In this document: positions 1-64,000 of the stretch, in pieces
How positions within the stretch are numbered: the stretch's first letter is position 1
Layout of the letters: the number at the start of each line of letters is the position of its first letter
Assembly: GCA_017618275.1 (NCBI GenBank)
Contig: JAFZUS010000004.1
Location: forward strand, 93,575-157,574
Length of the DNA stretch: 64,000 nt
Source: Prevotella sp.
GTDB lineage: Bacteria > Bacteroidota > Bacteroidia > Bacteroidales > Bacteroidaceae
Reading direction: 5' to 3'
Notes under the pieces: model-generated
Database searches by the model: none
What the model saw: the letters and a program-made list of their open reading frames with translations, nothing else
Told to the model about the DNA's origin: nothing
Position numbers and translations under genes: made by a program

Positions 1-1178
1 ACGGCATTCTCACCGATAACGGCGATGCTCTTCACCTCCGTCAGGTTGATGGGCAGTAAAGGCCAGGGTTGATTCTTCGCCGCTTTCAGTGCGTGCTTCC
101 CTACGATGGGATTGTTCTTTAACAGCACGATGGAGCGTCGTGCCACTTGTAGGGCTGTCAACATCTCCTCGTCGTTGCCTACGAGCTTTTTGTTGGCTTC
201 TTCCTTTGCAATGGGTTTTACTGTCAGTCTCACGCGGAGAATCTCGCGAACGCGCTGGTTGATGATGTCTTCGCTCACCTTTCCGGCTTTCACTGAGTCG
301 AGCAGGGCCTGGCCGAAGAAGCGGTTGCCTGGCATCTCCACGTTCATACCTGCTGTCACGGCATCGACGGTAGAGTGGACACCACCCCAATCACTGATTA
401 CCATCCCAGGGAATCCCCACTGTCGGCGCAGGATAGTGGTGAGTAAGGATTCGTTCTCCGAGCACCAGCGTCCGTTCACTTTGTTGTAGGCTGCCATCAC
501 GCCCCAGGCATCTGCCTCGCGGACGGCCATCTCAAAGGGCCGTAGGTATATCTCGTGCATGGCACGGTCGGAGATGCGTACGTCCACAGTGCCGCGAGCA
601 TCCTCCTGGTTGTTCAGTGCATAGTGCTTCAGACAGACTGCCGTGCCATCGTCTTGTGCGCCCTTGGTGTAGGCTATGGAGAGCATTCCGCTCAGCAATG
701 GATCCTCACTCAGGTATTCGTAGGTCCGTCCTCCTGTGGGGATGCGCTGGATGTTGATGGCTGGTCCCAGAATCATATCCTTGCCGCGCAGACGGGCCTC
801 ACGACTCATGCCCCGTCCGTAGGCATAGGCCCACTCGGTACTCCATGTGGCGGCGAGGGCCGAACCCGTGGGGAAGAAGGTGGCGGAGTCTGTGGTCAGG
901 TGGGCGGAGTTCCAGGAGTGGGGCTCCATCTCCTCGCGGATGCCGAATGGACCGTCGGCATATTCCATATCGGCGATGCCGAGACGGGGAATTCCTGCCG
1001 ACGAGAACATGTTTTTACCATGGAGCATATTGATCTTCTCTTCGAGGGTCATGCCCTTGATGATGTCGTCAATCTGCGCCTCATGCCCTAGCAACTTACT
1101 TGGGTTCGTCTGCGCCTGTGCGACGATGACAGACGCGACGGCAACTGCCATGAATAGGATTCTTCCGGGATGCTTCAT
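1..1178 (-). CDS. Glycoside hydrolase family 3 beta-glucosidase, 3' end cut off
   Basis: About 392 codons are present from an ATG at 1178; the gene runs off the left edge, so only the N-terminal (alpha/beta)8 domain and the start of the second domain are visible. A signal peptide of about 23 residues ends in AQAQ, so the enzyme is exported. GH3 landmarks are clear: MTLEEKINMLHG near the start, GPAINIQRIP, CLKHYALNNQE, and MVISDWGGV with the nucleophile Asp263. GH3 enzymes of this type release glucose (sometimes xylose) from the non-reducing end of beta-glucans; the exact substrate cannot be read here. It is the last visible gene of a minus-strand series with a GH9 enzyme, so joint beta-glucan breakdown is a fair inference. 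Confidence 0.93.
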   Translation of the reverse strand, partial: MKHPGRILFMAVAVASVIVAQAQTNPSKLLGHEAQIDDIIKGMTLEEKINMLHGKNMFSSAGIPRLGIADMEYADGPFGIREEMEPHSWNSAHLTTDSATFFPTGSALAATWSTEWAYAYGRGMSREARLRGKDMILGPAINIQRIPTGGRTYEYLSEDPLLSGMLSIAYTKGAQDDGTAVCLKHYALNNQEDARGTVDVRISDRAMHEIYLRPFEMAVREADAWGVMAAYNKVNGRWCSENESLLTTILRRQWGFPGMVISDWGGVHSTVDAVTAGMNVEMPGNRFFGQALLDSVKAGKVSEDIINQRVREILRVRLTVKPIAKEEANKKLVGNDEEMLTALQVARRSIVLLKNNPIVGKHALKAAKNQPWPLLPINLTEVKSIAVIGENA

Positions 1179-1213
1179 AATACTTGGAGTTGTTAGTCTT
1201 ATTTGAATTTGAT

Positions 1214-4171
1214 TTAGAATCTTCGTTGTTGTCTCTGACCACCTTGTTGTCTTTGGCCACCCTGTTGGTTGCGGTTGCCGCCACCGTCACGGTTACCCCA
1301 TTTCTTGTCGTATTGGCCTTCGGTATCGACCTTACCACCGAAGATATTCAGGCGGTAGCGTACGTGCAGCATGGCGTATGAGTTGATGCTGTTGAAACGG
1401 GTGTCGCTGCGGCCTGTGGCAGATACCCAACGGTTGTAGTTGGACTGCTGCTGGAGCAGGTCGTAGAAGTTGAGGGCCACGATGAGCGACTTGCTCTTGA
1501 GGAAGGTCTTGGAGATTTGTCCGTTCCAGATGAGTTCATTGGTGTTTGACGACGGGTCGTTGTATCCCCGGCGACTGCGCTCGTGGATGTCGGTACTGAT
1601 CTCCAGGCCGATGGGTGTGCGGATAATCATCTGTCCGCCGTAGTTGAATTGCCAGGTGTCAAGGTTGGCGGTGGGCTGCAGTTCATTGCGGGTGTGCTGG
1701 TAGTTGACCCAGCCGTCGGCAGTGATCTCCAGCCAGTCGTTACGGTAACTGAGGTTGAGGCGCTCGCTGAGGTTCACGGAGCGCGTGGTGTTCTTCTCTG
1801 CATCGGCCTTCTGCTGTGCCACGTAACTCACATAGTTATTATAACGCACACGGGTGTCGGTGCCGATGTTCCAGTGGGCGGTGGTGTCGATGGCGGTATT
1901 GAAGGTGATGCCGCTATTGATGTTCCAGTTGCCGTTGATGTTCTCGGGTCGCGAGATGCTTCCACCGGTCTCCGGGTTGTAGCGTACCAGGTTCGAGATG
2001 GAGTTGCGGATATGGCGGTAGTTGGCATAGACGACGATGGAGCGCTTGTAACGCTGGATATAGTCGTTGTAATAGAGGTTCAGTGAGTTGGTGAACTGGG
2101 GCTTCAGTCCAGGGTTACCCTGCGTGATGTAGAGCGGGTTGGAGTCGTCGGTGATATCGAGCAACTGGGTGATGTCCGGTTGGCGGGTGTCGCCTCGGTA
2201 TTGTACGCGGATGGACTGCTGGTCGCTGAACTTATAGCGGAAGTCGAGTGTCGGTGTCATGTTCGTCACGTTACGGATGGTATCGACGTAGATGCCACGG
2301 TAGTCCTGTATGTAGTTGGAGTGCTGCGGCTGTACGAGGAAGCCGATGTTGTATTCGTATTTCTCCTGATAGTAGCGCAGCATCAGGCGGATGTTATGGG
2401 TGTAGTTCTTATACTCGGAGTAACGGCTGAGGCTCCTGTCCAAGTAGTTACCCATATTGGCTCTGACGGAGCCGAGCCAGGGATCCCAGTCGCGGTATTC
2501 GGGCTCAATGCCGGTGAAGGGGTTCACGTTCATGTGACTGAAGTCGTATGTCAGGCGGTCGCTCTTGTTCTGGTTGTATCGCAGTTCGTAACTGGCCTGC
2601 AGATGTGCTCCTTTCCAGAGCGGTTCGCTGTAACTCAGGCTTGTCACGTAGCCACTGTTGTCGGTGGGTGTGGTGTTGTAGCGGGCCGTGAAGTAGGTGG
2701 AGTCGAGTCCGGCTTGGTTCTTCACCTGAAAGAGTCTGACTTCATTGTTCGAAGTGTTCTCCTGCTGGTTGTTGCCGATACTGCCCTCGAAGCGTAAGGT
2801 GATGTTACGACCCTTGGGGTTCAGACGGCGGTAGAGTTGCAGCATGCCCCAGGCGTTCTTGTTCTTGCCGTATGAGAGACTGGCCTGCAGGTTGTGGTTG
2901 ACGGCCTTCTGACTGGCATACATCTTTGCAATTCCATCCTCGGACAACGGGTCGGTGACATAGAGGTAGGGGTCATCCGAGAAAGTGGCTGAGAGGGAGG
3001 TCTGCGTACCGTCGTTGGTGCCGTAACTGCCGTTGGCACGCAACAGGATATTGGTCAGGGTGTCGGGTTTCCACTCGAAGCGGATGTTACCGTTCCAGTT
3101 GTTGTTGCGCGTCAGACTTGAAGAGTTGCTGTTGGAGAAGGTGCGGTAGTCCTGACTGTAGAAGTTCTCGCTGGCGTTCTCATTGGCATTGTCACCGTCG
3201 CGGTGGTCCCAGCGTATGCTCAAATCGACTTTCACCTTGTTGCCATCGTCGTAGTTCAGGTTGGTGCCGAGCATCTTACGGGCATTCAGACCGCGACTGT
3301 TCCACCAGCCGGCGTTTTCCTCTTTGTTATTGAAGTTACCCATCAGCATGATACGGGTCTTATCGGTAAAATGGCTTCCCATACCACGTGAGGCGTAGCG
3401 GTGTTTCGTACCGCCGGCAATATCGAGGTTGGTCATATAGCCGTGGTTCATGCCTTTCTTGATGGTGAAGTCGAGTACGGTCTCTTTCTCACCGTCTTCA
3501 ATGCCGGTGATGCGGGCCTGGTCGCTTGACTGGTCGTAGAATTTCACGTTCTGGATGATGGAGATGGGCAGGTTCTTGATGGCTGTCTCAATGTCTCCCA
3601 GCATGAACTCCTTGCCGTCGAGCAGGATTTTCTTCACTTCCTTACCGTTGACGGTGATATTGCCATCCTCATCGACCTCTGCACCCGGCATGCGCTTGAT
3701 GAGTTCCTCAATGGCGGAACCCTCTGGGGTGCGGATGGCCTCGGGGTTATAGACCAGTGTGTCCTTGCGTACAGCCACCTGAGCGGCACGTCCCACGACG
3801 ACTGCCTCTTTCAGCATGATACTCTCAGGTGACATGAGCAGCCGACCTAAGTCCTGGTTCTGGTAGCGACGGAGTATGACTTCGCGCTCGATATTCTGGT
3901 AACCGACAGAAGATATCTTCAGACGGTAGGTGCCGTTGGACGGGGCCTCGATGATGAAGTTTCCCCTGATGTCGCTGACCGTTCCGCCGACGAACACGCT
4001 GTCCTGAGCCAGGAACAACTGGATGGTGGCTTGAATCATCGGTTCCTTTTGGTCTGCATCGAGCAGTTGTCCACTGATGGTGAGTCGTCTGTTTTCTTCT
4101 TCCTCCTCTTGAGCCTGAACGCCAGTCGCTGCCAGCAGCCAGAGGACTAATAATAATGTGAGATGTCGCAT
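1214..4171 (-). CDS. Outer-membrane beta-barrel protein with carboxypeptidase-regulatory-like domain
   Basis: 985 residues. A signal peptide ending VQAQ is followed by a carboxypeptidase-regulatory-like beta-sandwich (about 28-105), a plug-like segment (about 125-215, with the EELIKRMPGAEVDEDG motif typical of this group) and a long barrel of the outer membrane protein beta-barrel family 3 type. This is a TonB-dependent-receptor relative without an obvious TonB box. The last 30 residues are a Gly/Gln/Arg-rich tail with GGQRQQ repeats. It lies 24 bp after the histidine kinase gene and 35 bp before GH3, so it is probably co-transcribed and may import or bind the oligosaccharides released by the two glycosidases. 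That role is inferred from context. Confidence 0.85.
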   Translation of the reverse strand: MRHLTLLLVLWLLAATGVQAQEEEEENRRLTISGQLLDADQKEPMIQATIQLFLAQDSVFVGGTVSDIRGNFIIEAPSNGTYRLKISSVGYQNIEREVILRRYQNQDLGRLLMSPESIMLKEAVVVGRAAQVAVRKDTLVYNPEAIRTPEGSAIEELIKRMPGAEVDEDGNITVNGKEVKKILLDGKEFMLGDIETAIKNLPISIIQNVKFYDQSSDQARITGIEDGEKETVLDFTIKKGMNHGYMTNLDIAGGTKHRYASRGMGSHFTDKTRIMLMGNFNNKEENAGWWNSRGLNARKMLGTNLNYDDGNKVKVDLSIRWDHRDGDNANENASENFYSQDYRTFSNSNSSSLTRNNNWNGNIRFEWKPDTLTNILLRANGSYGTNDGTQTSLSATFSDDPYLYVTDPLSEDGIAKMYASQKAVNHNLQASLSYGKNKNAWGMLQLYRRLNPKGRNITLRFEGSIGNNQQENTSNNEVRLFQVKNQAGLDSTYFTARYNTTPTDNSGYVTSLSYSEPLWKGAHLQASYELRYNQNKSDRLTYDFSHMNVNPFTGIEPEYRDWDPWLGSVRANMGNYLDRSLSRYSEYKNYTHNIRLMLRYYQEKYEYNIGFLVQPQHSNYIQDYRGIYVDTIRNVTNMTPTLDFRYKFSDQQSIRVQYRGDTRQPDITQLLDITDDSNPLYITQGNPGLKPQFTNSLNLYYNDYIQRYKRSIVVYANYRHIRNSISNLVRYNPETGGSISRPENINGNWNINSGITFNTAIDTTAHWNIGTDTRVRYNNYVSYVAQQKADAEKNTTRSVNLSERLNLSYRNDWLEITADGWVNYQHTRNELQPTANLDTWQFNYGGQMIIRTPIGLEISTDIHERSRRGYNDPSSNTNELIWNGQISKTFLKSKSLIVALNFYDLLQQQSNYNRWVSATGRSDTRFNSINSYAMLHVRYRLNIFGGKVDTEGQYDKKWGNRDGGGNRNQQGGQRQQGGQRQQRRF

Positions 4172-4195
4172 AATAACTAATATTGTATTTAATCT

Positions 4196-6097
4196 TTATA
4201 TAGGCAATGTGATAATAAAACGTGAGCCACAGGTGTAACTCTCGTCAAGGGAGATGCTACCGCCAAGCAGACGAGCGGTCTGCTGACTCAATGAGAGCCC
4301 CAGTCCGATACCTTCTGAGAAAGCATCCAACTTTGTAAACTGGTTGAATATCCGGTTGCGTTCAGCCTCTGGAATGCCAGGGCCTGTGTCGCTGACGGTG
4401 AAGATGATCGTATTGGCGTGAGGTTGTCGGCATCCGATGGTGATGCAGCCTTCGTGTGTGAACTTGTTAGCGTTGTCAAGTAACTCGTCGAGGATAGACA
4501 AAAGGGCTTTTTTGTCAGTTCGTATCATGAAGGTGTCTGGCATATCAGACTCCACGACAATCCTGACATTATCAGGATTGCTGAGTGTGATGGAAGCAGC
4601 GGCTTCATGACAGAGTTTATTGCAACTGAAGGTTGTCTGTTCTGTTGTCAATTGGCTGTCGCCGATGGATGAGGCTATCAGCATGCGGGTAATATGTTTG
4701 ATGGCCTTGGAACTTGACTTCATGCGGGATGTGATGTCAGTCAGTTCCTTTTCAGAAATCTCATGAGAAACAATTGAGAGCACCTGGGTGAAGCCGTTGA
4801 TGATATTCAGTGGTGTCCGTATCTGATGAGCCATGTCCTGTACAAAGGCCGTTTTCCGTATGTCTGCCTCGCGGGCCAGGTGATAGGCGTGTTGCAGGGC
4901 CTGATTCTGCTGTTCCATCTCAGCGTTGATCTGCTGAATCTCACTGACATGTTCTGCCAGCGACTGCTGCATCACAACGAAACTATTCTGAAGTTGTCCT
5001 ACTGTATCAAGACGGTTGCTGTGGGGTAGGGTCTCATCGAAGTGTCCGTCGGCGATACGTTGTGCCGATACAGCAAGTTGGTTCAGCGGGGCGATGGCAC
5101 GACGGATGATCTGATAGCAGATGATGAGCAGCAATAGAAGTGACAGGCTGATGACGGCCCAGGTGGTATATAACAGACGGTTATAGCCACTGAAGACATC
5201 GCTGTCTGGGCAGACTATAGCAATGCTCCATCCTGTTCGCTCCAAAGGTCTGTAGAAGATATGGGCGGGATTCCCATCGACAATCATCTGCCATATTCCA
5301 CTTTGTCCTTCTAGCATGGAATGTCCTAAAGCAATAACATCCTTGCTGGCTTGTGGGTCAGGATCAGAGAAGATGGTCTCTCGTACAAGTTTGGCAGTAT
5401 CGGGATGTACGATGTAGCGTCCGTCATGACCAAGCATGATGGCAGAAGAATTTGGATAGGCTTTGACGGTAGTAACGGCTTGTGACAACCATTTCAGCAA
5501 CAGGTCGGTACAGAGTACGCCAACAGGCTCTCCATCTGAATTGTAAAGTGGTTTCACGTAAGAGTAGTTGTATTCCGACGAAGTCAGGATACCTGGTGCG
5601 TCGTCGATATAAGGTTCCATCCAGATAGCGCGTTTCTTTTCCCATGGGTTCTTATACCACTCTTGTTCAAAGTAATTGTGCTGTTCTATCACTGTCGTGA
5701 TACTGTCGCCCTGCCTGAGTGAGTAAGCCGAGAAAGAACGGCCATATTTTGGGAAAAAGTCTGGTTTCATGGCGATGGTGAAACCCAGGATGTCGGGATG
5801 CAGTTCCAGCATCCTGCGGGAATAGACTAACAGAGAGTCGGGCTGGAGATGGCGTTGGATGACGGATTCCATCTCTGTTGTGGCTTCCTCAGTCTGATCC
5901 ATGATGGCTGAGATATGAAGCACTGTCTCGTCGAGTGCCTGTGTGGCACGATGGACAGCATCTTGACGCACTTGTTGTTTGGATTCATAGAACAGAATGC
6001 TGAGTGATACGCAGAACACACCGCCAACTACCAGTAGGATGAGCAGGCCAAGTCGCAGCGAAAGGTGCTGTTGGATGTATGTCATCAGGCGTTTCAT
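4196..6097 (-). CDS. Cache-domain sensor histidine kinase
   Basis: 633 residues. TM1 is about 15-36, a periplasmic double-Cache-like sensor about 40-300, TM2 about 308-330, HAMP about 330-385, then a short coiled coil, a HisKA dimerization domain with phosphoacceptor His424 (MAHQIRTPLN), and a HATPase_c domain with Asn542 (LLDNANKF), DTGPG at 570-574 and GLGLSLS near 598. No receiver domain is attached, and the only response regulator in the series is the LytTR protein, which normally pairs with LytS kinases. The gene overlaps the upstream HAMP gene by 4 bp (ATGA), so the two are translationally coupled. A Cache domain suggests sensing of a small periplasmic ligand, perhaps a sugar or acid from glucan breakdown. 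Confidence 0.92.
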   Translation of the reverse strand: MKRLMTYIQQHLSLRLGLLILLVVGGVFCVSLSILFYESKQQVRQDAVHRATQALDETVLHISAIMDQTEEATTEMESVIQRHLQPDSLLVYSRRMLELHPDILGFTIAMKPDFFPKYGRSFSAYSLRQGDSITTVIEQHNYFEQEWYKNPWEKKRAIWMEPYIDDAPGILTSSEYNYSYVKPLYNSDGEPVGVLCTDLLLKWLSQAVTTVKAYPNSSAIMLGHDGRYIVHPDTAKLVRETIFSDPDPQASKDVIALGHSMLEGQSGIWQMIVDGNPAHIFYRPLERTGWSIAIVCPDSDVFSGYNRLLYTTWAVISLSLLLLLIICYQIIRRAIAPLNQLAVSAQRIADGHFDETLPHSNRLDTVGQLQNSFVVMQQSLAEHVSEIQQINAEMEQQNQALQHAYHLAREADIRKTAFVQDMAHQIRTPLNIINGFTQVLSIVSHEISEKELTDITSRMKSSSKAIKHITRMLIASSIGDSQLTTEQTTFSCNKLCHEAAASITLSNPDNVRIVVESDMPDTFMIRTDKKALLSILDELLDNANKFTHEGCITIGCRQPHANTIIFTVSDTGPGIPEAERNRIFNQFTKLDAFSEGIGLGLSLSQQTARLLGGSISLDESYTCGSRFIITLPI

Positions 6098-6750
6098 GGG
6101 GTTGCAGGTGTCTCGTGTGGATTGGGGTTGTTCAACATCTTGTCGAGTAAGAAGGTAACCTGGTCGGTATAGGACCGCATCTGAATCTGAATCTTCATCA
6201 TGTCGGTCTTGGAGAGTTCCTTGTATTGGTCGCAGAATGTGTCTGCCAGTTCTGTAATGGCATCAACGTTCTGCACCATCTGTTCTGTCATACGACTGAG
6301 GAATTGGTTCTTGATGCTGTCTGATTCCCTGACCTTTTCGTAAGCCGCCTGTAGTTTGTCATTCTGTTGACGAAGGGTGTTGCGCTTCTGCTGCATCTCA
6401 GAGATATAGTCCGACAAGGACTGTTGCATTGTTATGAAACTGTTCTGTAGTTGGCCAATCTCGTCTTTGTTGGAACTTTTTTTGAGTTCTTCGTTGAGAT
6501 TCTTTTGGGCGATGCGCTGGGCTGAGTCTGCCAGCAGACTTAGTGGGTGTAGATGATGTGAGATGACCGACCAGCAGACAATCAGTAGGACAACCAGACT
6601 GACGAAGGCGGTCAGGAGCGACAACAGCAGTACGTTTGAGAAATGCGACATCAGGAAGCATATCACGCCGAAGATCAATGTTGCAAACCCCACCACCCAG
6701 AGGGTAATCTGGGTGGAGAGGGAACGGCGGATATGTGAGAGTAGCATCAT
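6094..6750 (-). CDS. HAMP membrane protein with histidine-less kinase dimerization domain
   Basis: 218 residues, two TM helices (about 15-36 and 40-63), HAMP about 62-115, coiled coil, and then a segment that aligns without gaps to the HisKA region of the next gene's kinase. Phe150 matches Phe418, Met154 matches Met422, and Glu156 stands where the phosphoacceptor His424 should be. There is no ATP-binding domain. The HAMP/coiled-coil part is nearly the same as in the kinase (IGQLQNSF against VGQLQNSF), so this is a shortened paralogue that cannot be phosphorylated in the usual way. It also has no periplasmic sensor. A partner or inhibitor that forms heterodimers with the kinase is an inference; a decayed duplicate is the alternative, although the reading frame is intact. 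Confidence 0.8.
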   Translation of the reverse strand: MMLLSHIRRSLSTQITLWVVGFATLIFGVICFLMSHFSNVLLLSLLTAFVSLVVLLIVCWSVISHHLHPLSLLADSAQRIAQKNLNEELKKSSNKDEIGQLQNSFITMQQSLSDYISEMQQKRNTLRQQNDKLQAAYEKVRESDSIKNQFLSRMTEQMVQNVDAITELADTFCDQYKELSKTDMMKIQIQMRSYTDQVTFLLDKMLNNPNPHETPATP

Positions 6751-6759
6751 GTCTGTATC

Positions 6760-9405
6760 TTATTTGGATGCTCCGACGATATCTTTTAAAGCGGAACCGA
6801 AGATAATATACTGTGTGTTGCCGGCGATGGTGCCTTCATTCTGTCCCCAGAGGAAGGGCCAGTCGTCGTAGTTCTCGAAGTGGTCCGGTTTGCGGAAGAG
6901 CAGACCTGGTGCCACATTGCCAGGGATGGCGGAGAAATCAGCGCGGTTGTTGCCGTAGAACACCTGCTTGGGACGGGTGGCACCCACGACGGCTACAAAG
7001 GAGTAGTTGTGATAGGGGTGGCAACCATAGAGCCAGTTGGACACGCGGTAGACCTCATCCTTGCTCACAATATCGGGGAAATAGATGTGGGCGTAGTTCA
7101 CGGTGATGCCAAAGTTCAATACGGCATTGACACCTGCCCAGTTGCCCAGTCCGATGGGAACACCATAGGGATTCTGTTGGTCGAAGCCCTTGATATAGGC
7201 CTCGTATTTCTCCACGTATGGACGGAGTTTTTGTTTATAGGTCTCATCCATGTAAGGCACGGCGTCGAGGGCTGTCTGCATGGTGCTTGACACGTTGCGA
7301 TCAAGGGCAGGCCATATCTGCTGCTCGTAGTTGTCACGATACTGCTGTTCCTTGGTGGCAGCGTACAGTTGGAGATTGGTTGCCAGATCACCACGATTGT
7401 TTCGGGTACGGGGCTGACGACGGCGGTTGGTAGAACCATTGCTGTTGCCATCACCAGTACCGGTGAGCCAGTTCGCATCTGCCTCAGCCTGGGCATCGAA
7501 GCGCTGGTTGCGCTGGGCCATCAGTTCGGTAGCCTCCTGCATCAGTCGCTTCGACTGGGTGAGAGCACGCTGGGCCAGATCGTCGTTATAGCCTGTGAGT
7601 GCACGAGAGGCAGCAGCGAACATTGTGGCTGCCTGGAAGTCGAGACTGGGGTTACGGGTGGTGAAGGCCCACATGTCGTCGGGTGTACCGCTGCGCTTGC
7701 CGTCGGCAGATACCTCGTAGGGCTTCAGACTTGGGTCATAATGCAGACCGTCGGTGATGCTGGCTGCATCGCCAAGATGGTGGTAGTTGTCGAGGATGGA
7801 GTTGGAGAGGGTAGAGGCCATGTGTCCGATCTGCTCGGCTTGAGCCACGAGGTTCAGCGTACCGTGTTCGATAAACTGCAGGATGTCAGGTGTGCCGTCT
7901 GGACGGTGCAGATCCACGTAGCGCTGTTTCTGACTGACGAACGTCTCATCGCGCTGGGGCTTGAAGAGTTCCCAGGTGCGGATGAAGTTCTGTACGACGT
8001 TGATGTTCGAGCCCGTCTCGATATCGAAGTCGCCAGCATCGAAGAAACCGCCGATGTTCAGGCCGGGGATGAGTTCGTATGGTTTGTATTTCGTGTCGGT
8101 GGTCTGTCCTTGTGAGTGCAGGTCGAAGTGGTCGCTGGGCGGTGCCTGCAGGTAGCCCTCCTTGAAGGGTTCACCGTGCCAGGTGCGATAGCCCTCGTTG
8201 ACGTACATGTGGTTCATGTGGATAGGCACCCATACATCGGTGGTGGCATCTGTGATCTTGTCGTAGACATGTTCGTCAATGAGGAAATCGTTTGTCTTGG
8301 TATTGCCATACTGGATATAGTAGACACCCAGCTGTTTCACGGAAGAGAAGTCGAACTTTACATAATTGTACTTGAAGTATGGTCCCCACGACTGGAGATT
8401 GCCCTTATATGCCTCCGTTGTCGTACCGTCAGTATTGATACGCATCAGAGTGGCAGTCGCCAACGGTTTGTCAGTTTTGTCGAGTTCGATGACGGCTACC
8501 TTCGGCTGTTCGGGAATATAACCCACCTGTGAGAACCCGATGTTCGGCTCGCGGATCCAGTTGGGAATAGCGTGGGGCTCTACGGTCCAGGTGATGACCT
8601 TACCCGTCTTTCCTGTGGGTAGTATACTGCGTAGCACAAACCAGCCGTTCTGTGCCAACATTCTTCCATCGAAGAGTTTCAGTTCTGCATCCTCACTGCT
8701 GATGCGGATCATGCGCTCTGGACTGTCGGAAGCCATGATGATACTATGGCCTGTCTCGATGGGCAGCGGATCAATGAAACGACCTGTACCCCTGTCGTCA
8801 TAGGTCTTAAAGCCTTTGAACTGACGGGGCTTCTCGCTGTTGGGACGGGTGATGGTCTGACTGGTGGCATAACGAGGCAGACGACCCAATCGACCGTCCA
8901 TCACAAAAGTCTTCAACCAGTACTGCGACGGCAGGAACTCAATGTTAAAGCCTGCCTCGCCAGCCAACTTCTCTGGCACGGGCTTGTCCAAATAGACGGC
9001 AATCTCTACGGCCTTGCCCTTGGCAGTTACCACAACTCGACTGTCAAAGTCCTCATTGAAACCCGCCACTGCGCCGCCAAGGGCGCTTGCTTCGTAACGC
9101 ATCGACACCTCGATGCTGCCGTTCTCACGATCCACCTTGCGGTTGGTCATCTTCGGCACCAGGTCCCACTGTTCCGGGGTGTTGTTCAGGCGGACGGCTC
9201 CGCCCTGCACGGTACGTACGCCGTGATGAATGATTTCAATGCCTGAGTTCTTCTCATCGTTGAAACCGCCGTTAAAACTGTTGCTGAATACCAGCACATT
9301 CACGCCCTGGCGCTCGAAGTACTCCAGGTCATTGAGTTTCAAATCCTGTGCCGATGCCCCAGCGAAGAAGGACGTGGTGATAATAACTGATAATAGTCTT
9401 TTCAT
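6760..9405 (-). CDS. Glycoside hydrolase family 9 (endoglucanase-like)
   Basis: 881 residues from the ATG at 9405; an ATG at 9423 would add six residues before the signal peptide (MKRLLSVIITTSFFAGASAQ), so the inner start is preferred. The N-terminal ~270 residues are a beta-rich region without a recognised name, followed by a cellulase N-terminal Ig-like domain beginning near NIGFSQVGY. The (alpha/alpha)6 catalytic domain then carries the GH9 signature GGFFDAGDFD with Asp456 and Asp459. Near the C terminus NEGTIAGN probably holds the acid Glu. GH9 enzymes cut beta-1,4-glucans by inversion. A Ser/Asn/Arg-rich low-complexity stretch (GNSNGSTNRRRQPRTRNNRG) interrupts the catalytic domain. It is followed after 9 bp by the HAMP gene. 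Confidence 0.88.
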   Translation of the reverse strand: MKRLLSVIITTSFFAGASAQDLKLNDLEYFERQGVNVLVFSNSFNGGFNDEKNSGIEIIHHGVRTVQGGAVRLNNTPEQWDLVPKMTNRKVDRENGSIEVSMRYEASALGGAVAGFNEDFDSRVVVTAKGKAVEIAVYLDKPVPEKLAGEAGFNIEFLPSQYWLKTFVMDGRLGRLPRYATSQTITRPNSEKPRQFKGFKTYDDRGTGRFIDPLPIETGHSIIMASDSPERMIRISSEDAELKLFDGRMLAQNGWFVLRSILPTGKTGKVITWTVEPHAIPNWIREPNIGFSQVGYIPEQPKVAVIELDKTDKPLATATLMRINTDGTTTEAYKGNLQSWGPYFKYNYVKFDFSSVKQLGVYYIQYGNTKTNDFLIDEHVYDKITDATTDVWVPIHMNHMYVNEGYRTWHGEPFKEGYLQAPPSDHFDLHSQGQTTDTKYKPYELIPGLNIGGFFDAGDFDIETGSNINVVQNFIRTWELFKPQRDETFVSQKQRYVDLHRPDGTPDILQFIEHGTLNLVAQAEQIGHMASTLSNSILDNYHHLGDAASITDGLHYDPSLKPYEVSADGKRSGTPDDMWAFTTRNPSLDFQAATMFAAASRALTGYNDDLAQRALTQSKRLMQEATELMAQRNQRFDAQAEADANWLTGTGDGNSNGSTNRRRQPRTRNNRGDLATNLQLYAATKEQQYRDNYEQQIWPALDRNVSSTMQTALDAVPYMDETYKQKLRPYVEKYEAYIKGFDQQNPYGVPIGLGNWAGVNAVLNFGITVNYAHIYFPDIVSKDEVYRVSNWLYGCHPYHNYSFVAVVGATRPKQVFYGNNRADFSAIPGNVAPGLLFRKPDHFENYDDWPFLWGQNEGTIAGNTQYIIFGSALKDIVGASK

Positions 9406-9438
9406 ATTCTCTATTTTTATCATTATTTCATTTTTGCA

Positions 9439-10191
9439 TTACCCTTCCGTCATCCACTGCTTGAACTCGGCAGCCCGGTTCTTACTGACAAAGAGACGTT
9501 CTGGGGTGTCAATGTTCAGCGTAATCAATAGGCGGTTGTCGTACCAGACGGTAATCTTCTTGACACTGTCGCGACTGACGGCAAACTGCTTGTTGGCCCG
9601 GAAGAACAGATGGGGATCGAGAGTCGAAAGGATGGCCTCGAGCGATTTTGAATATAGCAGACTGTCACCGTTGTTCAGGTAGACAGTGGTGGCTTTTTCC
9701 GTAGAGTAGATATAGGAGATGTCAGTGACGGCAACGGGAACCAGCATATCCTTATGTGGAATGAGCAGACGGGTCTGCCAACGGGTTTCTGGCTTCAGCG
9801 AACCCATGCGGCCAAGATATGCGGTAAGGTCTATTTTGCTAAGTATGTGGAATTTTTCGATGGCACGTCGCACATCCTTGGCCTTGATGGGTTTCAATAA
9901 ATATTCGATACTGTTTACGTGGAAGGCATCGAGAGCATATTCATCGTATGCGGTGGTGAAGACGATAGGAGCCTTAACCTCTATCTGGTTAAAGATGGCG
10001 AAGGCAGAGTCATCACTCAGGTGGATGTCCATGAAGATGAGGTCTGGCAACTGATGCTCGTTGAGCCAGCGTACTGTCTCAGTCACACTCTCCGTATTGC
10101 CTACCACTTCCGTGTCGGGAGCCACCTCTTTGATGATACTCAAGAGATTCTCGTAACTTGAAGTCTCGTCTTCTACTATCAGTACTTTCAT
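9439..10191 (-). CDS. LytTR-family response regulator
   Basis: 250 residues: a receiver domain (1-120) with phosphoacceptor Asp55 (FMDIHLSD), conserved Thr79/Thr80 and Lys100, then a C-terminal LytTR DNA-binding domain (about 145-248) ending in FVSKNRAAEFKQW. It is directly downstream of the LytS-type kinase gene (18 bp gap) and is its natural partner. It lies first in the series ahead of the glycosidases, so it may control them, though LytTR sites cannot be confirmed by eye. Confidence 0.94.
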   Translation of the reverse strand: MKVLIVEDETSSYENLLSIIKEVAPDTEVVGNTESVTETVRWLNEHQLPDLIFMDIHLSDDSAFAIFNQIEVKAPIVFTTAYDEYALDAFHVNSIEYLLKPIKAKDVRRAIEKFHILSKIDLTAYLGRMGSLKPETRWQTRLLIPHKDMLVPVAVTDISYIYSTEKATTVYLNNGDSLLYSKSLEAILSTLDPHLFFRANKQFAVSRDSVKKITVWYDNRLLITLNIDTPERLFVSKNRAAEFKQWMTEG

Positions 10192-10209
10192 CTTTACAAT
10201 TATATCTTT

Positions 10210-11229
10210 CTAATTCTTCATCGGAATATACACGGTGAAACGATTGCCGTTATTCTCAACCCTCAACTCGCGCCCTGACATCAGGCGCAGACGGTTGGCT
10301 AGGTTTTTCAGACCGATTCCATTGGTCACTGGCTGTTGCTGTTTAGGATAGATGGGGTTGCTGACAACAAGTTCCCCGTGCTCGTTGATGCCTATGGAAA
10401 CCTTCATGGAATGGGCAGAGTCAATACAATTATGTACGATGACATTTTCAATGATCGGCAACAGGGTGAGCACAGGGAGCATATAATTAGTTTTCTGTTG
10501 GTTATCTATTTGTATATCGAATGTCAACTTACCGGCATAGCGTACCTCGAGCACATAGCGGAACGATTCTGTGAAGGCCAGTTCCTCGTTCAGGGGCACC
10601 ATCCCCTTGTTACTGCTCTGCAGGGTGTAGCGGAACACGTCCGACAGTTCTTCGATGTAATCCAGGGTGCGTTTGTTGTCACCACTCCTTACCAGTGAGG
10701 ATATGCCGCTCAGTGAGTTGAAGAAGAAGTGGGGATTGATCTGCCCTGCTAATGCCGCATACTGGCTCTGCAGGTTTTCTGCACGCAACTGCTCTACCTC
10801 TGTTGCCATGCGGGTTTGTTCTTCTTTCAGCACCGAGATGTGACCAGTCGTGGCACCGAGTCCGTAAAGGGCAACAAACTTCAAAATGAGCGTAGTGCCG
10901 ATTCTGTCGTATACACCGTAATCCGATAGCGAGTCACTGATAAGCGCAAACAGACCGTAAGTCACCACTGATGCACCGAGTCCGTAGACCAACCGTTTCC
11001 CTAAACTCCATGCCTTAACCGTGTTCAGGCGATAAATCAGTATGAAGAACAGAAAGAAATAGCAGAAACGGAATACATGGAAACTCCAGTACAGCCAGAG
11101 ATGCTCTTGCACGCAGGGCCATTCCATGTGCCACGGGATGTAGACCAGATTCGGATAGACCATAATCAGTGCCCCGATGATGCCGAGCCACACGTATCGT
11201 TTCGATATTATTTCTAAGTCCTTCTGCAT
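10210..11229 (-). CDS. LytS/YehU-type sensor histidine kinase
   Basis: 339 residues. Four hydrophobic helices occupy about 12-130, followed by a short coiled coil and the His_kinase domain with the hallmark QINPHFFFNSLSGISSL (His167), then an ATP-binding domain with NGIGLKNLANRL. The format is typical of Bacteroidetes LytS-like kinases that pair with LytTR regulators. It is the first gene of the series; a promoter-like TAACTTTG lies 23 bp upstream of the start. Confidence 0.93.
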   Translation of the reverse strand: MQKDLEIISKRYVWLGIIGALIMVYPNLVYIPWHMEWPCVQEHLWLYWSFHVFRFCYFFLFFILIYRLNTVKAWSLGKRLVYGLGASVVTYGLFALISDSLSDYGVYDRIGTTLILKFVALYGLGATTGHISVLKEEQTRMATEVEQLRAENLQSQYAALAGQINPHFFFNSLSGISSLVRSGDNKRTLDYIEELSDVFRYTLQSSNKGMVPLNEELAFTESFRYVLEVRYAGKLTFDIQIDNQQKTNYMLPVLTLLPIIENVIVHNCIDSAHSMKVSIGINEHGELVVSNPIYPKQQQPVTNGIGLKNLANRLRLMSGRELRVENNGNRFTVYIPMKN

Positions 11230-11251
11230 ACGATTATCTTAAAAAACACTG

Positions 11252-11259
11252 CAAAGTTA
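11252..11259 (-). promoter_or_regulatory. Promoter -7 element for the kinase/glycosidase series
   Basis: TAACTTTG read on the minus strand matches the Bacteroidetes TAnnTTTG -7 element. The upstream -33 TTTG is poor (a T-run about 20 bp further up). It is the only good match ahead of the minus-strand series that ends at the left edge. Confidence 0.5.
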
Positions 11260-11342
11260 CGCAAAATATACGTGAAAAACTTGAAGTCTTAGCGTAAAAA
11301 CGAAAAAGAAAGGCGTAAAGAGGAATCGCGAGAGTATATGAT

Positions 11343-12347
11343 TTACTCATCCATCGGATAGCGTACACCCCATTTCTGGCGCAGACTGTCCATGAGTTGC
11401 ATGATGTAGAGGGTCTCCTCATGTGGCATCTCACGGGGTTCCAAGATGCCGTCGATGAGTGCCTGCCTACAGGCCAGGAACTGATATTCGTAGCCTGTGA
11501 TCTGTTGGGGCACGTGGATGGTTTCAATATAGGTACGGTCTGGCCCGTTGACGGTAATCTGCTGAGGATTGTTGATATTGTCGATAATCAGGTTACCTTC
11601 CGTGCCTGCTATCACGCCGATATTGTCACCCACGCAGGCTGCACTCGACTGGAGGTTGCAGAGCAGACCGTCCTCAAGTACCAGACTGATGGCATTCGTC
11701 AGATCCATACCCGTTTTCGACTTCACACACAGACTCTCTATATTAATAATGTTCGCGGAGAAGAACATCCTGACGAAGTTGAGGACATAGACACCTAAGT
11801 CGAGCAGAGCCCCGCCACAGAGGTCGGGACGCATGATGCGTGGTTTGTCGCCCATGGAGTAACCCAAGGTGGCTGTGAGCAGACGAGGCGTTCCGATTTG
11901 TCCCTTATTAATAAGTTCCCGTACCATATTCACTACAGGCTGGTAGCGCGTCCATATAGCCTCTGCCAGAAAGACTTTCCGTTCGTGGGCCAGGTCGATG
12001 ATCTCCTTCGCCTGTCTGGCATTTGCCATGAAAGCCTTCTCTACCAGACAAGGCTTGTCAGCCAACAATGCCTCCTTGGTCACATCGTAGTGATGCGAGT
12101 GGGGTGTACCGATATAGACGAGATCCACCTCAGGGTCGGCTATCAGTTCTGTGTAGGAACCGTATGCCTTCCGAATATTCCACTTGGCGGCAAAAGCATC
12201 CGCCGTTTCCTGTGAGCGGGAGCCTACAGCGTAGGCCTCGCACTCTGTCAGACCATTGAGGGTGATGGCTGCCTTCTCTGCAATCCACCCCGTACCGATG
12301 ATACCGACGCGTAAAACATCATTTTCCATATGAATCGATTTTGCCAT
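11343..12347 (-). CDS. Gfo/Idh/MocA family oxidoreductase
   Basis: 334 residues. The Rossmann domain begins with VGIIGTGWIAEKA (NAD(P) binding), the family Lys is in CLVEKAF, and the C-terminal domain contains GGALLDLGVY, as in the dihydrodiol dehydrogenase-like subgroup. The usual EKP motif reads EKA here. The substrate is unknown, probably a sugar or sugar-derived compound. A second ATG lies at 12329, just before the domain. It is transcribed alone from its own promoter at 12368-12375. Confidence 0.9.
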   Translation of the reverse strand: MAKSIHMENDVLRVGIIGTGWIAEKAAITLNGLTECEAYAVGSRSQETADAFAAKWNIRKAYGSYTELIADPEVDLVYIGTPHSHHYDVTKEALLADKPCLVEKAFMANARQAKEIIDLAHERKVFLAEAIWTRYQPVVNMVRELINKGQIGTPRLLTATLGYSMGDKPRIMRPDLCGGALLDLGVYVLNFVRMFFSANIINIESLCVKSKTGMDLTNAISLVLEDGLLCNLQSSAACVGDNIGVIAGTEGNLIIDNINNPQQITVNGPDRTYIETIHVPQQITGYEYQFLACRQALIDGILEPREMPHEETLYIMQLMDSLRQKWGVRYPMDE

Positions 12348-12367
12348 AGTTATTCATCTTTTGTGTG

Positions 12368-12375
12368 CAAAGATA
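12368..12375 (-). promoter_or_regulatory. Promoter -7 element for the oxidoreductase gene
   Basis: TATCTTTG on the minus strand, 20 bp upstream of the ATG at 12347, with a TTGC about 22 bp further up as a weak -33 element. Confidence 0.55.
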
Positions 12376-12451
12376 CACATTATTTTTGGAAATACTGCAA
12401 CGAAAACGTAATTTTTTCTGTCTTTTTGTCGTTAATTTGAAAGATTTGTTG

Positions 12452-12459
12452 TACTTTTG
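12452..12459 (+). promoter_or_regulatory. Promoter -7 element for the porin/symporter pair
   Basis: TACTTTTG fits the Bacteroidetes -7 consensus and lies 42 bp before the porin start. No convincing TTTG sits at the standard spacing. It is divergent from the oxidoreductase promoter, about 75 bp away. Confidence 0.5.
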
Positions 12460-12501
12460 CACCCGCATGAACTAAACAACCAATTGTAAACAAATGAAAA
12501 G

Positions 12502-13590
12502 ATGAGAAAACAAAGTTTCATGTGGCGGACACTGGCAGTGGCACTGGCAGTGTTCAGCAGTGTTGCAGCAATGGGGCAACAGAAGAAAGATGGTGAAATC
12601 GATTGGATGAAGGATTTCACGAGTCGTATCACTCTTAACGGTTATGCTCAGGGAGGCTGGTCGTATCAGGATCCCAACGGAAAGGCAACCAACAGTTACA
12701 ACCTTAAACGCACCCTGCTTTGGGGAAAGGCACGCATCACAGACCGATGGTCGTTTATGTTTATGCACGACTTCTCAAGTGTCGTACAAGAGTTCTACAC
12801 CGACTACCGTATTACCAAAAACAATGCACTGACCGTCCGCCTCGGACAGTTTAAGCACTCCTACACGATGGAGAACCCGCTTTCTCCCACGATGCTCGAA
12901 CTGATTGATGTCTATTCGCAGGCCGTGCTCTATCTGGCTGGCGAGGGTCCCGACCCGTTGCATGGCGTGAACTACGGACGTGACATGGGTCTCGAGGTCT
13001 ATGGCGACCTGGCCAATGGACTCTTCCGTTACAATCTTGCCCTGATGAGCGGACAGGGTATCAACCGCAAGGACCTCAATAATCAGAAAGACTTCATCGC
13101 CAAACTCGAGGTGAAGCCCTTCGACGGCTTCCGCGTGGTGGCTTCAGGTTATCTTGGTACAGGCTGTGCTGTGGGTACGGCTGCCTGGAACCCTGATATC
13201 AATGTAGGCGACAACTATAAGCGCAACCGCTACAGCGTGGGTGCGGAGTATAAGACAGCCCCCTATACGGGTAGCAAATACAAGGAAGCCCGTCCTGCCA
13301 GTGTCCGTGCCGAATGGCTCGGTGGTGAGGATGGCGAGGTGGGTTCTCGTGGCGGTTATGTCACGACGTGCATCCCTGTAGTGGATGCCCTCGACGTGGT
13401 GGCTTCTGGTGAGACCTACGACAGGAATACGAAGGTGGATGGTTGGGATCAGACCAACCTGACCCTCGGTGTGCAGTATTGGTTCTATAAGAAGTGCCGT
13501 GTGCAGTTGCAGTACACCCGTTGTCTCCTTGGCGAGAACCTCGGTAAGGACTACAACTGGCTCCAGGCCCAAGTTCAGGTAGCATTTTAA
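12502..13590 (+). CDS. OprO/OprP-like outer-membrane porin
   Basis: 362 residues with a signal peptide ending AMGQ. The mature protein is rich in alternating aromatic beta strands and begins with ITLNGYAQGGWSY, typical of the phosphate-selective porin O/P family, and it ends in an aromatic strand closing with Phe (AQVQVAF), the usual barrel end. In Bacteroidetes such porins do not always carry phosphate. Here it is followed after 14 bp by a sodium:solute symporter, so the pair probably forms an uptake route for one solute across both membranes (inference). Confidence 0.87.
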   Translation: MRKQSFMWRTLAVALAVFSSVAAMGQQKKDGEIDWMKDFTSRITLNGYAQGGWSYQDPNGKATNSYNLKRTLLWGKARITDRWSFMFMHDFSSVVQEFYTDYRITKNNALTVRLGQFKHSYTMENPLSPTMLELIDVYSQAVLYLAGEGPDPLHGVNYGRDMGLEVYGDLANGLFRYNLALMSGQGINRKDLNNQKDFIAKLEVKPFDGFRVVASGYLGTGCAVGTAAWNPDINVGDNYKRNRYSVGAEYKTAPYTGSKYKEARPASVRAEWLGGEDGEVGSRGGYVTTCIPVVDALDVVASGETYDRNTKVDGWDQTNLTLGVQYWFYKKCRVQLQYTRCLLGENLGKDYNWLQAQVQVAF

Positions 13591-13604
13591 TTAAAAAAGA
13601 AAAT

Positions 13605-15128
13605 ATGATTATCAAAGTATTATTGACGGTAATTTTCCTGGTCGTGATGATTAGTGTGGGTGTGTACTCACGCAAGCAGGCCAGAAGTGTCGACGGTTTC
13701 GTGTTGGGTGGTCGTGCCGTAGGTCCCTGGCTCACAGCCTTTGCCTTCGGAACCTCCTATTTCTCTGCTGTGGTCTTTGTAGGCTACGCTGGACAGTTCG
13801 GATGGAAGTATGGTCTTTCGTCTGCGTGGATTGGTATTGGCAACGCCATCATCGGTTCTCTCTTGGCGTGGCTCATCTTAGGTCGTCGTACCAAACTGAT
13901 GACGCAGCATATTGAGTCTCGTACGATGCCAGATTTCTTTGGCACCCGTTTCAACGATCAGGGACTGCGTGTGGTGGCTTCTGTCATTGCCTTCGTGTTC
14001 CTGATCCCCTATACGGCAGGTGTATATAGCGGTATTTCCCGCCTCTTCGAGATGGGCTTCGATATCCCTTACGAGTATTGTGTCATCGTGATGTCCATCC
14101 TGACGGCAGTCTATGTCATCATCGGCGGTTATAAGGCTACGGCGATGAACGACTTCATCCAGGGTATCATCATGCTCTTCGGCATTGTGGCTGTCATCCT
14201 CGCCGTGCTGAATGCACAGGGTGGTCTGGCTGCTGCAGTGGATAAACTGGCAGTGATTCCCTCTGATGCCGATCCTGCCGTGAATGGTGGCTTCGCCTCG
14301 TGGTTCGGCCCCGATCCCTGGGGACTCCTGGGTGTGGTCATCCTGACCTCACTGGGTACGATGGGACTGCCCCAGATGGTGGGTAAGTTCTATTCGATTA
14401 CCGACGAGAGTGCCATCAAGCGTGGTACCGTCATCTCAACCATCTTTGCCTTCATCGTGGCAGGTGGCTGTTATTTCCTCGGAGGTTTCGGACGTCTCTA
14501 TGACCCGGTGATCAATGAGGCGACGGGTAAGATAGCCTTCGACTCCATCGTGCCTGCCATGCTGGTCACGCTGCCTGATGTGCTGATTGCCCTCGTGGTG
14601 CTGCTGGTGCTGAGTGCATCGATGTCAACGTTGGCTTCGCTGGTGCTGACTTCCAGTTCTACGATGACCCTCGACCTGATCTATCGCGACAAGAAGTCGT
14701 TGCCTGGCGAGGTGGAGGATGGTACCATCGATGATATCGTGGCTGAGAAGATCGAGCGTCGTAAGGTGGTGGTGATGCGTGTGCTCATCATGTTCTTCAT
14801 CGTCATCTCCCTGTTGATAGCCCTGAATCCCCCGACATTCATCGCCCAACTGATGGGTATCTCTTGGGGTGCGTTGGCTGGTGCCTTCCTCGCACCGTTC
14901 ATGCTGGGTCTCTACTGGCGTGGTGTCACAACGGCTTCCGTCTGGGCTTGTTTCATCTGGGGCGTGGGTCTCACCGTCATCAATATGTTGGCTGGCAACC
15001 CCATCAATCCCATCAACTGTGGTGCCATCGCTATGGTGGGTGGCTTCCCGGTGGTGTGGATCGTCAGTCTGTTGACGAAGAAACTGCCCAGGCAGACAGT
15101 CGACACCATCTTTGAGTGCTACAAGTAG
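13605..15128 (+). CDS. Sodium:solute symporter (SSS family)
   Basis: 507 residues with about 13 membrane helices. Family features are GGRAVGPWLTAFAFGTSYFSA near the start, PDFFGTRF, and GGYKATAMNDFIQGIIM, the conserved SSS signature region in the middle. It moves an organic solute with sodium into the cytoplasm. The substrate is unknown; relatives carry proline, pantothenate, sugars or sialic acid. It is co-transcribed with the porin upstream, and a strong hairpin terminator follows 25 bp after the stop. Confidence 0.92.
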   Translation: MIIKVLLTVIFLVVMISVGVYSRKQARSVDGFVLGGRAVGPWLTAFAFGTSYFSAVVFVGYAGQFGWKYGLSSAWIGIGNAIIGSLLAWLILGRRTKLMTQHIESRTMPDFFGTRFNDQGLRVVASVIAFVFLIPYTAGVYSGISRLFEMGFDIPYEYCVIVMSILTAVYVIIGGYKATAMNDFIQGIIMLFGIVAVILAVLNAQGGLAAAVDKLAVIPSDADPAVNGGFASWFGPDPWGLLGVVILTSLGTMGLPQMVGKFYSITDESAIKRGTVISTIFAFIVAGGCYFLGGFGRLYDPVINEATGKIAFDSIVPAMLVTLPDVLIALVVLLVLSASMSTLASLVLTSSSTMTLDLIYRDKKSLPGEVEDGTIDDIVAEKIERRKVVVMRVLIMFFIVISLLIALNPPTFIAQLMGISWGALAGAFLAPFMLGLYWRGVTTASVWACFIWGVGLTVINMLAGNPINPINCGAIAMVGGFPVVWIVSLLTKKLPRQTVDTIFECYK

Positions 15129-15153
15129 TCAGTGAGTCTAAATATCCGTTCAG

Positions 15154-15188
15154 AATTGCATGCGCCGAGTTCGGAGCATGCAATTTTT
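15154..15188 (+). terminator. Intrinsic terminator after the symporter gene
   Basis: A perfect 10-bp stem (AATTGCATGC with GCATGCAATT) around a 12-nt loop, followed by a short T run. Confidence 0.85.
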
Positions 15189-15191
15189 AGG

Positions 15192-15399
15192 TTACGAGGG
15201 TGCCTCTGAGGTCTCAGACGTGCTTCTGCTTGGTTACAAGGGGGCCTCTGAGGTCTCAGACGTGCTTCTGCGTGGTTACAAAGGTGCCTCCGCGCGCTCG
15301 GAGGCTCTTCTGCGAGGCAACAAGGGTGCCTCCGCGTGCTCCGTGGCTCTTCTGCGAGGCAACGAGGGTACCTCCGCGCGCTCAGCGTCTCTTCTGTGC
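15192..15399 (+). repeat. Tandem 42-bp repeat, five units, each with an imperfect hairpin
   Basis: Units start at 15192, 15234, 15276, 15318 and 15360. The core of each unit is self-complementary: TCTGAG with CTCAGA in units 1-2 and GCCTCCG with CGGAGGC in unit 3. The unit length is 14 codons, so a repeated peptide is open in one plus frame, but it follows a terminator and has no start signals, so it is read as non-coding. There are no spacers, so it is not a CRISPR array. Confidence 0.85.
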
Positions 15400-15435
15400 G
15401 TTTCCTCGGACTTTCGCAAAAAAAGGACGAAAACA

Positions 15436-15467
15436 TTTGGACGTTTCACAGATTATTCGTATTTTTG
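15436..15467 (+). promoter_or_regulatory. Promoter for the dockerin/LRR gene
   Basis: TTTG at 15436-15439, 20 bp, TATTTTTG at 15460-15467: a full match to the Bacteroidetes housekeeping promoter, 35 bp before the start codon. Confidence 0.75.
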
Positions 15468-15501
15468 CGCCATAAAAGCAATCAAATTAAACTAAAAGCG
15501 T

Positions 15502-17268
15502 ATGAAACGAATTCTAACTTTAGCAGTCATGGCCCTGCTGCTCACCAGCGCAAAGGCCAGCGTAGTGATTAATGCTACGAACTTCCCAGACCCCGTACTG
15601 AGGGAGGCACTCGTTGAGTGTGGAATTGATGCCGACGGTGACGGCATCCTCACAGACGAGGAGATTAAGAATGCCACAGATTACATTCAGCTTGAAGGAT
15701 GCAAGAACCTGAAAGGTCTGGAGTATCTGAAGAATATGAAATTCATCGGCCTTTACGGCAATGAGGAGTCGTACAGCAGCATCACTTCTTTCGATGCCTC
15801 GAAGTTCCCCAAGCTTGAGCGGCTTGACATTCATGATTACGCCATTACCTCGCTCGACGCAACCTACTCGAAGATGCTTGGGTCGGTTGAAATTGCCAGG
15901 TGTCGTGAGTTCACCTCCATCAAAGTGGATTCGAAACGTGATGATTTAGGCGTTTTCCTAAACGATCTGCCCAAACTGACGAGCATGGAGAACTGTGTGT
16001 TCAACCATGTTTCAGTTGTTGAATTCTACAAGACCGGCATCCAGGACATAGACATGAGCGACCACCCCACGTTGGAAAGTCTCTGGGTGAAGGGCGATGA
16101 CGAAGAATTTGGGGGCGACTATGAACTGAACTCCATCAACGTGTCGGGCTGCAACAACCTTTGGGATCTCCATATAGACCATGTTAAACTTCAAAGCGTC
16201 CGTCTCAATGCGCTGCCTATGTTCTATGACATTTCCCTATACTTTTGTCACACGACAAACTTGGCTTTAGAGAACATGCCGAATTTGGGTGGTATCACAT
16301 GCAGCGGTTGTGAAATCCGTAACCTCACCATCAAAGGTTGTCCTGTGCTGACAGGCGTTAGTTGCGCTGACAATAGCCTGCACAACCTGATTATCGACGA
16401 CAGCCCTGGTCTTTACAGCCTGCATGTCGAGAACAATATGCTGATGTGGCTCGACATGAGCAACGTGAAGAGAGAGGTGGGTGATGATACCTATTGGTAT
16501 TCTGCTGAAAATCAGCATCCCAGCGCGGTGGCCTACAAACTCTCCGCTACGGAGGTTGGTCTGTTGGTACATGAGCGCTTCGACGTGGAGCGTGTGCTCA
16601 ACCTGAAGGCTAACGGCAAGAGTGTGACTCCCGCCTGGTCAACCATCGACGGCAAGAAATACTTCGTCTTCTCCAACGAAGGCGCGAACGCCGACGCCCT
16701 CGTCGGCAAGAAGACCACCTACGAGTACGAGACCAAGTGGCCCTATAAGTGGATTTCAGGCTCGGAAAATACGAAGGACAATAACCTGCCCGTAAAACTG
16801 AATGTGACGAAAGTTGAAAAACTCCCCTCTTGGATCAAACTCTCCTCGACGGCGACGCTGGCGAGTCCCATCGACGGTACGCTGACACCTCCTGAGGTGC
16901 AGCGCTCCGACAAGTACGACGGCAAACTGACGTGGAAGTCGAGCAACGAGAAAGCCGTGAAGGTGAATGCCGAGACGGGTGCAATCACCATCGTTGGCCC
17001 GGGTAAGGCTACCATCACCGTCACTGGTGCTGAGACCGACTACCGAACGGCTCCCGCCAGCGTGAGTTACAAGGTGGTGATCTACACGCTCGGTGATGCC
17101 AACGGCGACGGTAGCATAGATGCCAACGATATCGTGGAAATCGTCAACTATCTGACGGGTAAGCCATCAGCCAAATTCGTCCTCCAGGCTGCTGATGCCA
17201 ACCAGGACAATAAGGTGGATATTGCCGATATCGTCATGATAGCCAACATTATTTTGGCAGAAAAGTAG
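15502..17268 (+). CDS. Secreted LRR-like protein with Ig-like and C-terminal dockerin domains
   Basis: 588 residues. A signal peptide ends near AKAS. A loop with EF-hand character (DADGDGILTDEE) lies near residue 45, then irregular leucine-rich repeats fill about 50-340. A bacterial Ig-like (BIG2) domain follows at about 435-515 (LTWKSSNEKAVKVN, then ITIVGPGKATITV). The end is a type I dockerin-like module with two calcium loops, DANGDGSIDANDIVEI and DANQDNKVDIADIVMI. It is exported and probably binds something at the cell surface. No cohesin gene is visible, so its docking partner is unknown. It is monocistronic with its own promoter. Confidence 0.82.
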   Translation: MKRILTLAVMALLLTSAKASVVINATNFPDPVLREALVECGIDADGDGILTDEEIKNATDYIQLEGCKNLKGLEYLKNMKFIGLYGNEESYSSITSFDASKFPKLERLDIHDYAITSLDATYSKMLGSVEIARCREFTSIKVDSKRDDLGVFLNDLPKLTSMENCVFNHVSVVEFYKTGIQDIDMSDHPTLESLWVKGDDEEFGGDYELNSINVSGCNNLWDLHIDHVKLQSVRLNALPMFYDISLYFCHTTNLALENMPNLGGITCSGCEIRNLTIKGCPVLTGVSCADNSLHNLIIDDSPGLYSLHVENNMLMWLDMSNVKREVGDDTYWYSAENQHPSAVAYKLSATEVGLLVHERFDVERVLNLKANGKSVTPAWSTIDGKKYFVFSNEGANADALVGKKTTYEYETKWPYKWISGSENTKDNNLPVKLNVTKVEKLPSWIKLSSTATLASPIDGTLTPPEVQRSDKYDGKLTWKSSNEKAVKVNAETGAITIVGPGKATITVTGAETDYRTAPASVSYKVVIYTLGDANGDGSIDANDIVEIVNYLTGKPSAKFVLQAADANQDNKVDIADIVMIANIILAEK

Positions 17269-17299
17269 TGTTTGCAACCAAGTTGCACGGAATGTGCCG

Positions 17300-17307
17300 T
17301 ACCTTTG
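17300..17307 (+). promoter_or_regulatory. Promoter -7 element for the metal ATPase gene
   Basis: TACCTTTG 29 bp before the ATG. The -33 region is weak. Confidence 0.5.
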
Positions 17308-17336
17308 CAGCGTGAAATCAATAAAACTGCAAAGAT

Positions 17337-19415
17337 ATGGCACATTCTCATTCTCATGAACATTGTGAAAGTTGCTCTCACGAACATCACCACGAGCACG
17401 AACATCACCACGAGCATTCGCTGAAGCGTCAACTCTGGCTCATCGGCATTACCGTCGTATTGCTGATCATCGCCGTCTTGATAGAACGCAACCTGAACCT
17501 GACAGTCTGGCAACTGATGCTTGTCTATCTCGTACCTTATTTGTTGATAGGCCACGAGACGCTGCACGAGGCGTGGGAGGGAATCACCCACGGCGATGCC
17601 TTCAATGAGCACTTCCTCATGTCCGTCGCTACCATCGGTGCCCTCTGCATCGGTTTCCTGCCAGGGGCAGAGACGGAGTTCCCTGAGGCGGTATTCGTGA
17701 TGCTCTTCTTCCAGGTCGGTGAACTCTTCGAGGGCTATGCCGAGGGTAAGAGTCGCGAGAGCATCGCACACCTGATGGACATAAGACCAGATGTTGCACA
17801 TCTGGAAATTAGGAATGAGGAATTAGGAATTAGAAATTATGATTACCAGACAAGCATAAAGGATGTTTCTCCTGAGGAGGTTGGAGTAGGGGAGACCATC
17901 GTGATCCGTCCGGGTGAGAAGGTGCCTCTCGATGGTGTGGTTATCGAAGGGGCGTCAGCGCTGAACACCGTGGCACTGACGGGTGAGTCGTTGCCCCGTG
18001 ATGTGAATGTAGGCGACGAGGTCATCTCTGGCTGCGTCAACCTGTCGGGTGTCTTGAAAGTGCGCACCACGAAGGCCTTTGGCGAGAGTACCGTCTCGAA
18101 GATCATCCGCCTCGTGGAGAATGCAGGCGAACATAAGTCGCAGAGCGAGACCTTCATCACCCGCTTTGCCCGTGTCTATACGCCTATCGTGGTGTTCGCC
18201 GCCCTGGCTCTCGCCATTATTCCCACACTACTTGGCGGCAGTTTCGCCACGTGGTTGTATAGGGCTCTGATGTTCCTCGTTGTGTCTTGTCCCTGCGCCT
18301 TGGTGATCAGTGTGCCCCTCACCTTCTTTGGAGGTATAGGAGGTGCCTCGCGCAAGGGCATCCTCATCAAGGGGGCCAACTATATGGACGTATTGGCGAA
18401 GGTCGATACCGTTGTCTTCGACAAGACCGGCACCCTCACGCATGGTCAGTTTGCAGTCACCGCCGTACATTCTGATAACGTTGAGTCTAGAACGGAGAGT
18501 GTAGAGTTTGCTGCCGCCACTCCTTCTGCAAATGGGACGGCGGTAGCAAACTCTACACTCTCAACTCTCAACTCTCAACTCCTCCATCTTGCTGCTCATG
18601 TCGAGCACTTTTCCACCCATCCCATCGGGGCAGCCCTGCGTGATGCCTTCCCTGATGAGGCGACGGACGGTTGTCAGGTCTCTGAGGTTGAGGAGATCGC
18701 AGGTCATGGCATCCGTGCAAGAGTAGGGGATCAGATTGTCTGTGTGGGTAATACGAAGATGATGGATGCCGTTGGTGCGAAATGGCACGACTGCCCTCAT
18801 TGTGGACATGGACATCAATCTGTTTCCGGTACCATCATCCATGTAGCCATCGATGGCGAGTATGCGGGCCATATCGTCATCAACGACCAGATCAAGGCTG
18901 ACAGTGCTGAGGCGATTGCCAGCCTGAAGGAACTGGGTGTAAAGAAGACCGTCATGCTGACTGGCGACCGCAAGGAGGTAGCCGACAATGTGGCCAAGAC
19001 CCTCGGTCTCTCGGAATACCACGCCGAACTCCTCCCCGCCGATAAAGTCAAGTATATAGATAGTTTAAATTCTACATTCTCAAAGGTTGCCTTTGTGGGT
19101 GACGGTATCAACGATGCCCCTGTACTGGCCCGTGCCGATGTGGGTATCGCGATGGGTGGTCTCGGTTCCGATGCCGCCATCGAGGCAGCCGATGTGGTGC
19201 TGATGGACGACAAACCCTCGAAGATAGCCCTTGCCATCCGTATGGCCCGTCGTACACTCTCTATAGCCCGTCAGAATGTGGCTTTTGCCATTGGCGTCAA
19301 GGTGGCTGTGCTCATCCTCGCAGCCTTCGGCATCGCCACCATGTGGCTCGCCGTCTTCGCCGACGTGGGTGTCACCGTCCTTGCCGTCCTCAACGCCATG
19401 CGTGCCCTCCGCTAA
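17337..19415 (+). CDS. Heavy-metal P1B-type ATPase (Zn/Cd/Pb/Co type)
   Basis: 692 residues. The N terminus is a His-rich metal-binding stretch (about residues 3-27) instead of a standard HMA domain. Six to eight membrane helices carry the metal-transport motif Cys318-Pro-Cys320. The P domain has the phosphorylated Asp362 in DKTGTLTHG, and GDGINDAP lies near the end. CPC with the His-rich tail points to export of zinc, cadmium, lead or cobalt. Two unusual in-frame inserts are encoded by short repeats: IRNEELGIRNYDYQ before the actuator domain (17805-17847) and a hairpin-encoded stretch between the P and N domains (18495-18583). The leucyl/phenylalanyl-transferase gene follows after 13 bp. Confidence 0.94.
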   Translation: MAHSHSHEHCESCSHEHHHEHEHHHEHSLKRQLWLIGITVVLLIIAVLIERNLNLTVWQLMLVYLVPYLLIGHETLHEAWEGITHGDAFNEHFLMSVATIGALCIGFLPGAETEFPEAVFVMLFFQVGELFEGYAEGKSRESIAHLMDIRPDVAHLEIRNEELGIRNYDYQTSIKDVSPEEVGVGETIVIRPGEKVPLDGVVIEGASALNTVALTGESLPRDVNVGDEVISGCVNLSGVLKVRTTKAFGESTVSKIIRLVENAGEHKSQSETFITRFARVYTPIVVFAALALAIIPTLLGGSFATWLYRALMFLVVSCPCALVISVPLTFFGGIGGASRKGILIKGANYMDVLAKVDTVVFDKTGTLTHGQFAVTAVHSDNVESRTESVEFAAATPSANGTAVANSTLSTLNSQLLHLAAHVEHFSTHPIGAALRDAFPDEATDGCQVSEVEEIAGHGIRARVGDQIVCVGNTKMMDAVGAKWHDCPHCGHGHQSVSGTIIHVAIDGEYAGHIVINDQIKADSAEAIASLKELGVKKTVMLTGDRKEVADNVAKTLGLSEYHAELLPADKVKYIDSLNSTFSKVAFVGDGINDAPVLARADVGIAMGGLGSDAAIEAADVVLMDDKPSKIALAIRMARRTLSIARQNVAFAIGVKVAVLILAAFGIATMWLAVFADVGVTVLAVLNAMRALR
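17805..17847 (+). repeat. AATTAGG-type microrepeat inside the ATPase gene
   Basis: Four AATTAG/AATGAGG units followed by AATTATGATTAC, read in frame as IRNEELGIRNYDYQ. The same tail and units occur at 25078-25119 between cydA and cydB. Confidence 0.75.
18495..18583 (+). repeat. In-frame inverted repeat plus CTCTCAA tandem repeat in the ATPase gene
   Basis: Arms 18495-18518 and 18539-18562 pair in 23 of 24 positions around a 20-nt loop. They are followed by three CTCTCAA heptamers. The whole stretch is open in the ATPase frame and encodes an Ala/Thr/Ser-rich loop ending STLNSQLLHLAAH, which breaks the otherwise conserved start of the nucleotide-binding domain. Confidence 0.85.
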
Positions 19416-19428
19416 TATATTTCAACCG

Positions 19429-20082
19429 ATGGCAGTATTTCAATTAGATAAAGAGTTGTGGTTTCCGGATCCTTATCAGGGTGAGGACGACGGACTGGTG
19501 GCTGTGGGTGGCGACCTGTCGGTTGACCGTCTGTTGCTGGCCTATTCGAACGGTTTCTTCCCTTGGTTCTCGTTCCGCCATCAGGAGGAACCCCTGTGGT
19601 ATTGTCCTTTACAGCGCTTTGTCATCTTCCCTGGCGAGGTGCATGTCAGCCACTCCATGCAGCAACTGATCAACCAGCACCGCTACAAAACCACCATCAA
19701 TCAGGATTTCGAGGGAGTGATCCGAGGGTGCGCCACAGCCCAGAACCGCCATCAGGAGGAGGGTGCCTGGCTCGGCCCTGACATCATCGAGGCCTACACA
19801 GAACTCCATCGTCAGGGCTTTGCGGCCAGTGTCGAGGTGTGGGAAAATGAGCGATTGGTGGGTGGTCTCTATGGCGTGAACCTTGGAGCCTCTTTCTTTG
19901 GCGAGAGCATGTTCTCGTTGGTTCCCAATGCCTCAAAACTGGCCCTCATCCATTTAGCCCACATGTTTGAACTGCTAGGAGGACGGCTTATCGACTGTCA
20001 GTTCGAAACGCCGCACCTCCGTTCAATGGGTGGCAGGTACATCTCCTACCAGAAATACATCAATATCATCAAGAAGCCCTAA
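19429..20082 (+). CDS. aat: Leucyl/phenylalanyl-tRNA-protein transferase
   Basis: 217 residues from the ATG at 19429. A longer upstream frame exists, but its extra residues are only the ATPase gene read in another frame. Family features are FPDP near residue 12, DGLVAVGGDLSVDRLLLAY, NGFFPW, the EGAWLGPDIIEAY block and the LGASFFGESMFS region. The enzyme adds Leu or Phe to proteins with N-terminal Arg or Lys, marking them for ClpAP degradation in the cytoplasm. It is probably transcribed with the metal ATPase. Confidence 0.95.
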   Translation: MAVFQLDKELWFPDPYQGEDDGLVAVGGDLSVDRLLLAYSNGFFPWFSFRHQEEPLWYCPLQRFVIFPGEVHVSHSMQQLINQHRYKTTINQDFEGVIRGCATAQNRHQEEGAWLGPDIIEAYTELHRQGFAASVEVWENERLVGGLYGVNLGASFFGESMFSLVPNASKLALIHLAHMFELLGGRLIDCQFETPHLRSMGGRYISYQKYINIIKKP

Positions 20083-20116
20083 AAGTGGGGAAAAAGTAAC
20101 TTTTTTATTAAAAAAC

Positions 20117-20147
20117 TTTGCACTTTGCTTATTTTTTTATATCTTTG
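20117..20147 (+). promoter_or_regulatory. Promoter for the lipoprotein gene
   Basis: TTTG at 20117-20120, 19 bp, TATCTTTG at 20140-20147; about 60 bp of leader precedes the ATG at 20208. Confidence 0.75.
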
Positions 20148-20207
20148 TGCCCGTATAATACAATTTCCAAACACTAAACTATATTATTAATTTAAAACAG
20201 AAGAAGT

Positions 20208-21455
20208 ATGAAAAAGATTTTGATGGCAGCAGCGGCCTTATGCTGTATGATGACAGTTGTTATGTCACTTAGTTCATGCACAGATGCCGAGGACAATCCC
20301 TCGGTCCCCTCTGATCTGCAATTAGTTCTCGCTCCTGATGCCAAGACCGATGTCGTCCTGGATGATGTCATTTGTGGTAGTGGCGAATTCACACTCAAGT
20401 TCGTTCCCAGTGTTACTACTGAGGAGATTACCGTCGACGACTTTTCCTTTGAGATAGATGAGGATCCAATAGAGGTCGGAGGTTCCTGCGAGATACCCGG
20501 AGAACCGTTGGGTACTGAATTGAAACTCAAACATGTTGATTTCTACGATGGTATCTGGTGGGCATACTTCACATATTATGCACCTGCCTTCACTGCCGCA
20601 CTGAAATCCACTGTTAATGTGATGTTCCGTGGTACTCAGGTGGCTACCGTCAACGTTACGTACAACAAACCCTATGAAGTAGAGATAAATACACTTGACG
20701 GCTACCTCTATCCTGGCCAGACATATACCGCTACATTGTTTGACTATTCTACCGACCAGCCCTTCGAGGGACTCTGGTTCCTGGGACAGTCCTCATTCAC
20801 GGTAAATTTGGTCGAGCCCTTTGACTTCCATAAAAAAGACTATTCGATAGAAGACTATGACGTTGTCATACCCGAGGATTTCCCATTCAGCGATGCTGAG
20901 AAGGAGCAAGGTTTCGCCACTATAGCCCTCGGTGTCCTGGCAGATGGCGGCATGACCTCCACACTTTTCCATGTCAAATATCAGGAGCCTCTTAAGGCCG
21001 TAGCCACCTCATGGGATTATTACTTCTTCGTGGAACCTCTAGAGGACTATGAGGATGACGTGGTGAATCTGGTGGATACATACATCATTTCGCCCAACAA
21101 CAATAATGTTCCAGAAGAATCAGACTGTATGTTCCAGTTCGTTGACAATATAGCGACCAAGAACATCATTAATTTGTTACCTGCTGAGGGAACAATCAGT
21201 CTCAAGACGATTCTTAAGGACGAGTATCCTCCCAAGGATAGTTATACTATCGGCTACCACTACAAACTTGTCATTCAGAGTAAGTCAGCAGACGATGAGG
21301 TGGTGGATACTAAAACCTTTGAAGCCAATACTGCAGTCACCACCCCCGCAGAATATCTTAATAGTGAGTATCCACAATCCCTTGACTTCAAATATAACAT
21401 CGATAAAGATGGCAGAATCTCTATCGAATCTTCAGACTGGCATAAGATCAAATAG
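20208..21455 (+). CDS. Lipoprotein of unknown function
   Basis: 415 residues. A type II signal peptide ends MSLSSC, so the protein is lipidated at Cys23 or so; acidic residues just after the Cys (TDAED) suggest outer-membrane or surface display as in Bacteroidetes lipoproteins. The rest is an acidic, beta-rich sequence with many Asp/Glu/Tyr and no motif I recognise. It is a single gene with its own promoter and terminator. GC is a little lower than in the neighbours. Confidence 0.78.
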   Translation: MKKILMAAAALCCMMTVVMSLSSCTDAEDNPSVPSDLQLVLAPDAKTDVVLDDVICGSGEFTLKFVPSVTTEEITVDDFSFEIDEDPIEVGGSCEIPGEPLGTELKLKHVDFYDGIWWAYFTYYAPAFTAALKSTVNVMFRGTQVATVNVTYNKPYEVEINTLDGYLYPGQTYTATLFDYSTDQPFEGLWFLGQSSFTVNLVEPFDFHKKDYSIEDYDVVIPEDFPFSDAEKEQGFATIALGVLADGGMTSTLFHVKYQEPLKAVATSWDYYFFVEPLEDYEDDVVNLVDTYIISPNNNNVPEESDCMFQFVDNIATKNIINLLPAEGTISLKTILKDEYPPKDSYTIGYHYKLVIQSKSADDEVVDTKTFEANTAVTTPAEYLNSEYPQSLDFKYNIDKDGRISIESSDWHKIK

Positions 21456-21476
21456 AAGAGTTTTCATTTCCAAACA

Positions 21477-21512
21477 CAAAAGAAAGGCATCCTAGCGGGT
21501 GCCTTTTCTTTT
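21477..21512 (+). terminator. Terminator after the lipoprotein gene
   Basis: AAAAGAAAGGCATCC and GGGTGCCTTTTCTTTT form a long stem with a TAGC loop and T-rich 3' arm; the A-rich 5' arm would let it work in both directions. Confidence 0.8.
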
Positions 21513-21513
21513 G

Positions 21514-21583
21514 ACACACCGTTCCTGACCCTCTGTGCGGTTCTCTGTGTGACACACGACTCCTGACCCTCTGTGCGGTCTCC
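21514..21583 (+). repeat. Two copies of a ~30-bp direct repeat
   Basis: Both copies run GACACAC..., then TCCTGACCCTCTGTGCGGT, spaced about 37 bp apart between two terminators. Function unknown. Confidence 0.6.
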
Positions 21584-21592
21584 AAAGTACAT

Positions 21593-21617
21593 AAAAAAAG
21601 GGACTCCGCTGAGTCCC
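21593..21617 (-). terminator. Intrinsic terminator on the minus strand
   Basis: A 7-bp stem (GGGACTC with GAGTCCC), 4-nt loop and seven Ts in the minus direction. It ends either the possible small RNA or the cyd/BspA transcript. Confidence 0.75.
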
Positions 21618-21655
21618 AGAAATGTTAACCTTAAATCTAATACTATGAAAAACAC
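21593..21655 (-). ncRNA. Possible ~60-nt small RNA with own promoter and terminator
   Basis: Read on the minus strand: a complete promoter (21660-21691), then about 35 nt of unstructured AT-rich sequence, a GGGACTC/GAGTCCC hairpin with an AGCG loop, and seven Ts. No start codon with a sensible frame lies between promoter and terminator. The hairpin may also terminate the BspA-like gene upstream. No family name can be given by eye. Confidence 0.45.
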
Positions 21656-21659
21656 GGTG

Positions 21660-21691
21660 CAAAGATAAATAATTTTTTGATACGAACCAAA
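21660..21691 (-). promoter_or_regulatory. Minus-strand promoter of the possible small RNA
   Basis: TTTG (21691-21688), 20 bp, TATCTTTG (21667-21660): a full Bacteroidetes promoter, although no minus-strand gene starts downstream of it before the terminator at 21593. Confidence 0.65.
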
Positions 21692-21748
21692 TTTTTGGCG
21701 CATTTTTTTAAATTATTTAATGTATGGGAGAGATATCCTGCTCAAATT

Positions 21749-23887
21749 TTAGTCGTTGAGGAGGATATTTGCCACTGCCACGATGTCGGCGATGTTGATG
21801 GAACCATCGAGGTTGACGTCGGCATTTGCCTTGCTAAAGTCAGCGGGCGGATTCCCCATCATATAGTTCGTTATGGCTACGATATCGGCAGTGGTTACCT
21901 GTCCGTCACCATCGGTATCACCCTTGATGAGAGCGGTAGCGGTGAAGTAGCCAGGATCCCCCAGACCGCCGTCAGGATGGGCGTAGGTGGCGTCAATGGC
22001 GTATTCGGTGTAAGGCGTACCCTTGCCACCCACCAGTTTTGTGCAGTTTTCGAACATATGGCCGGAAGGCGCTGTCGTGCTGCTCCAGTTGGTTTTGCAG
22101 TAGATGGTTGTCAGTTCCGAGCAGCCAGCGAACATGCTGGCCATGTTTGTCACCTTACCGATGTCGAACGAGTTGACATCGAGCGTCTGGAGTGACGAGC
22201 AATAGATGAACATGCCATTCATATCTGTGACTTGCTTCGTGTTGAACGCGCTAAGGTCGAGCGAGGTCAGCGACAGGCAGCCGCAGAACATATTTTCCAT
22301 CGTCGTCACTTGGCCTGTATTCAGGTTCTCCAGTCCTTCGACGGTTGTCATTGCAGGCAGATTGTTGTTTTTGCCCATGTGGCCACCATAGAACATCCTA
22401 TTCATCGAGGTCAGCGGGGCGCTCTTCATCGAGGGGTCGATCACGGCTTTCTTTACCTTGTTGTTGTAGTCTATGAAGCGAATGGCATTGGGCTCGTTCA
22501 CGGGGTCGTACAACTCATGATACGGGTTGTTTTCATCATACAGGTGGTTGTAGTAATAGGTCAGCGTCTGCTTTGCTTCGTCAAACACGGTGTAAACACT
22601 CTTCTTTGTGAAGTAGCCAGGACTCTCCGTGCCACCGTCGGGACGGGCATAGGATATGTTTGTAGAATAATCTTCATAGGTCGTTCCTTTGCCACCTACC
22701 AGTGAGGTGCAACCACTGAACATGTCATACCCGTATATTTCACCATTTTCAGACCAGTCATCGTTGCAATAGATGGTTTTTAGCGACAGGCAATTCTCGA
22801 ACATATTATCCAAAGACCAAACTTTGGTAACATTAAAGTTGCAAAGGTCGAGTAAGGTCAGTGCTTTGCATTCAGAGAACATATACCCCATTCCCTCAAC
22901 ATTGGCGGTGTTGAATGAACTGAGATCTATTGATCTCAGGGCAGAGCAATAATCGAACATATTTGACATATCCTTAACCTTGGCGGTGTTGAATGAACTG
23001 AGATCTATTGATCTCAAGGCAGAGCAATATTCGAACATATATGACATGTCCTTAACCTTGGTGGTGTTGAACGAACTGAGATTCAGTGATTTTAGGGTAG
23101 AGCACCGATAGAACATATACGACATGTCCTCAGTGTTGGCGGTGTTGAACGAACTGAGATTCAGTGAAGTCAGGTGTGAGCAATAGTTGAACATTCCATG
23201 CATATTCTTTACCTTCGAGGTATTGAACGCACTGAGATTCAGTGATTTCAGGGCCGAACAACCGTAGAACATCTCCGACATATTCGTTACTTTTGCGGTG
23301 TTGAACGAACTGAGATTCAGTGATGTCAGGGCCGAACAGTCGTAGAACATCTCCGACATATTCGTTACTTTGGCGGTGTTGAACGAACTGAGATCCAGCG
23401 ATGTCAAGGCAGAGCACCGGTAGAACATCTCCGACATATTCGTCACCTTTGCGGTGTTGAACGAACTGAGATCTAGCGATTTTAGGGAAAAGCACCGGTA
23501 GAACATCCTTCTCATATTCGTCACATTGGCGGTATTCAGGTTTTCCAAGCCTTCAATGTCCGTAATGTCCAATTGTTTGTCACCCTCATCAACGTTTCCG
23601 CCATAAAACATATTTTCCATGGATGTCAATGGTGCGTTCTTCATCGACGGGTCGATTACGACTTTGCTCACATGCATGCAATAGTCAGAGAAACGCACGG
23701 CATTAGGATTGTTGACCGGGTCGTACAACTCATGGTAAGGGTTACTTGAGTTATACTTGGTGTTGTAATAATAGGTCAGCGTACGTATGTCTTCATCAAA
23801 AACGGTGTACACGACCTTCGTTGCGGCAGCATACATGGATATGCTGCACAGCAACGTTGCGAAAAGGGTCAGTATTCTGGATCTCAT
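21749..23887 (-). CDS. BspA/DUF285-repeat surface protein with dockerin-like end
   Basis: 712 residues with a signal peptide ending MYAAA. Two blocks of 26-residue DUF285 repeats (pattern FNTAKVTNMSEMFYRCSALTSLDLSS) make up about 85-385 and 495-605. Each block is preceded by the same VYTVFDE..LTYYYN module and ends in a YARPDGG/YAHPDGG...PGYFT segment, so the protein is an internal duplication. The C terminus carries two dockerin-like calcium loops (DTDGDGQVTTADIVAI and DVNLDGSINIADIVAV). It is a likely exported surface or adhesion protein. It begins 14 bp after cydB on the same strand, so read-through from the cyd operon is likely. Confidence 0.85.
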   Translation of the reverse strand: MRSRILTLFATLLCSISMYAAATKVVYTVFDEDIRTLTYYYNTKYNSSNPYHELYDPVNNPNAVRFSDYCMHVSKVVIDPSMKNAPLTSMENMFYGGNVDEGDKQLDITDIEGLENLNTANVTNMRRMFYRCFSLKSLDLSSFNTAKVTNMSEMFYRCSALTSLDLSSFNTAKVTNMSEMFYDCSALTSLNLSSFNTAKVTNMSEMFYGCSALKSLNLSAFNTSKVKNMHGMFNYCSHLTSLNLSSFNTANTEDMSYMFYRCSTLKSLNLSSFNTTKVKDMSYMFEYCSALRSIDLSSFNTAKVKDMSNMFDYCSALRSIDLSSFNTANVEGMGYMFSECKALTLLDLCNFNVTKVWSLDNMFENCLSLKTIYCNDDWSENGEIYGYDMFSGCTSLVGGKGTTYEDYSTNISYARPDGGTESPGYFTKKSVYTVFDEAKQTLTYYYNHLYDENNPYHELYDPVNEPNAIRFIDYNNKVKKAVIDPSMKSAPLTSMNRMFYGGHMGKNNNLPAMTTVEGLENLNTGQVTTMENMFCGCLSLTSLDLSAFNTKQVTDMNGMFIYCSSLQTLDVNSFDIGKVTNMASMFAGCSELTTIYCKTNWSSTTAPSGHMFENCTKLVGGKGTPYTEYAIDATYAHPDGGLGDPGYFTATALIKGDTDGDGQVTTADIVAITNYMMGNPPADFSKANADVNLDGSINIADIVAVANILLND
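22900..23490 (-). repeat. 78-bp tandem repeats coding for DUF285 units
   Basis: At least eight near-identical 78-bp units sit inside the BspA-like gene, each reading GTTGAACGAACTGAGAT or a close variant on the plus strand. The identity at DNA level is high enough to allow recombination and copy-number change. Confidence 0.8.
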
Positions 23888-23901
23888 TGTCGTTAACGAT
23901 C

Positions 23902-25074
23902 TTAGTAGGCGTGGTCGTTCTGGATCTCTTCCTTGTCGAGTTTCTTGGCATCGATGGCGCGCCAGGCATAGACGATATAAGCCAGTACGAAAGGCACAAG
24001 CAACGAGACGTAGAACATCGTGCGCAGCGTGAACTCACTCGAACAGGAGTTCTGGAGTGTCAGTGACGACTGCAGGTCGGCTGTCGAGGGGTAGTAGGCT
24101 GTATTGTTCCAGGCGCAGCAGAGCAGCAGGGCGAGTACGGTGAGGACGGTGCCGATGCCTGCTGGCCAGATGCCACTGATGTAGTCCTTTGAGACGATGG
24201 TCTTGCCAATGCCGAAAAGCACAAGCACGACACCTATCAACAACAGGATGAGGAGATACCACATCTCGATGAAATTGTTCAGATATTTGTAGGGCTCCAT
24301 GAAGATGACTCCCGTTTCAGGATTGTAGGCAAAGCCATCCTTCACCAACAGATGGACGAGATAGGCCACGAAGAGCACGACGAAGGGTACAGCCGCACCT
24401 ATCAGACGGACGCTGCCGCGAGAGCGGATATCCTCGTCGTTGACATTGTTCATCACGTAGAGGATGCCCAGTACACGGGCCAGGAATACAACGGCGAAGC
24501 CAAGTATCAGCACCCAGGGATTGAGTAGGGCATCGAGACCGTGAGAGGCATTGGCCCAGGATGATATCACTGGTGTGATATCCAGTTGAGTGTTGAGAGT
24601 TGAGAGTTGAGAGTTGACCAGATTGTCTTTTGCGATGATGAAGTTGGAACCCTCGAAGAAGGTGGCGACAGCACCGCCTAAGAGTAGCGGACCCACGATG
24701 CCGTTCAGGGTCAGGAAGAACTGGAAGGTCTTGGGACCGAGGAAGTTGCCGATCTTGTTCTGGAACTCGTAACTGACGGCCTGAAGCACGAAGGTAAAGA
24801 GGATGATCATCCAGAGCCAGTAGGCACCTCCGAAACTCGTCGAATAGAAGAGTGGGAAGGAGGCGAAGAAAGCACCTCCGAAGGTGACGAGGGTGGTGAA
24901 AGTAAACTCCCACTTACGTCCCGTGGAGTTGTAGACGAGCCTGCGGCCTTCTTCTGTATAGCCCAGCGAACGGGCTACGGAGTTGGCACCCTGTACAAAC
25001 AACAGGAAAACTAATATCGCACCTAATAGTGATACGATGAAACACCAGTAGTGCTGTAAGAATTCGTATGTCAT
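23902..25074 (-). CDS. cydB: Cytochrome bd quinol oxidase subunit II
   Basis: 390 residues, about eight to nine membrane helices, starting MTYEFLQHYWCFIVSLLGAI. It partners CydA in a quinol oxidase with high oxygen affinity in the cytoplasmic membrane, which lets anaerobes scavenge oxygen and respire at trace levels. A loop between helices carries the unusual insert LVNSQLSTLNTQLD, encoded by GAGTTGA heptamers (24585-24618), a peptide almost the same as one in the metal ATPase. It follows cydA after 27 bp. Confidence 0.95.
   Translation of the reverse strand: MTYEFLQHYWCFIVSLLGAILVFLLFVQGANSVARSLGYTEEGRRLVYNSTGRKWEFTFTTLVTFGGAFFASFPLFYSTSFGGAYWLWMIILFTFVLQAVSYEFQNKIGNFLGPKTFQFFLTLNGIVGPLLLGGAVATFFEGSNFIIAKDNLVNSQLSTLNTQLDITPVISSWANASHGLDALLNPWVLILGFAVVFLARVLGILYVMNNVNDEDIRSRGSVRLIGAAVPFVVLFVAYLVHLLVKDGFAYNPETGVIFMEPYKYLNNFIEMWYLLILLLIGVVLVLFGIGKTIVSKDYISGIWPAGIGTVLTVLALLLCCAWNNTAYYPSTADLQSSLTLQNSCSSEFTLRTMFYVSLLVPFVLAYIVYAWRAIDAKKLDKEEIQNDHAY
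24563..24618 (-). repeat. Palindrome and GAGTTGA heptamer repeat inside cydB
   Basis: GATATCAC-TGGT-GTGATATC (24563-24582) is a perfect inverted repeat and is directly followed by about four GAGTTGA-type units. The stretch is in frame in cydB. Confidence 0.75.
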
Positions 25075-25077
25075 GTT

Positions 25078-25119
25078 AAATTATGAATTAGAAATTAGTA
25101 ATTAGGAATTATGATTACT
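25078..25119 (-). repeat. AATTAGG-type microrepeat in the cydA-cydB gap
   Basis: AATTAG/AATTAGTA units end in AATTATGATTAC on the plus strand, the same as at 17805-17847. The repeat supplies the last codons and stop of cydA (SNHNS, stop) and most of the 27-bp spacer before cydB. Confidence 0.7.
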
Positions 25120-26757
25120 CATTTCGGGTCCCTTGTTGATCTGCTTCAGGAGAATGTTAATTTCCACTGCCAGCATCGTGGTGAAGAGGATGAGGAAGAG
25201 GATGAAGGTGAGGGCGACACTGCCAGCATTCAGGTCGGAAACGGCAGCCCACGTGGGTAGCATGTCCTGAATGGTCCAGGGCTGGCGTCCGAACTCTGCC
25301 ACGAGCCATCCGCACTCAGAGGCGATATAGGCCAGCGGCACGAGAATGATGGCACCCCAATAGTGCCACGATGGCAGACCCGTCAGTTGACGAGGTGCAT
25401 CTGCCATCGTCTCAGGCAGTAGCCCGATGGCGGCCATTAACCTGCGTGTGAATACAGACAGGAAAGGCACATCATAGATGAGCAGTAGCAGGACGAGGAA
25501 ATAGAGGATGAAGACGCATCCCAGTCCCACCATGATACGGAAGGCCCAGAAGTTGACGGGGATGAAGGGCACCACATCGTTCTTGTCCTTGATATAGCCA
25601 TAGCCGAAGTATTTCATGTTGGAGGAGAGAGAAGAGAGGAGAGGGGATAGTGTGGACTCATCGGCACCGTCTGCCTTTGCCTTGCGGTAGGCAGCAAGGG
25701 CCTCGATGGCTTGTTTGCCACGTGCGATTTTCTCGTCGACAGAGGGTACCACCGTACCGTCGGGCTTGGTGTAGCCGTTCAGGATATCGTTGATGCCAGG
25801 CACATAGCCGTGGATATCGTTGGTAGCCATAAACGAGAGGGCGTAAGGCATCTCTATCTTCAACGGAGCGGCCTCCTCGTTGGCGTAGTCAGGCTGACAG
25901 AAGGGATTCACCCAGGCGACGGCTGTCAGTCCCTGGTCCTCACCACCATTGTAGAGTGCCTCCATCGCAGCGAGTTTCATGGGCTGTACCTCGCCCACGC
26001 TCTGGGCCGACTTATGACCTGTGGCACCAGCCAAGACAGCGGCAATCAGACCCACCCAGACACCAATCTTCATGCTCTCTGTGGCGAGTTTTGTATGCTG
26101 TTTCTTCATCAGATACCAGCAGCAGACGGCTACACAGAAGATGGCACCGATGATCCACGACGAGATGACGGTATGACAGAACTTATCGATGGCGAAAGGC
26201 GAGAGGGCCACTTCTGCAAAACTGACCATCTCGTTGCGCATGGTGTCAGGATTGAACTCGCAGCCCACGGGATACTGCATCCAGGCATTCGCCACGAGGA
26301 TCCACCAGGCAGAGATGGTGGCACCTAAGCCCGTGAGCCAGGTGGAGGCCAGATGGAAGCCTGGCGATACCTTCTTCCAGCCAAAGAACATGACGGCTAC
26401 GAAGGTAGACTCCATGAAGAAGGCCACGATACCCTCTACAGCCAACGGGGCACCGAAGATGTCACCCACGAACCAGGAATAGTTAGACCAGTTGGTACCG
26501 AACTCGAACTCGAGGATGATACCTGTGGCCACACCCATGGCGAAGTTCACGCCAAAGAGTTTCTGCCAGAATTTGGCGGCATTTTTCCAGAATTCGTCTT
26601 TCGTACGATAGTACTTTGTCTCGACGATTCCCATGATGACGGCCAGTCCCAGCGTCAACGGGACGAACAGCCAGTGATAGATTGCCGTGAGGGCAAATTG
26701 CGCTCTTGACCAGTCGATGGTCCCGGCATCAATGTTTAAGAATAGGTTTTGAAACAT
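25102..26757 (-). CDS. cydA: Cytochrome bd quinol oxidase subunit I
   Basis: 551 residues with about nine membrane helices. Heme ligands appear as His28 (AIYHWLFVPLTLG), a second His in KFCHTVISSW, and the Met in FRIMVGLG. It holds the quinol site and the hemes and reduces oxygen to water with CydB. The Q-loop region is long, and part of it (TLSPLLSSLSSNMKYFGYGY) is coded by a purine-rich low-complexity stretch. The C-terminal residues come from an AATTAGG repeat that runs into the spacer before cydB. Confidence 0.96.
   Translation of the reverse strand: MFQNLFLNIDAGTIDWSRAQFALTAIYHWLFVPLTLGLAVIMGIVETKYYRTKDEFWKNAAKFWQKLFGVNFAMGVATGIILEFEFGTNWSNYSWFVGDIFGAPLAVEGIVAFFMESTFVAVMFFGWKKVSPGFHLASTWLTGLGATISAWWILVANAWMQYPVGCEFNPDTMRNEMVSFAEVALSPFAIDKFCHTVISSWIIGAIFCVAVCCWYLMKKQHTKLATESMKIGVWVGLIAAVLAGATGHKSAQSVGEVQPMKLAAMEALYNGGEDQGLTAVAWVNPFCQPDYANEEAAPLKIEMPYALSFMATNDIHGYVPGINDILNGYTKPDGTVVPSVDEKIARGKQAIEALAAYRKAKADGADESTLSPLLSSLSSNMKYFGYGYIKDKNDVVPFIPVNFWAFRIMVGLGCVFILYFLVLLLLIYDVPFLSVFTRRLMAAIGLLPETMADAPRQLTGLPSWHYWGAIILVPLAYIASECGWLVAEFGRQPWTIQDMLPTWAAVSDLNAGSVALTFILFLILFTTMLAVEINILLKQINKGPEMSNHNS
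25621..25660 (-). repeat. GAGAGGA low-complexity stretch inside cydA
   Basis: GGAGGAGAGAGAAGAGAGG and following bases on the plus strand give the Ser/Leu-rich insert LSPLLSSLSSN in the Q-loop region. Confidence 0.5.
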
Positions 26758-26790
26758 AACAGTAATATTTACGATTTACATATTTCGATT

Positions 26791-27012
26791 TTATTCGGCG
26801 GCACGGTCTGTGAGTTCACTCGCCACATAGCCCGCCTCGTCGCCTTGGGCGTTCTGCTTCAGGAAGTTGGGGAAGAAGAATATCTTCAGCACGACGAAAA
26901 TGATGAACAGTTTGATGAGGATAATCGCCCACAGCGTCTTTCCGAGGCGCATGGAGCGGAATCCGTCGTAGTAAAGGTCAAAGACCTTATGCAGAAAACT
27001 GTCTTTTCGCAT
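26791..27012 (-). CDS. DUF4492 small membrane protein of the cyd operon
   Basis: 73 residues from the ATG at 27012; a longer frame starting at 27072 would run through the promoter. One membrane helix (LWAIILIKLFIIFVVLKIFFF) follows the family core DLYYDGFRSMRLGKTLW. DUF4492 genes commonly sit just ahead of cydA in Bacteroidetes, so a small accessory or assembly role for the bd oxidase, like CydX elsewhere, is a reasonable inference. It is the first gene of the operon, 33 bp before cydA. Confidence 0.88.
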   Translation of the reverse strand: MRKDSFLHKVFDLYYDGFRSMRLGKTLWAIILIKLFIIFVVLKIFFFPNFLKQNAQGDEAGYVASELTDRAAE

Positions 27013-27037
27013 AGGCGTTTCAGTTAGAAAGATGTTG

Positions 27038-27069
27038 CAAATATAGTATAATTCTGTGAAATGGCCAAA
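27038..27069 (-). promoter_or_regulatory. Promoter of the DUF4492-cydA-cydB operon
   Basis: TTTG (27069-27066), 20 bp, TATATTTG (27045-27038): a full consensus match, divergent from the promoter at 27085-27115. Confidence 0.8.
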
Positions 27070-27084
27070 CAAATGTGAAAAAAC

Positions 27085-27115
27085 TTTGGCATTTCAGTAA
27101 AAATACGTACCTTTG
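27085..27115 (+). promoter_or_regulatory. Promoter of the coiled-coil/export gene series
   Basis: TTTG (27085-27088), 19 bp, TACCTTTG (27108-27115), 27 bp before the ATG at 27143. Confidence 0.8.
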
Positions 27116-27142
27116 CACACGATTTTATCGATAAAATAGAAT

Positions 27143-28015
27143 ATGAAGAAAGTCTTGGTGCCACTGATGGCAGTGGTGATATTAGCCCTGATAGCCGGGG
27201 CTGCCTGGCTCTTTAGGGATCTGCAGCAGCAAAAGCAGGTGAATAAAGACATGCAGGAACTGGCTGAACTCGACAAGCAGGAGATGGAGAACGAGTATGA
27301 GCGCTTCGCCCTGCAATACAGCGAGATGAAGACCCAGATCAACAACGACTCCATCGTGGAGCAGTTGACGCAGGAGCAGATGAAGACCCAGCGTCTCTTG
27401 GAGGAGTTGAAGCGGGTGAAGGCTGACGATGCCCGTGAGATCACCCGTCTGAAGAAAGAACTCGCCACGGTGCGTGAGGTGCTTCGCAGTTACATCATCC
27501 AGGTGGATTCACTGAACCGTCTGAATGAGAGTCTGAAGGAGGAGAACAGTCGGGTGAGTGCCGAACTGGAACAGCGCAATACGGAGATTGCCGGTCTCAG
27601 CAGTGAGAAGGAATCGCTCTCTGAGAAGGTGGCTATTGCCGCCCAACTTGATGCGACGAACATCAACCTCTCGTTGCTGAACAAACGTGACAAGCCGACG
27701 AAGAAACTGAAGGACACCAAGAAGATGGAGGTTACCTTCACCATCACGAAGAACGTAACTGCCTCAAATGGTAATCGTACTGTCTATGTGCGTATCCAGA
27801 ATCCTGGCGGTAACACCCTCAGCGGGGGTGGCTCGTTTGCTTACGAGAACCGTAACCTGCAATATTCGATGAAGAAGACCATCGAGTATTCGGGTGAGGA
27901 AGTGACGGTCAAAACCTATTGGGATGTCACCCAGATGCTGGAGGGTGGCCAGTACCGTGTCAGCATCTTTGCCGATGGCAATATGATCGGATCAAGGACG
28001 TTCAACTTTGAATAA
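27143..28015 (+). CDS. Membrane-anchored coiled-coil protein
   Basis: 290 residues. One N-terminal helix (about 4-23) is followed by a long Glu/Gln/Lys-rich coiled coil (about 27-170) and a C-terminal beta-sandwich of about 100 residues (VTFTITKNVTASNGNRTVYVRIQNPGG ... DGNMIGSRTFNFE). The layout fits a periplasmic protein anchored in the inner membrane. I do not recognise a named family. It precedes the tolC-hlyD-ABC genes and may be in the same transcript, separated by a repeat-filled gap. Confidence 0.8.
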   Translation: MKKVLVPLMAVVILALIAGAAWLFRDLQQQKQVNKDMQELAELDKQEMENEYERFALQYSEMKTQINNDSIVEQLTQEQMKTQRLLEELKRVKADDAREITRLKKELATVREVLRSYIIQVDSLNRLNESLKEENSRVSAELEQRNTEIAGLSSEKESLSEKVAIAAQLDATNINLSLLNKRDKPTKKLKDTKKMEVTFTITKNVTASNGNRTVYVRIQNPGGNTLSGGGSFAYENRNLQYSMKKTIEYSGEEVTVKTYWDVTQMLEGGQYRVSIFADGNMIGSRTFNFE

Positions 28016-28017
28016 AG

Positions 28018-28081
28018 GTGAGAAAGTGAGAAAGTGAGAAGGTGAGAAAGTGAGAAGGTGAGAAAGTGAGAAGGTGAGAAA
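28018..28081 (+). repeat. Eight tandem GTGAGAA(A/G) octamers before tolC
   Basis: A 64-bp run of 8-bp units fills the spacer between the coiled-coil gene and tolC. The reverse complement of the same unit occurs four times at 28159-28190 inside tolC, so the mRNA can fold back on itself. Confidence 0.9.
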
Positions 28082-28103
28082 TAATTTTTCAAATATGATA
28101 AGA

Positions 28104-29669
28104 ATGAAGAAATGTCAGGGGGTGAAAGTGACGTGGGAGGTGAAAGTGCTGGTAGTACTTCTCACTTTCTCACTTTCTCACTTTCCCACTTCCTCCGCGC
28201 AGCGGTTGCTGACGCTTGACAGTTGTCGGGCGATGGCGCTGCGCAACAACAAGCAGATGCGTATCTCGCAAGTGAAGCAGGATGTGGCAGCAAACGCCCG
28301 TAAGTCGGCGCGTACCAAATACCTGCCCCATGTGAGTGCCATAGGTACCTATGAGCATACCAGTCGGGAGATATCGCTGTTGAATGATGCCCAGAAGAGT
28401 TCATTTCCCAACCTGGGAACCGCTCTGGCTACAGGCATGCAGCCACAGGTACAGGGTCTCTCGCAGGTCTTGACCCAAATGGGTAGTGCCTTTGTGCAGA
28501 TGGGTATGCCCGCTGCCCAGGTGCAGCAGATGATGGGTGGTCTGCAGACGCAGATGCAGGATGGTATGACGAGTCTGGCAGGACAACTGAATGCCCTCGG
28601 GGCTGACATCGTGGAAGCCTTCCATACAGATACCCGTAATATGTGGGCCGGTTCCATCCTGTTGACACAACCCGTCTTCATGGGTGGCGCCATCAAGGCG
28701 ATGAACAAGATGGCTGATATCAATGAAGACTTGATGGCCAACTCCTCCGAGACCAATCGTCAGGCTACGCTCTACAAGATAGACCAGGCCTATTGGCAGG
28801 TGGTGTCGCTGACCCATAAGAAAAAACTGGCTGACGGTTACCTGGATCTTGTGAAGAAACTCGACTCGGATGTCGGTAAGATGATTGAGGAGGGTATAGC
28901 CACGAAGAGCGATGGCCTGAGTGTGAGCGTGAAGGTAAACGAGGCAGAGATGGCTGTCCTGAAAGTGGACGACGGTCTGGTGCTCTCGAAGATGTTGCTC
29001 TGCGAACTCTGTGGCCTGCCTGTCAACGAGAAGATCACCCTCGCCGACGAGAATGTGGAGGAGTTATCCGGGTTATCAGAAATTTCCGGGTTATCCGGTA
29101 ATACCACCGATATCGCCTGGAACTGCCGCCCGGAATTGAAGATGCTCCAAAACACCATCGATCTTTCCAAGCAGGCTACCAACGTGCTTAAGGCCGGCAA
29201 CCTGCCTCAGGTGATGTTGACGGGCGGCTACCTCATCACTAACCCCAGCCTGTATAATGGCTTCGAGAAGAAGTTCCGTGGTATCTGGAATGTGGGTGTG
29301 ATGGTGCGTGTGCCCATCTGGAACTGGGGCGACGTGATGTATAAAGTGCGTGCCTCGAAAGGTGCCACCAGTATTGCCAGTCTCGAACTGGAGGAGGCCC
29401 GTGAGATGATCGAGTTGCAGGTGAACCAGAATTCCTTCCGTGTGGATGAGGCGAACCGGAAACTGGTGATGGCACAGTCGAACATCGCCCGTGCCGAGGA
29501 GAATCTGCGCACCGCCAACCTGGGTTTCAAGGAGGGTGTCATCACCCCCACCACTGTGATGGAGGCTCAGACAGCATGGTTGCAGGCCCAGTCGCAGAAG
29601 ATCGATGCAGAAATAGATGTCAAACTTAGCCAAGTAGATTTGCAGAAGTCGCTCGGCACACTGGAATAA
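28104..29669 (+). CDS. TolC-family outer-membrane efflux protein
   Basis: About 521 residues from the ATG at 28104. Alternatives are ATG 28095 and a GTG at 28074 inside the repeat; the MKK start gives the best signal peptide (h-region VLVVLLTFSLSHFPTSSAQ). The mature part has the two OEP repeats with long helices and forms the trimeric outer-membrane duct for efflux. Two oddities: the h-region of the signal peptide is encoded by TTCTCACT repeats, and a Gly/Leu/Ser-rich insert (ELSGLSEISGLSGN) is encoded by TTATCCGGG repeats at 29062-29102. HlyD and two ABC permeases follow closely. Confidence 0.9.
   Translation: MKKCQGVKVTWEVKVLVVLLTFSLSHFPTSSAQRLLTLDSCRAMALRNNKQMRISQVKQDVAANARKSARTKYLPHVSAIGTYEHTSREISLLNDAQKSSFPNLGTALATGMQPQVQGLSQVLTQMGSAFVQMGMPAAQVQQMMGGLQTQMQDGMTSLAGQLNALGADIVEAFHTDTRNMWAGSILLTQPVFMGGAIKAMNKMADINEDLMANSSETNRQATLYKIDQAYWQVVSLTHKKKLADGYLDLVKKLDSDVGKMIEEGIATKSDGLSVSVKVNEAEMAVLKVDDGLVLSKMLLCELCGLPVNEKITLADENVEELSGLSEISGLSGNTTDIAWNCRPELKMLQNTIDLSKQATNVLKAGNLPQVMLTGGYLITNPSLYNGFEKKFRGIWNVGVMVRVPIWNWGDVMYKVRASKGATSIASLELEEAREMIELQVNQNSFRVDEANRKLVMAQSNIARAEENLRTANLGFKEGVITPTTVMEAQTAWLQAQSQKIDAEIDVKLSQVDLQKSLGTLE
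28159..28190 (+). repeat. Four TTCTCACT octamers, inverse of the upstream array
   Basis: Three exact and one near-exact copies of the complement of AGTGAGAA. They encode LTFSLSHF in the TolC signal peptide. Pairing with 28018-28081 would place the start codons in a loop of about 80 nt. Confidence 0.85.
29062..29102 (+). repeat. TTATCCGGG microrepeat inside tolC
   Basis: Three TTATC(C)GG-type units with a TTTCCGGG unit between, in frame, giving LSGLSEISGLSGN in a loop of the efflux protein. Confidence 0.65.
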
Positions 29670-29670
29670 A

Positions 29671-29701
29671 GGTAAAAAAGTAAAAAGGTAAAAAAGTAAA
29701 G
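29671..29701 (+). repeat. GGTAAAAAAGTAAAA repeat before the HlyD gene
   Basis: Two 16-bp units fill the whole spacer between tolC and the HlyD-family gene, right up to the start codon region. Confidence 0.8.
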
Positions 29702-29703
29702 AT

Positions 29704-30690
29704 ATGAGTGCAAATAGTCAGCATAAAAACATTCTGCTTGCCATTGCAGGCTTTGTAGTAGTGATTATCATCGTGGCTCTCATCGGATTCCTGGCACTCG
29801 ACCGTGAGCCAAACGTGATCCAGGGCCAGGTGGAGGTCACAGAGTACCGTGTGTCCAGCAAGGTGCCTGGACGTATCCTTGAACTCCGTGTGAAGGAGGG
29901 CGACTTCGTGAAGGTGGGCGACACCCTTGCTATCCTCGATGCGCCGGAGGTGCGTGCCAAGATGGAACAGGCCCGTAGTGCGGAGAATGCCGCTGCCGCC
30001 CTCGAACTGAAGGCGCAGAACGGTGCCCGTAAAGAACAGATACAAGGTGCCTTCTCCGTGCTCCAGCAGGCTAAGGCCGGTTACGAGATTGCAGAGAAGT
30101 CGTACAACCGCATCCAACGTCTCTTCGACGAGGGTGTGGTCAGTGCCCAGAAGCGCGACGAGGTCTATGCCAACTATAAGGCGATGGAGGCTCAGATGAA
30201 GGCTGCCCAGAGCCAGTACGACATGGCTGTGAACGGTGCCCGTATGGAGGACAAGATGGCTGCTGCCGCCCAGGTAGACCGTGCCAAGGGTGCCGTGCAG
30301 GAGGTGAACAGTTATATCCACGAGACGGTGCAGATTGCCCAGATGGAGGGTGAGGTCAGTGATGTCTATCCGAAGGTAGGCGAACTGGTTGGCACTGGTT
30401 CTCCCATCATGTCGATTGCCGTGATGGATGATATGTGGGGTACGTTCAATGTGCGTGAGGATCAGTTGAAGGACATACAGGTGGGTTCTGAGTTCACGGC
30501 CTATGTCCCCGCCTTCGACAAAGAGGTGAAGATGAAGGTCTATTACCTGAAGGACCAGGGCTCGTATGCCGTGTGGAAGGCCACGAAGGCCAATGGACAG
30601 TACGACCTGAAGACCTTTGAGGTGAAGGCTCGTCCCGTCGAGAAACTCGAAGGCTTGCGTCCGGGGATGTCGCTGATTATTAAAAGGTAA
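29704..30690 (+). CDS. HlyD-family membrane fusion protein
   Basis: 328 residues. One N-terminal helix (about 10-30) anchors it in the inner membrane; a split biotinyl-lipoyl domain (VTEYRVSSKVPGRILELRVKEGDFV, about 40-75, and GEVSDVYPKVGELV) encloses a helical hairpin (about 80-200), followed by a beta-barrel domain. It links the ABC permeases to TolC across the periplasm. The stop codon lies inside the downstream GGTAAAAA repeat. Confidence 0.93.
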   Translation: MSANSQHKNILLAIAGFVVVIIIVALIGFLALDREPNVIQGQVEVTEYRVSSKVPGRILELRVKEGDFVKVGDTLAILDAPEVRAKMEQARSAENAAAALELKAQNGARKEQIQGAFSVLQQAKAGYEIAEKSYNRIQRLFDEGVVSAQKRDEVYANYKAMEAQMKAAQSQYDMAVNGARMEDKMAAAAQVDRAKGAVQEVNSYIHETVQIAQMEGEVSDVYPKVGELVGTGSPIMSIAVMDDMWGTFNVREDQLKDIQVGSEFTAYVPAFDKEVKMKVYYLKDQGSYAVWKATKANGQYDLKTFEVKARPVEKLEGLRPGMSLIIKR

Positions 30691-30717
30691 AAAAGTAAAA
30701 AGGTAAAAAAGGTAAAG
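30684..30717 (+). repeat. GGTAAAAA repeat between hlyD and the ABC permease
   Basis: The same family as 29671-29701. It contributes the HlyD stop codon (AGG TAA) and fills the 27-bp spacer. Confidence 0.8.
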
Positions 30718-31887
30718 TTGAGGTACCTTAGAAATATCTGGGTGATCGCGATACGCGAGATGAAGATTCTGTTGAAGAATCCCATCTACCTGTGCTGTAT
30801 GCTTTTGTTCCCCCTGTTGACGATGCTGTTCTTCACCACGCTGCTGGATGAAGGAGTGCCTCAAGAGATGCCGGTAGGTGTGGTCGACCTCGACAATACC
30901 TCCACTTCGCGTGCACTGATTCGTCGTCTCGACGGTTTCCAGAGTTCCCGTGTGGTGGCTCATTATGCTTCCGTCGCTGAGGCCCGTCATGCCATGCAGG
31001 AGAATGAGATTTACGGTTTTCTGTATTTCCCTAAGGGTACGACGGACAATCTCCTTTCTGCCCGTCGTCCGAAGGTCTCTTATTATTATAGTAATGTGTC
31101 GCTGGCAGCGGGATCCATGGTGATGAAGGATCTGAAGACCGTCTCCACCCTTGGCTCAGCGGCAGTGGGACAGGCCACGATGCGTGCCAAGGGCTTCACG
31201 CCCCAGCAGATACAGACCTTCCTGCAACCTATCCGTATCGACCTGCACCAGATTGCCAATCCCTGGAGCAACTATAACATGTATCTCTCTACCGTATTCG
31301 TGCCTGGTGTGATGATGCTCTTCATGTTCCTGATTTCGGCCTATTCGCTTGGAATGGAACTGAAGTTCAGTCGTGGCAAGGAGTTGATAGCGAAGGCCGA
31401 CGGCAATATTGTCGTTGCGTTACTCGGGAAATACCTGCCTCAGGCGATGGTGTTCCTTGTGCTGATATTCTTCTACGAGTTCTATATCTATCATGTGCTC
31501 CATTTCGCCCATGAAGGAGGTGTGTGGAGAATCATACTGCTGGCCCTGCTGCAGGTGTTTTCCTCCATCGGCTTCGGCATCTTCATCTTCGGTCTCATGC
31601 CGTCGTTGCGTATGTCCATGAGTATCTGCTCGCTGTGGGGCGTGCTCAGTTTCTCGTTGGCAGGCTCTGCCTTCCCTGTGATGGGTATGGACACACCGAT
31701 ACAGGCGTTGACGTGGCTCTTCCCGCTGCGCCACTATTATATGCTCTATCAGATTACGGTGTTCAATGGATTCCCGCTCATCGACGCGTGGTTCCACCTC
31801 GTGGCACTCGTAGCATTCACGCTGCTGCCCTGGTTCGTCATCCGTAAGATCAAAAACGCGATGCTTACTTATGTCTATATTCCATAA
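30718..31887 (+). CDS. ABC-2 type transporter permease
   Basis: 389 residues. The best start is the TTG at 30718, since the first in-frame ATG would remove the start of the conserved N-terminal region (IWVIAIREMKILLKNP). The layout is one N-terminal membrane helix, a large extracytoplasmic domain (about 50-175) and five C-terminal helices, as in the YhhJ/YbhR ABC2_membrane_3 group. It probably works with the next permease, HlyD and TolC to export a drug or lipid. No ATPase gene lies in the operon. It overlaps the next gene by 17 bp. Confidence 0.9.
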   Translation: MRYLRNIWVIAIREMKILLKNPIYLCCMLLFPLLTMLFFTTLLDEGVPQEMPVGVVDLDNTSTSRALIRRLDGFQSSRVVAHYASVAEARHAMQENEIYGFLYFPKGTTDNLLSARRPKVSYYYSNVSLAAGSMVMKDLKTVSTLGSAAVGQATMRAKGFTPQQIQTFLQPIRIDLHQIANPWSNYNMYLSTVFVPGVMMLFMFLISAYSLGMELKFSRGKELIAKADGNIVVALLGKYLPQAMVFLVLIFFYEFYIYHVLHFAHEGGVWRIILLALLQVFSSIGFGIFIFGLMPSLRMSMSICSLWGVLSFSLAGSAFPVMGMDTPIQALTWLFPLRHYYMLYQITVFNGFPLIDAWFHLVALVAFTLLPWFVIRKIKNAMLTYVYIP

Positions 31888-33139
31888 TATCATTAAATGG
31901 CTCGACGATGCCGCCTATGTGTGGCGTTATGAACTGCGTCAGGTGCTCCGCGACGAGGGCGTGCTGCTGTTCTGCATCGTGGTGCCACTTGTCTATCCCT
32001 TGCTCTACTCGTGGGTCTACAACAATGAGAGTATCCATGAGGTGCCTGTGGTGGTGGTCGATATGTCGCACTCCCAACAGTCGCGTCAGTTCATACGGAT
32101 GTGTGACGCTTCGGCTGATGTGCATGTCGCCTGCTATGCCGAGGATCTCGACGACGCACAGAGTCTTGTCAGTCGTCAGGTGGTGAAGGGCATCTACTAT
32201 ATCCCCGAGGACTTTGCCACCCACCTCAACCGCATGGAGCAGGCCACCGTCAGCGTGTATTGCGACATGGCGCTGATGCTCACCTATAAGGCTATCTATC
32301 AGACGGCGATGGCTGTGAGTCAGCGGATGGGAGCCCAGATACAGACCAAACTCTCTGGCAACTATACCGCTCGCGAAGATATGATAACCACCAGTCCCCT
32401 CGATGTAGAGGAGGTGGCGATGTTCAATCCTCAGGGTGGCTACGGCACTGCCGTGTTGCCTGCCGTGATTATCCTGATTATCCAACAGACCCTCGCCCTT
32501 GGTATCGGTCTTGCTGCGGGAACGGCCCGTGAGCGCAACCGTTATGGCGACCTGATACCAATCCATCCCAGTTACTGTGGGATAGGGCGTGTCGTCAGTG
32601 GTAAGGCGCTCTGCTATCTGATGGTCTATGCTGTCATGGGCACATACCTGATCCTCATGATTCCGAAGTTCTTCAGTTTCATCCACATGGCACCATGGCA
32701 GAACCTGCTGGCTATGATGATACCCTATCTGTTGGCCTGCGTGTTCTTCGGTATGACGGTGTCGTGTCTGGTGCGCTACCGTGAGAATGTTATCCTGCTG
32801 ATGGTGTTCGTCTCACTGCCGCTGCTGTTCCTGTCGGGTGTATCCTGGCCTCAGACCTCTATCCCTGGCTATCTGCAGGGCGTGTCGTGGCTCTTCCCCA
32901 GTACCTTCGGTATCAGGGCTTACCTGCGTCTCAACAGCATGGGTGGCTCGATAGGCGACGTGTCGTTCGAACTCCGTTGCCTGTGGATCCAGGCGGCTGC
33001 CTACCTTGCCACTGCCTGTCTCGTCTATGGCCATCAACTCTATATCTCGCGACAGCACGCGCAGGAGCGCCTCGACTATCTCCGCAAGAAGCGTGAGGTA
33101 CGTCTTGGCATGAAACGAATAAACACATCAAAGAAATGA
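31871..33139 (+). CDS. ABC-2 type transporter permease, second subunit
   Basis: 422 residues, the same plan as the gene before it: an N-terminal helix after the cytoplasmic WRYELRQVLRDEGVL segment, a large extracytoplasmic domain (about 55-220) and five helices. The C terminus is strongly basic (RLDYLRKKREVRLGMKRINTSKK). The overlap on both sides (17 bp before, 4 bp after) indicates one transcript. The partner ATPase is not seen in this window. Confidence 0.9.
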   Translation: MSIFHNIIKWLDDAAYVWRYELRQVLRDEGVLLFCIVVPLVYPLLYSWVYNNESIHEVPVVVVDMSHSQQSRQFIRMCDASADVHVACYAEDLDDAQSLVSRQVVKGIYYIPEDFATHLNRMEQATVSVYCDMALMLTYKAIYQTAMAVSQRMGAQIQTKLSGNYTAREDMITTSPLDVEEVAMFNPQGGYGTAVLPAVIILIIQQTLALGIGLAAGTARERNRYGDLIPIHPSYCGIGRVVSGKALCYLMVYAVMGTYLILMIPKFFSFIHMAPWQNLLAMMIPYLLACVFFGMTVSCLVRYRENVILLMVFVSLPLLFLSGVSWPQTSIPGYLQGVSWLFPSTFGIRAYLRLNSMGGSIGDVSFELRCLWIQAAAYLATACLVYGHQLYISRQHAQERLDYLRKKREVRLGMKRINTSKK

Positions 33140-34116
33140 ACGAAAAGTATTATCAGACATTGAAATCCGCAGAGACGGAGGACTGGCTCGACTTCCATGT
33201 CATCCGCCCGCTCTGCTACTATTGTGCGAAAGGCTTCGACTATTTCGATATCCACCCCAATACGGTTACCATCCTGTCGATGTTCATCGGGGCTGGCAGT
33301 TGTGTACTGTTCGCCCATGGCAGTTTCTATTACGAGGGTATGACGGGCTTCCTCCTCAATCTGGCAGCCATCGCCCTGCTGATGGTGGCAGACATCCTCG
33401 ACTGTACCGACGGACAACTGGCTCGTATGACGGGCAAGAAGAGCCGCGTGGGACGTATCCTCGACGGACTGGCTGGCTTCACTTGGTTCACGCCTATCTA
33501 TGTGGCCTTCGTGTGGCGCTTCTATCATTACCATAGCCTTGAGTTCGGCTGGCTGGGTATCGAAGATACTCCCACGAATGTATGGATTGCGACGGCTGTC
33601 GTCTTCGTCCTTGGCGTGATGTCAGGTTTTAAGGGCATCGCCTCTCAGCAGCGTCTGGCCGACTACTACATCCAGGTGCATCTTTTCTTCCTGAAGGGCG
33701 AGAAGGGCAGCGAGTTCGACAACTCCGTCCGCCAACAGGAGATCTACGACCAGATGGGTTCTGAGACCCCTGGCTACGTGCGTTGGTTCCAGAAGTCGTA
33801 CGTCGACTACACCAAGAAACAGGAGAAAGTCACTCCCCAGTTCCAGCGTCTGCTGTCCGTCCTGCGCAGCAAGTTTGGCAATATGGATCAGGTGCCGCAG
33901 GAGATCCATGAAGATATCCACCGCTCGTCGCTGGCGCTGATGTTCTGGAACGGCCTGCTGACTTTCAATTTCCGTTCCTTCTGGCTGTTCCTCTTCTGCC
34001 TCATCGACCTCCCCGCCGAGTTCTTCCTCTTCGAGGTCTTCGCCATGGGCCTGCTCACCGAGTACGTCCGTCGTCGCCACGAGTCCTTCTGCCGCCGCAT
34101 CGCCGACAGCCTGTAA
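33136..34116 (+). CDS. CDP-alcohol phosphatidyltransferase-like membrane protein, missing last Asp
   Basis: 326 residues with about six membrane helices. The family motif D-x2-DG-x2-AR-x8-G-x3-D-x3-D is present as Asp89, Asp92-Gly93, Ala96-Arg97, Gly106 and Asp110, but the last Asp is Gly114. That residue is the proposed catalytic base, so the protein may be inactive, use another residue or have a different job. Known members transfer a phosphoalcohol from CDP-activated lipid or alcohol to make phospholipids. It overlaps the ABC permease by 4 bp, which suggests a link between the exporter and envelope lipids. Confidence 0.82.
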   Translation: MNEKYYQTLKSAETEDWLDFHVIRPLCYYCAKGFDYFDIHPNTVTILSMFIGAGSCVLFAHGSFYYEGMTGFLLNLAAIALLMVADILDCTDGQLARMTGKKSRVGRILDGLAGFTWFTPIYVAFVWRFYHYHSLEFGWLGIEDTPTNVWIATAVVFVLGVMSGFKGIASQQRLADYYIQVHLFFLKGEKGSEFDNSVRQQEIYDQMGSETPGYVRWFQKSYVDYTKKQEKVTPQFQRLLSVLRSKFGNMDQVPQEIHEDIHRSSLALMFWNGLLTFNFRSFWLFLFCLIDLPAEFFLFEVFAMGLLTEYVRRRHESFCRRIADSL

Positions 34117-34126
34117 TGTAACAGGA

Positions 34127-34861
34127 TTACGCTGAAAGGAAACCTGGCTCAGTAAGACCGCCATAACTGTCGGCAGACTTTTCCAGCGCTTCCTCCGTCG
34201 TGTACTGCTGGTACAGGGTGCAGCGGGTAACGATGGTCTGTGGCGAACAGCGTTCACCCTTCACAAGCACCAGTGCCCAACCTTTCATGTCGTCGGCAAA
34301 TGCTTCGCCCTTCAGCACATAATGCCCGTCCACAAGGCTCATTTCCTGCCACGACACCTCGCGCATGCTGAACCGCACCCGAGGCAGATTGTTTTCGATG
34401 TGCTGCTCGGCAGTGTAGAGCAACAACTTCGATTGACAGTCCCACGCTTCTCCCTTGAGGTCAGTTATCAGGGCAGGCGTACCGTCCACCTCACCCAATT
34501 GCTCGTTGATTGCCGGCAGTTTGCCGTCGCTCACCGGAATGCCTGGCATGAGAAACGATGCCTGGTCCATCAGTACCTTAGTCACATACACCACTGGCAG
34601 ACGATTCGCCAAGGATGCAAAATTCGAATAGGCCGTCTGGCGTTCGGTGAACATCGTCTCACACCATTTCAGCATCTTCCATAGTGCTGTGGTGTGCCGC
34701 ATCTTCTGCCGCTGAATAAACTGAGGCAGTGTGTTGCTACGCCTCTCGCATGAGTTCGAAACCCGTGTAATCATCTTGCCTTGCTTCATATAGGTTGTCA
34801 CTCCCGCCTTGCGGAGGCTACCTATCAGCATGAGTCCTTTACTTGTACTTTCCTTCTTCAT
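34127..34861 (-). CDS. Hypothetical protein
   Basis: 244 residues, no signal peptide or membrane helix. The first third is basic and Ser/Thr/Arg-rich (RRSNTLPQFIQRQKMRHT), the remainder mixed alpha/beta with GWALVLVKGERCSPQTIVTRCTLY near the end. No family recognised with confidence. It is convergent with the phosphatidyltransferase-like gene (10 bp gap). The nearest good promoter lies at 35255-35285, which would give a leader of nearly 400 nt filled with repeats. Confidence 0.65.
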   Translation of the reverse strand: MKKESTSKGLMLIGSLRKAGVTTYMKQGKMITRVSNSCERRSNTLPQFIQRQKMRHTTALWKMLKWCETMFTERQTAYSNFASLANRLPVVYVTKVLMDQASFLMPGIPVSDGKLPAINEQLGEVDGTPALITDLKGEAWDCQSKLLLYTAEQHIENNLPRVRFSMREVSWQEMSLVDGHYVLKGEAFADDMKGWALVLVKGERCSPQTIVTRCTLYQQYTTEEALEKSADSYGGLTEPGFLSA

Positions 34862-34897
34862 TGCTCTATCTCCTTTCTAATTCTTATCATATCTTAT

Positions 34898-34983
34898 TCC
34901 AATCTTACTCATACCTATCTCCAATCCTGCTCATACCCATCCCCAATCCTACTCATACCAATCTCAATTCCTACTCCAACCCA
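34898..34983 (+). repeat. 22-bp tandem repeat, about 3.5 units
   Basis: Units start at 34898, 34920, 34942 and 34964 with core CAATCCTACTCATACC. No coding sense. It sits in the putative leader of the hypothetical gene at 34127-34861. Confidence 0.8.
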
Positions 34984-35034
34984 ATGCCACTGTATCTCAT
35001 ATTCTTGTCCGGTTCATGTTCGCTTCTTCTTCGG

Positions 35035-35096
35035 TTGTTGTCCGGTTAAAAAGCGGACAACAAGCGGACAACAACCGAACAACAAGCGGACAACAA
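35035..35096 (+). repeat. GCGGACAACAA 11-bp tandem repeat with inverted copy
   Basis: Four 11-bp units (35053-35096; the third reads CCGAACAACAA) follow an inverted copy TTGTTGTCCG (35035-35044), giving a 10-bp stem with a 9-nt loop to the first unit. Competing pairings with the later units are possible. Confidence 0.8.
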
Positions 35097-35144
35097 TAGG
35101 AGTAGGACATTCGTTGCCTATAAATTGTACATGCGAAGGGCTTG

Positions 35145-35230
35145 AGAAGTCTATGAGATGCATCGAAGATGCATTGGATATGCCTATGAGAACCGTATGA
35201 GATGCCTATGAGATACATATGAGGTGGATT
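35145..35230 (+). repeat. Imperfect (C)CTATGAGA(TGC) repeats
   Basis: CTATGAGATGC, CCTATGAGA, GTATGAGATG, CCTATGAGATAC and ATATGAGGTGG recur in about 80 bp. Low-order repeat without coding sense. Confidence 0.5.
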
Positions 35231-35254
35231 TGAGTAAGACTTTTTATCTGTCTG

Positions 35255-35285
35255 CAAAGATACAAACATTTGTGCAACCTTCAAA
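35255..35285 (-). promoter_or_regulatory. Minus-strand promoter of the repeat-rich leader
   Basis: TTTG (35285-35282), 19 bp, TATCTTTG (35262-35255). The transcript would run through the three repeat arrays into the hypothetical gene at 34861. It is divergent from the RNA promoter at 35334-35364. Confidence 0.65.
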
Positions 35286-35333
35286 GGAAAAAGCCCCGAA
35301 ATCCACAAAAGATGAATCTTTTTTCTCTTTTTC

Positions 35334-35364
35334 TTTCATTATTCGAAGTTTTTTCATATATTTG
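35334..35364 (+). promoter_or_regulatory. Promoter of the rod-folding RNA
   Basis: TTTC (35334-35337), 19 bp, TATATTTG (35357-35364). The predicted start is about 35370, just before the first paired base of the RNA. Confidence 0.65.
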
Positions 35365-35371
35365 CACCTGC

Positions 35372-35545
35372 ATTCTGCAAAGGGTGCAAAGACATATTGC
35401 TCTATAGCTTCACAATCACCACCGCGAACGAAAGAGCAACAACTATTATAGGAACTGCCCCTATATGGGCGCAGAATTCCCGTATATAGTTGTGGTTTGT
35501 GGTGAACCGTGAAGCGTATGGCGAATTTCTGCGCCTTTTCTGTTA
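35372..35545 (+). ncRNA. Rod-shaped structured RNA, possible 6S-like RNA
   Basis: The stretch folds on itself end to end. Closing stem: 35379-35388 with 35530-35539. Next GCTTCAC (35407-35413) with GTGAAGC (35509-35515), CACCAC (35417-35422) with GTGGTG (35499-35504), CAACTATTATAGG (35440-35452) with CCGTATATAGTTG (35480-35492), and a GCCC/GGGC tip near 35457-35470. Between the second and third inner stems is a large asymmetric bubble (about 17 by 6 nt). A promoter ends just upstream and a T run follows the 3' arm. About 170 nt, one long hairpin with a central bubble and its own promoter resemble 6S RNA, which traps RNA polymerase; Bacteroidales have a diverged form known as Bacteroidales-1. 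A leader of the gene at 35606 is the other reading, since GGCGCAGAATTC can also pair with GAATTTCTGCGCC as a terminator-like stem. Confidence 0.6.
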
Positions 35546-35605
35546 TGATAAAGCAGACGAGTAATTGCTAACATAGGTAATAAACAATAAATAGAAATAG
35601 ACGAT

Positions 35606-36079
35606 ATGAGGACAAAAAGAATTATTATTGCATTGGCGTTGGCTGCATTGCCTTTGGTTGAGTGCCTTGCTGAGGGTGTAAAATTCTTAATTGTGAATAG
35701 CAGGGACGGAACACAGACGAGTTTTGCTTTGGCTGAAGAGCCGAGGTTATCATTTTCTAATGGCGAACTATGTATTGTCAGTAGTACCAGAACATTTTCG
35801 ATGAGTTTAGCCGATGTTCAGAACTATGCTTTCTTGAATGAAACGACAGGAATTGCTGAGGTCATAAAAGCCGGTAGCGTAAAGTTGGAAAATGGATTTA
35901 TTGTCTTTAGCGGTTTGACGGCAGGAAGCAGGATTGCAGTCTATACGCAGGATGGGAAAATTGTGAAAGAAAGCAAGGCAGAAACAAACGGATCTGCAGT
36001 CGTGGAAGTATCTGGTTTGCCAAAGGGTATCCTATTGCTGCACTCGAATAATACAAGTATTAAAATCATAAATAGATAA
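35606..36079 (+). CDS. Small secreted protein with sorting-tail-like C terminus
   Basis: 157 residues with a signal peptide of about 22 residues. The middle (LIVNSRDGTQTSFALAEEPRLSFSNGELCI) looks like the short beta domain seen at the front of many Bacteroidales exported proteins. The last ~65 residues resemble a type IX secretion tail in layout (LENGFIVFSG, RIAVYTQDGKIV, EVSGLPKGILLL, SIKIINR), though the usual YIV step reads ILLL. GC is lower than in most of the window. It lies 5 bp before the SusD-like gene, so the two form a pair. Confidence 0.75.
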   Translation: MRTKRIIIALALAALPLVECLAEGVKFLIVNSRDGTQTSFALAEEPRLSFSNGELCIVSSTRTFSMSLADVQNYAFLNETTGIAEVIKAGSVKLENGFIVFSGLTAGSRIAVYTQDGKIVKESKAETNGSAVVEVSGLPKGILLLHSNNTSIKIINR

Positions 36080-36084
36080 GGAAT

Positions 36085-37596
36085 ATGAAAACGAGACTTT
36101 TTTCTTTGATTATTTTTCTGGCCACAATGTCGCAAATAGCATTGGCGCAGACAACAGTTTATAAAATGAACGTGAAATTGAAAGACGGCTCGATCCATAC
36201 TGTCAAGGCTGATGACGTGATGGAAGTTTACTTTACCGCTTCCCAGCCTTATGATCCGTCGCATCCCGTTACAGCCGATGTGGAATCGATTCATGCACCG
36301 AAAGAGGGTGGAACATATACCGTTCATATAAACAGTAACATTCCCCTGACAACTGTTGGCGGTAATCCTGATGCTATCGCTATTGTTGATTTCTTTGACC
36401 ATTTTCTCAATCGGGGTCCTGTCAGCATGACAAGCAACTATGACGAGGGTATACTTACTATTATTGTTAATCCTACAATGAATTATACCGTGAATAGCCG
36501 TAAAGTGAAACTATATGACCTTGAAGGAACTGAGGCTTTCTCACTCACGGTATCGCAAGACGGAGACCCTGATGCAATGTTTATCAGCGAGGATGGAAAC
36601 AATTATATTGCATCGTTGGCTGAGGCTACATATAACAGTCATGCAGCATACCGTAAGGCTGACGCAGAATATACAGGATTGATTAACCTTGAAGGATTCA
36701 AGGCTCCATTGCAGCCATACGATTATAGAGTTCGAGAAATATGGTATACATTATATCAGAGTATCAATAGAAACTATCCGCTGATGCAGCATTGTGATGC
36801 ACAGGGCATGGGTGTCTTCCGACCAATGTGTTCCGTTTTGAATGCCTTATCGTATTATCAGTTGGTGACCTTCTTCGGGGGTGTTCCATACGTTACTGAC
36901 AACATAGACTATGCAATAAGAATTGCGCCTGATGAAATCTTTAATAACCTCATTGAGCAATTGAAAGCCTCTATGGGAGATATGGACGAAAAAGTGACAG
37001 GATATGTAGACAGTCATGAAAAGATGTATTCATTATCAAAAGATATTGCTCGAGTAGTACTTGCTGATATCTATATGTATCAGGGTAGGTATATGGAAGC
37101 AAAACCGCTATTGGAAGAGATTGTAAACAGCAATCGCTATTCGCTTGTTAATGCAACAGACAATCTTGACCCCACTTGTTCTGAGATTATATGGAGCCAA
37201 GCAATTAATTCACCGACCAGAGCGAATGACAATGTTGTTATCTCATATAATAATTATCTGTGCATTTATCAAACATATGGCGATGTACTCCTTTCTCTGG
37301 CAGAATGTGAAAACAAACTGAACAATGACACGAAAGCGAAGGAATACATGAGCCAAGTAGCAACAACAAAGGGAATCGAAACTACATCGACTGATATTAT
37401 AGCCGCAATCTCGGAGCTTCGTCATAGAATCCAAATTGATTTTGGCGGTTATTTCGCTTTTCTGAAGCGTACAGGTCTGGCTCAGTCCACGCTTGGACTA
37501 GAAGAATATCAATTGCTATTCCCAATTCCGCAGGATGAAGTCAGTAGGAATCCTTATATGACGCAGAATCCTGGGTATGGCGCTACAACGAGGTAA
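36085..37596 (+). CDS. SusD/RagB-like protein with N-terminal BACON-like domain
   Basis: 503 residues. A type I signal peptide ends ALAQ; there is no lipobox Cys, which is unusual because SusD proteins are surface lipoproteins. Residues about 25-55 repeat the short DG-rich domain also seen in the gene before it. About 70-165 is a BACON/Ig-like domain (VESIHAPKEGGTYTVHINSN). The rest (about 185-503) has SusD features: the LSYYQLVTFFGGVPYVT helix region, tetratricopeptide-like helices, and the ending YQLLFPIPQDEVSRNPYMTQNPGY. The SusD part is shorter than usual (about 320 against 450-550 residues), and no SusC gene is adjacent. AT-rich compared with its surroundings. Confidence 0.82.
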   Translation: MKTRLFSLIIFLATMSQIALAQTTVYKMNVKLKDGSIHTVKADDVMEVYFTASQPYDPSHPVTADVESIHAPKEGGTYTVHINSNIPLTTVGGNPDAIAIVDFFDHFLNRGPVSMTSNYDEGILTIIVNPTMNYTVNSRKVKLYDLEGTEAFSLTVSQDGDPDAMFISEDGNNYIASLAEATYNSHAAYRKADAEYTGLINLEGFKAPLQPYDYRVREIWYTLYQSINRNYPLMQHCDAQGMGVFRPMCSVLNALSYYQLVTFFGGVPYVTDNIDYAIRIAPDEIFNNLIEQLKASMGDMDEKVTGYVDSHEKMYSLSKDIARVVLADIYMYQGRYMEAKPLLEEIVNSNRYSLVNATDNLDPTCSEIIWSQAINSPTRANDNVVISYNNYLCIYQTYGDVLLSLAECENKLNNDTKAKEYMSQVATTKGIETTSTDIIAAISELRHRIQIDFGGYFAFLKRTGLAQSTLGLEEYQLLFPIPQDEVSRNPYMTQNPGYGATTR

Positions 37597-37670
37597 TGTT
37601 TTTGTATATTGTGTCCAAGTGAGTTTGATTCATAGGTCCTTTGATGATCCGTGGGGATAGTTGAATAATC

Positions 37671-37733
37671 TAACGGGGGGGGGCGGTTCTTTTGTTACAT
37701 TCGCGTGTAACAAAAGAACCGCCCCCCCCGTTA
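37671..37733 (+). repeat. Long near-perfect hairpin with G9/C8 tract
   Basis: Arms 37671-37699 and 37706-37733 pair over 28 bp around a 6-nt loop (TTCGCG); the only difference is nine Gs against eight Cs. It lies between convergent genes, and its right end includes the stop codon of the hicB-like gene. It may end transcription from both sides, but there is no standard T run. Confidence 0.9.
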
Positions 37734-38072
37734 TACAGCAATCTTTACTTCTCGGGCCAGCACCTCACGGACAAAGGCGTTGAGGGTGATACCTGCTTCT
37801 TGGGCAAGCATGGCAATGGCGCTGTGTATCTCTGGAGACACACGGACATTGAACGAACCACTATAGGGCTTGCGAGGTTCGATATTCCTTGCAGCACAGA
37901 GAGACAGATAGTCGTCTATCGCTCCCTCAAAGTCCTGTCGGAGTTCATCGATGTTTGAGCCTTCATAGGTGATAGCATCCTTGCTCATACCTTGAACCTT
38001 GCCGAAAAGGCAGTTGTCTTCTTCGCTGTATTCCACGCTACCAGTGTAGCCTTTATACTTTAAATATCCCAT
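37731..38072 (-). CDS. HicB-family antitoxin-like protein, no HicA partner
   Basis: 113 residues. The N-terminal HicB fold (KYKGYTGSVEYSEEDNCLFGKV, then DAITYEGSNIDELRQDFEGAIDDYL) is followed by a ribbon-helix-helix DNA-binding end (GSFNVRVSPEIHSAIAMLAQEAGITLNAFVREVL). HicB normally neutralises the HicA mRNA-cutting toxin, whose gene is usually directly adjacent. No HicA-like frame lies on either side here: the gap to 38325 is non-coding and the other side is a hairpin. It has an unusually good Shine-Dalgarno site. Confidence 0.88.
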   Translation of the reverse strand: MGYLKYKGYTGSVEYSEEDNCLFGKVQGMSKDAITYEGSNIDELRQDFEGAIDDYLSLCAARNIEPRKPYSGSFNVRVSPEIHSAIAMLAQEAGITLNAFVREVLAREVKIAV

Positions 38073-38080
38073 ACTTTATT

Positions 38081-38087
38081 CCTCCTT
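38081..38087 (-). promoter_or_regulatory. Strong Shine-Dalgarno site of the hicB-like gene
   Basis: AAGGAGG 8 nt ahead of the ATG at 38072. Such sites are rare in this window, as expected in Bacteroidetes, and may hint at foreign origin. A TATATTTA -7-like box lies at 38111-38118. Confidence 0.7.
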
Positions 38088-38235
38088 ATCATTTTTCTTG
38101 TTTTGGGGTGTAAATATAACTAAAAATAGTCACACTTGCATATTTTTGAAGTATTTTTTATATTTTATTTGATTTCGTAGTCCCTTTGTTATGTGAAAAG
38201 TGGCGATTAAATACGGGGAAAACCAAAGAATTTTG

Positions 38236-38295
38236 TAATTTTGTGGGCGAAAATGAAAAAAAGTTTGGAAAAGTGCGGGATATTTTCCAAAACTT
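38236..38295 (+). promoter_or_regulatory. Promoter-like box and inverted repeat ahead of the ECF sigma gene
   Basis: TAATTTTG (38236-38243) fits the -7 element, without a clear -33. It is followed by AAGTTTGGAAAA (38261-38272) and TTTTCCAAAACTT (38283-38295), an inverted repeat of 12-13 bp with a 10-nt loop in the leader. It may be an operator or an RNA hairpin. Confidence 0.5.
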
Positions 38296-38324
38296 GTCGT
38301 ATAACAGATAGAAGTAAGAACTAA

Positions 38325-38882
38325 ATGAGTGCTCTAACAGAGACAGCGATCGTGGAGGCCGTCCGTAGTGGACGGCGCGAGGGACAGACAGAGATGGTCG
38401 GTCGCTATGCGGAGCGCGTCTTCGCGATGATAGTCAGACAGGTGACTGACGTGATGGATGCTCAGGAACTGACGCAAGACACGTTTATGAGAGCCTTCGA
38501 CCACATCGACAGTTACGACCCGAACAAGGCTTCGCTCTCTACCTGGCTCTGCCGAATCGCCTACCGTCTGACGCTCGACTTCCTGAAACGACGACGCCCG
38601 GTGATCGTATCCATAGAAGATACCAAGGTGTGGCAGACGGACATCAGCGACGAAGCGATAGAAGCCGAGTTGAGCACAGGACGCGAGGAGCGCATCGAAC
38701 AACTAAGGGAAGTCATCGACGACCTGCCCGACGACGAAAGGATGCTGCTGACGCTCTACTACTTCGAAGACCGTCCGCTGACGGAGATCGCCTACATCAC
38801 AGGTGTCGAAGCCAAACCGCTGGCCAACCGCCTGTATAGGATACGAAAGAAACTCTATGAGAAATTAAGAGTGAAGAATTAA
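38325..38882 (+). CDS. ECF-type RNA polymerase sigma factor
   Basis: 185 residues. Region 2 (about 20-90: ELTQDTFMRAFDHIDSYDPNKASLSTWLCRIAYRLTLDFLKRRR) and region 4 (about 128-182: LPDDERMLLTLYYFEDRPLTEIAYITGVEAKPLANRLYRIRKKL) are complete. It directs RNA polymerase to a set of stress or envelope promoters. The next gene has the shape of its anti-sigma factor (16 bp apart), so it is probably held at the membrane until a signal arrives. Confidence 0.94.
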   Translation: MSALTETAIVEAVRSGRREGQTEMVGRYAERVFAMIVRQVTDVMDAQELTQDTFMRAFDHIDSYDPNKASLSTWLCRIAYRLTLDFLKRRRPVIVSIEDTKVWQTDISDEAIEAELSTGREERIEQLREVIDDLPDDERMLLTLYYFEDRPLTEIAYITGVEAKPLANRLYRIRKKLYEKLRVKN

Positions 38883-38898
38883 GAAATAAGAATTGACG

Positions 38899-39804
38899 AT
38901 GAATAAAAGATATAATGACACGGACCTGCGCGAAGCCCTGAGACGCAAATACTCAGGCACGCCACAACTGCCTGCCGACTTCATGGCAAAGATGGAAGAG
39001 CGGCTGGAAGCCAAGCCTGTCGCCAAGAAGAGGCACCTCTGGAGTTGGGTAGCCGCTGCCGCCTGCATATTATTTATAATAGGTATTGGCCTGACGATGA
39101 TGCCACAGCATGAGCAACCGACTGAGCCCATGCTGGCAAAGACGACAGAGCGGCCCAAGCAAGAGGCCCCAGAGGTGAAGCAGGAAAGTGAAGTGAAGCA
39201 GGTATCAGAGGAGAAACAGCCAGAGACCTCAGTTTCAGTCCGTACGGGACGGACTGAGAGTCCGAACATGACGGACCAAGAGTACGCAGGCGACGGACTA
39301 AAAGCCACCCCTCGTGACACAGAACCGCTGGGCGACCCAAATATCCACTATGCTGCCAATGAGTTGACGAAGGACACCGTCCCTTATCAGGATCCTGCCC
39401 GTGTGGACGACTATATTTACCAGTTGGCAGCCAACCATCAGGTGAAGCAGGGCGGACTGAAATGCTCACAGCCTGCTGACAGCAGTGTGGTGTCCAGCGT
39501 CTATGTGTTCCCCGACAAGGACGAGATAAACCTGTTTGGACGACTGTTGCAGGTGGCGTGCTGGTACGACTCGAAGACGCCAGGCTATCACCTGAACTTC
39601 TCGCAGCAGCAGTTCTTCTTCGAACTGAAGGATCTGCGCAAGCAGTTGCAGTACCGCTGGATAGCCGAACGCATCAACGGCCGCATCCTGTTCTACGCGA
39701 CCCATGCCCCTCTGGGTGCCAAGGTGTCGTCCGCCTGTTTCCAACAATATCGCGATGAGCTCATGTATCAAAATAGTATTAACATTAAAAACAAAGAGAT
39801 ATGA
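38899..39804 (+). CDS. Probable membrane anti-sigma factor
   Basis: 301 residues from the ATG at 38899 (a TTG two codons earlier is less likely). A cytoplasmic part of about 45 residues (RYNDTDLREALRRKYSGTPQLPADFMAKMEERL) is followed by one membrane helix (about 47-66), a Glu/Lys/Pro/Thr-rich linker (about 72-125) and a periplasmic domain of about 170 residues without a named fold. The topology and the place directly after the ECF gene support an anti-sigma role; the cytoplasmic part lacks a zinc-finger ZAS motif. Confidence 0.75.
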   Translation: MNKRYNDTDLREALRRKYSGTPQLPADFMAKMEERLEAKPVAKKRHLWSWVAAAACILFIIGIGLTMMPQHEQPTEPMLAKTTERPKQEAPEVKQESEVKQVSEEKQPETSVSVRTGRTESPNMTDQEYAGDGLKATPRDTEPLGDPNIHYAANELTKDTVPYQDPARVDDYIYQLAANHQVKQGGLKCSQPADSSVVSSVYVFPDKDEINLFGRLLQVACWYDSKTPGYHLNFSQQQFFFELKDLRKQLQYRWIAERINGRILFYATHAPLGAKVSSACFQQYRDELMYQNSINIKNKEI

Positions 39805-40964
39805 TTATGAAACGTATCGTAACCCTTAGCCTTATGGCTATTGCCTGCCTCTCGATGCAGGCACAAGAAAAGAATAATGTTGTGTTTTTGGCAAAAAGCG
39901 CCGGATACTGGATGGCGACGCCTTCGGCTGCCTATGACAAGAAGGCCAAGAAGTCGATTGCCGTCTGGCCCAGAACCGAGAAGGACGACTGGTTTGAACT
40001 CTCTGACTTAGTGCTTGATAACGTGCCCACTATCGATAATCTGAACGATCTGTTCCCTGAACTGATCGATCCCTCATCAGAGGATTATCAATATTCGCCC
40101 ATGCCTTGGCTATTGACCGAGGAGAACGGTGAGACCGTGCTGCATTGCTATCTCCGCATGCCTGCTGACGTTGTGTCTAACTTCTGGCTGACTGACGAAG
40201 AAGGCTGCTTGCTCGACAAGGAGACCGGCATCAGTTATCGTGCCCGTCGCACAGAGCCCGACTGCTATTACAAGCGCTTTTCCTTCAAGGGTAAGAAGGG
40301 GGATGTGGTCGATTTCAAGATCTTCTTCCCCAAACTGCCTGAGACTACAAAGAAGGTTGCTATCTACGGTGTGCCCAACTGGCAGCTGAGAGGTGCCGAG
40401 GTCCCTATCCCACGAGGAGAATGGCTCCAGGCTCGTATATTTGAGAATAACTACGACAACGCTCCTGAATTCCATCATCCGACCCTCGTCACAGAGGCCA
40501 AGGACTACGACAAGGACAATTTCTTCACCTGGTCGGAATACAAGAATGCCCACCTCATCAAGCCCGTCCAGGAAGGTACGATGGCCATGTGGCTGACCCC
40601 TCAGGCCACCTATGTCGCTATTGCCACAGAGATGAACTGGCGCCGTGAGTATTTCGGTCGTGGCGGCAACACCATCCTCATCGACAAGTCGGGCCACCAG
40701 TATAAGTGCAATGGTGTGCTGGACTATCCTGACGATAAATTGTTCTGGGTGCAGGGCATGTCTGGTGACTACTTTGCCATGGTCCTGATTTTCGAGCCGC
40801 TGCCCCTTAATCTCGATACTATCACCTATATCGTCCCTGAGGGTGAGCCGTTCAAGGCTAATTTTGCAAGTTGGAGTGGCGAAGTAAAGCCAGACCTCAG
40901 CATCAAGGAACTGCGCGACAATCAGAAATTGTTCGAATACTTCCCTCGAAAGGTTGTTGAATAA
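39801..40964 (+). CDS. Secreted protein of unknown function
   Basis: 387 residues; the start overlaps the anti-sigma gene by 4 bp (ATGA; a second ATG lies at 39807). A signal peptide ends SMQAQ. The mature part is rich in Trp and Tyr (GYWMATPSAAY, NWQLRGAEVP, GEWLQARIF) and looks beta-rich, but I do not recognise the family. Coupling to the sigma/anti-sigma pair suggests it is part of the same regulatory unit, perhaps sensing or target protein; that is inference. Confidence 0.78.
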   Translation: MIMKRIVTLSLMAIACLSMQAQEKNNVVFLAKSAGYWMATPSAAYDKKAKKSIAVWPRTEKDDWFELSDLVLDNVPTIDNLNDLFPELIDPSSEDYQYSPMPWLLTEENGETVLHCYLRMPADVVSNFWLTDEEGCLLDKETGISYRARRTEPDCYYKRFSFKGKKGDVVDFKIFFPKLPETTKKVAIYGVPNWQLRGAEVPIPRGEWLQARIFENNYDNAPEFHHPTLVTEAKDYDKDNFFTWSEYKNAHLIKPVQEGTMAMWLTPQATYVAIATEMNWRREYFGRGGNTILIDKSGHQYKCNGVLDYPDDKLFWVQGMSGDYFAMVLIFEPLPLNLDTITYIVPEGEPFKANFASWSGEVKPDLSIKELRDNQKLFEYFPRKVVE

Positions 40965-40970
40965 AAGAAA

Positions 40971-41013
40971 AACACAATCATCCCCGCCAATCGGCGGGGA
41001 TGATTGTTGTTTA
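40971..41013. terminator. Bidirectional terminator between convergent genes
   Basis: AATCATCCCCGCC-AATC-GGCGGGGATGATT, with A-rich and T-rich flanks on the two sides. It serves the sigma operon from the left and mrp from the right, whose stop codon overlaps it. Confidence 0.9.
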
Positions 41014-42129
41014 TTTGGTACCGACGATTTTGGTGGCGGGCTGCTCCTTGTTGCGGCGGTTGACGACGGTGACAACGGCCTGGGCAAGGTTGATGAAGGC
41101 TAGACCCGTGGCGGTGTCGCTGTTGAGGGCGGCAGGAGTGCCTGCGTCGCCGTTGTCGCAGATGCTCTGCACGAGGGGAATCTGTGCCAACAGGGGGACA
41201 TCCATCTCCTGAGCGAGTTGCTTGCAGCCTTCGCGGCCAAAGATATAGTATTTGTTCTCTGGCAGTTCAGCAGGGGTGAACCACGCCATATTTTCAATCA
41301 GTCCGAGGATAGGCACGTTGACCTTCTCGTTGCGGTACATGTCAATGCCTTTGCGCGCATCAGCGAGGGCCACCTGCTGGGGTGTGCTGACGATGACGGC
41401 ACCTGTGATGGGGAGTGTCTGCAACAGCGTCAGGTGTATGTCGCTGGTGCCCGGCGGGGTGTCGAGGATGAAGTAGTCGAGTTCGCCCCAGTCGGCATCG
41501 GCGATGAGTTGCTTCAGCGCACTCGTGGCCATACCACCTCGCCAGAGGGTGGCGGTGGTGGGAGAGACGAAGAAGCCGATGCTGAGGAGTTTGACACCGT
41601 ATTTCTCGATGGGACAGATGAGGTCGCGCCCGTCTTTATGGATGGCATAGGGACGCTCATCCTCCACATCGAACATCTTGGGCATCGACGGGCCGAAGAT
41701 GTCGGTGTCGAGCAGGCCTACCTTATACCCAAGACGGGCGAGGGCGATGGCGAGGTTGGCAGAGACAGTGCTCTTGCCGACGCCTCCCTTGCCGCTGCTC
41801 ACGGCGATGATGTTCTTGACACCTGGCAACATCTGACCCACTTCGGGGCGGGGAGCCGTCTTGAACTCGGTGATGATCTCCACCTCGACATCCTGACCGC
41901 AATGGTATTTGATGGCGGCTTCGGCGGCCTTGACGGTGGAGCGCAGGAAGGGATCGGTATCACGGGGGAACTCCAGCACGACTTTCACGTGCCAGGGCTC
42001 TCCCTCTTTGGCGGGAGCGGCTACGGTGGGCGTGTCGGCCACCATCCCGCTCTCCACAAGGTTCTTTTTTGTGCCGGCATACGTCACCGTTGCCAGCGCA
42101 TCCATAATCAGTTTCGGATAGAGTGTCAT
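41011..42129 (-). CDS. mrp: Mrp/NBP35-family iron-sulfur carrier ATPase
   Basis: 372 residues. The N-terminal MIP18/FeS-assembly domain (about 1-90) is followed by the deviant Walker A SSGKGGVGKSTVSANLA (about 111-127) and the rest of the NTPase domain (LLDTDIFGPSMPKMF, DTPPGTSDIHL). The protein carries Fe-S clusters to target enzymes in the cytoplasm. The usual C-terminal CxxC pair is not seen; the C terminus instead reads QAVVTVVNRRNKEQPATKIVG. It is the last gene of the ilvE-to-mrp series, one base after the LRR gene. Confidence 0.93.
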   Translation of the reverse strand: MTLYPKLIMDALATVTYAGTKKNLVESGMVADTPTVAAPAKEGEPWHVKVVLEFPRDTDPFLRSTVKAAEAAIKYHCGQDVEVEIITEFKTAPRPEVGQMLPGVKNIIAVSSGKGGVGKSTVSANLAIALARLGYKVGLLDTDIFGPSMPKMFDVEDERPYAIHKDGRDLICPIEKYGVKLLSIGFFVSPTTATLWRGGMATSALKQLIADADWGELDYFILDTPPGTSDIHLTLLQTLPITGAVIVSTPQQVALADARKGIDMYRNEKVNVPILGLIENMAWFTPAELPENKYYIFGREGCKQLAQEMDVPLLAQIPLVQSICDNGDAGTPAALNSDTATGLAFINLAQAVVTVVNRRNKEQPATKIVGTK

Positions 42130-42130
42130 C

Positions 42131-43867
42131 TTATTCCTTCTCTTTCAGCACATAGACCTTCACCCATTCCTTGTTGGCCATGTAGAGCGTCTTGCTGTTC
42201 TTGGGCAACCAGAACGAACAACTGACCACATCCTTGAAGGTGCTCTTGGAGATGGCTGGCGGGGTGGGAGAGTTGAGGATGACGTCGCGCAGGCTCGGAC
42301 ACTTGGCGAAAGCCTCGCCGCCAATCTTCTTCAGGGCTACGGGGAGTTCGACCTTGGCCAGCATCGTACACTCTAAGAAAGCGTCGCTGCCGATGCTCGT
42401 CACGGCGATGGGCAGTTTGATGCTCTGCAGAGAAGCACATTTCTCGAAGGCATCGTCGCCAATGGCGGTCAGGGCTGCAGGCAGTTCGATGCTTTGCAGC
42501 GAAGTACACTCCTGGAAGGCCTTCGTGCCAATCTTCTTCACGGAGGCGGGCAGGGTGATGCTACGCAGGGTATTGCAGCGGTAGAAGGTCTTGTTGTCGA
42601 TTTCCTGTATCATACCGTTGATGGCAACACTGTCGAGAGTGGAGCATCCTTCAAAGGCACTGCTGCCGATGCTCTTGACCATATTGGGGATGATGGCCTG
42701 ATGGAGACTGCTGCACTCCTGGAAGGCTTCAGAACCGATCTTAGTCAGGGATGACGGAAATTCTATCTCAGTCAGGCTCTGGCACTTTTCGAAGGCGCTG
42801 TTGCCGATTTCCTTGATGGTTGCGGGCAGGGTGACGTCGGTGAGGGTGGTGCAGCCGTAGAAGGTGTTGGAGTTGATCTCGTCGATGGTGCCCTGGATGT
42901 TGACGGTGGTAAGGGCGGCGCAGTTCTTGAACACGCCGCTACCGAGTTTCGAGAGTTTCTCGAGGGTGACACCGACAAGACTCTTGCAGTCCTCGAAGGC
43001 ATTGCTGCCTATCTTGCTGACATTGCCCATCTCTACGGCGGTGAGTCTCGTACAGTCCTCGAAGGCGGAGTTGCCGATTTCGTTGCAGTCTTCAGGCAAC
43101 TCGAGGGTGGGGATACTCTTGCAGTCGCGGAAAGCGTCGTTGCCGATGGATTTCACGCTCTCTGGCAGAGTCACAGTGGTGAGACTCTCGCAGCCCTTGA
43201 AGGTGGCGTTGTTTATCTTCTTGACCTTGCCGATGATATTGGCGGTGACGAGGGCCTTACAGCCATTGAAGGCCTGATTACCAAGTTCGTTCACGTTTTC
43301 AGGAATCTCGATGGCGGCGAGGGCCTTGCAGTTCTCGAAAGCCTCGTTGCCGATGGTGGTGACTCCCCTGGGGATGGAGATGGCGGCTAATGCCTCGCAA
43401 CCCTGGAAGGCCTGGTCGCCGATGGCGGTGACGCTCTCAGGGATGTTTATCTCTGGCAGCGATGAACAGCCTTCGAAGCAGTTCTTGCTGATGGCGGTGA
43501 TGCCTCTTGGCAGAGTGACTCTCAGCAGTTGCTTGGCTCCTGAGAAGAGTCCGTTAGGCAGAGTGGTGGTGCCCAGGGCCGCCTTGCCCTCTGTGAAGAT
43601 GGCTTCGGAGAGGTCGATGCTGGTGACAACACACTCGCCTTTTTTCTCGTTGGCCTTCGAACGGTTGACAATCTGCTGAAGCAGTTTGACATCCGCGCTG
43701 TTGAGCGGGCCGCTGACCTTCAACTCAGAGATTTTGAACATCTCTTCTTTCTGGATCTGCTTCGCGAGCAGTCCGACGGAATCCACCGTTACGTTTTTTG
43801 AAATCTGTGCGGAGGCGGTTAAAGATGAGAAGGTGAGGAGGTAAAAAAGTAAATACTTGTTTGTCAT
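42131..43867 (-). CDS. BspA-type leucine-rich repeat surface protein
   Basis: 578 residues: signal peptide ending ASAQ, then an N-terminal segment and about 18 LRR_5 repeats of 23 residues (for example IPESVTAIGDQAFQGCEALAAIS), ending near SPTPPAISKSTFKDVVSC. LRR_5/BspA proteins are exported and bind host or microbial surfaces in Bacteroidetes. Its place between trmB and mrp is odd for a surface protein. The h-region of the signal peptide (YLLFYLLTFSSLTA) is encoded by a GGTAAAAA/GGTGAGAA repeat at 43821-43855. Confidence 0.9.
   Translation of the reverse strand: MTNKYLLFYLLTFSSLTASAQISKNVTVDSVGLLAKQIQKEEMFKISELKVSGPLNSADVKLLQQIVNRSKANEKKGECVVTSIDLSEAIFTEGKAALGTTTLPNGLFSGAKQLLRVTLPRGITAISKNCFEGCSSLPEINIPESVTAIGDQAFQGCEALAAISIPRGVTTIGNEAFENCKALAAIEIPENVNELGNQAFNGCKALVTANIIGKVKKINNATFKGCESLTTVTLPESVKSIGNDAFRDCKSIPTLELPEDCNEIGNSAFEDCTRLTAVEMGNVSKIGSNAFEDCKSLVGVTLEKLSKLGSGVFKNCAALTTVNIQGTIDEINSNTFYGCTTLTDVTLPATIKEIGNSAFEKCQSLTEIEFPSSLTKIGSEAFQECSSLHQAIIPNMVKSIGSSAFEGCSTLDSVAINGMIQEIDNKTFYRCNTLRSITLPASVKKIGTKAFQECTSLQSIELPAALTAIGDDAFEKCASLQSIKLPIAVTSIGSDAFLECTMLAKVELPVALKKIGGEAFAKCPSLRDVILNSPTPPAISKSTFKDVVSCSFWLPKNSKTLYMANKEWVKVYVLKEKE
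43821..43855 (-). repeat. GGTGAGAA/GGTAAAAA repeat encoding part of a signal peptide
   Basis: The same sequence family as the spacers at 28018, 29671 and 30684, here read on the opposite strand, where it encodes the hydrophobic core FYLLTFSSL. Confidence 0.7.
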
Positions 43868-43890
43868 AATCTTATCTTGTTAATGTTGTT

Positions 43891-44736
43891 TTATTTTGCT
43901 TTGTCGAGGCTGCTGCGCTTGGTACGGTGGTAGGAGCGGTAGTCGTCGAGTTCAATCTCGACATCGGGCTCCTCTAAGGTGCCCTCGCGAGGCAGTTGCC
44001 ATTTCATATACTTGATGTTTAGTCCGCGGGCAATCCACATCGACTCGTAGTAGGTCTGAATCGAGAGCACCTTGGGGTCAAGATTGCTTGGGATTTCGCT
44101 GGGCGATGCTAGGGCTTTCCTAGGATCACCTAGGTTTCCCCTAGGATTTCCTAGGTTTTCCCTAGGATTGCCTAGGTGATAAAGATCCTCTGTCCTAAAT
44201 AGCAGTGGAAGATGGTTCTTCTCTACCATATACGTAGTATAGGTAAAGAGGAAATTTGAGTCGGTCTTGAGGTGGATGATGCCGCCATCGATGAGGAATT
44301 TACGATAGCGCGCCATGAAATAAGTTGACGTGAGGCGCTTACGGGGATTCTTCATCTGGGGGTCGCTGAAGGTGAGCCAGATTTCCTGCACCTCGTCTTC
44401 AGCGAAGAAACGTTCGATGATCTCGATGTTCGTGCGGAGGAAGGCCACGTTTTTCAACCCTTCGGTGAGGGCCTGGGTGGCTCCTGTCCACATACGGGCA
44501 CCCTTGATGTCGACGCCGATGAAATTGATGTCTGGGTAGAGTTTGGCGAGTCCTACGGTGTATTCGCCCTTGCCACAGCCGAGTTCGAGCACGATGGGAT
44601 GGTCATTGTGAAAGTACCGCTCGTGCCAGTGACCCTGCATCTCAAAGGGCACGTGTTCCACTACCGAATAAGGGTACTGGAACACGTTCTCGTAGGTCTC
44701 CATGTCGGCGAATTTCGCCAGTTTGCCTTTGCCCAT
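43891..44736 (-). CDS. trmB: tRNA (guanine-N7)-methyltransferase with repeat insert
   Basis: 281 residues. The SAM-binding motif [16 protein letters not shown], then [16 protein letters not shown], and the tRNA-site motif [16 protein letters not shown] identify TrmB, which makes m7G46 in tRNA. The C-terminal third carries an extra stretch, [18 protein letters not shown], built of seven-residue units encoded by a CCTAGG array (44119-44176). Family members lack this segment, so it is an in-frame insertion in a loop. It sits 3 bp after the DUF975 gene. Confidence 0.94.
44119..44176 (-). repeat. Six CCTAGG sites spaced 10 and 11 bp inside trmB
   Basis: CCTAGG begins at 44119, 44129, 44140, 44150, 44161 and 44171. 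The alternating 10/11 spacing makes 21-bp units, equal to seven codons and to two helical turns. Confidence 0.9.
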
Positions 44737-44739
44737 GTA

Positions 44740-45372
44740 TTAAATAACTTCTGACACTTCAGGCTTCTCTGCCTTCAGGTCCTCATAGACGTGAGCCAAG
44801 GCGGATTGCATGTAGGGGTACAGCAGGAGGAATCCGATACCGAGGGTCAAACAGGACAGGATGATCCAGCCAAGGAAACTGAGGAACAGGTAGAAGAGTT
44901 CTGCCTTGTGGCCATCGGTCATCTTCCAACTCTTCATCATGGCATCGAGGGCACTAATCTTAGGATCGTCCTTCAGGATGAAGTCTGTCATGAGCAGGCC
45001 TGTAGTCAAAATGATGCCAGGGACAATCAGCAGGCAGAAACCGATCACTATGGCGATAGTCACCAGAAACTCTGCCAGGAAGATGCGCAGGAAGTCCTTG
45101 TAACCGTCGAAGAGATGCCAATAACTCAGATCATCATTGCGGATGAGACGGAGGAAATAGATGGCGAAACCCCAGTTCAATGGCAGACAGATGAGTGTCC
45201 AGATACCAGAGGTACTGTAACTCATGACCATATTGTTACCCATGGGGGCGGTTATTGTCCAGTCAATACCCATGGTGATGATGAGGTAGATAAGCGTGGC
45301 AATAGCACCTTTTCCCCACTTGCCCTCCAAACTGGCGAGGGCTCTGTTTTTGTAATCTTGATTTGTTCCCAT
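44740..45372 (-). CDS. DUF975-family integral membrane protein
   Basis: 210 residues with about five helices. The family start (NRALASLEGKWGKGAIATLIYLIITMG) and the amphipathic KISALDAMMKSWKMTDGHKAELFYL segment fit DUF975. Function unknown; lies between ilvE (26 bp) and trmB (3 bp) on the same strand. Confidence 0.85.
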   Translation of the reverse strand: MGTNQDYKNRALASLEGKWGKGAIATLIYLIITMGIDWTITAPMGNNMVMSYSTSGIWTLICLPLNWGFAIYFLRLIRNDDLSYWHLFDGYKDFLRIFLAEFLVTIAIVIGFCLLIVPGIILTTGLLMTDFILKDDPKISALDAMMKSWKMTDGHKAELFYLFLSFLGWIILSCLTLGIGFLLLYPYMQSALAHVYEDLKAEKPEVSEVI

Positions 45373-45398
45373 AATGGTTCTTGTTTGATTGTTGGTTA

Positions 45399-46415
45399 TT
45401 ATTCAATGACTACTGTTGTCCAACCGTGCTTGTCCTCGATCTCGCCATACTGGATACCACGCAGGGTGTCGAAGAGTTTCTTCGACATAGGACCTGGCTT
45501 CTCACCGAAGGAGTAGCGCTTGCCTGTGTCGAGGTCGTCGATATAAGAAATAGGTGAGATGACGGCGGCTGTTCCACAGGCACCTGCCTCCTCGAAGGTC
45601 TCGAGTTCCTCTTCAGGAATAGGACGGCGCTCCACCTTCATACCCAGATCCTCAGCCACCTGCATCAACGACTTGTTGGTGATAGAGGGCAGGATAGAGG
45701 TCGATTTCGGCGTGATATAGGTATTGTTCTTGATGCCGAAGAAGTTGGCAGCACCACACTCGTCCATGTATTTCTTCTCTTTGGCGTCGAGATAGAACTC
45801 GCAGGCGTAGCCCTTCTCGTGGGCCAGGTTGTTGGCGAACAAAGAGGCTGCGTAGTTACCACCTACCTTATATTTACCTGTACCGAGAGGAGCAGAACGG
45901 TCGTAATCGCGGATAATCACGTAGGGATTGGCAGCGAAGCCACCCTTGAAATACGGGCCTACTGGTGTTACGAAAATCAGGAAACAATACTCCTTGGCGG
46001 GATGCACACCTACCTGGGCACTTGTACCGATGAGCAGCGGACGGATATAGAGCGTAGCACCGCTCTCGTAGGTGGGAATCCACTCCTGATTCAGGCGGAC
46101 CACCTTCTTCACCATTTCAGTAAACAGTTCTGTGCTGACCTCAGGCATCATGATACCACGACAGGTGCTCTGCAGACGGGCGGCATTCTCATCGACACGG
46201 AAGATGCGTACCTTGCCGTCAGGACAACGATAGGCTTTCAGACCCTCGAAAGCCTCCTGACCGTAGTGCAGACAGGTTGCAGCCATGTGCAGGTTCAGAT
46301 ACTCGTCGGAGCAAACTTCTATCTCGCCCCATTTGCCGTCGCGATAATAGCAACGTACGTTGTAGTCGGTCTTCATGTAGCCAAAAGACAGGCTACCCCA
46401 ATCTAAATTCTTCAT
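45399..46415 (-). CDS. ilvE: Branched-chain amino acid aminotransferase
   Basis: 338 residues, class IV fold. The PLP Lys is probably Lys183 in GTGKYKVGGNYAAS; other landmarks are GQEAFEGLKAYR, ESGATLYIRPLLIGT and EEAGACGTAAVISP. It moves amino groups between glutamate and the keto acids of Leu, Ile and Val in the cytoplasm. First gene of the minus-strand series reaching to mrp. Confidence 0.96.
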   Translation of the reverse strand: MKNLDWGSLSFGYMKTDYNVRCYYRDGKWGEIEVCSDEYLNLHMAATCLHYGQEAFEGLKAYRCPDGKVRIFRVDENAARLQSTCRGIMMPEVSTELFTEMVKKVVRLNQEWIPTYESGATLYIRPLLIGTSAQVGVHPAKEYCFLIFVTPVGPYFKGGFAANPYVIIRDYDRSAPLGTGKYKVGGNYAASLFANNLAHEKGYACEFYLDAKEKKYMDECGAANFFGIKNNTYITPKSTSILPSITNKSLMQVAEDLGMKVERRPIPEEELETFEEAGACGTAAVISPISYIDDLDTGKRYSFGEKPGPMSKKLFDTLRGIQYGEIEDKHGWTTVVIE

Positions 46416-46451
46416 ATTACTATTTTTACGTTAAAGTTTCAATTTTGCTTG

Positions 46452-46482
46452 CAAAAGTAAACAAATTCTTGCTTTCAAGCAA
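46452..46482 (-). promoter_or_regulatory. Promoter of the ilvE-mrp series
   Basis: TTGC (46482-46479), about 19 bp, TACTTTTG (46459-46452), 37 bp before the ATG. Confidence 0.6.
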
Positions 46483-46520
46483 CAATTTCCCTCGAAAAAA
46501 CGCTTTTTCATCCCCTTTTC

Positions 46521-46551
46521 TTGTCTATTTGCATGGAAAATGCTATCTTTG
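46521..46551 (+). promoter_or_regulatory. Promoter of the small outer-membrane protein gene
   Basis: TTG at 46521, 20 bp, TATCTTTG at 46544-46551, 38 bp before the ATG. Divergent from the ilvE promoter. Confidence 0.65.
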
Positions 46552-46588
46552 CAGCAGTTTTTAACATTATTAATCAAAGTAAGGAAAA

Positions 46589-47296
46589 ATGAAGAAACTA
46601 CTTTTATTGGCATTCCTGACTGTCGGAATGACGGCTCATGCCGAAACGTTTACTGAAAATGATGACGTCAATACTAATGACGGTGGCATCAAATTGGGTC
46701 AGGGAAAGGACGAAGATGACAACTGGACGTTGCACTTTGCTGTGGGTGTTGACATCCCTGTCAGTACCAAAGGCTTGGATTTCGCCCCGTTCCGTTCTTG
46801 GGAAATCAATTTGACGGTTGCGCAGTATGACTGGACTCCGAAGAATTCAAAGACCACTCTTTCTGCCGGTTTAGGACTCGACTGGCGTAACTACACGCTG
46901 AGCGGACATGATAAGATGTTTGTTAAGACTAACGACTTAGTCGGTGTCATTGACCGTGACGGAAAGTTGTCAGAACTTTCTTCTCGCGTTCATACGCAAA
47001 GTCTTTCCATGCCTTTGCTTATCAAGCAGAGATTTGGCAAGAACTTTGCCATCTCTCTGGGTGCTCAGTTGAATTGGAACTACTATGCCCGTCTGAGTAA
47101 CTACTATGAGGTGGATGATCACGAGATAGACGATCAGACGAAGAAGATTGGTGAGCGTCCCTTCACGGTCGATGTGCTGGGTATCGTGCATATTGCCAAG
47201 GGCTTCGGTATCTACTGTAAGTATTCGCCGATGAGTGTGCTGAAGAAGGACAAGGGTCCTGATTTCAAGTCACTTGCCGTGGGCTTCTACTTCTAA
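46589..47296 (+). CDS. Small outer-membrane beta-barrel protein
   Basis: 235 residues: signal peptide MKKLLLLAFLTVGMTAHA, an acidic Asp/Asn-rich N terminus, then alternating strands (TLHFAVGVDIPVS, WEINLTVAQYDWT, TTLSAGLGLDWRNYTL) ending in LAVGFYF, with the aromatic end typical of outer-membrane barrels. Resembles the porin-family PF13568-like proteins of Bacteroidetes. No ligand can be guessed. Converges on xseB with a 3-bp gap and no separate terminator. Confidence 0.82.
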   Translation: MKKLLLLAFLTVGMTAHAETFTENDDVNTNDGGIKLGQGKDEDDNWTLHFAVGVDIPVSTKGLDFAPFRSWEINLTVAQYDWTPKNSKTTLSAGLGLDWRNYTLSGHDKMFVKTNDLVGVIDRDGKLSELSSRVHTQSLSMPLLIKQRFGKNFAISLGAQLNWNYYARLSNYYEVDDHEIDDQTKKIGERPFTVDVLGIVHIAKGFGIYCKYSPMSVLKKDKGPDFKSLAVGFYF

Positions 47297-47299
47297 GCG

Positions 47300-47494
47300 T
47301 TACTCGCGCTCGGCCTGAATCTTTTGGATTTCCGCTTCTGTCTTGGTCAGTTTGTCCTTGCAGAACTTGATTAATCGCTGTGCTTCTTTCAGTTGCACAG
47401 CGATTTCGTCTATACTGTACTCGTCGTTTTCCATCTTGCGCACAATGTCTTGCAGTTGTGCGAAGGCTTCTTCGTATTTCTGTTCTTGATTCAT
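47300..47494 (-). CDS. xseB: Exodeoxyribonuclease VII small subunit
   Basis: 64 residues, helical hairpin with YEEAFAQLQDIVRKMENDEYSIDE, typical of XseB, which binds the large subunit to make exonuclease VII. It follows xseA after 12 bp. Confidence 0.95.
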   Translation of the reverse strand: MNQEQKYEEAFAQLQDIVRKMENDEYSIDEIAVQLKEAQRLIKFCKDKLTKTEAEIQKIQAERE

Positions 47495-47506
47495 GGGGAT
47501 GGGTAT

Positions 47507-48829
47507 TTATGGGTTTAATGGGTCTGACGGGATGACGGTAGAGCGAACGGTACCGTTGGCGAGGCGGGTCTCGATTTCGTCGCCAGGACGGAGGATGGCA
47601 GCATCGCGGATGATCTTGCCGTCTTTCATAGTCATACTGTAACCGCGCTTCAGCAACAAGGTGGGGTCGAGGCTCTTGGCCTTTTCCTCGATGAGTTGTA
47701 GACGGTGCTTTTCCGTCATTAGGCGACGGTCAAGAAGGATGGGAATCCTCTCTTCAAAAGCATTGACCTTCGACTGATGAGTGATGATGCCCTGTCTGAC
47801 AACTGCTATCAGTCGGCTGTTAAGCGCGTCGAGACGGGCTTCTTGTCTGGTCTTGACGGTGGTGAAGATATGGGGGAGCGTCTCGGCGGTGGCCGATAAC
47901 TGGGCTTTGAGTACGGACAGTTTCTGTTGGGTGTGTCCTGTGATACGGTCCTGCGCGTCGTTGATGGCATCGAGCACAGTCTTCAGATGGTCGATGAGTA
48001 GGGCGGCAGCAGCAGTTGGTGTCTTAACACGCGTGTGGCTTACCATGTCGAGGATGCTCTCATCGCGGTCGTGACCGATGCCTGTGATGATGGGCAGGGG
48101 GAAGTTGGCGACGTTCTCAGCAAGGGCCAGTGTGTCGAAGCCACTCATGTCACTCGTCGCACCACCGCCTCGGATAATCACCACGCAGTCGAAATGATCG
48201 CAGACGGCATTGATGCGGTTCAGTGCATCAATGATGCTCTGCTCCACACCCTCACCCTGCATGATGGCAGGGAAGAGATAAGACTCGAACTTGAAATTGT
48301 AGGGGTTGTCGGCCAGTTGGTTGCAGAAATCACCATAGCCTGCTGCCGTCTCGCTCGAGATGACGGCGATGCGCTGACAGAACAGGGGGAGCCGTAGTTC
48401 CTTCTGCAGGTCGAACACACCCTCGGCCTTCAGTTGGCGGATAATCTCCTGTCGCTTGCGGGCCATGTCGCCAAGGGTATAGGTGGGGTCGATGTCCGTC
48501 ACGATCCATGAGAAGCCGTAGGCCTCATGGAACTGGGCGTAGACCTTCAGCAGCACCTTCATGCCCGCATGGAGCCTTTGTCCCGTGGTGCGCTCGAAGT
48601 AGGGACGTACCAGCATCCATTTCGAGGCCCAGCATTTGGCTGAGGCTTTGGCAATGGGCGTGGCCGTCTGCTCGTCCTTCTGGATCAGTTCCATATAACA
48701 GTGGCCGCGACTCTCGCGGCACTCCGACAACTCTGCTTCTACCCAATATTCATTGGGCATCTCGCACTCGATCACCTCGCGCAGAAGGCTGTTGAGTTCG
48801 TAGAGGGTTATATGCTGGTCGCTCTTCAT
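47507..48829 (-). CDS. xseA: Exodeoxyribonuclease VII large subunit
   Basis: 440 residues. An OB-fold domain (about 8-105) is followed by the nuclease domain with RIAVISSETAAGYGDF, VVIIRGGGATSDMSGFD, PIITGIGHDRDESILDMV and KTPTAAAALLIDH, then a coiled coil and a C-terminal RGYSMTMKDGKIIRDA segment. The enzyme cuts single-stranded DNA into short pieces in repair. In series with the S8 protease upstream and xseB downstream. Confidence 0.96.
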   Translation of the reverse strand: MKSDQHITLYELNSLLREVIECEMPNEYWVEAELSECRESRGHCYMELIQKDEQTATPIAKASAKCWASKWMLVRPYFERTTGQRLHAGMKVLLKVYAQFHEAYGFSWIVTDIDPTYTLGDMARKRQEIIRQLKAEGVFDLQKELRLPLFCQRIAVISSETAAGYGDFCNQLADNPYNFKFESYLFPAIMQGEGVEQSIIDALNRINAVCDHFDCVVIIRGGGATSDMSGFDTLALAENVANFPLPIITGIGHDRDESILDMVSHTRVKTPTAAAALLIDHLKTVLDAINDAQDRITGHTQQKLSVLKAQLSATAETLPHIFTTVKTRQEARLDALNSRLIAVVRQGIITHQSKVNAFEERIPILLDRRLMTEKHRLQLIEEKAKSLDPTLLLKRGYSMTMKDGKIIRDAAILRPGDEIETRLANGTVRSTVIPSDPLNP

Positions 48830-48834
48830 TTTTT

Positions 48835-48900
48835 TCTAGGCTTTTCTAGGCTATTCTAGGCTTTCCTAGGTTTTCCTAGGATGTCCTAGGCTTGCCTAGG
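48835..48900 (-). repeat. Seven (C/T)CTAGG sites spaced exactly 10 bp
   Basis: TCTAGG at 48835, 48845 and 48855, then CCTAGG at 48865, 48875, 48885 and 48895. Fills the spacer between the protease and xseA; the same hexamer array as inside trmB. Confidence 0.9.
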
Positions 48901-50391
48901 TTATTCCTTCTTTCCTATCATATAGGCTCGCCAGAAGTTTGGCGTGCCGTAACCGTAGATATTGTCGGGCTGATCGTGTTGGCTGGCGGTTTGGCGCACC
49001 AGTTTGATGATTTCCAGGGCGGTCTTCTCGGGCAGCGCCTGCCAGAGACAGGCCACAAGTCCAGCCACGATGGGTGTGGAGAACGAGGTGCCCATGTCCC
49101 TCACGATGGTACCACGCCCCGATATCATACAGGCGGGCGAACCGAGCGCCATCACGTCGGGCTTTACCCGTCCGTCTTGCGTGGGTCCTACACCACTAAA
49201 CGGCGCGTTCTCCTTCTGGCGGTTCAGGGCACCTACGGTTAGGATGTCGTGTGCGTCGCCAGGTACCTCTATCTTTTTCCAGGGTCCCATGCCCGAGTTG
49301 CCTGCAGAACTGACGAGGATGATTCCTTTTTTTGCCAGCAGCGAGGCCGAGCGCGAGATGAGGGCTGTATGTCCGTCCAGGTCGCGTTGGTGGTAGTCGT
49401 TGTCGGTGCCGTCATAATTGCTGTATCCGAGACTGCTGCTGATGATATCCACGCCCACTGAGTCGGCGAATTCCGCCGCCATTGTCCAGTAGTCCTCCTC
49501 GACGGGCTGTTCCGTTTGTTGGTCCTCGGAGCGCAGTAGCCAGTAGCGGGCATCTGGGGCGGTGCCGACGAACACCTGTGGCTCGTTAGCGGCCATCGTC
49601 GAAAGCACTTTCGTACCGTGATCGGTCTCTCGGAAGACGTTGCCGGGTGAGGCCGGATGGCTCGTAGAACCCGGATATTCCGGATGCCCTGGATGGTCTG
49701 GCACGAAATCGTACACGCCCACGATATTCGCCCGTTGCATGGCCGGAATCTCATTGCAATTCTGGAACCCGCCGTCAATCACAGCGATGGTCATGCCCCT
49801 TCCGCGATGACCGATGTCGTGCAGCCGTTGACCGCTGAGCATTTCTATCTGTTCGCGACTGTTGCCGTAGATGTCACCGCGGATGCTATCCCAGGCGTTC
49901 CATCCCTCGTGTACCTTAATTTTCACCCCGCGCCGCTCGATGGAGTCGGGCGATTGCCATACCTGCCTGGCCTCGCTTACGAAGTCGAGCCTTGCCAGAC
50001 AGCGCAGTAGCAGTGTGTCGGTGGAGCGCACCAGCACGGTATTCTGCCAGCGGCTTGTGCCTATGGTCTGCCACTCTGCGGCCTTCTTTTTTTCGCCCTT
50101 GGCTACTCCTGCCGCCGTTTTCTCCATTTCACGCAGGTATTTTGCGCTCACGGGCAGGTCGGTTGAGTCGAGACCGAGGCCCTGCCGCCGACGTCGCTCA
50201 ATCGACTTGTGCGAGAGCCAGCGTCCCGGGTGTTCCAGTGTATAGGCCGAGCCCTGCTTGTCGCGCAGGGTGTAGCGCCAGATGTACTGTTTCGGGCCAG
50301 GATATTTCACCTTGCTCGCAGCCCATGCAGTGCCGCTTCCAAGCCCCACCACGAGGCAAATCATCAGCCGTATGATAGTCGTTTTCTTCAT
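48901..50391 (-). CDS. S8 (subtilisin-family) serine protease, secreted
   Basis: 496 residues from the ATG at 50391; the longer frame starting at 50421 would reach past the promoter and spoil the signal peptide. The signal peptide ends TAWAA. A prodomain-like region (about 30-185) precedes the catalytic domain with Asp206 (AVIDGGFQN), His258 (DHGTKVLS), Asn365 and Ser436 (GTSFSTPIVAG). A Pro/Gly-rich loop (HPGHPEYPGSTSHPASPG) between Asp and His is coded by CCGGAT-type microrepeats. Probably acts in the periplasm or outside. The Asp motif reads DGG where DTG or DSG is commoner. Confidence 0.9.
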   Translation of the reverse strand: MKKTTIIRLMICLVVGLGSGTAWAASKVKYPGPKQYIWRYTLRDKQGSAYTLEHPGRWLSHKSIERRRRQGLGLDSTDLPVSAKYLREMEKTAAGVAKGEKKKAAEWQTIGTSRWQNTVLVRSTDTLLLRCLARLDFVSEARQVWQSPDSIERRGVKIKVHEGWNAWDSIRGDIYGNSREQIEMLSGQRLHDIGHRGRGMTIAVIDGGFQNCNEIPAMQRANIVGVYDFVPDHPGHPEYPGSTSHPASPGNVFRETDHGTKVLSTMAANEPQVFVGTAPDARYWLLRSEDQQTEQPVEEDYWTMAAEFADSVGVDIISSSLGYSNYDGTDNDYHQRDLDGHTALISRSASLLAKKGIILVSSAGNSGMGPWKKIEVPGDAHDILTVGALNRQKENAPFSGVGPTQDGRVKPDVMALGSPACMISGRGTIVRDMGTSFSTPIVAGLVACLWQALPEKTALEIIKLVRQTASQHDQPDNIYGYGTPNFWRAYMIGKKE

Positions 50392-50399
50392 TCCGCCTG

Positions 50400-50407
50400 C
50401 AAAGATA
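50400..50407 (-). promoter_or_regulatory. Promoter -7 element of the protease gene, very close to the start
   Basis: TATCTTTG on the minus strand ends only 8 bp before the ATG at 50391, so the mRNA would have almost no leader. Confidence 0.55.
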
Positions 50408-50471
50408 CAATTTTTCTGCAATAGTCGCGAGATTTCCTCTCGGATTTTTTCGCCATATCGGAAAATAATAT

Positions 50472-50479
50472 TATCTTTG
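50472..50479 (+). promoter_or_regulatory. Promoter -7 element of the MATE operon
   Basis: TATCTTTG, 17 bp before the ATG; a T-run about 20 bp upstream is the -33 region. Confidence 0.55.
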
Positions 50480-50496
50480 CACCCGTAACAACAGAA

Positions 50497-51855
50497 ATGT
50501 CAGGGATGGATAATAGGCAAGCCGCACTTGAACTGGGCCAGAAACCTGTGGGACAACTGCTTTGGCAGTATGCCCTGCCTGCCATCGTGGCGATGACCGC
50601 GTCGAGTCTCTACAATATCATCGACCGCGCCATGATCGGACAGATTGTGGGTCCTGAGGCCATTGCGGGCCTGGGCATTACCTTTCCTTTCATGAACCTG
50701 AGTGCTGCCTTTGGGGCAGCAGTGGGAGTTGGCTCCTCGACGTGTATCAGCGTGAAACTTGGGCAGAGAGACTATCAGACGGCTGAGCATCTGCTGGGCA
50801 ATACGGTGACGCTGAACCTGATTATCGGTTTTGTGTTCATGGTCATCTGCCTTATGTTCCTCGATCCGATTCTGTTGTTCTTCGGTGCGTCAGATGTGAC
50901 GTTGCCCTATGCCCGTGAGTTCATGATGGTGATCCTGCTGGGCAATATGGTGACACATATGTACTTTGGCATGAACGCCGTGCTGCGAGCCGCTGGGAAA
51001 CCCAAGCACGCCATGTACGCCACGCTCTTCACTGTGGCCTGTAACATTGTGTTGGTGGTCATGTTCGTATGGTGGTTCCGCTGGGGCATTCGTGGTGCTG
51101 CCCTTGCTACCATCACCTCACAGTCGCTCGCCCTCTGTTGGCAGATGCGCATCTTCTCGGATAAACGTGAATTGCTGCATCTGAAGCGTGGCATCTACCG
51201 TCTCAAGGCCCAGTTGGTCAGGAATATCATCGCCATAGGTATCTCGCCTTTCCTGATGAACGTGACGAGTTGTGTGATTGTAATCTTCATGAACAACCAG
51301 TTTGTGCGCTATGGCGGCGATATGGCCGTGGGCGCCTATTCGATAGCCAATTCGGTGGTCATGGTGTTCTTCATGTTCGTCATGGGCATGAACCAGGGCA
51401 TGCAGCCCATCGTGGGATATAACTACGGCGCAGAGAAGTACGACCGGATGTTACGTTGTCTGTGGCTCACCATCGCCTGCGCCACCGGCATCCTACTGGT
51501 AGGTTGGAGCCTGTCGATGCTTTTCCCGCAGTGGATTGCCCGTATCTTTACCACAGACGTGACTCTGCTTGGCTTGGCCGCCAAGGGCATTAAGATCGAC
51601 ATGCTGGTGTTCTTCGTTGTTGGCTCGCAGGCCGTCATCACTAATTTCTTCCAGTGCATCGGCAAAGTAAAGGTGAGCATCTTCCTTTCACTGTCGCGCC
51701 AACTCTTCCTGTTGCTGCCGATGGCGTATGTGTTCCCGCTGTTCTGGAAACTCGATGGCGTGTGGTACTCTATGCCGGCCAGCGACTTCGGCTCGTTTGC
51801 AATGACTATCCCGATATTACTCTGGTTTCTTAGAAATAAAATCAAGAAGCAATGA
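50497..51855 (+). CDS. MATE-family multidrug/sodium antiporter
   Basis: 452 residues, twelve helices in two halves (GQLLWQYALPAIVAMTASSLYNIIDRAMIGQIVGPEAIAGLGI in the first, FMFVMGMNQGMQPIVGYNYGAEKYDR in the second). Exports cationic drugs or metabolites using a sodium or proton gradient. An alternative ATG lies three codons inside. First of three overlapping genes. Confidence 0.94.
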   Translation: MSGMDNRQAALELGQKPVGQLLWQYALPAIVAMTASSLYNIIDRAMIGQIVGPEAIAGLGITFPFMNLSAAFGAAVGVGSSTCISVKLGQRDYQTAEHLLGNTVTLNLIIGFVFMVICLMFLDPILLFFGASDVTLPYAREFMMVILLGNMVTHMYFGMNAVLRAAGKPKHAMYATLFTVACNIVLVVMFVWWFRWGIRGAALATITSQSLALCWQMRIFSDKRELLHLKRGIYRLKAQLVRNIIAIGISPFLMNVTSCVIVIFMNNQFVRYGGDMAVGAYSIANSVVMVFFMFVMGMNQGMQPIVGYNYGAEKYDRMLRCLWLTIACATGILLVGWSLSMLFPQWIARIFTTDVTLLGLAAKGIKIDMLVFFVVGSQAVITNFFQCIGKVKVSIFLSLSRQLFLLLPMAYVFPLFWKLDGVWYSMPASDFGSFAMTIPILLWFLRNKIKKQ

Positions 51856-52463
51856 AACACATTATCATTAACGTTGGAAGACAACTGGGAAGCGGCGGAC
51901 ACGACATCGGCAGGATGCTCGCGCTCGACTTCCAGGCGAAGTATTACGACCGCGAGATTCTTAACCTTGCAGCCAAGGAGAGTGGACTCTCTGAAAAGAT
52001 ATTCGAGCAGAACGATGAGAAAAAAGGCTTCTTCCGCGGGCTGCTCAACCTGGGTGTGCCCCATCTCGGTGGCGGCGACAAGTCTGGACTTACGCAAGAA
52101 AGCCTGTTCCAGTTTCAGAGCGAGGCTATCCAGAAAGCCGCCAAGGAGAGTTCGTGCGTATTTGTGGGTCGCTGTGCCGACTATGTGCTGCGTGATTTCC
52201 CCAATACAGTGAATATCTTCATCACTGCCTCGATGGAATATCGCATAGAGCAGATTATGAACAAGCAACGCCTCGACTCCGAGGCCGCCCAGAGGTTCAT
52301 TGAGCAGAAAGAGTCGAGCCGTGCCGCCTACTATAACTATTATACGGGAAAGAAATGGGGTGCTGCCGAGAGTTACGATCTCTGTATCGATTCCAGCATC
52401 TTGGGCTTTGTGGAGACCGAGAAACTTATTGCACAGTTCATCCGCAAGCGTTTCGGCATATGA
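51852..52463 (+). CDS. Cytidylate kinase-like family protein
   Basis: 203 residues. P-loop-type start IIINVGRQLGSGGHDIGRMLA, YYDREILNLAAKESG, a CVFVGRCADYVLRD segment and a lid-like IEQIMNKQRL. This is the cytidylate-kinase-like group that is common beside transporters in Bacteroidetes and clostridia and whose substrate is not established. Overlaps MATE by 4 bp and the phosphoesterase gene by 4 bp. Confidence 0.88.
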   Translation: MKHIIINVGRQLGSGGHDIGRMLALDFQAKYYDREILNLAAKESGLSEKIFEQNDEKKGFFRGLLNLGVPHLGGGDKSGLTQESLFQFQSEAIQKAAKESSCVFVGRCADYVLRDFPNTVNIFITASMEYRIEQIMNKQRLDSEAAQRFIEQKESSRAAYYNYYTGKKWGAAESYDLCIDSSILGFVETEKLIAQFIRKRFGI

Positions 52464-52948
52464 AGAGAATAGGCATCCTCAGCGACACGCACGGTTACTG
52501 GGACGAGAAGTATCTGCATTACTTCGAGCCCTGTGACGAGATATGGCATGCGGGCGACATCGGCACTGTAGAGGTGGCTGAAAAACTGGCGGCCTTCCGT
52601 CCTTTCCGTGCCGTCTGTGGTAACTGTGACGGGGGTGACCTGAGGCTGATGTACCGCGAGTTGAACCGCTTCAAGGTCGAGGATGTCGATGTGCTCATCA
52701 AGCATATCGGGGGCTATCCAGGCAACTATGATTTCTCCGTACGCTCGACGCTCTTTGCCAATCCGCCGCAGTTGTTTGTGGCTGGGCACTCACATATATT
52801 AAAGGTGAAGTATGACAAGACGCTCAACCTGTTGCACATCAATCCTGGTGCCGCTGGTATACAGGGCTGGCACAAGGATAGAACGCTCATCCGTCTCACC
52901 ATCGACGGGAAGGAATTCAAGGATTTAGAGGTCATAACATTAGGATAA
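52460..52948 (+). CDS. YfcE/MJ0936-type metallophosphoesterase
   Basis: 162 residues from the ATG at 52460. Metal-binding motifs SDTHG, GDIG, GNCD and GHSH are in order and spacing. Two-metal calcineurin-like fold; hydrolyses phosphodiesters. The start overlaps the previous stop (ATGA), so translation is coupled. Confidence 0.93.
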   Translation: MKRIGILSDTHGYWDEKYLHYFEPCDEIWHAGDIGTVEVAEKLAAFRPFRAVCGNCDGGDLRLMYRELNRFKVEDVDVLIKHIGGYPGNYDFSVRSTLFANPPQLFVAGHSHILKVKYDKTLNLLHINPGAAGIQGWHKDRTLIRLTIDGKEFKDLEVITLG

Positions 52949-52986
52949 AAAACATACTCGTTTGATAAATAAATAAGTTAAGATAT

Positions 52987-54123
52987 ATGAAAAGAACGAT
53001 TGTAATTACTGGTGGCGCAGGCTTTATTGGTAGTCATGTGGTGCGCCTGTTTGTGAACAAGTATCCCGATTACCACATCATTAATCTGGATAAGTTGACG
53101 TATGCTGGCAATCTCGCCAACTTGAAGGACATCGAGAATAAACCCAACTACGAGTTTGTGAAGATGGATATCTGCGACTTCGATGCTTTCTACAAACTGA
53201 TGCAGGATAAGAAGGTGGACGGTATTATCCACCTTGCTGCTGAATCACATGTGGATAGGAGTATTAAAGACCCCTTTACCTTTGCCAAGACCAATGTGAT
53301 GGGCACGCTGAGCCTGCTTCAGGCAGCCAAACTCTATTGGGAGAGCCTGCCTGAGAAGTATGAGGGCAAGCGCTTCTATCATATCTCTACCGATGAGGTA
53401 TATGGCGCACTCGAACTGACGCATCCTGAGGGTATAGAGCCTCCGTTCACCACAACGGCCTCAAGTTCAGAGCATCATCTGGCCTACGGTGACAAGTTCT
53501 TCCTGGAGACCACGAAGTACAATCCTCATTCTCCGTACTCTGCTGCCAAGGCCTCTTCAGACCATTTCGTGCGTGCTTACCACGATACATACGGTATGCC
53601 CGTTGTTGTGACCAACTGCTCGAACAACTACGGTCCCTATCAGTTCCCTGAGAAACTGATTCCGCTCTTCATCAATAATATCCGTCACCGCAAGCCGTTG
53701 CCTGTTTATGGTAAGGGCGAGAATGTGCGTGATTGGCTCTATGTAGAGGATCATGCGCGTGCCATCGACGTGATTTTCCATGAGGGCAAGATTGCCGATA
53801 CCTATAATATCGGTGGCTTCAACGAGTGGAAGAACATTGATATCATCAAGGTAGTCATCAAGACCGTTGACCGTCTGCTGGGTCGTAAGGAAGGCGAGGA
53901 TATGGATCTCATCACCTTCGTGACCGACCGTGCTGGTCACGATCTCCGCTACGCTATCGATAGTTCGAAACTCCAGAAAGAACTCGGTTGGGAGCCTTCT
54001 CTCCAGTTCGAGGAAGGAATAGAAAAAACCGTCCGCTGGTATCTCGATAATCAGGAGTGGCTTGACAATGTGACCTCTGGCGACTACCAGAAGTATTACG
54101 ATAATATGTACGCCAACCGCTAA
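52987..54123 (+). CDS. rmlB: dTDP-glucose 4,6-dehydratase
   Basis: 378 residues. NAD motif GGAGFIGSH, HLAAESHVDRSI, STDEVYG and the catalytic pair in YSAAKASSDH identify an extended SDR of the RmlB type. It makes dTDP-4-keto-6-deoxyglucose, the entry point for rhamnose and 3-amino-3,6-dideoxyhexoses. Here the downstream FdtA- and FdtB-like genes favour the aminosugar branch. Confidence 0.95.
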   Translation: MKRTIVITGGAGFIGSHVVRLFVNKYPDYHIINLDKLTYAGNLANLKDIENKPNYEFVKMDICDFDAFYKLMQDKKVDGIIHLAAESHVDRSIKDPFTFAKTNVMGTLSLLQAAKLYWESLPEKYEGKRFYHISTDEVYGALELTHPEGIEPPFTTTASSSEHHLAYGDKFFLETTKYNPHSPYSAAKASSDHFVRAYHDTYGMPVVVTNCSNNYGPYQFPEKLIPLFINNIRHRKPLPVYGKGENVRDWLYVEDHARAIDVIFHEGKIADTYNIGGFNEWKNIDIIKVVIKTVDRLLGRKEGEDMDLITFVTDRAGHDLRYAIDSSKLQKELGWEPSLQFEEGIEKTVRWYLDNQEWLDNVTSGDYQKYYDNMYANR

Positions 54124-54133
54124 CGTTCCGTCT

Positions 54134-54152
54134 GTTGCTGTGCCACAGCAAC
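54134..54152 (+). repeat. 19-bp palindrome, intergenic copy
   Basis: GTTGCTGTGCCACAGCAAC: 9-bp arms and one central base, between rmlB and the next gene. The same 19 bp recur at 57510-57528, both after TCTG. Confidence 0.85.
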
Positions 54153-54165
54153 CACTCAACGCTCT

Positions 54166-54468
54166 ATGGATGCATTGACCCGCTCTCTCCACAGTTTCTT
54201 GGTTCGTGTCGGCCTTAATCCCACGAGCCTCTCCCCTCAGATGGAGCACTATCTGGAGCACTTGCTCTTTCTCCTCCCGCCTGAGGAAGAGGAGGCTGTG
54301 ACCCATTACTATGGTCTTTTCGGCTCAGAACGAAAGTCGTTGCAGGAGATTGCAAAGGAACTGGGTCTTTCTCAGGAAGATGCGATGGAGCGCATAGACC
54401 AATGTGTCCGTAAACTCGCCGTCACCCCCGAATGGCAGATGATGAAACAAATAATCAAAAAGAAATGA
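54166..54468 (+). CDS. Small protein resembling sigma-70 region 4
   Basis: 100 residues. The core [48 protein letters not shown] matches the region 4.2 layout of a primary sigma factor, including the GLFG turn and helix-turn-helix, but there is no region 2 or 3. It may act as a transcription cofactor or DNA-binding regulator; the function is inferred from fold only. Overlaps purT by 4 bp. Confidence 0.75.
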
Positions 54469-55667
54469 AGAAGATATTACTATTAGGCTCAGGAGAACTC
54501 GGTAAGGAGTTCGTGATAGCCGCCATGCGTGCAGGCCAGTATGTGATTGCCTGCGATCGTTACGACAATGCGCCGGCCATGCAGGTGGCTGATGAGCGCG
54601 AGGTGTTTTCTATGCTTGATGGCGATGCTCTCGAGGCTGTCGTCAAGAAGCACCAACCCGATATCATCGTGCCTGAGATTGAGGCCATCCGCACGGAGCG
54701 CCTCTTCAAGTTCGAGGAGCAGGGCATTCAGGTGGTTCCTTCGGCCCGTGCCGTCAACTATACGATGAACCGTCGTGCCATCCGTGACCTGGCTGCCAAG
54801 GAACTGGGATTAAGAACGGCGAAGTATTTCTATGCCAAGACCTTCGAGGAGTTCAAGGCTGCTGCCGACGAGATTGGTTTCCCCTGTGTGGTGAAGCCCT
54901 TGATGTCATCATCTGGTCACGGCCAGAGTTATGTGCATAATGCCGATGAACTCGAAACTGCCTTCAAGGAGGCCATGGAAGGTTCGCGTGGCGATGTGAA
55001 GGAGGTGATTATCGAGGAGTTTATCGACTTCGACTCGGAGTTCACGCTGCTCACCGTTACTCAGCAGCATGGCTGGCCGACGTTGTTCTGTCCGCCTATC
55101 GGACATGTGCAGAAGTCGGGTGACTACCGTGAGTCGTGGCAGCCCTATAAGATCAGCGATGAGGCCCTGAAACAGGCGCAGATGATGGCCGACAAGGTGA
55201 CGAAGGCACTCACGGGTGCAGGTATCTGGGGTGTAGAGTTCTTCCTGACCAAGCAGGGCGAAGTGATTTTTAGTGAGTTAAGTCCCCGTCCCCACGATAC
55301 AGGTATGGTGACGCTGGGTCATACCACCAATCTGAGTGAGTTCGAACTCCATTTCCGTGCTGTCATGGGACTTCCTATTGCAGGTATCCATCTGGAGCAT
55401 GCAGGTGCAAGTGCTGTGATTCTCTCACCCAAGGAGGCCAAGACTGCAGTAGACCGTTCGCTGCTCGACTACAACTTCGTAGATGCCTTGAAGGAAGACC
55501 GCACGCGCATCCGTATCTTCGGCAAGCCTGAGGCTCACAAGGGCCGTCGTATGGGTGTTGTACTCTGTTACGGCGAAGTCGGCGACGATACCACCGCCCT
55601 CCGTGACAAGGCCAAGCGCCTCGCCAAGACCGTCCTTGGCACTGATCCATATGCCAAGTTAAGATAA
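54465..55667 (+). CDS. purT: Formate-dependent phosphoribosylglycinamide formyltransferase
   Basis: 400 residues from ATG 54465 (the upstream extension lies in the previous gene). N-terminal [20 protein letters not shown]-grasp core [14 protein letters not shown] and [29 protein letters not shown] identify PurT. It makes formyl-GAR from GAR, formate and ATP in purine synthesis. A housekeeping gene inside a sugar operon. Confidence 0.96.
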
Positions 55668-55669
55668 AG

Positions 55670-56074
55670 ATGGAAATCAAGATTATCGACCTGCCCAAGA
55701 TTACAGATCCCCGTGGCAACCTGACGTTTGCGGAGGCTCAGCAGATGGTGCCCTTCGACATCAAACGGGCCTACTGGGTCTATGACGTGCCTGGCGGCGA
55801 GAGTCGTGGCGGTCATGCCCACAAGCGCCTGAAGCAGTTTGTCATTGCCCTGAGCGGTTCTTTCCATGTGACCCTCGACAATGGCTATGAGCGTAAGACG
55901 GTTCTTCTTAATCACCCATGGCAAGGCCTGCTTATCGATGTGAACACCTGGCGTACTTTGGATGATTTCTCAAGTGGTGCCGTGTGTTTGGTATTGGCTT
56001 CCGAGCACTATGAAGCCGAAGACTACATTGAAGATTACGATGAATTCCTAAAATACGTAGGATGTTCGAAATAA
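55670..56074 (+). CDS. FdtA/QdtA-type dTDP-4-keto-6-deoxyhexose 3,4-ketoisomerase
   Basis: 134-residue cupin. The signature ESRGGHAHKRLKQFVIAL carries the two catalytic His residues, and DIKRAYWVYDVP fits the WxcM-like family. It moves the keto group from C4 to C3, preparing for amination by the aminotransferase at 56994. Whether the galacto or gluco product forms (FdtA or QdtA) cannot be told. Two bases after purT; overlaps the acetyltransferase gene by 13 bp. Confidence 0.92.
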   Translation: MEIKIIDLPKITDPRGNLTFAEAQQMVPFDIKRAYWVYDVPGGESRGGHAHKRLKQFVIALSGSFHVTLDNGYERKTVLLNHPWQGLLIDVNTWRTLDDFSSGAVCLVLASEHYEAEDYIEDYDEFLKYVGCSK

Positions 56075-56997
56075 GACGATACACTCCTGACCAGGCTGAT
56101 GCGTGGAACCATTTCGTAGCGCAGTCGAAGAATGGCACATTCCTCTTAGACCGCCACTATATGGATTATCATGCTGACCGTTTCACAGATCATTCATTGA
56201 TGGTGTATCGTCGTGACAAACTGTATGCCTTATTGCCAGGCAACATTGCAGGTGATTCTTTCTTCTCACATCAGGGATTGACTTATGGTGGCTTGATCAT
56301 GAGCGACAAGACCGTAGCGGCCGACGTGGTACAGATATTCAGACTTCTCAACGATTGGCTGAGAAAGGAAGGTGTGCGAAGGGTAATCTATAAACCTACT
56401 CCATGGATATATCATAAGCAACCTTCGGAAGAGGATCTGTATGCCATTGTTGAGGTGTGTGGGGCCAGTATGTCGAGAGGGCTGTCGTCAGCCATTAGTA
56501 GTGAGCGACAGAATAAGTGGTATCGTATTCGTGAGTGTGGTGCAAGTCATGCCAAGCAGGCGGGTATTACTATTGAAGAGACAGAGAACTATCTTCCTTT
56601 TTGGCAGATATTGACGGATAATCTCCGTGAGCGATATGGATTGAATCCTGTTCATTCAGTAGAGGAAATAGAATTGTTACATCATCGCTTACCCGATCAT
56701 ATACGTTTGGTGGTTGCCAAGGAGAAAGATGACGTGATAGGGGGAATTGTATTGTATGTTTCTGACCGTGTGGTGCATTCTCAGTATATTGCGGCTAATC
56801 TCCGTGGTAAACAGTTGCATGCTCTTGACTATCTCTTTGAGGTGGTTATCGCTGAGGCGCTGAGGTCGCATGCCTATTTCGACTTCGGCATCTCTACGGA
56901 GAAACACGGCACCTATCTCAACGAGAATCTGATCTATCAAAAGGAGGGCTTTGGAGGTCGTGGTATCTGTTATGACTGGTATGAATGGACACTATGA
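56062..56997 (+). CDS. GNAT/FemAB-like N-acyltransferase
   Basis: 311 residues made of two GNAT-like halves. Features include [35 protein letters not shown], and the C-terminal [21 protein letters not shown] with [19 protein letters not shown]. Its place between the isomerase and the aminotransferase suggests that it acylates the amino sugar, a step done by a hexapeptide-repeat enzyme in the classic Fdt/Qdt pathway. GC is lower than in its neighbours. Confidence 0.84.
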
Positions 56998-58118
56998 TTA
57001 AGTATCTGGACTTAAAACGCATCAACGATATGCACGATGGCGAGATTCGTCAGGCCATCAGTCGTGTGCTCGATAGCGGTTGGTATCTGAAAGGAGAGGC
57101 AACCCATCAATTTGAACAGCATTACGCTGCGTATATCGGCACGAAGCACTGCATCGGCTGTGCCAACGGTCTTGACGCGCTGACGCTGATTCTGCGGGCC
57201 TATATCGAGATGGGTGTGATGCAGGAGGGCGACGAGGTGATCGTGCCTGCCAATACCTATATCGCCAGCATTCTTGCCATCACGGAGAACCGCTTGAAGC
57301 CAGTACTCGTGGAACCTTCGATTGATACCCTCCAGATAGACGATACCCTCATCGAACAAGCCATCACTGAGCGAACGAAGGCCGTCATGATTGTCCATCT
57401 CTATGGTCGGTGTGCCTATACCGATAGGATAGGGGAGATCTGCAGCAGATACGGCCTGAAACTCATCGAGGACAATGCCCAAGCCCACGGCTGCCGCTTT
57501 GTTGAGTCTGTTGCTGTGCCACAGCAACAATCAAAAACCGGCTCTCTTGGCTCTGCTGCCGCCCATAGTTTCTATCCAGGCAAAAACCTCGGTGCCTTGG
57601 GTGATGCAGGGGCTGTGACCACCAATGACGATGACCTCGCAAAGACCATTGAGGCCCTCGGCAATTACGGCTCTTCGAAGAAATACGTCTTCGACTATCT
57701 TGGTCGCAACTCGCGCATTGACGAAATCCAGGCTGCTCTGCTCGACGTGAAGTTGCGCTATCTCGATGCTGACAACCAGCGGCGCAAGGATATTGCTGCC
57801 CGCTATGAGCGAGAAGTAAGCAATCCCCTCGTGAGAATAGTTCAATCTCATCGCGACTGCGTCTATCATATCTTCCCCGTGCTTTGCGAACGTCGCGACG
57901 CACTCCAGCAATACCTCGCAGACAACAGTGTCGAAACCCAGATCCATTATCCTATTCCTCCCCACAAACAAAAGTGTTATAAGGAGTGGAATACACTTTC
58001 CCTGCCCATCACAGAGCAAATCCACGCCCAAGAACTCTCCATCCCCTGCCATCAGGCTATGACAGACGATGAAGTCACCCAAATCATTACTCTCCTCAAT
58101 GCGTTCGGCCATCAATAA
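56994..58118 (+). CDS. DegT/DnrJ/EryC1-type sugar aminotransferase (FdtB/QdtB-like)
   Basis: 374 residues from ATG 56994 (ATGA overlap with the gene before). PLP Lys197 is in [28 protein letters not shown] and [16 protein letters not shown] are family motifs. It aminates the C3 keto sugar. Residues 173-179 (VAVPQQQ) are coded by a 19-bp palindrome where relatives have a short turn, so the insert lies about 18 residues ahead of the catalytic Lys. Confidence 0.94.
57510..57528 (+). repeat. 19-bp palindrome, in-frame copy in the aminotransferase gene
   Basis: Identical to 54134-54152 and read as VAVPQQ. The gene stays in frame. Confidence 0.85.
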
Positions 58119-58734
58119 TCTCGCTTTCGATCTTGGCGGTGTGGTGATCGCCCTGAGTTATGAGAATGCCATCCGACGGTTTGAAGAAATTGGCCTTCGT
58201 GATGCCAGTCAGCACCTTGATGCCTTCCATCAGCATGGCATCTTCGGCGACCTGGAAAGCGGCAAGGCTTCTCCAGAGGAGTTCCGAGTAGAGTTGAGCC
58301 ATATCATCGGCCGTGAAATGACGATGGATGAGTGCTATTATGCCTGGCATGGCTATGTGGAGTCCGTCCCCCAGCGCAATCTCGATATGTTGCTCCGTCT
58401 GCGCCAGCAGGGCTATAAGGTCTGCCTACTTTCAAACACCAACCCCTTCATGATGCAATGGGCTTGCACGCCTGCTTTCGATGGTGGTCATCACCCTATA
58501 GACTATTATTTCGACCACCTCTATCTGAGTTTCGAATGCAAGGTCATGAAACCCTCGCCTGAGATTTTCCAGATGATGCTCGACGGCCAGCAGGCCAAAC
58601 CCGAAGAAACCCTCTTCATCGACGACAGTCCCAATAACTGCGCTGCCGCCCGTGCCCTCGGCATCCACACCCTCTGCCCCCAGAACAATGAAGACTGGAT
58701 TCCCAGCCTCCTTTGCCGTGTCAAATTAATTTGA
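58099..58734 (+). CDS. HAD-superfamily hydrolase
   Basis: 211 residues from ATG 58099, overlapping the aminotransferase by 20 bp. Motif I is [12 protein letters not shown], motif II CLLSNTN, motif III Lys in [11 protein letters not shown], motif [10 protein letters not shown]: the YihX/epoxide-hydrolase-like group of phosphatases. May dephosphorylate a sugar phosphate, but the substrate is unknown. Probably the last gene of the sugar operon. Confidence 0.9.
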
Positions 58735-58739
58735 ATGAA

Positions 58740-59318
58740 ATGAAAAGAATACTGATACTGGTTGTGGTCGCCATGATGACCATGATGACGGTGAATGCTC
58801 AAAGCCTCGCCGGACGTACCTATCACAATGCCAATATCCTGGCTGGCGAAATGAACAAGAAACTGAAGGAAGTGGATCAGAAGATTCCGGAAATCAAGGC
58901 CAAGGGTTACGCTAAATTCGAAGAGAAGAATGGACGTAAGCCGACTGCAGCCGAAAAGGCCAAACTTGAGAAGGAACTCAATGAATCCGTCGCACAGGCA
59001 AAAGCGGTGGCAAAGGGAATGACGACAGCCATCACCGTTGAGTTCAAGACGGAGAAGAATGCCGTGATGAAGGCCGACATGAAAGTCAGCGACGATGCCA
59101 TGAAAGCCGCTGGTATCGGCTGGTTGAAGCGCAAGGCCATGAAGGCTGCGCTGGCCGTCGCCCCCTCATCGAGCAAGGCCACCTACGTGGTGAAAGGCGA
59201 CCTCATTATCTTAGACGACGGTGAAGAAAAGGATACCCTTCGCCTGAGCAGCGACGGCAAATACCTCTATGGCAAATTCGAAAAGGATGTCAACTTTAAA
59301 CTCACAAGGACGAAATAA
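58740..59318 (+). CDS. Small secreted protein of unknown function
   Basis: 192 residues from ATG 58740, with a signal peptide ending TVNAQ. The first half is Lys/Glu/Ala-rich and helical (EMNKKLKEVDQKIPEIKAKGYAKFEE), the second a small beta domain (VKGDLIILDDGEEKDTLRLSSDGKYLYG). No family recognised. It lies 5 bp after the HAD gene and ends before a strong terminator. Confidence 0.78.
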   Translation: MKRILILVVVAMMTMMTVNAQSLAGRTYHNANILAGEMNKKLKEVDQKIPEIKAKGYAKFEEKNGRKPTAAEKAKLEKELNESVAQAKAVAKGMTTAITVEFKTEKNAVMKADMKVSDDAMKAAGIGWLKRKAMKAALAVAPSSSKATYVVKGDLIILDDGEEKDTLRLSSDGKYLYGKFEKDVNFKLTRTK

Positions 59319-59352
59319 CTCATAAAGGTGTATCTGCTACTAATCTGAAAAG

Positions 59353-59389
59353 AAAAGCCGCCTCTTCATTTTCTAAGGGGCGGCTTTTT
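59353..59389. terminator. Bidirectional terminator
   Basis: AAAAGCCGCC and GGCGGCTTTTT pair around a 16-nt loop, with A and T runs on the two sides; separates convergent genes. Confidence 0.88.
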
Positions 59390-59412
59390 CAGTATCCTTT
59401 GTGTCGCAATTT

Positions 59413-60030
59413 CTACAGATGCCGATTGCTGTCGATGGACTTGAAGACGGTCATGATGGACTTTGACGAGGCGACAAGGCTTTTGTATTCCTCGCTATAT
59501 TGGGCGGGAACGGTCTTTCCCTGATAGACGGTGTTGAAGGCGGTCTCGCCTTCGCCCGTCTTACGGCTCTTGACAATGACGTCGATGAGTCGCCCCTGGC
59601 CGAAATAGAAGCGGTACTCGTAGTCGATGTCGTTGATGACCTCGGGCTCGATGGCATAGATGAACTCGATGCGGCCTTGCTTGTCGTAGAGGTACTCCTG
59701 ATAGTACTCACGGGCAGCGAAGTTATACTTCTGGGTGGCGAAGTCCAGATAGAGGTCGGCATAGATTTGTTCATCGCTCTCCAACTCCTCGCGGTAGAAC
59801 ATCTGCAGCGTTTCCTCGTGATAGCCGGTGGCTGGGAGGTTCTGCTTGATGACAACGGTATAGGTCTGGGGAACGGGATACTGGTCGCCGCTCTTCTCCA
59901 GTTCCTGAATCTGAGCGATCTGTGCCTTGGCGTCGGCATAGTGCTGGCGGATGGCTTGCTTTGCGTCCTGTGCCTGGGCAGCGAGAGTGTACAGGCACAG
60001 CAGTGAGATGACGAGAATGATCTGTTTCAT
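59413..60030 (-). CDS. Secreted protein of unknown function
   Basis: 205 residues with a signal peptide ending AAQAQ. The mature part is Tyr-, Gln- and Glu-rich with predicted long helix (AKQAIRQHYADAKAQIAQIQELE) and then beta strands (FIYAIEPEVINDIDYEYRFYF). No family recognised. Seven bp after lutC on the same strand, so likely transcribed with the lactate genes. Confidence 0.78.
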   Translation of the reverse strand: MKQIILVISLLCLYTLAAQAQDAKQAIRQHYADAKAQIAQIQELEKSGDQYPVPQTYTVVIKQNLPATGYHEETLQMFYREELESDEQIYADLYLDFATQKYNFAAREYYQEYLYDKQGRIEFIYAIEPEVINDIDYEYRFYFGQGRLIDVIVKSRKTGEGETAFNTVYQGKTVPAQYSEEYKSLVASSKSIMTVFKSIDSNRHL

Positions 60031-60037
60031 GGTTTCT

Positions 60038-60631
60038 CTACTCAGGCAGAAGCAGGATGGTGGCTGAGCGGGCGGCTTGGGCTCCCATCACAAGTACTTG
60101 TGCAATGTCGGCGGTCTTCGAGGGACCGCTGATGAAGGTGCCGTAGCCGTCGTACTCCTTGTCGAACTCAATGCGCTTGTAGGCCTCGTGCATGTTGTTC
60201 ACGATCTGTGACTTCGGTAGCAGAATGACGAGGTTCTCGGAGATAAAGCACACGGCCTTCTCCTTCATCGTCTGGGGAATCCAGACGCAGGCGTTCTCGG
60301 CCACGCCGAACTGTCCGCGGATGATGCCCACGTCCGTGCCGTTCAAGTCGTGCGCACTACCTACGGTGTCGGGATTCCTCGTGGCAATGGTGATCTCGGG
60401 CAGGTTCGAGGCAATCTCCTTGGCTTCTGGATAGAGGTCTTTCACCAGTTTGTTCACGTCCTGTCCTTCCTTTACCTCAATCACATGGCCGCCCACGCTT
60501 TCCGTCATCTTGATGAACTGCACCAGCGGGTCGGCATAGGTGATGGCCTTGATGTCGCTCAGGTCGGGCATGTCGAATTTCTCTCTGACATTCGCCCGGT
60601 ATTTCTTCAGTATATCGTCTTTGTTTGCCAT
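60038..60631 (-). CDS. lutC: Lactate utilization protein C (LUD domain)
   Basis: 197 residues, LUD domain with DLNGTDVGIIRGQFGVAENACVWIP and SGPSKTADIAQVLVMGAQ. Forms the lactate oxidation complex with LutA and LutB. Its start is 21 bp after lutB, across a GGTAAAAA repeat that also holds the lutB stop. Confidence 0.92.
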   Translation of the reverse strand: MANKDDILKKYRANVREKFDMPDLSDIKAITYADPLVQFIKMTESVGGHVIEVKEGQDVNKLVKDLYPEAKEIASNLPEITIATRNPDTVGSAHDLNGTDVGIIRGQFGVAENACVWIPQTMKEKAVCFISENLVILLPKSQIVNNMHEAYKRIEFDKEYDGYGTFISGPSKTADIAQVLVMGAQAARSATILLLPE

Positions 60632-60660
60632 AACTTTTACTTTTTACCTTTTTTACTTTT
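60632..60660 (-). repeat. GTAAAAAAGGTAAAAAG repeat in the lutB-lutC gap
   Basis: The same repeat family as 29671 and 30684, in the same sense relative to transcription; it includes the lutB stop codon. Confidence 0.75.
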
Positions 60661-62020
60661 CAAGATCCTTGATCAGTTTGTGGAACGGTTTCTTGGGAAA
60701 CTCCATCATCTTATGACCTTCCGCCCACGGGTTCAGACCGCAGTTCATCAGCGGTGAGGGGATGATGTTCGCCCAGTGGGCGAGGGCGGTGCCGAGGTTG
60801 TAGAGGCCTTGGCTGCCATAGACCATGCTCATGCCTTTGCACATGAGTTTCTTCTGCGGGTTGGCGGTGCCGAAGTCGTCGAGTTGCTGGCGCCACTGGT
60901 AGATCTGGTCGCCGAGGTTCACCTTGACGGGACAGACTGTCTGGCAACTGAGGCAGAGGGTGCAGGCACTGACATTGCCTGAGTGTTTCTGCGTGTCGCG
61001 GAGCATACCGAGGTTGATGCCAATGGGACCAGGGATGAAGTAACTGTAAGAGTAGCCACCGCTTCTGCGATAGACGGGACAGGTGTTCATACACGAACCG
61101 CAGCGGATGCACTTCAGCGCCTCCCAGTGCTCCGGATTGCCTATCCACTCTGATCGGCCATTGTCCACGAGCACGATATGCATGGGGTTCGCCGTGGGTC
61201 GCGCCTTGCGGAAATGAGAGGTGAAGGTGGTCGTGGGCTGACCTGTGCCTGCGCGACAGAGCATGCGCTGGAACACAGCGAGACAGTCGTAATTGGGGAT
61301 AATCTTCTCTAATCCGATGGCGGCGATGTGCAGTTTGGGGCACGAGGTTGACATGTCGGCGTTGCCTTCGTTGGTACACACCACGATGTCGCCCGTCTCA
61401 GCGATACCGAAGTTGCCGCCCGTCATACCAGCATCGGCTGTCAGGAACTCATTGCGAAGGCTCAGACGGGCCACGTACGTCAGGTAGGTGGGATCGTGGT
61501 TGCCCTTTTCGCTACCCAGTTTCTCCTCGAACAGTTCGCCCACATCGTCGTGGTTCAGATGGATGGCGGGCATCACGATGTGACTGGGTTTCTGGCCCTT
61601 CAGTTGGATGATGCGCTCGCCGAGGTCGGTCTCTACTACCTCGATGCCGTGCTGTTCCAGATAGGGGTTCATCTCGCATTCCTCCGTCAACATCGACTTC
61701 GACTTGACGAGTTTCTTTACGTCGTGGTTTTTCAGGATGCCATAAACGATTTCGTTGAACTCGTGCGCATCTTTCGCCCAATGGACGATACAGCCGTTTT
61801 CTTCGGCTTTCTTCGAGAATTGCTCGAGGTATTCGTCAAGGTGGGTGATGGTGTGGCGCTTGATCTGTGAAGCCTTCTCGCGCAACTGCTCCCACTCCCC
61901 GAGACCGTATGCCATATAGTCACGTTTGGTGCGTACTGCCCAGAATGTGGCGTCGTGCCATTTGGCGTATGTCTGGTTCTTTAAGAACTCCTTCGCTGCT
62001 TTACTATGTCCTGTACTCAT
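60653..62020 (-). CDS. lutB: Lactate utilization protein B, iron-sulfur subunit
   Basis: 455 residues. A LUD domain (about 60-290) is followed by two 4Fe-4S motifs, CIRCGSCMNTCPVYRR and CTLCLSCQTVCPVKVN, and a C-terminal domain. Carries electrons from L-lactate oxidation to the quinone pool. Overlaps lutA by 4 bp. Confidence 0.95.
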   Translation of the reverse strand: MSTGHSKAAKEFLKNQTYAKWHDATFWAVRTKRDYMAYGLGEWEQLREKASQIKRHTITHLDEYLEQFSKKAEENGCIVHWAKDAHEFNEIVYGILKNHDVKKLVKSKSMLTEECEMNPYLEQHGIEVVETDLGERIIQLKGQKPSHIVMPAIHLNHDDVGELFEEKLGSEKGNHDPTYLTYVARLSLRNEFLTADAGMTGGNFGIAETGDIVVCTNEGNADMSTSCPKLHIAAIGLEKIIPNYDCLAVFQRMLCRAGTGQPTTTFTSHFRKARPTANPMHIVLVDNGRSEWIGNPEHWEALKCIRCGSCMNTCPVYRRSGGYSYSYFIPGPIGINLGMLRDTQKHSGNVSACTLCLSCQTVCPVKVNLGDQIYQWRQQLDDFGTANPQKKLMCKGMSMVYGSQGLYNLGTALAHWANIIPSPLMNCGLNPWAEGHKMMEFPKKPFHKLIKDLEK

Positions 62021-62754
62021 AATCCTGCTGCTAAAATCTCTACTACATGCTTAAACTCCACATTCAGGCCTTGCTTTTTGGCAATGCCTGCCATATGCAT
62101 CAGACAAGAACAGTCGGGGCCGGTCACAAACCGTGCGCCAGTCTTCATGTGCCGCTGTATCTTGTCCAGTCCCATCTGCGCACTGACGGCCGTTTCCTCT
62201 ACGGAGAACATACCACCGAATCCGCAACATTCGTCAGGTCGCTCGGGCTCCAAGACCTGAATACCTTCCACCAGATTCAGGAGGTCCTTGATCTTGTTGA
62301 ACTTGGTGATGTTTTCCTCGCTCGGGCTACTCAGCCCCAATTCACGGACACCGTGACAGGAGTTGTGCAGGCTTACCTTGTGGGGGAAGGTTCCTAGCGG
62401 ATGATTCACTTTCACAACATCGTGCAGGAACTCCACTACGTCCATACATTTCTTGGCTGTCTCGCACTCGTGCTTACCTGCCAGCAGACGGGGGTAGTTG
62501 ATCTTGATAAATGCAGTGCAACTGACCGAGGGCGCTACCACATAGTCGAAGTCCTTGAATTTCTCTTCAAACTTCTCCGCCAGAGGGATGGCTTGCTTCT
62601 CAAAGCCGGCATTGGCCATCGGCTGTCCGCAACAGGTCTGGTTCTGTGGATACTCCACGTCGAGACCCTGATGCTTCAATAGTTTGTATGTGGCGACACC
62701 CACTTGGGGATAGACCACATCTACGTAACAGGGGATAAATAGTCCGATCTTCAT
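62017..62754 (-). CDS. lutA: Lactate utilization protein A, cysteine-rich CCG subunit
   Basis: 245 residues with two CCG domains (TCCGQPMANAG and ECCGFGGMFS), as in glycolate/lactate oxidase Fe-S subunits and heterodisulfide reductase. First gene of lutABC. Lactate oxidation to pyruvate at the membrane is the established role in other bacteria. Confidence 0.95.
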   Translation of the reverse strand: MKIGLFIPCYVDVVYPQVGVATYKLLKHQGLDVEYPQNQTCCGQPMANAGFEKQAIPLAEKFEEKFKDFDYVVAPSVSCTAFIKINYPRLLAGKHECETAKKCMDVVEFLHDVVKVNHPLGTFPHKVSLHNSCHGVRELGLSSPSEENITKFNKIKDLLNLVEGIQVLEPERPDECCGFGGMFSVEETAVSAQMGLDKIQRHMKTGARFVTGPDCSCLMHMAGIAKKQGLNVEFKHVVEILAAGL

Positions 62755-62802
62755 TGTGCTGTTAGTGTATTATTATGACGTCCTTTTAGTTATTCATGGG
62801 TA

Positions 62803-62810
62803 CAAATATA
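62803..62810 (-). promoter_or_regulatory. Promoter -7 element of lutABC
   Basis: TATATTTG on the minus strand, 48 bp before the ATG at 62754; the -33 region is weak. Confidence 0.55.
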
Positions 62811-62884
62811 GTGAAAATATTCCAAAAATACTAATTAATTGGTATTTTGTGCCTTGTTTTTATGTTTTATTAAAAGTAAATACG

Positions 62885-62892
62885 TACCTTTG
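62885..62892 (+). promoter_or_regulatory. Promoter -7 element of the BI-1 gene
   Basis: TACCTTTG, 51 bp before the ATG at 62944; T-rich sequence stands about 20 bp upstream as the -33. Confidence 0.6.
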
Positions 62893-62943
62893 TGGCACAT
62901 TATTTGTAGTAAACATAGTGTGAAACTAATTATTGAGAAGAAT

Positions 62944-63672
62944 ATGGATTATAACAATGAATTGAATTTTGGAACGACGATGACTCGGGATCGCGAACTC
63001 TCGATGTCACAGGCTTTTCCTATCTTGATGAGAAAGGTTTATGTTTGGATGTCGCTGGCACTGGCCATTACTGGTATCACGGCCTTTGGGGTGGCTAATA
63101 GTCCGGGCGTTATGTCTGCTATCTATAGTAATCAGATTGTCTTTTGGGGCCTGATTATTGCAGAACTGGCTCTGGTCTTTGTCATCAGTGGTGCCATCAA
63201 CCGACTGTCTTTGACGACGGCGACGCTGCTCTTTGTGCTCTATTCCGTCATCAATGGTGTCGTGCTTTCATCTATTTTCCTCATCTATACGATGACTTCC
63301 ATTGCCAGTGTGTTTTTCATTACGGCTGGCACATTCGCAGTGATGGCGTTTATCGGCTATACAACCAAAACAGATCTCACGTCGATGGGAAAGATCCTGA
63401 TGATGGCTATCATCGGACTGATCATTGCCTCTTTGGTTAATGTCTTCTTGGTGAAGAGTTCTGGCTTTGACCTGATCATCAGTTATGTCGGCGTGCTGAT
63501 CTTCGTTGGTCTCACGGCTTATGATTCCCAGAAAATCAAGAATATGTTGCAGATGGCACCAGATGCTGGCGAGGCCGCTCAGAAACTCGCCTTGGTGGGT
63601 GCGCTCTCGCTTTATCTTGACTTCATCAACCTCTTCATTTATTTGCTCCGTATCTTGGGTAGGAGAGAGTAG
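62944..63672 (+). CDS. Bax inhibitor-1/YccA-family membrane protein
   Basis: 242 residues from ATG 62944 (the longer frame would start upstream of the promoter). Seven helices; the family motifs LMRKVYVWMSLALAITGITAFGVA and the C-terminal GLTAYDSQKIKNM...ALSLYLDFINLFIYLLRILGRRE are present. BI-1 proteins are calcium-leak channels or modulators of membrane proteases. Confidence 0.95.
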   Translation: MDYNNELNFGTTMTRDRELSMSQAFPILMRKVYVWMSLALAITGITAFGVANSPGVMSAIYSNQIVFWGLIIAELALVFVISGAINRLSLTTATLLFVLYSVINGVVLSSIFLIYTMTSIASVFFITAGTFAVMAFIGYTTKTDLTSMGKILMMAIIGLIIASLVNVFLVKSSGFDLIISYVGVLIFVGLTAYDSQKIKNMLQMAPDAGEAAQKLALVGALSLYLDFINLFIYLLRILGRRE

Positions 63673-63693
63673 TTTTGAAAGAAAAAAGCAGGT

Positions 63694-63740
63694 AATAACC
63701 TATGCCTTATATATTATAAATAAGGTGTAGGTTATTATTT
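63694..63740 (+). terminator. Terminator after the BI-1 gene
   Basis: AATAACCTATGCCTTAT pairs with ATAAGGTGTAGGTTATT (two wobble pairs) and is followed by ATTTTG. Confidence 0.8.
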
Positions 63741-63792
63741 TGTCAATAAAGTCGAAAACTTTCGTTAAACAATGAAAAAAGTTGGCTAAAAA

Positions 63793-63824
63793 TTTGGATG
63801 GTATTGAAATTGTTCGTACCTTTG
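63793..63824 (+). promoter_or_regulatory. Strong promoter at the right edge, probably of an rRNA operon
   Basis: TTTG (63793-63796), exactly 20 bp, TACCTTTG (63817-63824): a full consensus match with no protein gene downstream in the window. Confidence 0.75.
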
Positions 63825-64000
63825 CATCCGCTTTCGCCCATTTTGGTGGGCGTTTAGTGTGAAAGAAAGAGTTCTTTGAAAGATTTACATAGACAGAAGT
63901 AGTACAAGAAGCAGTGTCAATGCACAATGCATAATGCACAATGCATAATTGCGTATGCGTTGACATTGGGTAGAAGAAACGAACCGTTTAATTCTTGGGA
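63825..64000 (+). other. Untranslated leader, probably of a 16S-23S-5S rRNA operon
   Basis: No reading frame. A CGCCCA/TGGGCG hairpin (63836-63853), a boxA-like GTTCTTTGAAAG (63871-63882), then AGACAGAAGTAGTACAAGAA-type sequence and an ATGCACAATGCATA repeat (63919-63950). BoxA just after a very strong promoter is typical of rRNA leaders in Bacteroidetes. The 16S gene itself would lie past the window end. Confidence 0.6.
63919..63950 (+). repeat. ATGCACA/ATGCATA microrepeat in the leader
   Basis: Alternating AATGCACAATGCATA units, two copies of 15 bp. Confidence 0.7.

Follow-up and report, generated by a model that had tools for sequence, protein, structure and literature searches.

A widespread leader RNA family of Bacteroidales with two conserved folds and near-identical cores ahead of unrelated genes

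What kind of RNA lies directly upstream of two genes for putative secreted proteins in the genome of a Prevotella sp., and does it act on these genes? The window, a stretch of 64,000 nucleotides from contig JAFZUS010000004.1, was described in an earlier note as carrying a real structured RNA at 35372-35545. The note drew it as a rod of nested stems with a central bubble, proposed that it is a 6S-like RNA, and raised as another possibility that an alternative, terminator-like helix makes it a switch for the secreted-protein genes downstream. The existence of a structured RNA is confirmed, both by its minimum free energy (MFE) of -65 kcal/mol, which none of 200 dinucleotide shuffles equals (-42.0 +/- 3.5 kcal/mol, z -6.6), and by covariation in homologues.

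Two sets of helices can be drawn in this RNA. State A is the rod P2-P3-P4 plus an apical hairpin, and hides the strand GCGCAG. State B consists of H1, a small GGY/RCC hairpin and T1 plus T2; here GCGCAG pairs with a 3' CUGCGC, giving a GC-rich helix followed by a U run. As predicted secondary structures the two conserved sets are mutually exclusive. The alternative pairing proposed earlier is exact, with 35468-35476 (GGCGCAGAA) matching 35527-35535 (TTCTGCGCC) at 9 of 9 positions, then TTTT. The features of the locus are the following.

35357..35364, + strand: -7 promoter element TAnnTTTG, TATATTTG, identified from the sequence, homologue counts and the published consensus (PMC7366714)
35369..35388, + strand: H0, 5' hairpin, 35369-35375 with 35382-35388; beats the shuffle mean in 106 of 119 copies
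35391..35536, + strand: conserved core, match to covariance model R1 with 155.1 bits
35397..35439, + strand: H1, UUGCUC 35397-35402 with GAGCAA 35434-35439; state B, or pseudoknot in state A
35407..35515, + strand: P2, 35407-35413 with 35509-35515; state A
35416..35505, + strand: P3, 35416-35422 with 35499-35505; state A
35440..35492, + strand: P4, 35440-35446 with 35486-35492; state A, hypervariable
35455..35474, + strand: apical hairpin, 35455-35461 with 35467-35474; state A, hides the 5' strand of T1
35468..35535, + strand: T1, 35468-35476 with 35527-35535, terminator-like helix; state B
35477..35525, + strand: T2, 35477-35484 with 35517-35525, one bulge, extends T1; state B
35494..35508, + strand: small hairpin GGU...ACC, 35494-35496 with 35506-35508; state B
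35536..35539, + strand: U run 3' of T1; a core-end U run is present in 87 of 119 copies
35606..36079, + strand: first gene after the RNA, 157-aa protein with a signal-peptide-like start, no Pfam family
36085..37596, + strand: second gene, SusD/RagB-like (PF07980, E 2.9e-12)

The bubble between P3 and P4 is asymmetric, with 35423-35439 facing 35493-35498. Short tandem arrays with periods of 11 or 22 bp occupy 34898-35234, just upstream of the promoter.

A DNA search of 60 relatives gave 14 matches in 11 genomes, and 12 of these were used to build covariance model R1, which describes a 148-nt core with P2, P3 and P4 only. Among the 299 genomes examined from the window's genus, 152 have the core by R1, with up to 9 copies each, and the window's own genome has it at two places; the remaining 147 genomes gave no match under strict filters, so that the family is patchy as well as multicopy. 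Across the order the core was found in 18 of 393 genomes and 13 of 206 genera, and a search with an exact DNA pattern returned 118 stretches in named records. Among the matches listed are Prevotella, Hoylesella, Paraprevotella clara, Phocaeicola vulgatus ATCC 8482, Barnesiella, Alistipes and Paludibacteraceae. Two contigs labelled Clostridia and Lachnospiraceae (L178, L181) also hold copies of Bacteroidales type, and are perhaps mis-binned contigs of metagenome-assembled genomes. Searches of plasmids and phages with blastn, and of viral contigs with an exact pattern, returned no match. A phage or plasmid element was rejected on these searches, which may miss distant relatives since they comprise blastn and an exact pattern only.

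The leader is thus one copy of a real and widespread RNA family of Bacteroidales, apparently without earlier description. Thousands of candidate RNAs from human microbiomes have been reported (PMC8040213), and some of the motifs resemble the leader in coming from Bacteroidetes or in being palindromic, terminator-like or located upstream of genes. We found no description of the family there, nor such a leader named in the literature searched; an earlier unnamed listing is possible.

The 119 copies studied comprise 13 of the 14 DNA-search loci (L005, a 49-nt match only, was dropped), 26 of 30 R1 loci (four repeated DNA-search loci) and 80 regions from the best R1 matches listed, which biases the set to high scores. 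Tests of base pairing used 100 of these copies, 95 of them distinct. The copy at 1384-1570 of L009 is interrupted by an internal insertion, and this locus was omitted from the swap test and from the counts of one- and both-sided changes described below.

The covariation analysis proposed in the earlier note was run on these 100 copies, and both helix sets covary. Taking P2, P3, P4, H1, T1, T2 and the GGY/RCC hairpin together, 94.4% of cells are paired and 31 of 46 pairs have changed on both sides, with no shuffle of 500 reaching this level; slid partners are at most 46% paired. Because the alignment had been fitted to P2-P4, the state B helices were also tested alone. They are 93.1% paired, and 12 of 25 pairs have changed on both sides, a count that 2 of 500 shuffles matched. 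Their covariation score is 0.200, compared with 0.138 for shuffled and at most 0.076 for slid partners. Changes on both sides affect 7 of 7 pairs in P2, 5 of 7 in P3 (99.5% paired), 7 of 7 in P4, 4 of 8 in T1 (94.4% paired) and 5 of 8 in T2 (92.1% paired). H1 is 92.8% paired with 1 of 6 pairs changed on both sides, and compensated versions occur as UAACUC/GAGUUA (L138, L170) and AUAGCUC/GAGCUAU (L135). Of the 95 distinct copies, 51 have UA as the third pair of the GGY/RCC hairpin, 28 have both of its sides changed and 16 leave it unpaired.

A swap test, in which the pairing of a copy's own two strands was compared with that of one own strand and the strand of a distant copy (n = 99), favoured the native combination for P2 (97), P3 (97), P4 (95), the apical hairpin (89), H1 (88), T1+T2 (87), T1 (78), the P4 extension (70) and T2 alone (64). 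T2 by itself is thus weakly supported. The basal rod pairing was better in its native form in only 56 of 99 and is without support. On these results both the rod and the terminator-like helix are conserved, whereas the outermost rod stem is not. In the homologues the first ~25 nt instead fold locally as H0, which is more than 2 kcal/mol better than the mean of 30 shuffles in the 106 copies listed above. The nested stems, asymmetric bubble and upstream promoter of the rod drawn earlier therefore stand, but its outermost stem, although it can form in the window's own copy, is not retained in homologues and was rejected in favour of H0 as the better fit.

TAnnTTTG is the Bacteroidetes -7 consensus as published (PMC7366714). 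Of the 119 copies, 107 have the motif in the 60 nt that precede the core, ending 17-32 nt (median 25) before it; the corresponding figure for control windows is 46 of 1526. At the other end, the core-end U run has a frequency of 34 in 476 control windows, and is absent or weak in 32 of the 119 copies. A simple terminator scan found nothing; it permits loops of 3-8, and the loop of T1 is 50 nt. A coding stretch was rejected, as none of the six reading frames is open through the core in more than 31 of 119 copies. Two subgroups (L006, L061 and L011, just after the core; L009, L101, L105, L106 and L110) have extra common sequence between U run and gene, GTTGGCTC...GAGCCGAC or TTCTTATGCCC..., which by eye may form further leader hairpins.

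The predicted energies of the core in 100 copies average -54.7 kcal/mol for state A and -41.0 kcal/mol for state B. State A is favoured by a median of 13 kcal/mol, although the difference (B minus A) ranges from -9.3 to 39.1 and B is better in some copies. Since state A is predicted to be the more stable, state B would need help from co-transcriptional folding or from a factor. Otherwise T1 and H1 could be pseudoknots within one single fold.

6S RNA is a stand-alone gene present in one or two copies per genome, and its long basal rod closes both ends around a promoter-like bubble. The idea that the leader is a 6S-like RNA binding RNA polymerase draws on its rod with an asymmetric bubble and the promoter in front, and on paper a rod with a central bubble is common to the leader and to 6S RNA and 6S-Flavo (RF00013, RF01685). 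The models of these RNAs do not match here. Scans with all 4227 Rfam models gave no 6S match to the leader even at E 10. The six weak matches in 35200-35700 at E up to 10 are all far below cut-off and none is 6S, and 20 loci of the family yielded tRNAs only. At the Rfam cut-offs the whole window has one hit, unrelated to the leader, the sRNA FopS (RF04319, 69.7 bits) at 21590-21655 on the - strand. According to its Rfam description FopS is, like the leader, a paralogous RNA of Bacteroidetes, but its 71-position model does not match the leader. Unlike the stand-alone 6S gene, the leader family is multicopy (up to 9) and linked to genes (116 of 119 copies), and it gave no match in the 147 genus genomes mentioned above. 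Its 5' end is a hairpin of its own, and the basal rod pairing barely beats swaps.

Bacteroidales-1 (RF01693) is similar to the leader in length and host group, but it is a separate locus and its model gives no score on 35372-35545. The search with Bacteroidales-1 and 6S models suggested in the earlier note has thus been carried out, and neither matches the leader. In the window's genus Bacteroidales-1 was found in 30 of 36 genomes, with one match per genome where found, and four genomes (G006, G016, G017, G028) have the leader family with Bacteroidales-1 elsewhere; the window's own genome, 92% complete, gave no Bacteroidales-1 match. No 6S-Flavo turned up in the 24 genus genomes searched; of all 40 genomes, 2 gave a match, below its cut-off. 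That Bacteroidales-1 is 6S RNA was the earlier note's statement; PMC2864571 lists it, in the part consulted, under no such name. A 6S RNA with pRNAs has been reported from B. thetaiotaomicron (PMC7366714). On the Rfam scans, copy number, gene context and the separate Bacteroidales-1 locus, 6S identity was rejected, and we consider a 6S-like role very improbable.

The position of the leader between a promoter and a gene holds by location, with the motif in 107 and a same-strand nearest downstream ORF in 116 of the 119 copies. The upstream neighbours are mixed (48 on the same strand, 62 on the opposite one, 9 with none). In 118 of 119 copies an ORF of 50 aa or longer begins no more than 400 nt downstream, and in the 90 first genes counted the start lies a median of 53 nt past the core. 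Exported-looking products are encoded by 73 of these 90, compared with 69 of 188 further ORFs from these loci (p 1.7e-12), as called by a home-made hydrophobicity rule under which 29 of the 119 copies lack a qualifying ORF. A looser rule, applied without a control, gives 97 of 118. Seventeen of the 90 do not look exported, and the gene downstream of the second copy in the window's own genome has, by eye, no evident signal peptide.

This arrangement bears on the proposal that the copies are stand-alone trans-acting small RNAs, each with its own terminator, the gene being reached by read-through or from another promoter. Their own promoter, hairpin start, U run and size of ~175 nt would suit such RNAs, but the same-strand gene just downstream, the short distance to its start and the enrichment of exported products count against the proposal, which we hold to be improbable.

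The 118 downstream proteins fall into 68 homology clusters. A Pfam search of 113 of them found BspA-type leucine-rich repeats in 15, along with outer-membrane barrels, C10 and S8 peptidases, sorting domains, DarT and T5orf172. This diversity does not fit a metabolite riboswitch, which would be expected ahead of genes of one metabolic pathway. Conversely, homologues of the 157-aa protein exist in 116 of 249 genus genomes, often several per genome, and R1 found a leader in only 2 of 30 loci with such homologues. When 12 of the 30 loci of another search were added, the count was still only 2 of 42 loci with homologous genes, a set that does not include the known carriers L250-L252. The leader is not tied to its downstream gene. 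It resembles attenuation leaders and riboswitches of the terminator/antiterminator kind in its 5' UTR position, its mutually exclusive helices and a GC-rich helix that leads into a U run ahead of the start codon. It differs from them in lacking a common downstream pathway, in having near-identical cores before unrelated genes, and in having no Rfam match in the loci scanned.

Near-identical cores do stand ahead of unrelated genes. Downstream proteins were taken as non-homologous when BLASTP gave no hit at 1e-8 over 60 residues. A core identity of 93% or more is seen in 42 of the 6771 pairs of copies whose downstream proteins are non-homologous in this sense, and in 17 of the 132 pairs whose downstream proteins are homologous. 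This suggests that the core can travel. In 14 of the 42 pairs BLASTN similarity (gapped) reaches at most 12 nt past the core upstream and 15 nt past it downstream, as in L003/L025 with 98.6% identity. In the other 28, similarity stops upstream but runs on downstream in 4, covers 13-60 nt upstream, that is H0 and the promoter, in 15, and extends more than 60 nt upstream in 9. Averaged over the 42 pairs, the identity of H0 is 0.65 compared with 0.54 in pairs with dissimilar cores, and that of the region 105-205 nt upstream is 0.51 compared with 0.49. When the set was widened to 199 copies, BLASTN gave 2041 pairs at 80% identity or more, and in 1729 of these the similarity ended no further than 40 nt from the core on either side. 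This count takes in partial-core matches, and conservation alone could also give it.

Sharing is sometimes one-sided. Core and gene are common and the promoter side differs in L076/L077 and L002/L224, whereas the promoter side is common and the gene differs in L031/L032 and L018/L045. L076 and L077 have near-identical flanks, apart from ~425 bp that carry promoter and H0 and stop 9 nt short of the core. One-sided sharing would fit both insertion and homologous recombination through the core. No empty site was found in the two gene families examined, where the element-free homologues are too distant for a clean junction. Integron-like cassettes were rejected: the short loci examined contain no arrays, and L113 alone shows another hit, a weak and overlapping one on the opposite strand.

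Folded single-stranded DNA is the working form of attC sites, REP elements and IS200-type ends. By comparison, the leader may be a small DNA module that moves or recombines and whose hairpin works in this same folded form, which would make the RNA fold in part a by-product. The 14 pairs in which similarity ends at the core edges speak for such a module, as does the pairing of the rod. Although the most variable helices are among P2-P4, only 1.0% of the variable pairs of P2+P3+P4 are G-U (0.9% of all pairs), compared with 10.5% in T1+T2 and 11.4% in H0 by MFE folds. The value for Bacteroidales-1 of the same taxa is 18.6%, based on a consensus structure of 25 pairs that we computed for 30 loci and that is weak. 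Since a G-U pair is A-C on the other strand, the scarcity of G-U in the rod fits a constraint on both DNA strands. Furthermore, between copies at 80-87% identity both-sided changes outnumber one-sided ones in P4 (713 vs 70) and P2 (279 vs 82), whereas T1+T2 has 16 vs 370; the pairs of copies behind these counts are not independent, and one poorly aligned P2 pair (column 34) was omitted here and from the G-U figures.

Several observations run against a mobile module. Of the 42 pairs, 28 have similarity that runs beyond the core, in 24 of them for more than 12 nt upstream and in 4 on the downstream side alone, so that a single unit is lacking. The copies also keep an almost constant orientation and spacing relative to promoter and gene, contrary to what free insertion would give. 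T1, T2 and H0 have RNA-like G-U contents, and by single-sequence MFE folds the whole core (9.5%) is near Bacteroidales-1 (12.4%), whose consensus structure here is weak. The excess of both-sided changes shrinks among closer copies, to 24 vs 9 in P4 and 7 vs 9 in P2 at 87-93% identity, and to 1 both-sided vs 4 one-sided in P2 and P4 together at 93-100%. To this are added the missing empty sites among those checked and the negative blastn and exact-pattern searches of plasmids, phages and viral contigs. We regard the module as rather unlikely. The low G-U content of the variable rod helices hints at a role at the DNA level, and strong selection for a stable RNA helix, or correction of one arm by template switching, may explain it as well. 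A bolder and doubtful combination is a portable cassette of ~150 bp, in which P2-P4 would serve as strictly Watson-Crick DNA arms for copying from leader to leader and between genera, while H1, T1 and T2 would form the bistable RNA. If true, regulons would be built as this mobile RNA switch inserts or converts, bringing the same on/off control to each captured gene, often one for an exported or surface protein.

The reading we prefer, with somewhat better than even confidence, is that of a cis-acting bistable 5' leader with its own TAnnTTTG promoter and a portable core, read into the downstream gene and acting by attenuation, as we infer from the two folds and their position. State B would stop transcription, or otherwise block expression, ahead of the start codon, and in state A RNA polymerase would pass. 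A ligand, a protein or a cellular condition would tip the balance between A and B, and many exported and surface proteins would be switched through one common leader. As the downstream genes share no pathway, we make no guess at the ligand. The switch put forward as a second idea in the earlier note fits the homologues.

The placement of the core before unrelated genes is an observation, and as its route both insertion and recombination would fit. The copy in the type strain Phocaeicola vulgatus ATCC 8482 (L139) makes the proposed switch testable at the bench. If the common leader governs dozens of unrelated accessory genes, one RNA signal would switch many proteins facing the host or neighbouring cells in many gut and rumen Bacteroidales, and such control could be gained by the acquisition of a 150-bp cassette.
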